Assembly (NCBI GenBank): GCA_937881575.1
Contig: CALGEI010000063.1
Location: forward strand, 1-39,306
DNA from: an uncultured Flavobacteriales bacterium
Lineage (GTDB): Bacteria; Bacteroidota; Bacteroidia; Flavobacteriales_D; Sanyastnellaceae
Direction of reading: 5' to 3'
Length of the DNA stretch: 39,306 nucleotides
Shown: positions 1 through 39,306 of the stretch, one piece after another
How positions within the stretch are numbered: the first letter of the stretch is position 1
Layout: each line of letters starts with the position of its first letter
The notes under the pieces: generated by a model
The model's input: the letters and a program-made list of their open reading frames with translations, nothing else
What the model was told of the DNA's origin: nothing
The model's database searches: none
Translations under genes and position numbers: made by a program

Positions 1-711
1 GGAGGTGCCATCGGTTGGGCTGTAGGCGGCCCAATCGGTGGCATCTTGGGTTTTGCTTTCGGCAAAATGTTCACGCAGGATGCATCCGGTTCTGCCAACC
101 CAACTGGACCACACTCCAGGCAATCGACCCGGTCGGGAGATTTTGCGGCATCGCTTCTCGTATTGAGTGCTGCGGTGATGAAAGCCGATGATAAAATTCT
201 CAAATCGGAATTGGACTTTGTCAAGGGTTTTTTGAAAAACAACTTTGGGGCCTCTCAAGCGGAACAACTCACGCTCATGCTGCGGGAGACCCTAGATCAA
301 ACCATTGACACGCGTCGCGTTGCTGAGCAAATCCGGCATCACATGGACCATGCGAAAAGGCTCTTGCTCTTGCAATACCTCTTTGGCATCGCCAAAGCCG
401 ATGGCCACATTCACAGCAAAGAGCTGGATGTCATTCGTGATATTGCTCGCTGGCTTGCCATTCACGAAAAAGACCGTCTGAGCATTGAAGCCATGTTTCA
501 TGCGGGCACGTCTGACCCCTATGCGGTTTTGGAGATTGAAAAAACGAGCACGGATTCAGAGGTCAAGAAGGCTTACCGCAAGATGGCCGTGAAATTCCAT
601 CCAGATAAAGTTCAAGACCTCGGTGAATCTCATCAAAAACAGGCAAAAGAGCGGTTCATCGCCATCCAAACAGCCTACGAACAAATCAAATTGGATCGTG
701 GAATGAAATAA
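1..711 (+). CDS. TerB-like / DnaJ-domain protein (5' end cut by window)
   Basis: The frame is open from the first base, so the gene starts upstream; 236 residues are visible. The first ~24 residues are glycine-rich (GGPIGGILGFAFGKMF), a glycine-zipper-like segment that may contact the membrane. A helical TerB/DjlA-like region follows (about residues 45-160), containing the repeated theme of a SADD/KADG acidic turn (AVMKADDKI, GIAKADGHI). The last ~60 residues are a J domain with the HPD tripeptide at 200-202, which in this family stimulates the ATPase of DnaK. The order TerB then C-terminal J domain matches DjlA-like co-chaperones, common as single genes in Bacteroidota. I infer a membrane-associated co-chaperone; the client is not predictable. 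A TTG at 46 could be mistaken for the start, but coding sequence continues upstream of it. Confidence 0.85.
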   Translation, partial: GGAIGWAVGGPIGGILGFAFGKMFTQDASGSANPTGPHSRQSTRSGDFAASLLVLSAAVMKADDKILKSELDFVKGFLKNNFGASQAEQLTLMLRETLDQTIDTRRVAEQIRHHMDHAKRLLLLQYLFGIAKADGHIHSKELDVIRDIARWLAIHEKDRLSIEAMFHAGTSDPYAVLEIEKTSTDSEVKKAYRKMAVKFHPDKVQDLGESHQKQAKERFIAIQTAYEQIKLDRGMK

Positions 712-786
712 TGCGGGACTGCTCTTAGCTGTTCATCATTAGATTTGACGATTCGAACTTGACGCACGATTACCAACATTGACCTC

Positions 787-3399
787 ATGAACCACTCGTT
801 ATCGGCTTATGCCATTGCTGCATTGATTGCAATTTCCAGTGCCTTCGCACCGATCAATGACCTTTCGGCACAGCGATCAAAAAAAAACAAGAAAGGGAAA
901 TCTGAAGCCTCGCAGGACCGGTCTTCGGAAAAAGATGACATCAAGTCGCTTTCAGAACTGACCAAGAGTTGCTCTTTAGATTCTGGACTCTTTGCCATCC
1001 ATTCCGATACCGCCTCAGGGAAAAGCTGGTTGATTGTTCCCGACTCGATGCTCGAACGGGAGTTCATCTACTTCTCTTACATCAATGACGGGGTGGCTCA
1101 ATCCGGTTTTACACGGGGCACTTATGGCAACTCGAAGGTGATTTCTTTTCACAAGCATTTTGATCGAATCGAAATTCATGCAGAAAACACCAACTATCAT
1201 TTCGATCCAGAATCCCCGCTTGCTCGAGCTTCATCGGCGAACATCAACACGCCCATTTTGGCGAGCTTGAAAATTGAAGGCATCGATTCATCGAAAACCG
1301 TTTTTGCCATTTCTGGCGATGCGTTGTTTTTGCAAGAAGATGTCGAAATGGTCAAGCGTCCTTCACGAAAACCAGGCCAGGGCGTTTTGGGCAAATTATC
1401 TCGTGAAAAATCCAAAATCACAAGAATCAATAACTACCCGGAAAACACCGAAATATCCGTGGATTACGTCTACGATAATCCAGCCCCAATAACAGGTGGT
1501 TCCGCTTTAGAAGATGCGCGCTATGTAACAGTATCGTATCAACACAGCATCTTGCAAATGCCGGAGGAAGACTTTGTGCCGCGTCCAGATGATGCGCGGA
1601 TTGGCTTCTTTAGCACGCAAACGGAGGACATGACTTCAACTTCCTCCACACCCTGGTTGGATATGATTCACCGTTGGAGACTTGAGAAGAAAGATCCAGA
1701 CGCCGAGCTTTCCGCCCCGGTTAAGCCCATCGTCTGGTGGATTGAAAACACCACTCCTTATGAGTTCCGAGAGATCATCCAAGCCGGAGTGGAAAAGTGG
1801 AACAAGGCTTTCGAGCCATTGGGATTCAGCAATGCGGTTGAAGTCCGCGTACAGCCAGATAGCGCCACCTGGGATGCTGGAGACATTCGTTACAACGTGC
1901 TGAGATGGACTTCCTCCCCTTCACCTCGTTACAGTGGATACGGACCTAGTTTTGTCAACCCAAAGACGGGGGAGATCTTGGGCGCAGACATCATGTTGGA
2001 ATGGAGTGGAATGACAGGACGATTGTGGCGATCAGAAGTATTCCAAAAAGCAGGAATGATGGAATCCGTTGAAGCGGAGTTCAGCGATTTATCGGCTCGA
2101 GCCTTGGCCGCTGAAATGATGCATCGTTGCGATGCAGGTGCGATCCAGGCGCAGCAAACGCTCTTGGGGCTTGCAGCCATTAAGGCTCGTGCTTTCACCG
2201 ATGAGGACCAGGAAAAATTCACACGTGAAACTCTCCATCGATTGGTCTTGCATGAAGTGGGACACACGTTAGGCTTGAGCCACAACATGGCAGGCTCTAC
2301 GATGCTCAGCCCGGAAGAATTGAAAAGTAGCGCGATTGTCAATGCCCAAGGCATGAGTAACAGCGTTATGGATTACCCCGCCATCAATTTTACCGAAAAA
2401 GCTGAAGACCAAACGAAGTTCTTTGATGACGAACCCGGCCCCTATGACCTATGGGCCATTTCGTATGGCTATTCTCCTGAATTACAAGACGCTGCTGCTG
2501 AAAAAGACCGACTCGAAGCCATCTTGAATCGCTCTACGGAAGCCAACCTGATGTTTGGAAATGATGCTGACGACATGCGACGTCCAGGAGGCGGCATGAA
2601 TCCGGATGTCAATATATATGACCTGTCAAATGACCCCGTGGCCTATGCTGCTGAGCGTTGTGATTTTGTCAATAACCTGCTTCCTCAAATTGTCGACATG
2701 TACGGTGATGATCGCCAAGACAGTTATATGGAAGTCCGCAGAGCTTACTTGACGTTGACGGGGGAATACGCGACGCAGCTCGGAGTCATGACACGTCAAA
2801 TTGGTGGAGTCCGCTACAACCGAGCATCTCCATCCCAGCAACAAATCGCACCGCTTCAACCCGTGTCAAAGAGCGACCAACAAGCTGCCCTGCAGTCACT
2901 TTCGACCTATGCCTTTGCTCCTGACGCCTTTGATGCCGCGCAATCTGTCTATGGATACTTGCAAGGACAACGAAGAGGGTTTGGATTCTTCAGCGAACCG
3001 GAAGACCCGAAAATTCACGCACGTATATTGAGCGCCCAAAAAAATGCGCTCGCTCATTTGCTTCATCCGCGTGTTCTGCAAAGAATCACCGATGCTCGCA
3101 ATTACGGCAACGACTATGCCCTCGATGCCTACATGAACGACTTGACTGCATCCATTTTCAAAGCAGACCTGCGATCATCCGTGAATACGGTGCGACAGCA
3201 ACTTCAAATCACTTACGTCCAATCACTCGTACAAGCTTTGGATCCAGAAAAGAAGTATGACCTCATTGCACAATCCATGGTCCTGTCCTCATTAAAGCGC
3301 ATACAGCGGGAACAAAAATCAGCGTCATCTCCTGACGGCTTAACCCGCGCTCACAGAGGCCATTTGCTCTTCCTCATCGAAAATGCACTGGAACGATAA
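787..3399 (+). CDS. Secreted zinc metalloprotease, DUF5117/DUF4953 type
   Basis: A protein of 870 residues beginning with a signal peptide (hydrophobic stretch about residues 5-28, then a lysine-rich segment). The zinc site HEVGHTLGLSH begins at residue 489 and fits HExxHxxGxxH, with the Glu as catalytic base and three His as zinc ligands. A downstream SVMDYP resembles the metzincin Met-turn. Length and order (N-terminal DUF5118/DUF5117-like half, then the DUF4953-like zincin) match a family widespread in Bacteroidota and annotated as zinc-dependent metalloprotease; the substrate is unknown. There is no recognisable T9SS tail, so it is probably periplasmic or outer-membrane associated. A possible -7 box TAGATTTG lies at 740-747, 39 bases before the ATG, without a clear -33 partner. 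A strong hairpin terminator follows the stop. Confidence 0.88.
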   Translation: MNHSLSAYAIAALIAISSAFAPINDLSAQRSKKNKKGKSEASQDRSSEKDDIKSLSELTKSCSLDSGLFAIHSDTASGKSWLIVPDSMLEREFIYFSYINDGVAQSGFTRGTYGNSKVISFHKHFDRIEIHAENTNYHFDPESPLARASSANINTPILASLKIEGIDSSKTVFAISGDALFLQEDVEMVKRPSRKPGQGVLGKLSREKSKITRINNYPENTEISVDYVYDNPAPITGGSALEDARYVTVSYQHSILQMPEEDFVPRPDDARIGFFSTQTEDMTSTSSTPWLDMIHRWRLEKKDPDAELSAPVKPIVWWIENTTPYEFREIIQAGVEKWNKAFEPLGFSNAVEVRVQPDSATWDAGDIRYNVLRWTSSPSPRYSGYGPSFVNPKTGEILGADIMLEWSGMTGRLWRSEVFQKAGMMESVEAEFSDLSARALAAEMMHRCDAGAIQAQQTLLGLAAIKARAFTDEDQEKFTRETLHRLVLHEVGHTLGLSHNMAGSTMLSPEELKSSAIVNAQGMSNSVMDYPAINFTEKAEDQTKFFDDEPGPYDLWAISYGYSPELQDAAAEKDRLEAILNRSTEANLMFGNDADDMRRPGGGMNPDVNIYDLSNDPVAYAAERCDFVNNLLPQIVDMYGDDRQDSYMEVRRAYLTLTGEYATQLGVMTRQIGGVRYNRASPSQQQIAPLQPVSKSDQQAALQSLSTYAFAPDAFDAAQSVYGYLQGQRRGFGFFSEPEDPKIHARILSAQKNALAHLLHPRVLQRITDARNYGNDYALDAYMNDLTASIFKADLRSSVNTVRQQLQITYVQSLVQALDPEKKYDLIAQSMVLSSLKRIQREQKSASSPDGLTRAHRGHLLFLIENALER

Positions 3400-3416
3400 G
3401 ACCACCTGAATCTTGT

Positions 3417-3452
3417 AAAAAGGCGAAATCTCTGAGAGGTTTCGCCTTTTTT
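3417..3452. terminator. Bidirectional intrinsic terminator
   Basis: The arms AAAAAGGCGAAA (3417-3428) and TTTCGCCTTTTTT (3440-3452) pair around an 11-base loop. The arm ends give a U tract on both strands. It lies between the stop of the metalloprotease (+) and the stop of the SRPBCC gene (-) and overlaps the latter's stop codon, so it can end both transcripts. Confidence 0.85.
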
Positions 3453-3921
3453 ATTCCACGGTCCTGGCGCCTGGAAACAGCTCCTCTAACGTGGTCTCTC
3501 GAAAGGTGAAAATCCCCCGCACTTTGCGGTGTATGAAGCCCCCAAACAATTCTCCAAGCCAGCCGAAAGGCAAGGCGTAATGCAGAACATCTTCCATCAG
3601 AACACCGCCCTCACTGGGGGTAAAACGGTGCAAGTGATGCCAGAATCGATATGGACCAAATCGCTGTTCATCAATAAAATAAACTCCTTTTTCTTCATGA
3701 ACTATTTCCGTCACCCATTTCATAGGAATGCCCATTAGCGGTTTGACCGTGTAGCAAATAATGTGTCCGGAAAATGTGTTCTCACCGCCGCCCGACAAAA
3801 TCTTAAAAGACATGTCCTTAGGGGTAATGCGATCCAAATTCTCTGGAATGCTAAAAAAATCCCATGCTTCATTCGATTTCATCGGAAGCCATTGCTGGGT
3901 TTTGAGGCGGTGCATCTTCAT
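3451..3921 (-). CDS. SRPBCC (START-like) domain protein
   Basis: A 156-residue soluble protein whose N-terminal pattern (W-x-P-MKSNEAWDFFSIPENLDRITPK) and total length fit a single SRPBCC helix-grip domain, of the kind annotated as cyclase/dehydrase or CoxG-like in Bacteroidota. Such domains bind hydrophobic ligands; no ligand or enzymatic role can be read here. The ATG at 3921 is preceded on the minus strand by an A-rich stretch (AGAAAAGC), typical for translation initiation in Bacteroidota. It is convergent with the metalloprotease. A minus-strand promoter at 4063-4093 points toward it, but a terminator-like hairpin (3977-4012) lies between, so expression would need readthrough or a second promoter. 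Confidence 0.75.
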   Translation of the reverse strand: MKMHRLKTQQWLPMKSNEAWDFFSIPENLDRITPKDMSFKILSGGGENTFSGHIICYTVKPLMGIPMKWVTEIVHEEKGVYFIDEQRFGPYRFWHHLHRFTPSEGGVLMEDVLHYALPFGWLGELFGGFIHRKVRGIFTFRETTLEELFPGARTVE

Positions 3922-3976
3922 GCTTTTCTAACGATTCGATGGAAGCAATTGTTCATATCAGCCTTACGAAAAGCTC

Positions 3977-4058
3977 AAAAAAAATGAAGCACCCGCCGTT
4001 GCAGATGCTTCACTACGATTCACAACTAGGTCCTCCAAGAACTTTTGTTCCATGACCT
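3977..4058 (-). ncRNA. Candidate ~80-nt small RNA
   Basis: On the minus strand a consensus Bacteroidota promoter (4093-4063) is followed at once by a structured stretch. Outer arms AGGTC / GACCT (4058-4054 with 4032-4028) enclose a GAAC-AAAA-GTTC tetraloop hairpin (4050-4039). Next comes a 7-bp stem TGAAGCA / TGCTTCA (4012-4006 with 3991-3985), then eight U (3984-3977). Promoter, two hairpins and terminator in about 115 bases describe a complete small-RNA unit. A 29-codon ORF (MEQKFLEDLV..., from 4053) lies inside, but it starts only a few bases from the predicted 5' end and passes through the terminator, so I do not favour it. It could instead be an attenuated leader of the SRPBCC gene. No known RNA family recognised. 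Confidence 0.45.
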
Positions 4059-4062
4059 GTAT

Positions 4063-4093
4063 CAAATATAAATAATTTAACTACACTATCAAA
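4063..4093 (-). promoter_or_regulatory. Bacteroidota-type promoter (TTTG-N19-TATATTTG)
   Basis: Reading the minus strand, TTTG at 4093-4090 is separated by 19 bases from TATATTTG at 4070-4063. This matches the -33 TTTG / -7 TAnnTTTG consensus of the Bacteroidota primary sigma factor. The predicted start is near 4056-4058. It drives the small-RNA candidate and perhaps the SRPBCC gene by readthrough. Confidence 0.6.
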
Positions 4094-4133
4094 CTATTTA
4101 TAGGCATTTCTTGTTGTTTAGTCTATTAAAAAC

Positions 4134-4159
4134 AACCAATTGTCTTGGATTGGTTTTTT
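4134..4159. terminator. Hairpin with T tracts on both strands
   Basis: AACCAAT (4134-4140) pairs with ATTGGTT (4149-4155) around an 8-base loop. The plus strand continues TTTTTT (4154-4159), and the minus strand continues GTTTTTAATAG. It sits upstream of the LysM gene and behind the small-RNA promoter. It could insulate the two divergent units or act as a leader attenuator if a plus-strand promoter exists upstream; I see no such promoter. Confidence 0.45.
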
Positions 4160-4183
4160 ATATAAGGATTGGATTGAACTCCC

Positions 4184-4191
4184 TACTTTTG
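4184..4191 (+). promoter_or_regulatory. -7 box TACTTTTG, four bases before the LysM gene ATG
   Basis: TACTTTTG fits TAnnTTTG exactly and is followed by only cttc before the ATG at 4196, which implies a leaderless or nearly leaderless mRNA. No -33 TTG is found at the usual distance, so confidence is moderate. Confidence 0.4.
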
Positions 4192-4195
4192 CTTC

Positions 4196-5422
4196 ATGTC
4201 CTCCAAGACCTCCTATTTCGCGGCCTTCGTATTCGGTGTCGCTTTTATTGCGACCTCCGAAGCAATGTGGTCCCAATCATTTCTAGAGGACTGGAACGAT
4301 CAAACCATGCAGCGCATGATGCGTGCCGACTTTGTTTCTTTTGATGCCGCATATCCGGATTGGTTTGATTCGCAGGCCACGCCGACATTGAAGACACAGG
4401 TTCCAGAATTGGACGAACTCGAGACCGCCTTACAACCTTGGGCCATCGATGCTGAACGTGAAAATCGATGCGTACAATCCTTGTTAGAAGGAAATATGCT
4501 GCGCTTGCAAATCATACGCGTTTTGCAAGGTTTGTATGCCCCTGACCTGGAGCGCGAATTGGTCTTGAATGAAATCCCCAGCTCATTTCAATGGATTCCA
4601 GTCTTGGCTTCCTCTTACAATCATGCGTTCAGAGGAGTCAATGGACATGCTGGACTATGGGGCCTCAGTGAGGCTCAAGCGCTCAAAGAAGGCATCGCAA
4701 GGTCTGGGAGGATTGATGAGCGTATGGGCATCGTTGAATCTACTCGAGCAGCCGTGGCGATTTTGGATCAACTTCAGCGCCGTTTTCCAATGGATCCCGA
4801 CCGGGTCTTAGTGGGTTTTTTAAAAGGGATGCCTTTCGCATCTCGTTGGAGCGGACAACCCGGCTACGATGACGAGCTAGACGATTGGATCGCATTGTAT
4901 CGAGTCGTCGCACGCTTTATGGTCAATTTAGACGCGCCAGACTTTGAATCCGCATGGGGAGCCGAGTTGACCACCTGGCGGCCTGTCGATTGTCCTGGAG
5001 AGATCGACAACAGGCAGTTGACCCAAGTTTTAGGAATGTCATTGGACGTCCAAGAACAGTTGTTTCCATGGTGGATTGGTCAAAGTCTCCCTTGTAACAC
5101 ATTCGAAGAGTTTGAGCCTTATTTGCCTCGAGCATGGGCGGACAAATGGGATGAGCAAATGAGCGATTTGGAATTTGAACCTGCATCGATTGCTTCCGTT
5201 TCCTTGAGCCAGGAAGTTGCGCAAACACCGCTCAATTCATCAGAACAGGCCAACACCACTCAAGCTTCAAGTTGCATCGAATACGAAGTGAAAAAGGGGG
5301 ATACGTTGTACAATCTATCCAAACGATTTCCCGGAACAACTCCTGAAAGCATCGCTGCTAAAAACGGAATTGGTGTTGTTATCAAAATTGGCGAAACCCT
5401 GTGCATTCCCCGCATGGAATGA
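4196..5422 (+). CDS. LysM protein with inactive lytic-transglycosylase-like domain
   Basis: 408 residues: signal peptide (about 1-27), a region at about 100-220 that aligns by eye with the MltD/Slt transglycosylase fold, and a C-terminal LysM domain (363-406, YEVKKGDTLYNLSKRFPG...). The transglycosylase signature LP-x-VES...GLWQFMP appears as IPVLASSYN (134-142) and later GLWGLSEA. The catalytic Glu is Ala138 and the Gln of GLWQ is Gly. So the fold is recognisable but the catalytic residue is gone. I infer a peptidoglycan-binding scaffold rather than an enzyme. It is first in a four-gene operon; its stop overlaps the next start as ATGA. A -7 box lies four bases before the ATG. Confidence 0.75.
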   Translation: MSSKTSYFAAFVFGVAFIATSEAMWSQSFLEDWNDQTMQRMMRADFVSFDAAYPDWFDSQATPTLKTQVPELDELETALQPWAIDAERENRCVQSLLEGNMLRLQIIRVLQGLYAPDLERELVLNEIPSSFQWIPVLASSYNHAFRGVNGHAGLWGLSEAQALKEGIARSGRIDERMGIVESTRAAVAILDQLQRRFPMDPDRVLVGFLKGMPFASRWSGQPGYDDELDDWIALYRVVARFMVNLDAPDFESAWGAELTTWRPVDCPGEIDNRQLTQVLGMSLDVQEQLFPWWIGQSLPCNTFEEFEPYLPRAWADKWDEQMSDLEFEPASIASVSLSQEVAQTPLNSSEQANTTQASSCIEYEVKKGDTLYNLSKRFPGTTPESIAAKNGIGVVIKIGETLCIPRME

Positions 5423-7005
5423 CATCTGACAAGCACTCCATAGGTCGGACTTGGGGCTTTCTGGTGGCCTTAGGGTTGTTCGCGGCATTGTGGATGGGGC
5501 GCCCTGAGTATGTGGCATTCGAATTGATTCCTTTCCCCAAATGGGAAGACTGGGGAAATGAGACTTTGCATGCTCTGAATCCAGAGGCCATCGACACGCT
5601 CCTTTCCGCTTATGATTTTTTTGACTCGCTGCATCGTGCAGAAGTCCTGCCGGTTCATTGCGCGGATTCTACCACGGCCCTGAATGACATCGATTTAAAG
5701 GATTCAGTCGTGATGTCGAGCCCGAAACCTTTTACGCAGCAAATCGGAGAAGCCCCCATCGGTCAAAAAGACCATGCCCTTTCCAAGCTTCATCCCAATT
5801 TAAGACTGCAAGGATCGGAAACTGCATTTGTCCGACTTGGCTACTTTTTCAACCGACTACAAAACAAACTTCACCAGGGGCCGCTTCATATTTTTCATTT
5901 CGGTGACTCCCAAATTGAAGGTGATCGCATTACACGCACCCTGCGCACTTCATGGCAAAACCGTTGGGGAGGCTATGGATTGGGATACCTCGCTCCGAAA
6001 CCGTTGGTTGCTCCGGCTTCCATCGTCCAATCCACTTCTGCCGGTTGGATTCGTCACGCTCGCTATGGAAGACGTGACACCACAATCAAGCACAACCGCT
6101 ATGGGCTTTTGGCGGCCTTTGCTTCCCATGATGAAAGCATCGCTTCCGACCAACCCCCTTGGATTCGATTGAAACCGAATAGCCGAGCAAGCCTTTCAGA
6201 GCAACATGTTCATTCCATCAAGATGCTTTTTGGCAAGTCGGAATCAAGCGCACGCTTGTCATGCTACTTGGATTCAACATTCATAGGAACGTTCGAAATT
6301 CCTGCGGACAGCGTGAGTTCAGAGCTCACCATCCCCTTGTCCTCCAACAGTGGCTCTGTAGCCTTCAAATCGATCGAATTTCAGTTCAATGGCCCGGCGC
6401 CGGAGATCGATGCCATTGGGATGTTCCCAGATTCCGGGTTGGTATTTCACAATGTTGCCATGCGCGGCTCCTCGGGCACGTTGTTTAGACAACTCGATCG
6501 TGCCCAATTTACCCACCAACTCCAATCTCATGACGTGGGGATGGTCATCCTCCAATTTGGTGGAAATGCTGTGCCTTACATCGCAGACACCGCTGCTGTG
6601 AAGCGCTATGGCCAATGGTTTGCATCACAAATACGCTTATTTCAAAGCCTAACTCCGGATGCGGCTATTGTCATCATTGGTCCGTCCGATATGGCGACTA
6701 AACAGGGACAGTACATGGCCACCTACCCCATGCTTGTTCCCGTTCGGAATGCCCTGCGGCAAGTGGCCTTGGATGAAAACGTCTTGTTCTGGGACGTTTT
6801 CGAGGTGATGGGTGGACAAGGCTCCATGGCGGCTTGGGTTGCCTCTGACCCCCAACTGGCGAGTCCAGACCACGTGCATTTCACGCGGAGAGGCGCCAAC
6901 AAGATTGCCTCACTGCTCCTTCAGAGTTTGGATGCCGAGTGGGAAAGCTGGGAACGCAAACAACACGGCTTGAATTCAACCTCCTCAATTGATTCTTCGC
7001 CATGA
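5419..7005 (+). CDS. Membrane-anchored SGNH/GDSL hydrolase-like protein A
   Basis: 528 residues with one N-terminal membrane segment (about 12-30) and the bulk outside. All SGNH blocks are visible: FGDSQIEGDR with Ser164, a long beta-rich insertion, LQFGGNAV with Asn383 (G-x-N block), and DHVHF with Asp484/His487. The family includes carbohydrate esterases and O-acetyltransferases such as the PatB/AlgX-like partners of MBOAT proteins. I chose the ATG at 5419 because it overlaps the previous stop (ATGA); a GTG at 5401 is in frame but lies inside the upstream gene. With the SGNH and MBOAT genes that follow, I infer that it transfers or removes acyl groups on an envelope glycan in the periplasm. 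Confidence 0.8.
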   Translation: MTSDKHSIGRTWGFLVALGLFAALWMGRPEYVAFELIPFPKWEDWGNETLHALNPEAIDTLLSAYDFFDSLHRAEVLPVHCADSTTALNDIDLKDSVVMSSPKPFTQQIGEAPIGQKDHALSKLHPNLRLQGSETAFVRLGYFFNRLQNKLHQGPLHIFHFGDSQIEGDRITRTLRTSWQNRWGGYGLGYLAPKPLVAPASIVQSTSAGWIRHARYGRRDTTIKHNRYGLLAAFASHDESIASDQPPWIRLKPNSRASLSEQHVHSIKMLFGKSESSARLSCYLDSTFIGTFEIPADSVSSELTIPLSSNSGSVAFKSIEFQFNGPAPEIDAIGMFPDSGLVFHNVAMRGSSGTLFRQLDRAQFTHQLQSHDVGMVILQFGGNAVPYIADTAAVKRYGQWFASQIRLFQSLTPDAAIVIIGPSDMATKQGQYMATYPMLVPVRNALRQVALDENVLFWDVFEVMGGQGSMAAWVASDPQLASPDHVHFTRRGANKIASLLLQSLDAEWESWERKQHGLNSTSSIDSSP

Positions 7006-8255
7006 GCCTTCTATGTCTTTTGAGTGTTGGTTGTCTTTCTTGGTTTTCGGCCATTGAAACCGATTTCACGGTCCAAGGAACGATGCCATCCGATTCTTCG
7101 ACAAGTTGGAGGATTCCACATAAAAGTGATGCTTTTGACGCCTTGTGGCTGACGATGGATTCCATGCAATTTCAGGGCAACGGCTCGCTATCCTGCCTCT
7201 ATATTGGCGGTTCACATGTGCAGGCAGGGTGGTTGGGACACGGGATTCGAAAGCGATTTGAAGATTCGTTTCCTTCCAGTGATACAATACGAGGTTGGCT
7301 GCTCCCCTACCGCATGGCACAAACGGACACGCCCACGCATTTTAGAACTGAGTCCACGGGAAAATGGACTGGTATGCGCTGCACGCATGGTGGCCACGTC
7401 CCACCCTTTGGTATTGCAGGCATCCGAGCTCACACGGAAGATCCTGCTGCCACTTGGCAGCATGTGTCCATCCGGTCAGATTCAACACTCCATGCCGCCG
7501 AGGCCATTGAAGTCTATGGAGACGCTTTGGGATGCATCCCGTCCTGGCTAGGGGAGGAATCGCTTCATAGTCGGCAGGCCCTCGTCAACGGCACGGGCTG
7601 GCTATTTCAATTTGAAGACCCCGTGGACACGGTTCGCTTCGGTCTCGACATCATTGAGTCGGGCGCTATTTCCTTTGATCTTTTTGCGACGACGCAACGT
7701 CTTATGCCGCATCAGGACATGCAGTTCACGCTCTATGAGTGGGGAAACAATGGCGCCAAAGTCTCCAGTGCGTTGCGATGTGATGCGTGGGCAAGTGAAT
7801 GGCCATTGCCCGACCTGGACATTGTCTTTTTGGGACTCGGGATCAATGATGTTCATGCGGCGGGATCTTCTGGGGTTGATGACGGCTTCGCTCACGCTTA
7901 TGACTCCCTCGTGCAGCGAATTCAAAACATGGCTCCCAACGCAGCTTTGGTGCTACTCAGCAATACAGATTCCATGAAAGATGGGCAATCCATGAGGGCA
8001 CGATCCAAACAAGTTCAAGCCATCCAAGAGAAAATCGCCTTGTCACACGGCTGTGCGACTTTTGACCTCGGCAAAGCCATGGAGGACATCGGCTCCATCA
8101 TGGATTGGCATGACGCTGGATTGGCACAAGCCGACCTCATCCATTTCACGCCATCTGGATACGACAAGTTGGCCGATTTACTTTTTTCATCTTGGATTGA
8201 GGCGAACAAGAATAGGCCAACTTCCATTCCTGAACCATCTTCGCAAGAACGATGA
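7002..8255 (+). CDS. SGNH/GDSL hydrolase-like protein B
   Basis: 417 residues, start overlapping the previous stop (ATGA at 7002-7005). The short hydrophobic N terminus is a signal or anchor; LSVGC resembles a lipobox weakly. Catalytic blocks: IGGSHVQ with Ser71 (the usual GDS is GGS), LGLGINDVH with Asn282-Asp283, and DLIHF with Asp378/His381. It is only distantly similar to protein A: the nucleophile block, insert and length differ, so this is not a simple tandem duplication. Position between protein A and the MBOAT gene argues that both SGNH proteins act with the acyltransferase. Whether it is a transferase or an esterase cannot be told from the sequence. Confidence 0.8.
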   Translation: MSLLCLLSVGCLSWFSAIETDFTVQGTMPSDSSTSWRIPHKSDAFDALWLTMDSMQFQGNGSLSCLYIGGSHVQAGWLGHGIRKRFEDSFPSSDTIRGWLLPYRMAQTDTPTHFRTESTGKWTGMRCTHGGHVPPFGIAGIRAHTEDPAATWQHVSIRSDSTLHAAEAIEVYGDALGCIPSWLGEESLHSRQALVNGTGWLFQFEDPVDTVRFGLDIIESGAISFDLFATTQRLMPHQDMQFTLYEWGNNGAKVSSALRCDAWASEWPLPDLDIVFLGLGINDVHAAGSSGVDDGFAHAYDSLVQRIQNMAPNAALVLLSNTDSMKDGQSMRARSKQVQAIQEKIALSHGCATFDLGKAMEDIGSIMDWHDAGLAQADLIHFTPSGYDKLADLLFSSWIEANKNRPTSIPEPSSQER

Positions 8256-9943
8256 TGGAATGGTTCCTCTTTGACGCCAACGATCCGCTCACCTTCATGA
8301 ATGGAGCTTTTTGGGGCTTTTTCTTGTTCGTGTTCACAGGCTTTGCACTTCTTGACAAAAAGAAGGCTTTGCGGAATGCCTTTTTGTTTGCTGTGAGTCT
8401 CTTCTTCTATTGGAAAACGAGCGGTTCATTTGTCCTCATCCTTCTCTTCTCCACGATTTCGGACTGGTGGATTGGCCGTCGGATCCATCAAGCTCATGGA
8501 ACGCCGCGGAAAATTTGGCTTGCTTGGAGCATCGCAATCAACCTAGGCTTGCTCTTCTATTTCAAGTATGCTTACTTCCTGTCCGATAGCATCAGCCCTT
8601 TGCTTGGAACCCATTGGAATCCAAACCATGCATTGGGTGATTTGGCCAATGTCAATTTAGGAACCAACTTTCGTGTAGATCGCATTCTACTGCCCGTTGG
8701 AATTTCCTTTTACACGTTCCAAACCATGTCCTATGCCCTGGACGTTTATCGAAAGGATGTAGAACCGGTCAAGAGCTTGATTGATTTTGGTTTTTTTGTT
8801 TCGTTTTTCCCGCAACTCGTGGCCGGCCCCATCGTTCGTGCCAAGAATTTCATTCCACAACTTCATCAGCCTTATGCCCTGACGAAGGCTGGATTTGGGA
8901 TGGCTTTGTTCTGGATTCTCAATGGACTCATCAAGAAAGTTTGGCTCGCAGACTACGTTGCCGTCAACCTTGTTGACCGGGTATTCGCCAATCCTGAGGG
9001 CTATTCAGGCTTTGAGAACTTACTCGGATTGTACGGTTACAGCCTTCAGGTCTATGGCGATTTCAGTGGTTACACGGACATGGCCATTGGTGTGGCCTTG
9101 TTGATGGGGTTTCAGCTCCCAACCAATTTCAATGCACCTTACAAAGCGCGCAATCTCGGGGAGTTCTGGAGACGATGGCACATGAGTCTTTCTAGCTGGC
9201 TCAAAGATTATCTCTACATCCCGATGGGCGGGAACCGCAGCGCCTCCATGTTCACATGGATTAGTGGCAGCATCTTTTTTCTCTTCCTGCTTTTGCTCTC
9301 TCCTTCCATGGGCTGGGTGCTCGTTGGCAGTGGGATCCTTCTTCTTCTCTGGGCAGCAGCTTGGGCATTCCCCTCCTTTCAGCGGAACATTTCAACCAAC
9401 ATCAACCTCTTGATGACGATGATGATTGGCGGCTTGTGGCATGGAGCAAGCTGGAACTTTGTCCTCTGGGGCGCGTTGAATGGATTCGGCCTCATCGTTT
9501 ATAAATATTGGAAACGCATGAGTCCTTGGGAAGTGAAAGACCGGTGGTGGAAGCATCTCATTGGAGTCCTGCTCACCTTCCACTTCATCACGTTCACTCG
9601 GATTTGGTTTCGCACAGGAAGTCAATCTCGGTGGGAAGAGATGGGCGCTCCTCACAACATGTGGAGTGAATGGTTTTCTGCCAACGCCATGCTGCAGAAA
9701 CTGATGCATGGGATTGCCGGAAGTCCCTTCCTTGAAATCCTATGGGGATACCGTTCCGTGTTGACCGTGATGATGATTGGCTACACCATTCACCTTTTAC
9801 CTAACACATGGAAAACCGGATACCGGCAAGCGTTTAGTCGATTGCCATTGCCCATATTGTGGCTTCTCACCGTGGTGGCCATTGGAATCGCCTGGGCCGG
9901 AACGAGTGCTGATATGCAACCGTTCATCTATTTTCAATTTTAA
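8252..9943 (+). CDS. MBOAT family O-acyltransferase (AlgI/PatA/DltB-like)
   Basis: 563 residues with about ten or more membrane segments. The MBOAT core is clear: YGDFSGYTDMAIG, NLGEFWRRWHMSLSSWLKDY (His310 within it), YIPMGGNR, and the catalytic His397 in GGLWHGASW. Length and motifs match AlgI-type proteins, which move acyl groups (usually acetyl) across the inner membrane for transfer to alginate, peptidoglycan, teichoic acid or exopolysaccharide. The start (8252, or 8255 one codon later) overlaps the previous stop, so four genes are coupled end to end. It is last in the operon. The acceptor is unknown; the LysM domain in gene one hints at peptidoglycan. Confidence 0.93.
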   Translation: MMEWFLFDANDPLTFMNGAFWGFFLFVFTGFALLDKKKALRNAFLFAVSLFFYWKTSGSFVLILLFSTISDWWIGRRIHQAHGTPRKIWLAWSIAINLGLLFYFKYAYFLSDSISPLLGTHWNPNHALGDLANVNLGTNFRVDRILLPVGISFYTFQTMSYALDVYRKDVEPVKSLIDFGFFVSFFPQLVAGPIVRAKNFIPQLHQPYALTKAGFGMALFWILNGLIKKVWLADYVAVNLVDRVFANPEGYSGFENLLGLYGYSLQVYGDFSGYTDMAIGVALLMGFQLPTNFNAPYKARNLGEFWRRWHMSLSSWLKDYLYIPMGGNRSASMFTWISGSIFFLFLLLLSPSMGWVLVGSGILLLLWAAAWAFPSFQRNISTNINLLMTMMIGGLWHGASWNFVLWGALNGFGLIVYKYWKRMSPWEVKDRWWKHLIGVLLTFHFITFTRIWFRTGSQSRWEEMGAPHNMWSEWFSANAMLQKLMHGIAGSPFLEILWGYRSVLTVMMIGYTIHLLPNTWKTGYRQAFSRLPLPILWLLTVVAIGIAWAGTSADMQPFIYFQF

Positions 9944-9965
9944 CTCCTCGAAGCTCGCCCCCTGT

Positions 9966-10085
9966 TCACTCGGGCAATTCAATTTCTTGATATGCGCTGC
10001 ATGATTCTGAATGAGCGCATGAGGTCAACAAGACAGCTACAGACAATACACCTAAGAATACAATGATTGCTTGCTGCAGGCGCAT
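9966..10085 (-). CDS. Very small lipoprotein
   Basis: 39 codons on the minus strand: MRLQQ, a hydrophobic stretch, then a textbook lipobox LLTSC with the lipidated Cys at 23, leaving a 17-residue mature peptide with a second Cys (CAHSESCSAYQ...). The ATG at 10085 is chosen because the signal peptide begins properly there and an A-rich stretch (AAAAAATAAATCAC) precedes it; an in-frame ATG at 10109 would add eight residues. A possible -7 box TAAGTTTG lies at 10156-10149. Tiny lipoproteins of this style occur in Bacteroidota, but no function is known to me. It fills an otherwise empty stretch downstream of the MBOAT gene. Confidence 0.5.
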   Translation of the reverse strand: MRLQQAIIVFLGVLSVAVLLTSCAHSESCSAYQEIELPE

Positions 10086-10210
10086 GTGATTTATTTTTTG
10101 AGAATACATGAGTGCTTCTTTACTTCGGACTAAACAACGTCGGGAAATCAAACTTAGTGCATTCAAATCAAACTACCTTCGTGCTTGTCTCATCCTTCGC
10201 AGTTCAAACT

Positions 10211-10528
10211 ATGCTTCTTCGCACGAATTCTCTCTTGCTCATCACATTGGCCTGCATGGTCAGCTTTCAATTATTTTTTCTGTGGAATGAGTTTTTGGAG
10301 ACGTGGACTCCGTCATGGATTCAATCGATTGAGTCCAGCATGGACGAGGTAAGGGGCGCCATCATGCTGATTCAAGTGTTCGGGATTGGCGTTTTATTCG
10401 TTGATTACGTCACACGATTCGACGACATCAAGCGACCCTTTTGGCACGGATTGGCTGTTGGCACCTGCATGATTGGATGGCTATTCCAGGTCTTTGTCTA
10501 CTATTTAGACAGCGCATATCTCGTCTGA
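10211..10528 (+). CDS. Small membrane protein, unknown function
   Basis: 105 residues with three likely membrane helices: LLLITLACMVSFQLFFLW near the N terminus, AIMLIQVFGIGVLFVDYV in the middle, and a C-terminal segment around LAVGTCMIGWLFQVFVYYL. I took the ATG at 10211 because the reading frame upstream has no membrane-protein character; longer starts (GTG 10112) are possible. Not recognised. It is convergent with the exported protein at 10530; the stops are about two bases apart. Confidence 0.6.
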   Translation: MLLRTNSLLLITLACMVSFQLFFLWNEFLETWTPSWIQSIESSMDEVRGAIMLIQVFGIGVLFVDYVTRFDDIKRPFWHGLAVGTCMIGWLFQVFVYYLDSAYLV

Positions 10529-10529
10529 A

Positions 10530-11306
10530 TCAGTCCAATTGGTATTGATAATCGCTTTCATTCAACTTTGAGGGCAATCCGCGGAATAACTCAAAACGTT
10601 GTTGAATGTACCGAATGAATTCATATTGCGTCCAGGCCTGTAACAGTGCGTCTCCTGGATCACAAAATGCGATAAAGGCTTCGAATTCAAAGGAGTTGAG
10701 GGAAATGATGTCATAGTCAACATACTTGATAAAGAGTTCGCGCAACAGCTCATGCCTCCGGTCTGTGTTCTCCATTTCAGCCACAAGACGTTTGCTCCTC
10801 TCATCACGATTCAATGCTTCATACAAGAATGTGATCGGGCTGGCCAGCGCATCCACTTTTGAAATCCGGTAATCCTCCTCGTTGTAGCCCAAGGCCTCGA
10901 TGTCACGGAGAATTTCTCGCAATTCTCTCGGCGCCACAACTTCAGCCACACCAACTTTTACTTGCAAACGTTGCAAACGCACTTCCAAATCCCATTGACG
11001 ACCTTGTTCGGGAGCAATGCGCTCGACAGTATGAAAACCAATCGCACCAAAAGCCAGGGTATCTCCAGGACAAACGGCCAGCAGAAAAGTTCCTAGATGG
11101 TCGACAAACTGCCCACCCCCCATTCGAGACCGGTTCACCACCATGGCCACGGGAATCATGTGACCGGATGCGTCATTCACACTCCCTGAAACCAGCATCA
11201 AACTGTCACAACGTTGAGAAACGATGCTTTCCTGAGAAAATGCAAGGGAACAAAAAACACATTGCACAATACTCCACAGTGCGAATCGCATAACTGTCTT
11301 CGACAT
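10530..11306 (-). CDS. Exported protein with carboxypeptidase-like regulatory domain
   Basis: About 258 residues from the ATG at 11306 (an ATG at 11291, MRFALWS, is equally possible). There is a signal peptide, then a region (SGSVNDASGHMIPVAMVV ... GTFLLAVCPGDTLAFGAIGFHTVE) that matches the beta-sandwich CarboxypepD_reg-like pattern common in Bacteroidota surface proteins. The C-terminal half is charged and helical with no known motif. It is not attached to a TonB-dependent receptor. It is divergent from meaB, with 39 bases between the starts. Confidence 0.65.
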   Translation of the reverse strand: MSKTVMRFALWSIVQCVFCSLAFSQESIVSQRCDSLMLVSGSVNDASGHMIPVAMVVNRSRMGGGQFVDHLGTFLLAVCPGDTLAFGAIGFHTVERIAPEQGRQWDLEVRLQRLQVKVGVAEVVAPRELREILRDIEALGYNEEDYRISKVDALASPITFLYEALNRDERSKRLVAEMENTDRRHELLRELFIKYVDYDIISLNSFEFEAFIAFCDPGDALLQAWTQYEFIRYIQQRFELFRGLPSKLNESDYQYQLD

Positions 11307-11333
11307 GACCGCAAGATACTCTTGGCATCGTAT

Positions 11334-11341
11334 TACCTTCG
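11334..11341 (+). promoter_or_regulatory. -7-like box TACCTTCG, four bases before the meaB ATG
   Basis: TACCTTCG is a one-base variant of TAnnTTTG, followed by aatc and the ATG at 11346. The four-base distance equals that of the LysM gene and of the gene at 29913. No convincing -33 element is seen. Confidence 0.35.
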
Positions 11342-11345
11342 AATC

Positions 11346-12437
11346 ATGCCGCAAAAAGCTAGCCCAAAAAAGAATAACGAACGGACTAAGGCCTCATCAC
11401 AGGAGGCCATTCGCAAAGCGAAGGCACGCATTCTCAGTGCGCATGAAGCACCGTTAGAAACCGCTCAATGGGTTCACGACATTCAAAATGGCAGCAGAAA
11501 GGCCCTGGGACAAGCCATTACCTTGGCTGAGAGCCGACTTCCCAGAGACCGGGACCAATTGGAGGAATTATTGGATTTACTGCAGTCTACTTCTAGCAAT
11601 CCGAAAAGCTGGCGCATGGGCATCACCGGTGTTCCGGGCGTTGGGAAGAGCACCTTCATCGAATCCTTTGGCGCCGCTTGGATTGAAATGGGGCACCGCG
11701 TGGCCGTTCTGGCCGTCGACCCCAGTAGCGAGCGTTCCGGCGGAAGTCTTCTTGGAGATCAAACCCGCATGGAAGCGTTGACCAAAAACCCGATGGCCTT
11801 CATACGTCCGAGTCCATCCTCCCAAACACTTGGAGGGGTCACGCGGGCGACACACGAATCCATCCTGCTTTGCGAAGCTGCTGGATTCGATCGCATCATC
11901 GTCGAGACTGTTGGAGTCGGCCAATCTGAAACCTCCGTTCGTCAACTCACGGATGCCTTCATTTTACTGATGCTGCCTGGTGCCGGTGACGATTTACAAG
12001 GAATCAAGCGTGGTATCATGGAAATGGCCGATTTGATTTTGGTCAATAAATGTGATGGTCCTTCAGCATCTCAGGCCGAACATGCTGCACTGCAATACCG
12101 CCAAGCCATCCATTTGTTCCCTCCCGCACAAGGGGGGCATGAAGTCCTCGTTCAAACCATGAGCGCATTGAAACAAACTGGAATCATGGACGCGTGCGGT
12201 GCCATTCAAAACTTGATGCACCTTTGGAAAGACAACCTCTGGATGGAGACTCAGCGTTCACGTCAATCCACTCGTCAATTCAATGACCATGTTCGGGCAT
12301 TGCTTTTCGAACAATCGCAAATTTCCCCGCAACACCAAGCTGCTTGGGAACGTCTACAAACTCAAGTTGAACGGCAGCAAATCAGTGCGTTCGCAGCCGC
12401 TCGAAAATGGCTCAACACCGTAGTTTCGCAACCATGA
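11346..12437 (+). CDS. meaB: Methylmalonyl-CoA mutase-associated GTPase MeaB (ArgK)
   Basis: 363 residues of the G3E GTPase family. Walker A GVPGVGKST is at 95-103, followed by VLAVDPSS, the MeaB-typical SGGSLLGDQTRM, a switch region (ETVGVGQSE), and NKCDGP near the guanine site. MeaB gates cofactor loading of adenosylcobalamin-dependent methylmalonyl-CoA mutase and protects it from inactivation; the mutase genes are not in this window. The ATG at 11346 is chosen over earlier in-frame codons because those lie inside the divergent gene. The first ~25 residues are lysine-rich. The stop overlaps the start of the next gene (ATGA), so the two are co-translated. Confidence 0.93.
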   Translation: MPQKASPKKNNERTKASSQEAIRKAKARILSAHEAPLETAQWVHDIQNGSRKALGQAITLAESRLPRDRDQLEELLDLLQSTSSNPKSWRMGITGVPGVGKSTFIESFGAAWIEMGHRVAVLAVDPSSERSGGSLLGDQTRMEALTKNPMAFIRPSPSSQTLGGVTRATHESILLCEAAGFDRIIVETVGVGQSETSVRQLTDAFILLMLPGAGDDLQGIKRGIMEMADLILVNKCDGPSASQAEHAALQYRQAIHLFPPAQGGHEVLVQTMSALKQTGIMDACGAIQNLMHLWKDNLWMETQRSRQSTRQFNDHVRALLFEQSQISPQHQAAWERLQTQVERQQISAFAAARKWLNTVVSQP

Positions 12438-13381
12438 CCGAATGGATGATGGGCTGGGTTGCAGTGGGGTTTCTTGCCATTGTTAAGTACGCTAAGGCTG
12501 AACATCCTTTTGCAAGGCCTTTGAGTGAACATCTTATTCCACATAAGCTGATTGCATGGCTGCGAGGGACGGAGCTTCGATGGCTCTTCGTATTTTTAAT
12601 TTGGTGCACCAGCGGCGGCGTTTACGCGGGACTGCAAAATCCAATTTGGTCGCTAGCGATTGTGTCTGGGTTGACGATCTTTCTCTTATTTATTCCTGAA
12701 AAACCGGTTTTCCAGAATACGCGGAAAAGAACAGAATCACCTGACTCCATTCACTCACGGCTCGTTCAATTGAGGCTGCAGCTTCAACGATTGCATGAAA
12801 AAGAACGCCTCAGTCTGCGTCTCGAGAAAGCTGAACAATCTCAAATGGTCATGGATCGATATGACCAACGATTTCAAATCATTCTTATCGCCATAGAAAA
12901 CCACTTAACGTTTGGAGACCACGGTCGGGCAGAGCGTATCATCACACTTTTCTCCAGGCATTTGAGACACATTCTTTATGAAGGCTCAGTCCCTTTTCTC
13001 ACGCTCGAAACTACAATTGAGCACATCAAAGCACACTTGAGCCTGATGGAATTATTGACTGCAGGACGCTTTCGTTGCGACGTCGATGATGGCATGCTTG
13101 ATGCTTCTCATTTAGGACGATGCACCGAGAGTCTGAGGATTAGTCCGTGGGTCGAGTCCATGGTTTGGCCTTTTTTCGAATGGGCTGAGCGCACGAACGA
13201 ACCGATTGATCCGATGTACTTATTATTGGATGTGGAGGATGGCGAAATCGCAATAAGCTGCGAACATCCGAGTTTCGTAGAATCTCAAATCATCCGTTCA
13301 CACCGCCTCAAATTGCTTGGAGAATATTCTGAGGAAGAATCGAAAATTGCGTGGAATCACACGCTAAAAGTTGTGGCCTAA
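12434..13381 (+). CDS. LytS-like membrane protein, degenerate histidine kinase
   Basis: 315 residues. Two or three membrane helices (about 5-25 and 50-90) are followed by a coiled coil (110-140) and a region with the layout of the His_kinase (LytS/YehU) domain: LFSRHLRHILYEGSVPFLTLE and a following helix match the pattern RLLRY-L-....-L-E in that family. The conserved NPHFLFN box, whose His accepts phosphate, is DQRF (144-147), so Arg146 takes the place of the His. The usual ENAIWHG N box of the ATPase is also not recognisable (WVESMVWPFFEWA in its place). I infer a pseudokinase or sensor remnant. I use the ATG at 12434 because it overlaps the meaB stop; an ATG at 12407 is also in frame. The gene ends four bases into hisS, tail to tail. 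Confidence 0.65.
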   Translation: MTEWMMGWVAVGFLAIVKYAKAEHPFARPLSEHLIPHKLIAWLRGTELRWLFVFLIWCTSGGVYAGLQNPIWSLAIVSGLTIFLLFIPEKPVFQNTRKRTESPDSIHSRLVQLRLQLQRLHEKERLSLRLEKAEQSQMVMDRYDQRFQIILIAIENHLTFGDHGRAERIITLFSRHLRHILYEGSVPFLTLETTIEHIKAHLSLMELLTAGRFRCDVDDGMLDASHLGRCTESLRISPWVESMVWPFFEWAERTNEPIDPMYLLLDVEDGEIAISCEHPSFVESQIIRSHRLKLLGEYSEEESKIAWNHTLKVVA

Positions 13382-14760
13382 GAAGACGAAACGACGTGGC
13401 TGACAAGCTCATCGACGCCGCAGGCCAATTGATCGCCCGTTGTCATGTTCCGCAACGTCCATACATCTGCAGCACGCTCCTGATCTCCGCGCATGGCTAC
13501 AAACTGAACCCCCAAATCCGCTGCGTGCTTCAGTTGCTTTTTCATTTTTGCCGGGTCCGGATACAACTCGGTGTCCACCTTGGCCTGTCGAAGGGCTTGC
13601 TGTAGAATCAAGGCATCATCCACACCCTCCGCATCCATCTGTAAGATCATCACTTTGGAACCGACGCGGGATTCCTCAGGGAAACAATCAAAATGTTCCA
13701 GCACATCATAAATGCGATCCGCTCCAAAACTGATTCCGACTCCACTCATGCCTTCCCAACCGAAGATCCCTGTCAAGTCCGCATAGCGTCCTCCTCCGCA
13801 TATGCTCCCCACGGGTGCGTTGTCAACACGAACCTCAAAGATGGCTCCTGTGTAGTAGTCCAATCCTCGTGCTAAGGCCGGGTCAAACACCAAACGATCA
13901 GGGTCAATCCCGCAATTTTCAGCCCGTTGAAATAGCAGCTGCAATTCGACCCACGCATCTTGAGCCTCAATATCGTCCGCTAAAAGCATTGCCCGCAACC
14001 CTTCGATGCGATCTGAAAATTCCGGCTGCTGAAGCAACTCAAACAGTTGTTCCACGGATTGAATCACCGTTGGTGCAAACCCCCGATCACTCAATTCTTT
14101 GACAACTCCTGATGTTCCCACCTTATCCCATTTGTCCAAAGCAATGGTCAAATCTCCGAGTTGTTTTGACACACCCCAACTTCTGGCCAGCCCATTGAGC
14201 AGGCGGCGGTCGTTGATCGCAATGCGGTACCCCGGCACCCCAAGGTTGGTCAATACCTCATCAAAAATCAACATCAAATCCAATTCGCACAAAGCGCTTT
14301 CAGATCCGATGATGTCCGCATCACATTGCGTGAATTCTTGGTACCGTCCTTTGCCCGGTCGATCTCCGCGCCACACTGTTTGCATTTGATATCGCCGAAA
14401 CGGAAACTGCAGTTCATTGCGCGACATGACCACAAACCGCGCAAATGGCACGGTCAAATCATAGCGCAAGGCCTTCTTTGAAATGCTCGGAACAAGCGCT
14501 TTGCTATCTGAAGAAGCCAACGCATCGGCATCGGCTTTGGCTAAAAAATCACCGTTGTTTAGAATGCGGAAAATCAACTGGTCTCCCTCCTCTCCATATT
14601 TTCCGGTTAAGGTGGAGAGGTTCTCCATGGCAGGCGTTTCAATGGGCTGGAATCCATGCCGTTCAAACGCGTTGCGCATGATGCCGAACATCCAATTGCG
14701 CCGCGCCATGACATGGGGTCCAAAATCGCGTGTTCCTTTCGGGATAGAGGGCTTGCTCAT
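13378..14760 (-). CDS. hisS: Histidyl-tRNA synthetase
   Basis: 460 residues, class II aminoacyl-tRNA synthetase that charges tRNA-His. Visible motifs: KGTRDFGP at the N terminus (motif 1 region), LRYDLTVPFARFV and FRRYQMQTVWRGDRPGKGRYQEF (motif 2), the HisA signature LARGLDYYTGAIFEV, and a C-terminal anticodon-binding domain (KVMILQMD ... ELYPDPAKMKKQLKHA). The ATG at 14760 starts at the conserved MSKPSIPKGTRDF; 60 further in-frame codons upstream have no synthetase character. It is convergent with the pseudokinase, sharing four bases. A 23-codon ORF on the same strand ends 26 bases upstream. Confidence 0.97.
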   Translation of the reverse strand: MSKPSIPKGTRDFGPHVMARRNWMFGIMRNAFERHGFQPIETPAMENLSTLTGKYGEEGDQLIFRILNNGDFLAKADADALASSDSKALVPSISKKALRYDLTVPFARFVVMSRNELQFPFRRYQMQTVWRGDRPGKGRYQEFTQCDADIIGSESALCELDLMLIFDEVLTNLGVPGYRIAINDRRLLNGLARSWGVSKQLGDLTIALDKWDKVGTSGVVKELSDRGFAPTVIQSVEQLFELLQQPEFSDRIEGLRAMLLADDIEAQDAWVELQLLFQRAENCGIDPDRLVFDPALARGLDYYTGAIFEVRVDNAPVGSICGGGRYADLTGIFGWEGMSGVGISFGADRIYDVLEHFDCFPEESRVGSKVMILQMDAEGVDDALILQQALRQAKVDTELYPDPAKMKKQLKHAADLGVQFVAMRGDQERAADVWTLRNMTTGDQLACGVDELVSHVVSSS

Positions 14761-14786
14761 GGTTTTCTTTGAACTACAAAGGTCTG

Positions 14787-14858
14787 TTATTTCTTTCTGC
14801 GGTATTGAATGAATGCGACAATCGTTAAAATGGCCATGGCGAGAAATACGTACTGCAT
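14787..14858 (-). CDS. Possible 23-residue membrane peptide upstream of hisS
   Basis: Minus-strand ORF MQYVFLAMAILTIVAFIQYRRKK, written here as MQYVFLAMAILTIVAF plus IQYRRKK: one hydrophobic helix of ~16 residues followed by a basic tail, which gives a clear inside-positive topology. It ends 26 bases before hisS on the same strand and would share its transcript. It is too short to prove by composition alone, but the amphipathic layout is unlike a random frame. No homologue is known to me. Confidence 0.4.
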   Translation of the reverse strand: MQYVFLAMAILTIVAFIQYRRKK

Positions 14859-14898
14859 GCTGTGTGTTTGTTCGTGAGAGCGCTAAATTCGGAAATTG

Positions 14899-15804
14899 AT
14901 GGAAACGAATGATAAAGAGAGGACACTTTCCGGTCACCAAGGTGCTTTATATGATGCTGCCTGGAATTCAACGACCCAAGAATGGGTGACAGCCGGGGGG
15001 GATGGCGTGGTGGCCAAATGGTCTTTTGACGACCCGACGGCGGGCCAAGCTGTTCTACACCATGAAAAAGCCTTTTTTTGTATTTGCTTGAACGGGGATG
15101 GATTGGTCGCAGGCACAGAGGATGGTGAATTGTTCTTTCTCGACTCAAAGGGCTCTGTGATCCGATGGTCCGCTCACAGAGGAGGTGTCTTCGCGCTGCT
15201 CCTGCATACCAACGGACGAATCTACTCTGGAGGTGGCGATGGACGCGTACTGGAATGGACGGACGGTAAGCTCACAGGTGAATGGGCTTTGTCATCACCA
15301 GACAAAATCCGGACTCTCGTGGCGCATGGCTCCAGCATTTTCGTCAGCTCCAGCAATGGTGAGGGACGACTGTGGAATCCAGCTGACACAGCCGGCTTGG
15401 ATGGTGCGCCTGCAATGGGCTTCCATGAAGGCGGATTGTATGCTGCTATTTTCATCGCAGCCAAGAATGTTTGGATTACCGGAGGACGGGATGGCCACTT
15501 GCGGGTTTGGGATGAGACCGGCGAAAGCATCCTAAGCTTACCCGGCCACGAGGGAGCGATTTACCGCATGCAGCGAACGGGCGATTTGATCTGGACGGCA
15601 AGTCGAGACAAAACGGTTAAATGCTGGTCGGTTGACAGCCTGCAACCTTTGGCCAAATGGACGCACCGCAATGGTGGATGTCGTCGCTCCGTGAATGCCC
15701 TCATCTGCGGTGGTCCCAACTTGGAATGGATGCTCGCTGGTGGGGATGATCGGCAAGGGCATGTGGTAGAGTGGCTGAAATTGTTACCAACTGATGGGCT
15801 CTAA
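14899..15804 (+). CDS. WD40 repeat beta-propeller protein
   Basis: 301 residues made almost entirely of WD40-type blades: recurrent GH-x-GALYDAAWN, TAGGDGVVAKWS, GGGDGRVLEW, TGGRDGHLRVWD and TASRDKTVKCWS. I count about seven blades. There is no signal peptide, so it is cytoplasmic, and it is presumably a protein-interaction scaffold; no partner can be named. The ATG at 14899 is preferred over a TTG at 14896. A -7-like TAAATTCG lies at 14884-14891, seven bases before the start. The last 21 bases overlap the end of ung on the other strand. Confidence 0.85.
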   Translation: METNDKERTLSGHQGALYDAAWNSTTQEWVTAGGDGVVAKWSFDDPTAGQAVLHHEKAFFCICLNGDGLVAGTEDGELFFLDSKGSVIRWSAHRGGVFALLLHTNGRIYSGGGDGRVLEWTDGKLTGEWALSSPDKIRTLVAHGSSIFVSSSNGEGRLWNPADTAGLDGAPAMGFHEGGLYAAIFIAAKNVWITGGRDGHLRVWDETGESILSLPGHEGAIYRMQRTGDLIWTASRDKTVKCWSVDSLQPLAKWTHRNGGCRRSVNALICGGPNLEWMLAGGDDRQGHVVEWLKLLPTDGL

Positions 15805-16485
15805 ACCTTTGGAAACAAGCCAAGCATTGGCCAGACTAAATGGCTTGGAGCCAAAGAAACCTCGATAGGCCGAAAGTGGACTTGGATGGGGCGATTCCAG
15901 TACGAGATGATCAGGATGGTCAATGTTCTTCTTGTGCTTCCTAGCCTGGCTTCCCCAAAGGATGAAGACAATGGGACGATCGGATTCCTGCAAAACATCC
16001 AATACCGCACCCGTGACCATTTGCCAGCCAAAATGAACATGACTCCCCGGGCTGCCGTGGGCAACGGACAAAACATCATTGAGCAGCAACACCCCCTGCT
16101 GCGACCAATGCTGCAATGCACCTTGATGGTTCACTTTATTCAAAGTTTGATTCTCGGGGCCAACGTCATCCAAAAGTTCTTTCAAGAGGTTTCGAAGTGA
16201 AGGCGGCCACGTCACTCCCGACATGACTGAAAATGCGAGTCCATGCGCTTGCCCCGCTCCATGGTATGGGTCCTGGCCCAAAATGACCACTTTCACCGCG
16301 TGGGGCTCGCATTCACACAAAGCAGTGAGCTCCATTCCTGCGGGAGGATAACACGTTCCCTCTGAGCGGGCACGAGCGAGAGCCCCGTCCAGCCCCGTCC
16401 AAACATTCCTATCAACCCTTGTCGCCAAGACTCGTTTCCAGGAATCCGGGAGTTGGTTTAACAGCTGCAAACTCTGATTCGACAT
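15784..16485 (-). CDS. ung: Uracil-DNA glycosylase, family 1
   Basis: 233 residues, the usual length. The water-activating motif GQDPYHG (Asp72), the uracil-binding WPPSLRNLLKE segment, LLLNDVLSV, and HPSPLSAYRGFFG with the catalytic His are all present. It removes uracil from DNA at the start of base excision repair. I chose the ATG at 16485 (MSNQSLQLLNQLP) because the 29 codons upstream in frame are not typical of the family and run into the promoter of the helicase. It is convergent with the WD40 gene (21-base overlap) and divergent from the helicase. Confidence 0.97.
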   Translation of the reverse strand: MSNQSLQLLNQLPDSWKRVLATRVDRNVWTGLDGALARARSEGTCYPPAGMELTALCECEPHAVKVVILGQDPYHGAGQAHGLAFSVMSGVTWPPSLRNLLKELLDDVGPENQTLNKVNHQGALQHWSQQGVLLLNDVLSVAHGSPGSHVHFGWQMVTGAVLDVLQESDRPIVFILWGSQARKHKKNIDHPDHLVLESPHPSPLSAYRGFFGSKPFSLANAWLVSKGLEPISW

Positions 16486-16560
16486 GCACAAAAATCTGTG
16501 CTTTGAGGAAGCTTTCCAACCAAGCTTAGCGAATTCGTTGAAAACCTCTTTCAAAGATTC

Positions 16561-16590
16561 TTTGTGGTACAAAAGGAAGAAGTACTTTTG
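16561..16590 (+). promoter_or_regulatory. Bacteroidota-type promoter (TTTG-N18-TACTTTTG)
   Basis: TTTG at 16561-16564 and TACTTTTG at 16583-16590 with 18 bases between match the -33/-7 consensus. The predicted start near 16596 means the helicase must begin translation downstream of it. A second TACCTTTG lies at 16643-16650. Confidence 0.6.
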
Positions 16591-16647
16591 TGCTTTGCTC
16601 CCGATTCCATTTTGACGGAGTTTCTTCCATCTTGCACCCGATTACCT

Positions 16648-18192
16648 TTGTCGTTAACTGACACTACGCTTCGTGACAAACTGGAGACCAATCAAGGAAA
16701 AACCTTGTATGGTTACCAGAAAAATGCCATTAGTACGTTGATGGGCCGAATGGAAAAATTTCCAGAACGGTACAACGTGCTTTTTCAATTGCCGACAGGT
16801 GGAGGAAAGACCGTGATTTTTTCTGAGTTGGCCAAGCGATTCATTCTGGAAACCGGGAAAAGAGTTCTTATTCTCACTCACCGAATTGAATTGTGCGGAC
16901 AAACTAGCCGCATGCTAACCGACATCGGGGTACCGAACAAAATCATCAATAGCAAGGTCAAAGAACTGGATGATGATGAGGATTTCTGGTGCTATGTCGC
17001 CATGGTCGAAACGCTCAACAATCGACTCAGTGATGAGCGTATTGATTTTGAGAATTTGGGCTTGGTGATCATTGACGAAGCGCATTACAACAGCTTCCGT
17101 AAGTTATTTGGATATTTCGCCAACCAAGTGATTTTAGGTGTCACTGCGACACCATTGAGCTCCAACATCAAACTCCCACTGAAGGACAACTACAATGAGT
17201 TGATTGTGGGGGAATCGATCTCTGCTTTGGTGGAGCAGGAATTTTTGGCCGAAGCGGTGACCTACAGTTATGATGTGAATCTCCGATCCCTGAAGATTGG
17301 AATCAACGGAGACTATACGGTCAGCAGTTCTGAGCGGTTGTATGGCAATTACCTCATGCAAGAGAAACTGCTCTATGCCTATGAAGAAAAGGCCAAGAAC
17401 ACCAAAACACTGATTTTCAACAACGGAATCAATACATCCAAGTCCGTTCAGGCGATGTTTGAGGAAGAGGGCTACGAGTGCAAACACTTGGACAATACCC
17501 ACAGCGAAAAAGAACGGCACGACATTCTTGAGTGGTTTGAAAAGAAGCAAGATGCCATTCTGAGTTCTGTTTCCATTTTGACCACTGGATTCGACTCCCC
17601 TTCCGTTGAAACCATTATTTTGAATCGCGCCACAAAGTCTTTGACCTTATACCATCAGATGATCGGTCGAGGTTCACGGGTTTTGCCCCACAAGAAAAAA
17701 TTCAATGTCATCGATTTGGGCAACAATGCCCGACGATTTGGACTGTGGGACACGCACGTGAATTGGGCCGATATCTTCAAATCACCCAACTCTTACATAG
17801 AGGGCCTTTACTCCGACGAAGAAATCGAGGAAGAGTTTGTCTATGAGTATTCGGACGATTTGATGAAGCGATTGGACGGTGGTCCTGATCCTGATTTCAA
17901 TATGGCCGAGGCTTATGTTGAAGTGATGCGAACAGGCGGAAGACCAAAAGACGCCATCGAACTGAGCATTGCACACCACGTGAGCATCGTTCGGTATCTA
18001 TGCCAAGACTTCTGGGACGCGTCGGACCTATTGAAAGAGCTGGAAGGCGACATCATTTACCGCGTGCGGCTTTACTCCAAGTGCATCTCCAAAACAACGG
18101 AGAACTACAAGAATTGGCTCAAGGAAGACTACCTCCGAAAACTACAGAGCGAGTTGCGTCAGGCCTATGCTGAAGATGACCTTCAAGGATGA
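16648..18192 (+). CDS. SF2 DEAD/DEAH-box helicase
   Basis: About 514 residues from the TTG at 16648. Superfamily 2 motifs in order: a Q-motif-like LYGYQKNAI, Walker A LPTGGGKT, motif Ia ILTHRIELC, motif II IIDEAHYN, motif III LGVTATP, motif IV around TLIFNNGI, and motif VI QMIGRGSR. It resembles a Bacteroidota family of DEAD/DEAH helicases with a ~150-residue C-terminal extension of unknown role (acidic segment EEIEEEFVYEYSDD, then helices). There is no ATG upstream of the Q motif. GTG 16564 precedes the promoter's -7 box, so TTG 16612 or 16648 are better; 16648 places the start ~20 residues before LYGYQ, which is what I recall for the family. The start is therefore uncertain, the function class is not. 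Confidence 0.85.
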   Translation: MSLTDTTLRDKLETNQGKTLYGYQKNAISTLMGRMEKFPERYNVLFQLPTGGGKTVIFSELAKRFILETGKRVLILTHRIELCGQTSRMLTDIGVPNKIINSKVKELDDDEDFWCYVAMVETLNNRLSDERIDFENLGLVIIDEAHYNSFRKLFGYFANQVILGVTATPLSSNIKLPLKDNYNELIVGESISALVEQEFLAEAVTYSYDVNLRSLKIGINGDYTVSSSERLYGNYLMQEKLLYAYEEKAKNTKTLIFNNGINTSKSVQAMFEEEGYECKHLDNTHSEKERHDILEWFEKKQDAILSSVSILTTGFDSPSVETIILNRATKSLTLYHQMIGRGSRVLPHKKKFNVIDLGNNARRFGLWDTHVNWADIFKSPNSYIEGLYSDEEIEEEFVYEYSDDLMKRLDGGPDPDFNMAEAYVEVMRTGGRPKDAIELSIAHHVSIVRYLCQDFWDASDLLKELEGDIIYRVRLYSKCISKTTENYKNWLKEDYLRKLQSELRQAYAEDDLQG

Positions 18193-18283
18193 CATCATCG
18201 TGCGGATGGCACAGCTACAAACTCACTGGTGACACTTACAAAAACACCGTGCTTTTGACGCTCTAATTTCCGGAAACTTGCAC

Positions 18284-19393
18284 ATGCCTGTTTCCATTGA
18301 ATCGTGGTTGGAAGTCTTTCCAATGCATCTCGGTTTTGCCCTGATCACTTTTGTTTTTTTTCGTGTATTCTCCGCTCTCCTTCCATGGAAAGTGCGAAAA
18401 ACAGGGTCTGTTAGCACCATGTGGCTGACCGCTTTGTCCGCACTTGGAATCGCATTGTCCACCGCAAGTTGGGGCATTCAATTCGCGCCTTTCGCTGCAA
18501 AATGGGTTGAATTCACACGTTCGGCCTCGTGGTGGTCGTTCATGATTCTTTTGGCCTCTGCCCTCCTGTACGCACAAGTCAGGATAGACAACTCAGCATA
18601 CCATAGAGCGAAGCAATTGCAAAACGCTACGATTCAAGAACAACTATTGATACAAAGTGTCGCTCAAGTCAAGAAAAACATCGAACTCAAAGACGAGGTA
18701 AGACAAGCCAAGCGGAACAACTTGCGGTCACAAATGAACCCGCATTTCTTATTCAATGTCCTCACCGGAATTCAACATCTTTTACTAAACGAGCAAGGTG
18801 ATCAAGCAAGCAACGTTTTTAGGCGCTTTCGAAAACTGTTAATGCAAGGGTTCATACACAATGATCAAATTATTGGCTCGATTCAACAAGAACTCAACCA
18901 TGTTGAGCAATACATCGAGTTGGAGTCTCTTCGGATATCGAAATCCATTGGTTGGGATTCCAAAGTCAATTCATCGGTCAACCTAGAACGAACCCCCTGC
19001 CCCAAATTCTTATTGCAGCCACTGGTTGAAAATGCGATCTGGCATGGTCTTTCCGGGCTCTCCTCTGAGGATCCGCAAATTCAAATTCATGTATTCTGGG
19101 AAGATGAAACGCTCGTTTTACAAGTTCATGACAATGGAAAAGGCTTGGGAAGCTCCGATGTAAAGAACACCTCAAACAAACGAGAAGGACACCAGTCCAG
19201 GGGAACTGCAATTATCCGAGAACGCCTTGATCTCCTTCGACATCCTGGACGGCTGGAGCTGAGAAAACCATCGGCGCAGGACCCATTCACAAACGGCGTC
19301 GTCGCTGAGATTCAACTTCCTTTGTGGGCACTAGAGCCTCCACCCAAGCCATCTGAATCAACCGACAGACTTAGAATGGCAAACGTGGATTAG
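18284..19393 (+). CDS. LytS/YehU-family sensor histidine kinase
   Basis: 369 residues. Three membrane helices (about 12-32, 44-65, 82-100), a coiled-coil linker (105-140), the His_kinase box MNPHFLFNVL with phospho-accepting His154, and a GHKL ATPase domain (LLQPLVENAIWHGL as N box, VHDNGKGLG as G1 box, GTAIIRERLDLL). It should autophosphorylate and pass phosphate to a LytTR-type regulator, but no response regulator is in the window, so it is an orphan here. The ATG at 18284 is preferred over TTG 18278. The end overlaps tsaD by 23 bases, tail to tail. Confidence 0.88.
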   Translation: MPVSIESWLEVFPMHLGFALITFVFFRVFSALLPWKVRKTGSVSTMWLTALSALGIALSTASWGIQFAPFAAKWVEFTRSASWWSFMILLASALLYAQVRIDNSAYHRAKQLQNATIQEQLLIQSVAQVKKNIELKDEVRQAKRNNLRSQMNPHFLFNVLTGIQHLLLNEQGDQASNVFRRFRKLLMQGFIHNDQIIGSIQQELNHVEQYIELESLRISKSIGWDSKVNSSVNLERTPCPKFLLQPLVENAIWHGLSGLSSEDPQIQIHVFWEDETLVLQVHDNGKGLGSSDVKNTSNKREGHQSRGTAIIRERLDLLRHPGRLELRKPSAQDPFTNGVVAEIQLPLWALEPPPKPSESTDRLRMANVD

Positions 19394-20384
19394 GAGAATC
19401 GGCAATCGTACCTCGGAAGCCCGATTCATATTGAATTGCCCCCGTGATTGCGATCATGGCTGCATTATCCGTGCAGTAAGCCATGGGTGGAATGTGCACG
19501 TTCCAGCCCAACTGCTCTCTTCTCGTTTCAAGGGCTTTTCGCAATCCACGATTGGCCGAAACACCTCCAGCAATAGCCACTTCACGAATTCCGGTAGATT
19601 CGACCGCCGCCTCCAATTTACTCAATAAAATATCCAAGATGGCGTGTTGCACACTTGCTGCAATGTCGTGCTTTCGCTCATCTACAAACCCAGGATTCGA
19701 TTGCAATTCACGCTGCAAAAAATGCAATATCTGTGTTTTCAATCCACTAAAACTCATGTCAAGACCTTCAACTTTTGGACGCGTAAATGCAAAAGCATTC
19801 GGATCTCCATCGGAGGCAAGTCGGTCGATTTCAGGACCACCCGGATAAGGCAAGCCCATCAATTTGGCCATTTTATCAAAGGCCTCACCTGCTGCATCGT
19901 CACGCGTTGAACCAATCACCTCCATGGCCATTGGATCGTTGACTCGGACCAACTGCGTGTGTCCACCGGAAACGGTCAAGCATAGAAATGGCAACTGTGG
20001 AGGGTCTCCAGGTTCAAGAAAATGAGCCAAAATGTGAGCGTGCATGTGATGCACCGGAATGGTGGGCTTTCCCAAAGCATAGGCCCACGCCTTCGCAAAA
20101 GCCACGCCAACATGCAAGGACCCCATAAGACCGGGGCCTTGAGTGTAGGCAATGGCATCCAAGGCTTCAGGAGCTACGCCTGCTGCTTTCAAAGCGGCTT
20201 CGACCGTAGGCACAATATTTTGTGTGTGCGCCCTGCTTGCCAATTCAGGCACGACTCCTCCGTAGCCAACATGGACCGCTTGATTGGCAACCACATTGGA
20301 CAGGACTTTACGGCCCTGAATAACCGCCACAGAGGTGTCATCACAAGACGATTCAATGGCCAAGATGCAAGAGTTGTATCGCAT
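19371..20384 (-). CDS. tsaD: tRNA N6-adenosine threonylcarbamoyltransferase TsaD
   Basis: 337 residues, the normal length. ASKHA-fold motifs: LAIESSCDDTSVAV at the start, the metal-binding HMHAHILAHF, the nucleotide loops SGGHTQLV and IAGGVSANRGLR, and a C-terminal YCTDNAAMIA. It transfers the threonylcarbamoyl group to A37 of ANN-decoding tRNAs together with TsaB/TsaE, which are not in the window. A -7 box TAATTTTG lies at 20427-20420 on the minus strand, 35 bases before the ATG. It is divergent from tamB, a neighbourhood I recall as common in Bacteroidota. Confidence 0.97.
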   Translation of the reverse strand: MRYNSCILAIESSCDDTSVAVIQGRKVLSNVVANQAVHVGYGGVVPELASRAHTQNIVPTVEAALKAAGVAPEALDAIAYTQGPGLMGSLHVGVAFAKAWAYALGKPTIPVHHMHAHILAHFLEPGDPPQLPFLCLTVSGGHTQLVRVNDPMAMEVIGSTRDDAAGEAFDKMAKLMGLPYPGGPEIDRLASDGDPNAFAFTRPKVEGLDMSFSGLKTQILHFLQRELQSNPGFVDERKHDIAASVQHAILDILLSKLEAAVESTGIREVAIAGGVSANRGLRKALETRREQLGWNVHIPPMAYCTDNAAMIAITGAIQYESGFRGTIADSPNPRLPF

Positions 20385-20419
20385 AAAGAACGGTGGACTT
20401 GTGGATTCAGTTGACGGTA

Positions 20420-20427
20420 CAAAATTA
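20420..20427 (-). promoter_or_regulatory. Possible -7 box for tsaD
   Basis: TAATTTTG on the minus strand fits TAnnTTTG and would give a ~28-base leader. No good TTG is seen at -33. Confidence 0.3.
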
Positions 20428-20463
20428 GGTCCTTATCCCACAGAACATGTAACTTCCCTTCGG

Positions 20464-23400
20464 ATGAAAAGCACTTCCCTTAAATGGCTGATTCGCGTGA
20501 TCGCAGCTATCGTTAGTTTGCTTTTTATCGCGGGACTCGCCCTGCGAACAGAAAGGGTCCAGTCCGCGGTAGCTCGCCAATTGGCGATGGGGTTTGAAAA
20601 GCAAACCGGATTGCGGCTTGATTTTGAGTCCTTGCACATCGATTGGTGGAACCGACAGTTTGCACTCACACATTGCCGATTGGGGCAGCCTGAGCAAGAA
20701 CTGCCATTGCTGGACATTGCCACAATCAAATTGGGCGCTTGGCATAGAACACGCGGTACTTGGCAATTGGGGACATTGCATTTATCCGGCGCAGAAATCG
20801 ACGCGAGCGGACTTACGCAATGGAACGCCTTGCACGCCAACCCGCACACAACGGCTCAGAAGAGGCCTCTCTCCGTCTCCTTGCAACACGTGTTCATTGA
20901 GAATTTCGCAATTCGAATGAACGTGGATTCCGATGCCATGAGCGCAGTGATTGACCGAATGGAATGCCGAAACATCGAGCTCTTTCTAAACGAACAGCAT
21001 GGCGAACTGATTGACCTCAAAGGACGCGTCGCAGGGGACGCATTCGGCCATGACTCCATCAACATTTCAATGCTCTCAGGAATTTGGTCTTCGGATGCCA
21101 CTTCATGGCATTGGGACTCCGGAATTGCAAAGAGCTCCCTGCTCAACATCCATGGCCAGGCGGATGGTGAATGGGAAAACTGGGCCTTAACTGAACTGAC
21201 AGCTGAAGCTCAACTGGAGCAAGGAGTCGACTTTCCGCATTGGAGTCAAAAGGCCCTAGACCATCAAAACATTGCGATCGAATGGGGTCAATGGCTCTCC
21301 TCGCAATTGAACCCGAACAAACTGCAGGGTGCCTTGGAGGTTCATTGGGAGAAGCCAACAGGTTGGCTCATTTCGATGCACGAATGGACAGGTCTGCCTG
21401 GAATTTCTTCCATTGACAACGCTCGGTGGGAACAAAAAAATGATGGGAAATGGGACGTTTCAGGAGAACTCAAGGGAAGCGCTCTGAAAACCTTGAAAAC
21501 TTTGGGCTCTACACCCGTGGGCTCCCAACAAAGCCAATGGATCGATTCCTTGACAACCCGTCTCGGAACAAACGATGAGTGGGGCGTGCATTGGCGAACA
21601 GAAAACCAATCGATTCAGGCCGATTGGGAGTTGACATTGGAAACGCAGCAATTGCCTTTGACAGGAGCGGTTGACTGGAAGCCATCTGCCGAATCTCACG
21701 AGATTGATTGGGAATCGCATAACATTCCTGCTTGGCTGGGAATAGAGCGAGGATACGGCCAAGCCTGGGCTGCATCTGGAAGGGTGGACTGGAGCTCTGA
21801 TGCCATTTTGGGCCAGACTCAACTGACTTTATCCAATAACGGGACAATTTCTGCCACAGTCAATGCCTACCGAAACCGCTTGAAAGATTCTCTACCGGAG
21901 TGGAGTTGCTCCGGCACGATCACTTCCCAAGACAACCCGATGCCGTTAGAATTGTCTTGGACAGGAAGCATAGACCGAGGCCATTGGAACTGGGAATCCG
22001 AAAGCCTGTTGCTCGGATTTCAACCTTTTCTGCTCTCCGAACGAGAAGACTGGGAACTGCATGCACGAACAGCACTGCGCGTCAACGGAATGCGTTTCAG
22101 TGAAATTCAAATGATCTTCGAAATGCGTGAAATCAACTTGCTCCAAAACGGCCGCCCCATGGCATTCAATCGGATGGACATTGAAGGAAGTTGGAGCGCT
22201 GAGAGCAGCATGATTGCTTGGAATTCCGATCTGACGAATGGCTATTTAAACCTGGAGAACGACTGGAAACGCTGGGGTGAATACTGGACTGAGAAGAAGC
22301 TTCTGAAAAACACAAATGACATTGAATCGCCTCAATTTCAAGCCGAATGCAGCGTCCGTTCTTTTGCTCCAATCGCAGCACTCGCTCATCTTCCTTTTTC
22401 AATAGAGAGTGGCTCTCGATTGAAGGCCTACAGCCAAATTGGCGGAACGAAATTCCAACTCTCAATTCCACATTTGACATGGGATCTATTCGAAGCTTCA
22501 GGAATCCAAATCGACTTGGATGATCAAGCGCAATCGATCTTTATCAATGCCCAATGTGATTCGCTTCATAGAGCGGGTGTTGCTTGGATTGAGCAAGCTC
22601 AAATTGACATATCACGAGACTCTATTTGGTGGCTAGACAGCTCTTGGGATTCTCCCCAATTCGGCCATTCAGAAATGCAATGGTCGGCTCTAAACAGAGA
22701 CCTCAATTGCTTCAACTTGCAGTTAATCAATATGTCCCTGCCAATTGGCAATCAAATATTTGAATCTGATTTACCTCATCCCCAACTGAACCTTGACTTC
22801 ACTTCAGCTGGCATGGAATTAAGCTGTGACAATTTCAGCCTGACTTCTGAAAATTGGACCTTGAACACCTCGGGGCTTTTCAGCCCGGTCAAAGAAAGTT
22901 TCTGGACGGTCAATGCAGTCGGAAAGACCTTCCCTTTCATTGAGATGGCTCCTTACAATGACTTTAGCGGCAAGAATTTGGACGCTCGCTTTGAGTGGTG
23001 TCGACTCGAGGGTGTTTCAGCATTTGCAGCAGCGTTTCAGGGCGAAAAATTTGGATTTAACGCTTTGCAGCTAGAAAATTTCAACCTCCTCATGGACGGA
23101 GACAAGTCCAACGCCACCTATTGGCTCGCTGCTCAAATCGATACTGAATCGTCCATTTCAGCCACAGGAAACCTGGCACTCGACCTAGAGGGCCCTATGC
23201 ACAGTGAACTCAAGCTCGAATCCGTACCTCTGCAATGGTTGAACACCTGGATGCCTCCTGAGTCCGTTCAATGGAGTGGTGTCATATCGGGTGACTTATT
23301 GGTTGAAGGAACCCCTAAAAAGCCATCAATCGAAGGGTGGTTCGCTTCTGATTCAGCTGCGGTTCACGTGGGCTATTTGGGGACCACGTACCAACTCAAA

Positions 23401-24780
23401 GGGCTATGCGAAGTGGTACCCGACGAGTTTTTCTTAGACCAATGGGAGGCGCAAGATTCAGAAGGTCACATCGCTCGAATCAACGGTACAATTATGCACG
23501 ACCACTTCACTGATTGGAACTTCGATGTGGGGCTCGAAGCTGAGGTCCCATTTCAACTGCTTCAGTTGACCCGGGAGGACAATGACTGGTTTTATGGCAC
23601 AGCATATGCCACGGGGGATGTCAATGTATTCGGATATGACAACAACCTGCAGATTGAAGCCCGGCTGAAAACAGGACCTGAAACTCGGTTTGCACTCCCA
23701 CTGGATGGCGCATCAGATGCCTCCTATGCATCGTTTATTCACTTCCATGACCCCCGAGAGGACCTTGTTGAAATCACCAAAGACGCTCCGGATCTATCCC
23801 GTTTTCGAGTGGATCTGAACATTGATGTGACGGAAGACGCCGAAGCGCGCATCATCTTTGATGAGAGTGTCGGAGATGAAATTATGGGGGTCGTCGTTGG
23901 CGATTTGTCCATCGGAATCAATGATTTTGAGCAGATCGATATGACAGGACAACTTGAAGTTGTTGAAGGTGCCTATTTCTTCACGCTTCAAAATTTAATC
24001 AACAAGCAATTCGAAATCGAACCCGGAGGCACTATTTCGTGGTTTGGCGACCCGTATGAAGCGGCTATAGACTTGAACACAATCTACAAGGTTCGAACGA
24101 ATTTGGATGGCTTGCTGCCGGACGAAAGCAATTTACCGGGACGCATACCAGTCCACCTGAACCTCGCATTGCAGGGTGCTTTAATGCAGCCTGACATTGG
24201 GTTTTCAATCAATCTTCCTGAAGCAACACCTCAGCTAACATCCCTTGTAGAGGGTGCACTGATCAACGAAGAAGAGCTCAATCGCCAAGCCTTAAGCCTT
24301 CTTGTCTTAAATCAATTCTTAAGCCCAGACCCCTTGACATCCGGTTTTGGAGGAGACCTGGTGCAAGACCAGAGCACCGCGTTCATTGCCAATCAGTTGG
24401 GCCATTGGATTTCCCAGATTTCACCGGACATGGACATTGGCTTTGATTACGGCAACAACCCCTCAGATGAAGACCAATCGTTGGCTGTGGCCTTGAGCAC
24501 GCGACTTTTGGATGACCGTTTGCATGTTGAGGGAGCCATAGGAACCAATCAATTGAGCCAAGTTGCTGCATCAAATGTTCAACTCCAAGACATGACAATT
24601 AGCTATGATTTGGATGCCAACGGCACTTTTCAAGTCACGGGGCACACGCGACAAAACCCCGAATGGTCCTCTCCTTATGGGGCGACGACCCAAGGAGTTG
24701 GACTTCGGTTTCAACGTGAATTCAACCATTGGGGAGAACGGCGCAAACGCCGGGATGCAAGTTTGAACGAAGGGTTGTAA
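20464..24780 (+). CDS. tamB: TamB/AsmA-like translocation and assembly module protein
   Basis: 1438 residues. One N-terminal membrane anchor (about 9-28) is followed by an AsmA-like start (SAVARQLAMGFEKQTGLRL) and a very long region of short beta-strands. The C-terminal ~350 residues carry the DUF490/TamB hallmarks (GQLEVVEGAYFFTLQNLI, NKQFEIEPGGTISWFGDP, LSLLVLNQFLSP). Family members span the periplasm as a hydrophobic groove linking inner membrane to outer-membrane assembly, and are implicated in phospholipid transport. The ATG at 20464 is chosen because it directly precedes the basic-hydrophobic anchor; earlier in-frame codons lie within tsaD or its promoter. A short gap of 29 bases to the next gene suggests cotranscription. 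Confidence 0.9.
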   Translation: MKSTSLKWLIRVIAAIVSLLFIAGLALRTERVQSAVARQLAMGFEKQTGLRLDFESLHIDWWNRQFALTHCRLGQPEQELPLLDIATIKLGAWHRTRGTWQLGTLHLSGAEIDASGLTQWNALHANPHTTAQKRPLSVSLQHVFIENFAIRMNVDSDAMSAVIDRMECRNIELFLNEQHGELIDLKGRVAGDAFGHDSINISMLSGIWSSDATSWHWDSGIAKSSLLNIHGQADGEWENWALTELTAEAQLEQGVDFPHWSQKALDHQNIAIEWGQWLSSQLNPNKLQGALEVHWEKPTGWLISMHEWTGLPGISSIDNARWEQKNDGKWDVSGELKGSALKTLKTLGSTPVGSQQSQWIDSLTTRLGTNDEWGVHWRTENQSIQADWELTLETQQLPLTGAVDWKPSAESHEIDWESHNIPAWLGIERGYGQAWAASGRVDWSSDAILGQTQLTLSNNGTISATVNAYRNRLKDSLPEWSCSGTITSQDNPMPLELSWTGSIDRGHWNWESESLLLGFQPFLLSEREDWELHARTALRVNGMRFSEIQMIFEMREINLLQNGRPMAFNRMDIEGSWSAESSMIAWNSDLTNGYLNLENDWKRWGEYWTEKKLLKNTNDIESPQFQAECSVRSFAPIAALAHLPFSIESGSRLKAYSQIGGTKFQLSIPHLTWDLFEASGIQIDLDDQAQSIFINAQCDSLHRAGVAWIEQAQIDISRDSIWWLDSSWDSPQFGHSEMQWSALNRDLNCFNLQLINMSLPIGNQIFESDLPHPQLNLDFTSAGMELSCDNFSLTSENWTLNTSGLFSPVKESFWTVNAVGKTFPFIEMAPYNDFSGKNLDARFEWCRLEGVSAFAAAFQGEKFGFNALQLENFNLLMDGDKSNATYWLAAQIDTESSISATGNLALDLEGPMHSELKLESVPLQWLNTWMPPESVQWSGVISGDLLVEGTPKKPSIEGWFASDSAAVHVGYLGTTYQLKGLCEVVPDEFFLDQWEAQDSEGHIARINGTIMHDHFTDWNFDVGLEAEVPFQLLQLTREDNDWFYGTAYATGDVNVFGYDNNLQIEARLKTGPETRFALPLDGASDASYASFIHFHDPREDLVEITKDAPDLSRFRVDLNIDVTEDAEARIIFDESVGDEIMGVVVGDLSIGINDFEQIDMTGQLEVVEGAYFFTLQNLINKQFEIEPGGTISWFGDPYEAAIDLNTIYKVRTNLDGLLPDESNLPGRIPVHLNLALQGALMQPDIGFSINLPEATPQLTSLVEGALINEEELNRQALSLLVLNQFLSPDPLTSGFGGDLVQDQSTAFIANQLGHWISQISPDMDIGFDYGNNPSDEDQSLAVALSTRLLDDRLHVEGAIGTNQLSQVAASNVQLQDMTISYDLDANGTFQVTGHTRQNPEWSSPYGATTQGVGLRFQREFNHWGERRKRRDASLNEGL

Positions 24781-24809
24781 TTTTCAGAGCAATTCAATCC
24801 ACTCTGACG

Positions 24810-25856
24810 ATGGCCACACGACTCCTGCTCTTTACCGCTTTCATAAGTCTACTAGCGGCCCCTGTTCATCTTCAAATCACATTGGAATCAGCCGACCTTC
24901 CACAAGGAGGAGCCACATACCCCCTCGTCAACACATTGGTCACGGATTTGGGATTGCTGGACACGGACGGGGCCAACGCCGTATGGGACGCCAGCGCATT
25001 GACATCCCTAGGCGACGCTCCTGTTTCACCCAATCCGATGAGCGATGCTTCCATCACCGCGGCTTTAGCCTTCAACAGTCCGTTCAATTCAGCCTATCAA
25101 TGTGACTTTTTTCTCCCAACTGAATTTCCTGATCTCGGAATCGATATCGGGATCCCATTGGATGGGTTCAATAGTTTTTACCAAACAGACGCCGATCATT
25201 ATGCCATTGCGGGCATTGGTTTGAGCTCTGCCGGATTTGACTTGCCAGTGACATACAGCGACATCGATGAGTTCTTCCCATTGCCATTCTCATTCGGAGA
25301 GACATTTTCGAGCAGCGGTGCTTTCACCTTGGACTTGACCGGAATCTTAGGCTACTGGCTCAATCAAACTCGAGAGGTCACAGCAGATGGTTGGGGCACC
25401 CTGATTTTACCAAGCGGTTCATACGATGTATTGCGCGTCAGAACCGATCTTGTCGCAACCGATAGCATCCTGATTGAGCAGCTGGGTGAACCGTTTGCCA
25501 TCGAGCGGGTGCAAACAGTCTATCAATGGTGGGGAGAAGGCATGGGATTCCCTCTGTTGGAAATCACCACCACCTTGGGCATTCCAACCATCTCGACATA
25601 CCAAGATTTGGAAGCCCCTAATTTCGTTCAGGACCAGTACACCTCAGCACTCTCAGTGTTCCCCAACCCTGCTCAACCCGGTCAAAAGATTCAATTCAGC
25701 GACAACAACAACGCCTTTTGGCGCATCGTGGATTCGCTGGGCCGTGAGGTCGCTTCAGGCAAGAAAAACGATTGGGACATTCCCGCATCCATGGCAACAG
25801 GGAATTATTTTATCTCTCGCCAAGGGCAGACTGAACATTTCATTCTTCAGCGCTAA
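24810..25856 (+). CDS. Secreted protein with T9SS type A sorting domain
   Basis: 348 residues: signal peptide MATRLLLFTAFISLLAAPVH, a ~250-residue beta-rich body with no known domain, and a C-terminal ~75-residue sorting tail (LSVFPNPAQPGQKIQF ... GREVASG ... MATGNYFI ... EHFILQR). The pattern FPNPA - LGREV - GxYF matches the T9SS type A sorting signal, so the protein is exported to the surface and the tail removed. The ATG at 24810 gives the signal peptide; upstream in-frame codons overlap tamB. It is convergent with the DUF7793-like gene. Confidence 0.85.
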   Translation: MATRLLLFTAFISLLAAPVHLQITLESADLPQGGATYPLVNTLVTDLGLLDTDGANAVWDASALTSLGDAPVSPNPMSDASITAALAFNSPFNSAYQCDFFLPTEFPDLGIDIGIPLDGFNSFYQTDADHYAIAGIGLSSAGFDLPVTYSDIDEFFPLPFSFGETFSSSGAFTLDLTGILGYWLNQTREVTADGWGTLILPSGSYDVLRVRTDLVATDSILIEQLGEPFAIERVQTVYQWWGEGMGFPLLEITTTLGIPTISTYQDLEAPNFVQDQYTSALSVFPNPAQPGQKIQFSDNNNAFWRIVDSLGREVASGKKNDWDIPASMATGNYFISRQGQTEHFILQR

Positions 25857-25886
25857 TTCAATTCGGCTTTTTCTGCAAGCTGCTTC

Positions 25887-26330
25887 TTATTGGTCCACTT
25901 CAAGACCGACAAAGGCGTCGACCTCTTGACCAATTTGACCATCGTACCAAGCGTCCAAAACCCAGCCTTTCGCAACTTGTGGGTTGCGGAACACACGGAA
26001 TGGAACGGCAGGCTTAAACAAGGCCCATCGTATACGATCCCGAAGCACCTGGATGGACGAAGGCACAACAATCGCTCGGGCAGGGACTCCAGCCATGGCT
26101 TCGGCAGACCCCATCCAAGCCAATGCCTCTTGCTCAACAAGCGCCACATTTTTCGGAATCAAAACCAAAACAGGGCCCTCACCTCCTCGCACCAGCTCTC
26201 GGCGTGCCTCTTCGACGCGTTTTACGTGGTTCATATCCAAAACCGATTCTGCATGAAACCGAATCGTGTAAAGCCCCATTGAAAGTTCAATGGTCGCTTC
26301 CTGGAGTTTGGTGGAGAGTGTGTGATCCAT
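25887..26330 (-). CDS. STAS-like (DUF7793-type) protein
   Basis: 147 residues without signal peptide. Alternating strands and helices (LYTIRFHAESVLDMNHVKRVEEARRE ... GPVLVLIPKNVALVEQEALAWM ... PARAIVVPS ... RNPQVAKGWVL) fit the STAS/SpoIIAA-like layout of a Bacteroidota family I recall as DUF7793. The biochemical role is unknown. It is last of three minus-strand genes; only seven bases separate it from the DUF4249-like gene. Confidence 0.6.
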   Translation of the reverse strand: MDHTLSTKLQEATIELSMGLYTIRFHAESVLDMNHVKRVEEARRELVRGGEGPVLVLIPKNVALVEQEALAWMGSAEAMAGVPARAIVVPSSIQVLRDRIRWALFKPAVPFRVFRNPQVAKGWVLDAWYDGQIGQEVDAFVGLEVDQ

Positions 26331-26337
26331 TGAGTTT

Positions 26338-27483
26338 TCAGTCGCAGAAAAATGCAGAGAAAGGATTCGGAGTGCAGAAATTCAAGGCTGCTGTAGCTTC
26401 ACCTTCCATCAAATGCTGCACGGTACTGGTCGTGTAACCGACACCGTAGACTCCCTGGCTAGCGCGAGAAGCAAACAATCCCAAACCTCCCGAAATGTTG
26501 GTGTATTCTGGTCGTTCCTGGATCACTCCCGTGACCGGACTGTTGATCTCTAAATACGTCGCCAATTCATCATTGGCAATGGTCAAAATGAAATCAAACG
26601 CCCTGGCAATCTGCACATCCTCGTCCCAGGTCCCTAAGACTCTTGTTATGTATGGGTCTTCCTCCAATTGAGTGGCCAGGGTGGTGAAAAACCGCTCTCC
26701 GCTGACTTCTTTTTGGAGGCCTTCGCCACCGTCATCCGAATCGGTTCGCAACGAGCCCATCGGCCATTCGACAATTCGCTCTATTTCGTCCACCAACTGG
26801 GTGTGTGCCAAATCCGCCCAAATTCGTTCTGTCACATGAATGCGCATGGAAATATCATACTGGCTTGCGCCGTCTGTCGAAGTCCACTTGAACGTGATGT
26901 CCGGGTAGGTCGTTTGAAAACCAATGCTGGCAAATCCAAACTTGAAATTGTTCACACCGGGCGGAGGCTGGGTGATATTTCCTGCCTGGGTGGCGATCAT
27001 GTTAGTCGTCGCCTCTGCATGGGTTCCGTCCGTTATGTCCAAGTTGAAATCATATTCGGCAGCCGCATCCAAACCTCCCTCTGGAACAAAAAACCACATC
27101 TGATGCTCGGGGCCGTAAAAAATCCCGTTTGTTTCCTTGTTTTCGATGAGCACATCCTCAAGAGTCCATGAGCGAGTGACCTGATCTCCAATTCGTTCGG
27201 ACATTAAAACGGTCACATCTTCTGCATCGTATTCGCTGCTGTCCTGCTCCATCGCAGCATCGAACTGATTGCCGTCACCGAGCCATGTGCGATTGATCCG
27301 AACCCACTGGGTGTCTTGAGCGGCCTCCAACAAACTGAACACCACAGGTGTCCGCTGATAAGGAGCCGTGAGGTCAATGTCCGTGGAGCATCCCGTTGCC
27401 CCGAACACCCCCCATATTCCCAACACAAATAGGGTCACTGTGCCGCTCATTGCATGATTCCGTTCCAAAACAGTCCTCTTCAT
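26338..27483 (-). CDS. DUF4249-like lipoprotein
   Basis: 381 residues. The N-terminal hydrophobic stretch ends in GATGC, a plausible lipobox. The body starts with an immunoglobulin-like segment (TPVVFSLLEAAQDTQWVRINRTW) and ends with NISGGLGLFASRA, a phrase typical of the DUF4249 family of outer-membrane lipoproteins, often linked to TonB-dependent transporters. None is present here. In-frame ATGs at 27483 and 27450 are both usable; 27483 keeps a four-base gap to luxC-like upstream, consistent with an operon. Function unknown. Confidence 0.65.
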   Translation of the reverse strand: MKRTVLERNHAMSGTVTLFVLGIWGVFGATGCSTDIDLTAPYQRTPVVFSLLEAAQDTQWVRINRTWLGDGNQFDAAMEQDSSEYDAEDVTVLMSERIGDQVTRSWTLEDVLIENKETNGIFYGPEHQMWFFVPEGGLDAAAEYDFNLDITDGTHAEATTNMIATQAGNITQPPPGVNNFKFGFASIGFQTTYPDITFKWTSTDGASQYDISMRIHVTERIWADLAHTQLVDEIERIVEWPMGSLRTDSDDGGEGLQKEVSGERFFTTLATQLEEDPYITRVLGTWDEDVQIARAFDFILTIANDELATYLEINSPVTGVIQERPEYTNISGGLGLFASRASQGVYGVGYTTSTVQHLMEGEATAALNFCTPNPFSAFFCD

Positions 27484-27487
27484 GACG

Positions 27488-28934
<1,447 letters not shown>

Positions 28935-28991
28935 GCATTCAATGTTCTCACTTTGCACAATCCCCCGCCCTCCATCTTCGTTGTTCATTCT

Positions 28992-29882
28992 ATGAGACGC
29001 ATCGCTTTTTGGCTCCCTCTTTTGCTCGTGTTCACAACGAATGCGTTGTGGAGTGGAGGTGAATTGAGTGAGGATCCCATTGAGAAATTGCTGCAACTGC
29101 ATGGTCAGGTCATGCAAGCCAGCAGCGATTCCGAAGCCCTCCTGGCCCATGAAGCCCTCAAGGAAGCAATGCGCTCCGTCTGGAGCACGCATGACTTTTG
29201 GTCGAGCGACTGGCAGACATTGAGTCAACACATGGGCGTGGTCTCAGCTGGATCGGGAGACAAGCGCGTTGCCCTCATTACCTGGAACATCGAGCTTCAG
29301 AATCGGACCCAAGCATACGGCGGGTTTGCGTTAGCATTTGATCGCAGCGGCAAAGCGGTCACGATCGAATTGAATCACCACCCACAAAGTCTTCACCGGC
29401 AGAAACTGGATTCAAAGAAGCGATTTAAAGCCGATGATTGGCCCGGAGCTGTTTACTATGAAATCATTGAGCAAGAACAAGGCAATAACTTGGTTTTCAC
29501 CCTTTTAGGGTGGGATGGCGCGGATGGAATCCGCAGCCGAAAAGTGATTGAAACCCTGAGCTTTCATCATGGCAAATTGCGCTTTGGCGTCCCCATCCTC
29601 GACCTAGGAAGAGGTTCGGAAAAACGTTTGATTCTGGAGCATGCCGATGCGGTTACCGCCATGCTCCGTTGGAGAGAAGATTTGAGCATGATTGTGATGG
29701 ATCACTTGAGCGCTCCTGAGTCTCAAATGAATGGAAACACCGCTTTCTATGGACCTGACATGACCTATGATGCACTGGTGTGGCAAAAGAACCATTGGGT
29801 CCTGAAGGAAGATGTAGAAATCCGTGATCCCGACATGAAGAAGCCGTGGAACAATCCAAAACGCCTCCGACGACGTCATTGA
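28992..29882 (+). CDS. Exported protein, unknown function (Bacteroidota)
   Basis: 296 residues with a signal peptide (MRRIAFWLPLLLVFTTNALW). The body contains LLGWDGADGIRSRKVIETL, KLRFGVPIL and a terminal basic patch (NNPKRLRRRH); this phrase order is one I associate with uncharacterised Bacteroidota proteins, but I know no function. The ATG at 28992 is chosen for the signal peptide. Upstream, TTTG (about 28954) and CATCTTCG are spaced like a weak promoter. Confidence 0.7.
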   Translation: MRRIAFWLPLLLVFTTNALWSGGELSEDPIEKLLQLHGQVMQASSDSEALLAHEALKEAMRSVWSTHDFWSSDWQTLSQHMGVVSAGSGDKRVALITWNIELQNRTQAYGGFALAFDRSGKAVTIELNHHPQSLHRQKLDSKKRFKADDWPGAVYYEIIEQEQGNNLVFTLLGWDGADGIRSRKVIETLSFHHGKLRFGVPILDLGRGSEKRLILEHADAVTAMLRWREDLSMIVMDHLSAPESQMNGNTAFYGPDMTYDALVWQKNHWVLKEDVEIRDPDMKKPWNNPKRLRRRH

Positions 29883-29908
29883 GCTGTTCGTTGCTCAGTG
29901 TATCTTTG
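29879..29908 (+). promoter_or_regulatory. Promoter TTG-N19-TATCTTTG ending four bases before an ATG
   Basis: TTG at 29879-29881 and TATCTTTG at 29901-29908 fit the consensus exactly with 19 bases between. The ATG follows at 29913 after cggc, implying a leaderless transcript. The element also excludes the upstream in-frame GTG at 29898 as the start. Confidence 0.6.
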
Positions 29909-29912
29909 CGGC

Positions 29913-30740
29913 ATGCAACGTTTTTTTTCTCCTTTCCTTTCCGGCGTCCTCTGTCTTTTGAGCGTAGCCTCAACAGCGACTGCTCAGACATCCGCATTGG
30001 TTGACTCCATATCTCAAGTCGAGGCCGACTCAGTTCGTTCCCATCAAAGAGAAGTTCAGGAAACCCTTCAAGAACAGTTTCGTGAAATGACGCGGTTTCC
30101 GCTCGGATCAAAGATTGAATCTTGGAGTCACTCATTGGACATGGAAGTGAAACGTGGAAATCAAGCGCATGTGCAACGATTTTGGTTCAACCTCAAAGAG
30201 GGCAGTTCTGTCGTTTGGTTGCCCGACACCAGCCGATCCGGCGAATGCCTCTATTTCGACCCCGAAACAGATTGCCTTGCGAGTCTTTTCCCGGATGCTT
30301 TGAACGGCACACTCATTTCATCCGCAATGGCAGCCAAAATGGGACTCAAAGGCAACGCGACCGCCACTTCATCGAAACGCAAGTCCAATTGGAAAAAGCA
30401 GCCATCCGATTCGCTCGAAACTTTTGTTTTGAAAGACGAGGCCTCGACCATTCAATTAACGTTGGGAGAAAAGTCCACTTGGCAAGCTGAAGGAGTCAAT
30501 GCGTGGTTATCGATGCAACCCATCCCTGGCTTTTCGCTGCCTCCAGAAGCCTCGAAACAACCGGTCATCGCACTCGAGCAAACCCGTTCAGATGATCGCA
30601 TTGTGTATGAAGTCCGACTCATTCAAGCTCAGATCTTAGAAACACCTTATTCCCTGGATTTAAGAGCCATTCGAGTGAGCGACCCATCGAGGCCCCTGAG
30701 TGTCATTGCAAAAGAATGGGCAGACAAAGAAAAGAATTAG
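29913..30740 (+). CDS. Exported protein of unknown function
   Basis: 275 residues: signal peptide MQRFFSPFLSGVLCLLSVAS ending at TATAQ, then a helical segment (DSISQVEADSVRSHQREVQETL), then a mostly beta body. KIESWSHSLDMEVKRG and WLPDTSRSGECLYFDPETD suggest an outer-membrane or periplasmic beta-sandwich, reminiscent of DUF4412-type proteins but not clearly so. The ATG at 29913 is set by the promoter just upstream. It is convergent with the Smr gene. Confidence 0.7.
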   Translation: MQRFFSPFLSGVLCLLSVASTATAQTSALVDSISQVEADSVRSHQREVQETLQEQFREMTRFPLGSKIESWSHSLDMEVKRGNQAHVQRFWFNLKEGSSVVWLPDTSRSGECLYFDPETDCLASLFPDALNGTLISSAMAAKMGLKGNATATSSKRKSNWKKQPSDSLETFVLKDEASTIQLTLGEKSTWQAEGVNAWLSMQPIPGFSLPPEASKQPVIALEQTRSDDRIVYEVRLIQAQILETPYSLDLRAIRVSDPSRPLSVIAKEWADKEKN

Positions 30741-30764
30741 TCCCAATTCAAAACAGAGAAGACA

Positions 30765-30788
30765 CCGAAGAGTTAGCGACTTCTTCGG
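30765..30788. terminator. Hairpin between convergent genes, no U tract
   Basis: CCGAAGA (30765-30771) pairs with TCTTCGG (30782-30788) around a 10-base loop overlapping the stop of the Smr gene. No T run follows on either strand, so it is only a weak terminator candidate. Confidence 0.25.
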
Positions 30789-31408
30789 CTGAATGCACTT
30801 TCTCCGATCCACACTTCTGTGGCTCCGTTGCCAAAACGTCGCGGGTCAGCTGAACGGCAAGTGCAGTCTGGGTAAAACTGTTCAATGCGACTCCATATTT
30901 CATGGCGGAGGACCCCTTGTCCAATGCCATGGATGAAAACCATGCGTTTGGTTTTTTGCCGAATTCCGATCAATAGCATGCGCTCAAAATGCGCCAATTG
31001 CAATTCCAACATCGCGGGTGCCGTCAACCCCCGCTGGCTATCGACCAATTGATGCATGTGCAAATCCACCTCTTCCGTATCGTTGGACACCGGTCGGTTA
31101 TTGGCCTCAACGTAACGCTCTTTGAATTCTTTCTCAATGGCTTTCTGTTCCTGAGAACTGACTTCTTGCGCCAAGATCTCCGCTACGGATGGAATAACAC
31201 GCGCATACCCCTCAGATTCTTCTTCACGGTCATCGACGCGAATCAACTCACGCAACGCATGCTGGAATTCAAATCCATCTTGATCTTCCACCATGGCATG
31301 CGTTGAACTCAGAATCTGAGTGACTGTTCCTTCCCCGACCTCATTGAGAAAACGGACCTTATCGCCTATTTCGATCGCTTGATAACCCATGTGCACGAAA
31401 TTAGCCAT
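30773..31408 (-). CDS. DUF2027 / Smr-domain protein
   Basis: 211 residues. The N-terminal ~70 (IGDKVRFLNEVGEGTVTQI...) matches the beta-barrel DUF2027 module. The C-terminal half is an Smr (small MutS-related) domain with EVDLHMHQL and HGIGQGVLRHEI (commonly HGKGxGxLR). Smr domains nick DNA or RNA in some proteins; the variant second motif is, as I recall, usual in this Bacteroidota family. No signal peptide, so cytoplasmic. Starts at 31408 or 31390 are both possible. Confidence 0.85.
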   Translation of the reverse strand: MANFVHMGYQAIEIGDKVRFLNEVGEGTVTQILSSTHAMVEDQDGFEFQHALRELIRVDDREEESEGYARVIPSVAEILAQEVSSQEQKAIEKEFKERYVEANNRPVSNDTEEVDLHMHQLVDSQRGLTAPAMLELQLAHFERMLLIGIRQKTKRMVFIHGIGQGVLRHEIWSRIEQFYPDCTCRSADPRRFGNGATEVWIGESAFSRRSR

Positions 31409-31426
31409 CTCAAATCACATTGGTTC

Positions 31427-33010
31427 ATGTTCACCCAACGTTTCTTTCAAGTCACTTGGCAACGACCCGCGGGCATGCTCTGCCTGCTATTGTCAGCCAC
31501 ATTTGCGCAAGGCCAAATCAACGATCAGCCTCGCCAGTTGAATTGGCTCGACGCGGCCATGGCGCGATCGGTAGAGGATTTCAACCTGCCCTCCTTGTCG
31601 GTTGCCATTGTTCACGATGGAGAAGTCCTCTGGAGCCAATCGTACGGCGAGACTGTCGCCGGTAGCGGGAACAAGGCTTCAACCGCAACGCTTTATGCTG
31701 TGGCATCCAATACCAAAGCCTTCACTTCGGCAGCGCTTGCACAACTGGTTGACCAAGGAAAACTTGATTGGGACGACCGCGTGCAAGAATACCTCCCCTG
31801 GTTTGAACTCTACAACCCTTACGTCACCTCAGAGATGCGCATTCGGGATTTGCTCTGTCACCGCAGTGGACTGGCCACTTTCAGCGGAGACTTACTCTGG
31901 TACGGCACGCAATGGACCAGCAAGGAGGTGCTTCAAAAAGCCAAGCAACTAAAACCCACCACTGCATTCAGAACGCAATTTGGCTATCAAAACCTCATGT
32001 TCATGGCGGCAGGTGAAATCATTGAAGTCGTGAGCGAGACACCTTGGCAGACCTATGTTGAACAGTCTTTCTTGAAGCCAATCGGCATGACGTCGTCCAT
32101 TTTAAGCACGAACGAATTGGTGAACCGAACCAACGTCGCTGCCCCACACAACGAACTGGGTTCAGGTATACAAACACCCATCGACTGGGTCAATTGGGAC
32201 AACATGGCTCCCGCCGGAGCCTTGATCAGCAGTGCCGAAGAAATGGCCCAATGGATGATTGTGCAGCTCGATAGCGGACGCACAGCGACAGACACTTTAT
32301 GGACTGAGCAACAGACCCAACAGATGTGGACCATGCACACGCCCATTCCCGTCTCTTCGTGGTACAACACCATGCTTCCCTCCATGCATTTTAGAGGGTA
32401 TGGACTGGGATGGGAATTGTACGATTTGCACGGTCGAAAAGTGGTGGCTCATAGCGGAGGCTACGACGGCATGATCAGCCGACAAGTGCTCGTTCCTGAA
32501 GAAAAACTCGGCATCATCATCCTGACGAACGCCAACTCCTCCGTCCCGTGGGGTTGGGGACACGATGTTTTAAATGTTCTACTAAAAGGTGATCGACAGA
32601 CTCCGATGCTTGACTTCTTGCTCGAGTCAAAACGCGAAGAACCTGCTGAGCGCGCGCGTGAAGAAGCCGAATTGTTGGCTTCACGCCTTTCCGATGCTCC
32701 GTCTTCCTTGGCTTTATCAGCCTACGCTGGCACCTATACAGATCCGATGTACGGAAACGTCGTCGTGTCCTTGATCCAGGACTCCCTTCAATTCAAATTT
32801 GAACCCACACACTTGTTCCAAGGCACATTGGAGCATTGGCATTTCAATACGTTTCGCTTGCATTGGGGAACCCAAATGATGCTCCCTAAAGGCATGGCGC
32901 ACTTCGCATTGAATATGCAAGGAAACGTGGAAACGCTCGATTTCGACGTCCCCAATCCGGATTTCGACTTTACCGAATTGCATTTCATCAAACAATCAAC
33001 TGAACAATAA
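31427..33010 (+). CDS. Exported serine hydrolase, class C beta-lactamase fold
   Basis: 527 residues with a signal peptide (MFTQRFF...LLLSATFAQGQ). Penicillin-binding/beta-lactamase motifs: SxxK as S94-N-T-K97, YxN as Y-Q-N in FGYQNLMF, and the HSGG that replaces KTG. A C-terminal ~110-residue domain (YAGTYTDPMYGNVVVS...) matches the DUF3471-type lipocalin-like addition. Such proteins are usually peptidases or esterases of the periplasm rather than true beta-lactamases. The ATG at 31427 is chosen for the signal peptide. Confidence 0.87.
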   Translation: MFTQRFFQVTWQRPAGMLCLLLSATFAQGQINDQPRQLNWLDAAMARSVEDFNLPSLSVAIVHDGEVLWSQSYGETVAGSGNKASTATLYAVASNTKAFTSAALAQLVDQGKLDWDDRVQEYLPWFELYNPYVTSEMRIRDLLCHRSGLATFSGDLLWYGTQWTSKEVLQKAKQLKPTTAFRTQFGYQNLMFMAAGEIIEVVSETPWQTYVEQSFLKPIGMTSSILSTNELVNRTNVAAPHNELGSGIQTPIDWVNWDNMAPAGALISSAEEMAQWMIVQLDSGRTATDTLWTEQQTQQMWTMHTPIPVSSWYNTMLPSMHFRGYGLGWELYDLHGRKVVAHSGGYDGMISRQVLVPEEKLGIIILTNANSSVPWGWGHDVLNVLLKGDRQTPMLDFLLESKREEPAERAREEAELLASRLSDAPSSLALSAYAGTYTDPMYGNVVVSLIQDSLQFKFEPTHLFQGTLEHWHFNTFRLHWGTQMMLPKGMAHFALNMQGNVETLDFDVPNPDFDFTELHFIKQSTEQ

Positions 33011-33046
33011 CGATTCCATCAGCGGAATATTCCTTACCTTTTTTGC

Positions 33047-34795
33047 ATGGTTTTATTCTCCTTCTCTTCCGGAATCTTATCACAAAAAAAAGGAGCACTC
33101 GCCTTGATTTTCGGGCTCATTGCGAGCGCCTTATTCGCGCAACCGGCAGTGCCAGAGAACCTCAACATGGAACCGCTTCGTGACTGGCTCCAGACCAACT
33201 GGTACCAGCCCTTCTTCAACGACTTGGGATACAATGGTGCGAGAACCCAGATGTTTGGATATACCGACGAGGAAAACGACGCCATCCACTGTGTGTATAC
33301 AGGGTTTGAACAAGCATCCATCTTCACCGCCTATTTGAACCCCATCAATACAGAACACATCGTTCCTCAAAGCTTTTTCGGTTCACTCTCCCCAATGAAG
33401 TCGGACCTGTTCAACATCCGACCTTCTCACGGCAACGCCAATTCTGCCCGTGGCAATTCGCCTTACGGTGAGGTCGTAGACGCAACAGCTCAATGGTATG
33501 GCATCGATGCGATCGGAAACTATTTGTCTCAAGGCAACATGCCCGCCAATGCGGAATTGTGGACAGAACGTTCGGGGAATCTCTGGGAACCCCGCGATGA
33601 TGCGAAAGGGGACATTGCCCGTCTCGTTTTCTATTTCTACACCATGTACCCCACGGAAGCGGGAGATATGGCCCTGATTGGGGACATCGAAACGCTCTAT
33701 GCCTGGCACTTGGAGGATCCTGTTAGCACATTTGAGTCCACACGGAATGAACGCGTACAGGAGGTGCAAGGCAATGCCAATCCATACATTTCCGATTCGG
33801 AATTGGTGATGCGTGCTTGGTTCTGGAACGGCAGCACGGTGCCGGGTTGTACGGACCAAGTCGCATGCAACTTCAATGCTGAAGCCACATCCGACGATGG
33901 CTCATGCTTGTTTGCCGAAGCGGGATTGGATTGTGATGGCAACAGCCTGCAGTCGTGTACTTTATATTTCAGCGAATACGCCGAAGGCAGCTCCAACAAC
34001 AAGTACCTTGAAATCTACAATCCTGGAGTTGAGACGATCTCCTTGGAAGGGTTCGCCCTAGCACACACCGTCAACGCCCCCTCCACCGTCGGAGCTTATG
34101 AAACGTGGGTGGAGCTTCCCGTAAACGGATTGATTGAACCGCAAAGTGTTTACGTAATCGTCCACACTCAAGCAGAAACTGCGCTTGTCAATAGCGCTGA
34201 CTTCACCTACGGCAACTTGTCCAATGGCGATGATGGGTTTGCCTTGGTGCAAGGATCACCGACCGACTTTGTCATCCTCGATGCTGTGGGAGATTGGAAC
34301 GGAGATCCCGGCGCAGGCTGGGCTGTCGCAGGTACCGGCGACGCCACCGCCAACCATACACTCATTCGAAAGCCGAGCGTTGTAACAGGAAATGCTGGAG
34401 ACTGGACGGCCTCTGCCGGCACCAATGCTGAGGACAGTGAGTGGATTGTACTCGACATCGACAGTTGGGAAGATCTAGGAGACCACACGGCCGATGAAAT
34501 TTGCGACACCTCTCCAAATGGAGGTGGAGATGTCTTGGGCTGCCTCTACCCTTCCGCCTGCAACTACAATGCTGAAGTCACAATCGATGACTTCACATGC
34601 GATTTTGAAAGTTGTTTAACACCAGGCTGCACCTATATCAATGCCTTGAATTACTCCGAGGAGGCCGATAGCGATGATGGCTCCTGTACGTTTGGAAACG
34701 AGCAAGGAGGATGTTCTTCTGACATCAATTATGATGGGACTGTTTCCGTTTCCGACCTGCTCCTTCTCCTCACAGAATTTGGGCAAGATTGTTAA
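33047..34795 (+). CDS. Secreted endonuclease I with lamin-tail domain and Cys-rich repeats
   Basis: 582 residues. Signal peptide or anchor (about 15-31), then an endonuclease I (EndA/Vvn-type, His-Me finger) domain with NTEHIVPQSFFG, SDLFNIRPSHGNANSARG and NSPYGEV. Next is a GCTDQVACNF repeat, a lamin-tail domain (YFSEYAEGSSNNKYLEIYNP ... WILVLD), and two more Cys repeats (GCLYPSACNY, GCTYINALNY). The end is a dockerin-like EF loop SDINYDGTVSVSDLLLLLTE closing on Cys. The enzyme would degrade DNA or RNA outside the cell. There is no T9SS type A tail in the usual form; the closing segment may itself be the export signal. It shares its repeat type with the giant gene 232 bases downstream. Confidence 0.88.
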   Translation: MVLFSFSSGILSQKKGALALIFGLIASALFAQPAVPENLNMEPLRDWLQTNWYQPFFNDLGYNGARTQMFGYTDEENDAIHCVYTGFEQASIFTAYLNPINTEHIVPQSFFGSLSPMKSDLFNIRPSHGNANSARGNSPYGEVVDATAQWYGIDAIGNYLSQGNMPANAELWTERSGNLWEPRDDAKGDIARLVFYFYTMYPTEAGDMALIGDIETLYAWHLEDPVSTFESTRNERVQEVQGNANPYISDSELVMRAWFWNGSTVPGCTDQVACNFNAEATSDDGSCLFAEAGLDCDGNSLQSCTLYFSEYAEGSSNNKYLEIYNPGVETISLEGFALAHTVNAPSTVGAYETWVELPVNGLIEPQSVYVIVHTQAETALVNSADFTYGNLSNGDDGFALVQGSPTDFVILDAVGDWNGDPGAGWAVAGTGDATANHTLIRKPSVVTGNAGDWTASAGTNAEDSEWIVLDIDSWEDLGDHTADEICDTSPNGGGDVLGCLYPSACNYNAEVTIDDFTCDFESCLTPGCTYINALNYSEEADSDDGSCTFGNEQGGCSSDINYDGTVSVSDLLLLLTEFGQDC

Positions 34796-35027
34796 TTTTT
34801 AGATGTCCGAAGTGCTGGTTATCATGAGTCCATTGGCCTTGGTAATGGCAATAGCTGAGCGTTCAATTTCAGTGAATTGAACAAAGCGCATGCCCTCCAT
34901 CGGGGGATTTTCATGTCATCTGAAGGGGCTTAAACCCGTCTATTTTACACTGATTGAATAATTTGCTTCGACCAATAATGGTTTTAAGTCGAGGAAGCCT
35001 TATATTAGAAGTCCCAAATTGTCTGAC

Positions 35028-38000
35028 ATGAGCTTAATTCGCCTCCAACGGTCCCTAGGGATTGTCGTGTTGTTGATTTCTACCCTATTTGAAATCAACG
35101 CGCAAGTCTGTTCCGACGAATCCGCCTGCAATTACGCGCCCTTTGATGGGCCCGGCTATTGTTTGCAAATTGAACCATACGCCGTTCACTCAGGCTTCGT
35201 GGGTTCTACGGATTTGACCGGATACACCACTTACAGAGTTTACGCCTTGTGCGAGAGCGCTGATGACTTTGTGTCAAGTGTTTCTGGAGATGCCGATTTC
35301 CCGACCACTGTTGTTTCGGATGGCGATGTGTTTCAAAGTGACTTTGGGGGCGCTTTGGGATCCGACATCAACAACTCCTTGATGAGCTTCTTCCCTTCGC
35401 TTGCTTTTGACAGTTTTGTCACAATTGGACTCACTGAAGGAGCAACGAGCACAGAAGGGACAATCAATAGCTTGAATTCTGACAGCAATCCTTGGCAATT
35501 CAATTTCGAAAACGACGGAAACGTCATCATTGATGACCAAGTTGGAGGCAGCTGGTTCATTTTCAATGGGGAAACGAATGGAATCGCCGGAGAAGATTTC
35601 CGGGTTCTTCTCGCTCAGATCACGACCACAGGTACGCTTTCTGGCTCCATGTATGTCCAGTTCTTTGAGGAGGGTTCAGTAGAAAATGAGTTGCGCGTAT
35701 TCATTGATTTCTCAAGCGCATGTGTGGGTCCGGATGACACCACCGATTGCACCTACCCTGATGCGGGAGTCGATTGTGATGGCAACTGTCTCGTTGACAC
35801 CGACGGTGATGGCGTTTGTGATTCTCAAGAAATTCCAGGCTGTACCGACTCTGAAGCTTGCAATTACAGCATGGACGCCACAGATGAGGATGCTTCATGC
35901 ACCTATGCCCTTGCTGGATATGATTGCGATGGCGTTTGCAATTTTGACATGGACAATGATGGCATATGTGACGAATTTGAAAGTCCCGGCTGCCTTGATT
36001 CCAGTGCTTGCAATTACGATGCCGGTGCCTCAGAAGACGATGGTTCTTGCTCTTACCCCGAGTTTGGATTCAACTGCTCAGGCAGCTGCATCGATGACAT
36101 AGATGGAGACGGCATTTGCGATTCATTTGAAGTTGAAGGGTGCACGGACAGTGAGGCTGCGAACTTCAATCCGTTTGCAACAGACAATGACGGGACTTGT
36201 GTTGACCCGGTTTGCATTGATGAGGAAGCATGCAATTTCACCGAGTTCAATGAGGTTGGCTTTTGCCTCATTATCGAACCTTATATGGAACATTCCGGCA
36301 TGGTCGGAAGCGTTGACCTGACGGATCATGTGACGTATCGAATTTACGCACGCTGCGAAAACCCCTCTGATTTTGTCACCAGCGTCTCGGGAGATTCTGA
36401 GTTTCCCACACGGATTATATCCACCGAACCCATGGTGCAAAGCGCCTTAGGTGGACTCACAGGAAGCGATCAAAATTCTGTGCTCTTCGGGTTCTTCCCG
36501 GACGCTGAATTCGATAGCTATGTGACCATTGGATTGACCGAAGGACCTGCAGCCGGAGAAGGCCCCATCAACACAACCGATTCTCCGAACAATCCATGGG
36601 GTGAGAATTTTGAGTTGGGCGACGATTTGCTCATTGACGATGAGATTGGAGGCGGTTGGTACATATTGAATGGCCAAAGCAACGGAGTGGCGGGGGATGA
36701 CTTGCGCGTATTGCTCGCTCAAGTGACCACATCAGGCACGTTGTCTGGTTCTTTCTATGTGCAAGTTTTTGTTGAAGGATCTCCTGCCAATGAAGTCAGA
36801 GCATTGATTGACCTGAATGCGGCATGCGTCGCTCCGGGCGGGATTGATGTGTGTGAATTCCCTGCCTTCGGAACGGATTGCGATGGCAATTGTTTGGAGG
36901 ACTCTGATGGAGACGGTGTTTGTGACCCCTTTGAAATTGAGGGTTGTCAGGACTTCATCGCTTGTAACTACAACGCTGATGCTACCGATGAAGATGGATC
37001 ATGCAACTATGCTGACGAAGGATACGACTGCAATGGCAACTGCTTAGCGGATGCCGATGCCGACGGCATATGCGATTCCTTTGAAATCGCGGGTTGCACC
37101 GAAAGCCTTGCGTGCAATTACAATGGATTGGCCACCGATGACGATGCTTCTTGCTTCTTCGCTGAAACGGGCTATGACTGTGAAAACAATTGCATCAATG
37201 ACGCCGATGGCGATGGTGTTTGTGATGAATTTGAGGTAGTCGGTTGCATGGACTCCATGGCGTGCAATTATGACGCCGGAGCAACGGATGAAAGTGGCGC
37301 TTGCGCCTACCCTGATTATGGATACGATTGCAATGGTGAATGTCTCGGCGATGTCGATTTCGATGGCATTTGTGATGCCAATGAGATCGCAGGATGCACC
37401 GATATTGAGGCTACCAATTTTGATCCTTTCGCTACGGATGAGAACGGCACTTGTGAGGATCCTCTGTGTGTCGATGAAGTTGCTTGCAACTATACTGAAT
37501 TTGATGATTCTGGGTACTGTATTGTCATTGAACCTGTGCAAGTCCATACAGGATTTGTTGGTGGTGATGACCTCACAGGCCAGGTAACCTACCGTATATA
37601 CGCGCGATGTGAAAATCCAACCGATTTTGTTTCCAGCGTTTCCGGAGACAATTTATTTCCGACCCGAATTCAATCCACAGAACCCTTCTATCAGAGCGGT
37701 GTTGGCGGTGTTTTGGGTGACGATCAGAACCCTTTGCTCTTTGGCTTTTTCCCGAGTGCTGAATTTGATAGCTACGTCACAGTTGGCTTGACAGAAAGCC
37801 CTGTAGCAGGCGAAGGTGCAATCAACTATGTGGAATCCGATTTGAACCCTTGGGCAGACAACTTTGAGGCCGGATCCGATTTGAACATTGATGACTCCGT
37901 TGGAGGCGGATGGTTCATTTTCAATGGCCAATCCAATGGAGTGGCAGGAGATGACCAGCGTGTTTTGCTTGCCCAAGTGACCACTGCGGGCGTCCTAACC

Positions 38001-39306
38001 GGATCGATGTACGTGCAATTTTTCATCAACGGTTCCATCTCCAATGAGGTGCGTGAATTCATTGACTTCGACAATGCGTGCATTTCACCGGGTGGACCCG
38101 AGGCTTGCGAATTCCCGGAAGCAGGCTACGACTGCGAGGGCAACTGCATTGACGATGTCGACAATGACGGTGTTTGTGATGAATTTGAAATTGACGGGTG
38201 CATGGATGTTATGGCATGCAACTACTCCATGGAAGCCACTGATGAGGATGGTTCTTGCGTATACGCTGACTCAGGATACGATTGCTTGGGGAATTGCCTA
38301 CAAGACGCTGACAACGACGGCATCTGCGATGAGTTTGAAATTTCGGGATGTCAGGATGCGGCTGCCGCGAACTATGACCCGATTGCAACGGACGATGATG
38401 GAAGTTGCGTTGACCCTGATTGCATTGATGAGGATGCCTGCAACTTCGTTGATTTCGACTGGAACGGCTTTTGCTTGACCATTGAGCCATACCAAATACA
38501 CGATGGAATCGTAGGCGATGACAACCTAGAAGGCCAAGTAACCTATAGAATTTATGCGCGTTGCGAAAACCCAACAGATTTCGTGACGAGCGTTTCTGGA
38601 GACAGTGAATTCCCGACCCGCATTCAATCCACAGAACCGTTCTTCCAGAGCCCGTTCGGTGGACTGCTTAGCAATGATCAAACGCCTTCGCTCTTCGGGT
38701 TTTTCCCAAGTGCGGAATTTGATAGTTTCTTGACCATCGGCTTGACGGAGAGCGCGAGTTCGGGCGAAGGAAACATCAACGTCTCTGGAGCAACTGGAAA
38801 CCCTTGGGGTTCCAACTTTGAAAGTGGCTCTGACTTGATCATTGACGATGCTGTTGGTGGTGGATGGTTTATTTTCAATGGTCAGACCAATGGAATTGCC
38901 GGAGATGACCAAAAAGTATTGTTGGCCCAGGTCACCACTGCCGGAGTCTTAACCGGTTCGATGTATGTGCAGTTTTTCGCCAATGGAGATATTGGCGATG
39001 AAGTGCGTGAACTGCTCGATTTCGAGAATGCCTGTGTCACTCCTGGAGGGCCTGAAGCGTGTGAATTCCCCGAATTCGGTTACGATTGCGATGGCAACTG
39101 CCTAGCCGATGCGGATGGCGACGGTGTCTGCGATCCGTTCGAGATCGTCGGATGTCAGGATGACGTGGCCTGCAACTACGATGCGGATGCAACGGATGCT
39201 GGTGATTGCGTTTACTCTGACGGCATTACGGATTGTGATGGCAACTGCTTGAACGATTCGGACGGTGATTTCGTTTGCGATGAGAATGAAGTCCCAGGAT
39301 GTTTGA
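35028..39306 (+). CDS. Giant secreted repeat protein (3' end beyond window)
   Basis: An open frame of 1426 codons with no stop, so it continues past the edge. ATG at 35028, signal peptide MSLIRLQRSLGIVVLLISTL ending near NAQ. The rest is four copies of a 213-residue core domain, each followed by an array of 50-residue six-Cys repeats (3, 4, 2, then at least 2), with 5-residue linkers (CVDPV, CEDPL, CVDPD). Core landmarks: TYRIYARCE, SVSGD-x2-FPTRI, FGFFPSAEFDSY, VGGGWFIFNGQSNGVAGDD, GSMYVQFF. The repeat holds DxDxDGxCDxxE, a thrombospondin-type-3-like calcium loop, and GC-x-D-x-x-ACNY. I infer a calcium-stiffened surface adhesin or matrix protein exported by T9SS; the tail lies outside. The core domain is not one I can name. 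Confidence 0.88.
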   Translation, partial: MSLIRLQRSLGIVVLLISTLFEINAQVCSDESACNYAPFDGPGYCLQIEPYAVHSGFVGSTDLTGYTTYRVYALCESADDFVSSVSGDADFPTTVVSDGDVFQSDFGGALGSDINNSLMSFFPSLAFDSFVTIGLTEGATSTEGTINSLNSDSNPWQFNFENDGNVIIDDQVGGSWFIFNGETNGIAGEDFRVLLAQITTTGTLSGSMYVQFFEEGSVENELRVFIDFSSACVGPDDTTDCTYPDAGVDCDGNCLVDTDGDGVCDSQEIPGCTDSEACNYSMDATDEDASCTYALAGYDCDGVCNFDMDNDGICDEFESPGCLDSSACNYDAGASEDDGSCSYPEFGFNCSGSCIDDIDGDGICDSFEVEGCTDSEAANFNPFATDNDGTCVDPVCIDEEACNFTEFNEVGFCLIIEPYMEHSGMVGSVDLTDHVTYRIYARCENPSDFVTSVSGDSEFPTRIISTEPMVQSALGGLTGSDQNSVLFGFFPDAEFDSYVTIGLTEGPAAGEGPINTTDSPNNPWGENFELGDDLLIDDEIGGGWYILNGQSNGVAGDDLRVLLAQVTTSGTLSGSFYVQVFVEGSPANEVRALIDLNAACVAPGGIDVCEFPAFGTDCDGNCLEDSDGDGVCDPFEIEGCQDFIACNYNADATDEDGSCNYADEGYDCNGNCLADADADGICDSFEIAGCTESLACNYNGLATDDDASCFFAETGYDCENNCINDADGDGVCDEFEVVGCMDSMACNYDAGATDESGACAYPDYGYDCNGECLGDVDFDGICDANEIAGCTDIEATNFDPFATDENGTCEDPLCVDEVACNYTEFDDSGYCIVIEPVQVHTGFVGGDDLTGQVTYRIYARCENPTDFVSSVSGDNLFPTRIQSTEPFYQSGVGGVLGDDQNPLLFGFFPSAEFDSYVTVGLTESPVAGEGAINYVESDLNPWADNFEAGSDLNIDDSVGGGWFIFNGQSNGVAGDDQRVLLAQVTTAGVLTGSMYVQFFINGSISNEVREFIDFDNACISPGGPEACEFPEAGYDCEGNCIDDVDNDGVCDEFEIDGCMDVMACNYSMEATDEDGSCVYADSGYDCLGNCLQDADNDGICDEFEISGCQDAAAANYDPIATDDDGSCVDPDCIDEDACNFVDFDWNGFCLTIEPYQIHDGIVGDDNLEGQVTYRIYARCENPTDFVTSVSGDSEFPTRIQSTEPFFQSPFGGLLSNDQTPSLFGFFPSAEFDSFLTIGLTESASSGEGNINVSGATGNPWGSNFESGSDLIIDDAVGGGWFIFNGQTNGIAGDDQKVLLAQVTTAGVLTGSMYVQFFANGDIGDEVRELLDFENACVTPGGPEACEFPEFGYDCDGNCLADADGDGVCDPFEIVGCQDDVACNYDADATDAGDCVYSDGITDCDGNCLNDSDGDFVCDENEVPGCL
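35109..35747 (+). repeat. Core domain copy 1 (213 aa)
   Basis: From the Cys of CSDESACNY to just before CTYP. The landmark Cys of ALCE is at offset 141 and the Trp of GGSWF at offset 444, both the same as in copies 2-4. It is the most divergent copy: VVSDGDVFQSDFGG stands where the others have STEP-x-x-QS. Confidence 0.9.
35748..36197 (+). repeat. Array 1: three 50-aa Cys/TSP3-like repeats
   Basis: Three units of exactly 150 bases. Cys at positions 1, 10, 14, 24, 32 and 38, with the calcium-loop Asp residues at 17, 19 and 21. In the third unit Cys38 is Ala (SEAANF). Confidence 0.9.
36213..36851 (+). repeat. Core domain copy 2 (213 aa)
   Basis: Starts CIDEEACNF; Cys of ARCE at offset 141 and Trp of GGGWY at offset 444. 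No net indel relative to the other copies. Confidence 0.9.
36852..37451 (+). repeat. Array 2: four 50-aa repeats
   Basis: Four units of exactly 150 bases. The fourth unit has Thr in place of Cys38 (IEATNF). Confidence 0.9.
37467..38105 (+). repeat. Core domain copy 3 (213 aa)
   Basis: Starts CVDEVACNY; landmarks at the same offsets (141, 444). Closest to copy 4 in protein sequence (FPTRIQSTEPF), though with many synonymous base differences. Confidence 0.9.
38106..38405 (+). repeat. Array 3: two 50-aa repeats
   Basis: Two units of exactly 150 bases. The second has Ala in place of Cys38 (AAAANY). Confidence 0.9.
38421..39059 (+). repeat. Core domain copy 4 (213 aa)
   Basis: Starts CIDEDACNF; landmarks at the same offsets (141, 444). 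Confidence 0.9.
39060..39306 (+). repeat. Array 4: at least two repeats, cut by the window end
   Basis: The first unit is 147 bases (49 residues, ATDAGD in place of ATDEDGS). The second is open at the window end after GCL. Confidence 0.85.

Follow-up and report, generated by a model that had tools for sequence, protein, structure and literature searches.

Introduction

The window analysed here, a stretch of 39,306 nucleotides, is the entire contig C63 of a 213-contig, 2.59-Mb genome, and its last part is occupied by a gene for a giant repetitive protein that runs off the contig end. The original prediction described this protein as 213-residue cores, each followed by a 5-residue linker and a whole number of 50-residue repeats, and took the spacer length between the cores to be the evolvable trait. 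Two questions are raised by this locus: how far such exact arithmetic holds, and what an unnamed domain repeated among these arrays may be for. The answer proposed below is that the gene is an old modular construction and, tentatively, that its cores could be sockets for a short dockerin-like tail carried by other proteins of the same genome.

Organisation of the giant gene

The features of the locus are collected in Table 1. The reading frame of the giant gene is open from a TTG at 35019, and no stop occurs before the contig end at 39306.

Table 1 Features of the giant gene and its upstream neighbour, in window coordinates
Feature	Position	Strand	Remarks
Neighbouring gene: endonuclease I, lamin tail domain, repeat-like stretch, dockerin-like C-terminal tail	33047..34795	+
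Dockerin-like tail of the neighbour	34712..34792	+	CSSDINYDGTVSVSDLLLLLTEFGQDC
Giant protein gene, predicted secreted	35028..39306	+	3' end missing at contig end; likely start ATG 35028
Signal-peptide-like N-terminus	35028..35102	+	translation MSLIRLQRSLGIVVLLISTLFEINA, followed by QV; judged by eye
Core 1, folded part	35145..35711	+	213-aa unit from 35109; clusters with the ANT-22 core (L076)
Join (15 bases) and array 1, 3 × 50-aa repeats	35748..36212	+
Core 2, folded part	36252..36815	+	213-aa unit from 36213
Join and array 2, 4 × 50-aa repeats	36852..37466	+	modelled with AlphaFold2
Core 3, folded part	37503..38069	+	213-aa unit from 37467; modelled with AlphaFold2
Join and array 3, 2 × 50-aa repeats	38106..38420	+
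Core 4, folded part	38457..39023	+	213-aa unit from 38421
Join and array 4, ended by contig end	39060..39306	+	first repeat 49 aa
Assembly break point, 55 bp that recur exactly at the end of contig C22	39252..39306	.	C22 is part of another giant core gene

A recount agreed with most of the predicted dimensions. The four units start where expected (Table 1) and are 639 bases long, the joins are of 15 bases, and the repeats of 150 bases number three, four and two after the first three units, with complete periods of 368, 418 and 318 residues; the landmarks IEP, FDS, GGSW/GGGW, VLLAQ and YVQ keep the same offsets in all four copies. The formula of 218 + 50n residues failed as a rule: the first repeat of array 4 has 49 residues (measured between the DCDGN anchors, at 1356 and 1405 of the ORF), and the core spacings of orthologous genes in the same genus, 289–291 residues between cores I and II (11 loci, those with the motif detected) and 409–411 residues between cores II and III (4/4), do not fit it. 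The constancy of these two distances also speaks against spacer length as the evolvable trait. The 5-residue linker was right in its size of 15 bases but is hardly a part of its own, since by eye CTYPD/CEFPx look like pieces of the repeat.

The modular build of the protein was upheld, as was the view that the copies are old and not very recent duplicates. Their identity is 55–69% in DNA and 56–73% in protein, with 76–82 codons differing among the 120–155 same-amino-acid positions of each pair; Tandem Repeats Finder returned no rows. The feature is not a product of chance, because the genome holds 37–39 core matches, the four of the window counted. A 167-aa ORF lies opposite the giant gene (37044–37547, minus strand) and is probably a shadow of the composition of that gene.

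The evenness of core length, which had been attributed to selection, was found within the window gene and not as a general law. All six pairs of its cores (59–74% identity) are ungapped over the landmark range, against 0/9 same-locus pairs of other core genes at 50–75% identity, which have 1 to 11 gap positions. Among other pairs, with those within the window left out, 2/53 were ungapped at 55–60% identity, and the counts were 26/64 at 60–65%, 68/105 at 65–70% and 37/58 at 70–75%. Gaplessness at 60–75% identity is thus common (131/227 other pairs, which are not independent of each other), and from these alignments the even core length of the window gene appears mildly unusual, in favour of the original prediction. 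A family-wide rule of core length is ruled out by the range of 154 to 193 residues between the landmarks among 103 cores.

In the tree, window cores 2–4 form one clade (99/89), core 1 groups with the ANT-22 core (100/94), and all window cores fall within a 20-row clade together with core II of the genus (100/99). This grouping points to core-plus-array block duplication in this lineage, at least for cores 2–4; as read from the tree, it is with this duplication that the array numbers of the window gene arrived.

The core domain and the repeat array

None of the 103 aligned cores scored above the cut-off of any Pfam or NCBIfam model, so that the core, as had been supposed, belongs to no named family of these collections. 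A PDB sequence search with the core gave no match at E up to 10, a search on plasmids gave none, and a single-sequence scan of the genome contigs returned two close loci only; a literature search, covering open-licence papers, in which an unnamed domain cannot be searched for by name, returned nothing on the core domain. Two residues are invariant over the 103 cores and 14 nearly invariant. Proteins with a single core exist, and up to five cores occur in one ORF in relatives. Even if it docks nothing, the core, being unnamed and found many times over in each genome that has been expanded for it in the genus, merits a family model.

Structure prediction from the 103-core alignment gave a confident beta-sandwich (AlphaFold2, pLDDT 92.1, pTM 0.87). 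Residues 1–9 of the 213 are below pLDDT 50, and block means drop to 71 and 51 past residue 200; the low values at both ends of the unit indicate a folded core of about 185 residues. By eye, the start of the 213-residue unit and the 5-residue join look like pieces of the repeat pattern, and the simpler description would be a core set inside a repeat array.

Foldseek found no hit at E 0.001 or better for the core model, complement C3 and type II cohesins leading its results. A second structure aligner placed the adhesin Als9-2 first (Z 6.3) and many cohesins up to Z 5.4, a range described by the aligner as common; cohesins are not ranked above complement C3 domains and adhesins. The modelled core fold resembles that of cohesins only weakly. 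A true cohesin was rejected by sequence: PF00963 was not listed for any of the 103 cores at E up to 1, and hhalign of the core against seven Pfam-cohesin segments gave a probability of 0.1%, no better than unrelated controls (0.5% and 0.1%), while divergent cluster cores, described below, reach 99.7% against the core profile.

In an alignment of 18 four-repeat stretches, each 50-residue unit shows a DxDxDG loop and six cysteines that vary little or not at all, and the unit includes a GCxDxxACNY half. The AlphaFold2 model of array 2 reaches pLDDT 80 locally with a pTM of 0.39, that is, no fixed overall shape; a fold search with the array gave two insignificant rows only and a PDB sequence search with the array profile one such row only. 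In the wider set, 50 residues is the commonest of the motif intervals up to 100 residues (93/302), with 27, 29, 51 and 53 also common. A fixed frame of the six cysteines and the DxDxDG loop could explain the 50-residue period, and these residues suggest that the arrays bind calcium and form disulphides. A toxin assignment of the repeat (Binary_toxB, 20.9 bits, cut-off 25) was discarded and taken to reflect a common calcium-loop motif. Another short repeat, of the DDCGVCGGDNSTC type, occurs at the ends of other core ORFs of the own genome (L044, L046 and L047, on contigs C185, C92 and C178).

Dockerin-like tails

The gene directly upstream of the giant gene ends in a C-terminal motif of about 28 residues with the consensus CPxDxNxDGxVxxxDLLxFLxxxGxxC. 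Against Dockerin_1 (PF00404), the tail of this neighbour scores 15.9 bits over one segment, below the cut-off of 22.9. An ORF of 581–595 residues with the same tail type lies directly upstream of the giant-gene ortholog in 8/15 loci, and in the remaining 7/15 ortholog loci the tail regular expression gave no match.

In the own genome there are 54 tail matches, some proteins having two. Of the 35 tail-bearing ORFs examined, one (L115) duplicates another (L044), and in 30 of the 34 distinct ORFs the tail lies at most eight residues from the C-terminal end. A Pfam scan covered 20 of these 34, together with L045, whose tail is below threshold. Endonuclease I/lamin tail, M12B reprolysin, M43 metalloprotease, plastocyanin-type and vanadium-peroxidase-like domains were found on the scanned proteins, as well as five FG-GAP/ASPIC proteins, a Kazal domain, a HYR domain and a P-domain; by eye, the tail-bearing proteins appear to be secreted.

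No T9SS domain was detected in the 20 Pfam-scanned tail proteins at E 0.001, nor (TIGR04183, TIGR04131) in the 10 scanned with NCBIfam at E 0.01. Such a domain is present on four of the ten core ORFs of the own genome that were scanned. The tail also terminates four distinct own core ORFs, and a T9SS domain was found on none of these.

Dockerin_1 comprises two segments, and most tails comprise one. Among two-segment tails, those of L055 (36.0 bits) and L124 (25.3 bits) exceed the Dockerin_1 cut-off, and that of L046 (20.0 bits) is under it. The GC-type dockerin anchor NF041540 matches L051 and L124 weakly (21.3 and 24.3 bits, cut-off 29). L124 is a choice-of-anchor B protein with the tail at its C-terminus, a family in which, going by its name, the anchor presumably varies.

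Distribution of cores and tails

Cores were found in 40 of 60 relatives, the own genome counted: in all 22 genomes of the genus, all 15 of the rest of the family and 3/23 from other families of the order. Tails occur in 41 of the 60, namely in all 40 core genomes and in G038 (one match, E 0.006), so that outside the family 3/3 genomes with cores have a tail against 1/20 of those without (Fisher p 0.002). Kin that have no cores also have no tails, as seen in G043 and G053 (the genus of G059), in G054 (the family of G044) and in G050 and G057 (the family of G039). In a phylum sample, at least three of 395 genomes, the own one included, have cores; among the matches listed, tails with E < 1e-8 were confined to the three core genomes, and at least 28 others have weak tail matches (E 5e-5 to 0.01).

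Each genome of the genus has 11–39 core matches and 33–59 tail matches. The two numbers rise together (Spearman 0.70, p 0.003, one value per genus, n = 16; 0.71 within the genus), and within the genus the tail number also tracks completeness (Spearman 0.47).

Each of the seven low-copy genomes (G024, G027, G028, G031, G039, G044 and G059) has core genes together with a tail gene in one cluster, that of G039 consisting of two groups about 6 kb apart. There is one tail protein per cluster, of 528–894 residues; it is the sole tail match of the genome in G024, G039, G044 and G059, and additional cores and tails lie away from the cluster in G027, G028 and G031. Two of the seven cluster tail proteins were scanned, and neither has a domain above cut-off or matches a T9SS model. 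An ORF of 1021–1060 residues accompanies the cluster in G024, G028, G031 and G044, the one scanned (G044) being TonB-receptor-like.

The cluster (loci L135–L142), with several core proteins and one tail protein, recurs in four families of the order and is missing from kin that have no cores; by eye its tail protein is beta-helix-like. In L138 (G028:C39), an ORF at 637–4614 on the minus strand combines a core and a Pfam cohesin match (27.9 bits) in one protein; a core protein of similar size in L141 of G044 (ORF 1473–5198, minus strand) has Big_7 domains, a Dockerin_1 match and a T9SS domain.

At E 0.001, 21/22 genomes of the genus match Dockerin_1, and at E 0.01 none of the 22 gives a Pfam cohesin match; in the family, 4/37 genomes have a cohesin match, three of them over cut-off. 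In G050, Dockerin_1 matches number 15 and a single cohesin exceeds its cut-off. This apparently ordinary cohesin–dockerin set, occurring nearby without core or tail, argues against strict pairing.

Possible role of the cores

The preferred reading, whose chance we put at somewhat short of even, is that the cores are sockets for the dockerin-like tails on a secreted scaffold. The giant protein would be exported, each core would be a candidate beta-sandwich binding module, and the arrays would be spacers separating the cores, probably stiffened by disulphides and calcium. The cores would then grip the tails of dozens of secreted proteins (nuclease, metalloproteases, peroxidase-like and FG-GAP proteins), and docking would keep these proteins at the cell surface; core proteins with T9SS domains could be the anchors, and those ending in a tail could link one scaffold to the next, end to end. 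Secretion, surface location and core–tail binding are all putative for the system of the window. More tentative again is the suggestion that this would be a second kind of docking pair for assembling extracellular protein complexes, expanded in one Flavobacteriales family, in which an unnamed beta-sandwich that by sequence is no cohesin grips single-segment tails, and these tails replace the T9SS domain on the plugged proteins.

Several lines of evidence support docking. Cores and tails occur in nearly identical sets of genomes, lie together in the cluster of every low-copy genome and rise together in number; the genus has tails in every genome, Dockerin_1 matches in nearly all and a Pfam cohesin match in none; the tails are mostly C-terminal, on proteins whose scans gave no T9SS domain, while some core proteins carry one; and the weak fold matches of the core include many cohesins. 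At the same time, docking is weakened by the lack of sequence kinship between core and cohesin and by fold scores lying in the common range, by the two-segment make-up of Dockerin_1 against the single segment of most tails, and by the few family genomes that do have a cohesin match. The co-occurrence is partly due to common ancestry, and the cluster may travel as one piece; the cores and tails outside the cluster in three low-copy genomes, and the completeness that tail number also follows within the genus, weaken it further.

In the main rival, possible though rather doubtful, the tail would serve as a sorting or anchoring signal of its own, in place of the T9SS C-terminal domain. The core would then be an adhesive module that binds an external ligand, for instance a polysaccharide or a second cell, and core and tail would co-occur only through being carried by one set of surface proteins. 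This rival would account for the extreme C-terminal position of the tails, for the scanned tail proteins without T9SS domain and for the own core ORFs that end in a tail and have no such domain; the tail of the choice-of-anchor B protein and the adhesin as best single fold match also favour it. However, a sole tail gene placed beside the core genes in four genomes would be odd for a general signal, and two two-segment tails exceed the Dockerin_1 cut-off, dockerins being known docking parts. The data separate docking and signal incompletely.

A structural repeat protein only, forming a passive fibrous coat or stalk whose unit number drifts through duplication and which has no specific partner, is unlikely: the long arrays, their lack of a fixed overall shape and the lineage-specific core duplication would suit it, but the conserved residues of the core, the existence of single-core proteins and the recurring cluster, which suggests a defined role, stand against it.

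Should the cores indeed dock the tails, the bacteria of an entire Flavobacteriales family would keep their secreted proteases, nucleases and further proteins on repetitive scaffolds, much as cellulases are kept by cellulosome bacteria. The dockerin-like tails would gain a partner, the absence of T9SS domains from the scanned tail proteins would be explained, and a new plug-and-socket pair would be added.

The contig end

In 14/14 relatives (L075, L076 and L078–L089) the orthologous ORF likewise runs off its contig. In a fifteenth, G018 (L077, G018:C44), a run of N at about 11796–12334 interrupts the orthologous giant gene and makes it resemble two overlapping ORFs. Contig C96 contains an open 227-aa ORF that is 69% identical to the C-terminus of the G018 ortholog and ends in a dockerin-like tail; for its convergent neighbour the identity is 64% across 544 columns. 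By this similarity, the missing 3' end of the window gene lies probably on C96.

That the exact lengths are an artefact of collapsed or chimeric repeats is very improbable: although the contig ends in a 55-bp repeat in common with C22 and the orthologous ORFs are broken too, exact repeats within the gene reach 20 bp at most and the copies differ at 31–45% of bases, so that the four copies are distinguishable and not a collapse, the break affects the sequence after 39306, and for 35028–39250 the sequence itself speaks against such an event.

Comparison with known systems

Thrombospondin type 3 repeats (PF02412, PF18884) share with the arrays the tandem DxDxDG calcium-type loops beside cysteines, whereas the repeat of the window has six conserved cysteines, a 50-residue unit and the GCxDxxACNY half; the window scored 8.5 bits against TSP3_bac (cut-off 25), and TSP_3 was not listed at E up to 10. 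The T9SS sorting domains (TIGR04183, TIGR04131) resemble the tails in their C-terminal position and occurrence in Bacteroidota; unlike them, the tail is a motif of about 28 residues with an EF-hand-like loop, and these models are unmatched in the scanned tail proteins. The GC-type dockerin anchor (NF041540) is likewise a dockerin-like C-terminal part, but its matches to L051 and L124 are below the cut-off of 29 bits.

Cellulosome scaffoldins, with their type I/II cohesins (PF00963), offer a likeness in several copies of one beta-sandwich module on one long chain and in dockerin-like C-terminal parts on other proteins of the genome, here with 54 tail matches. With its four cores, the window gene has this scaffoldin-like trait, if the core is indeed a binding module. 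The differences are that the core is not matched by PF00963 and that the scanned tail bearers, among them proteases and a nuclease, are not cellulases. The string 'flavobacter' does not occur in the available portion of a survey of cellulosome bacteria (PMC11557425).

In the planctosome model, as set out in the accessible part of its description, a non-cellulosomal cohesin/dockerin complex is proposed for freshwater Planctomycetes, and lamin tail, TSP3-like repeats, HYR, P-domains and M12B reprolysin proteases with dockerin-like parts are among its components (PMC6461901). On that description, the socket there is a named cohesin, whereas here a Pfam cohesin match was found in 0/22 genomes of the genus and the candidate socket is unnamed and without sequence kinship to cohesin; the companion domains, as far as they are listed there, recur on the tail-bearing proteins of the present system.
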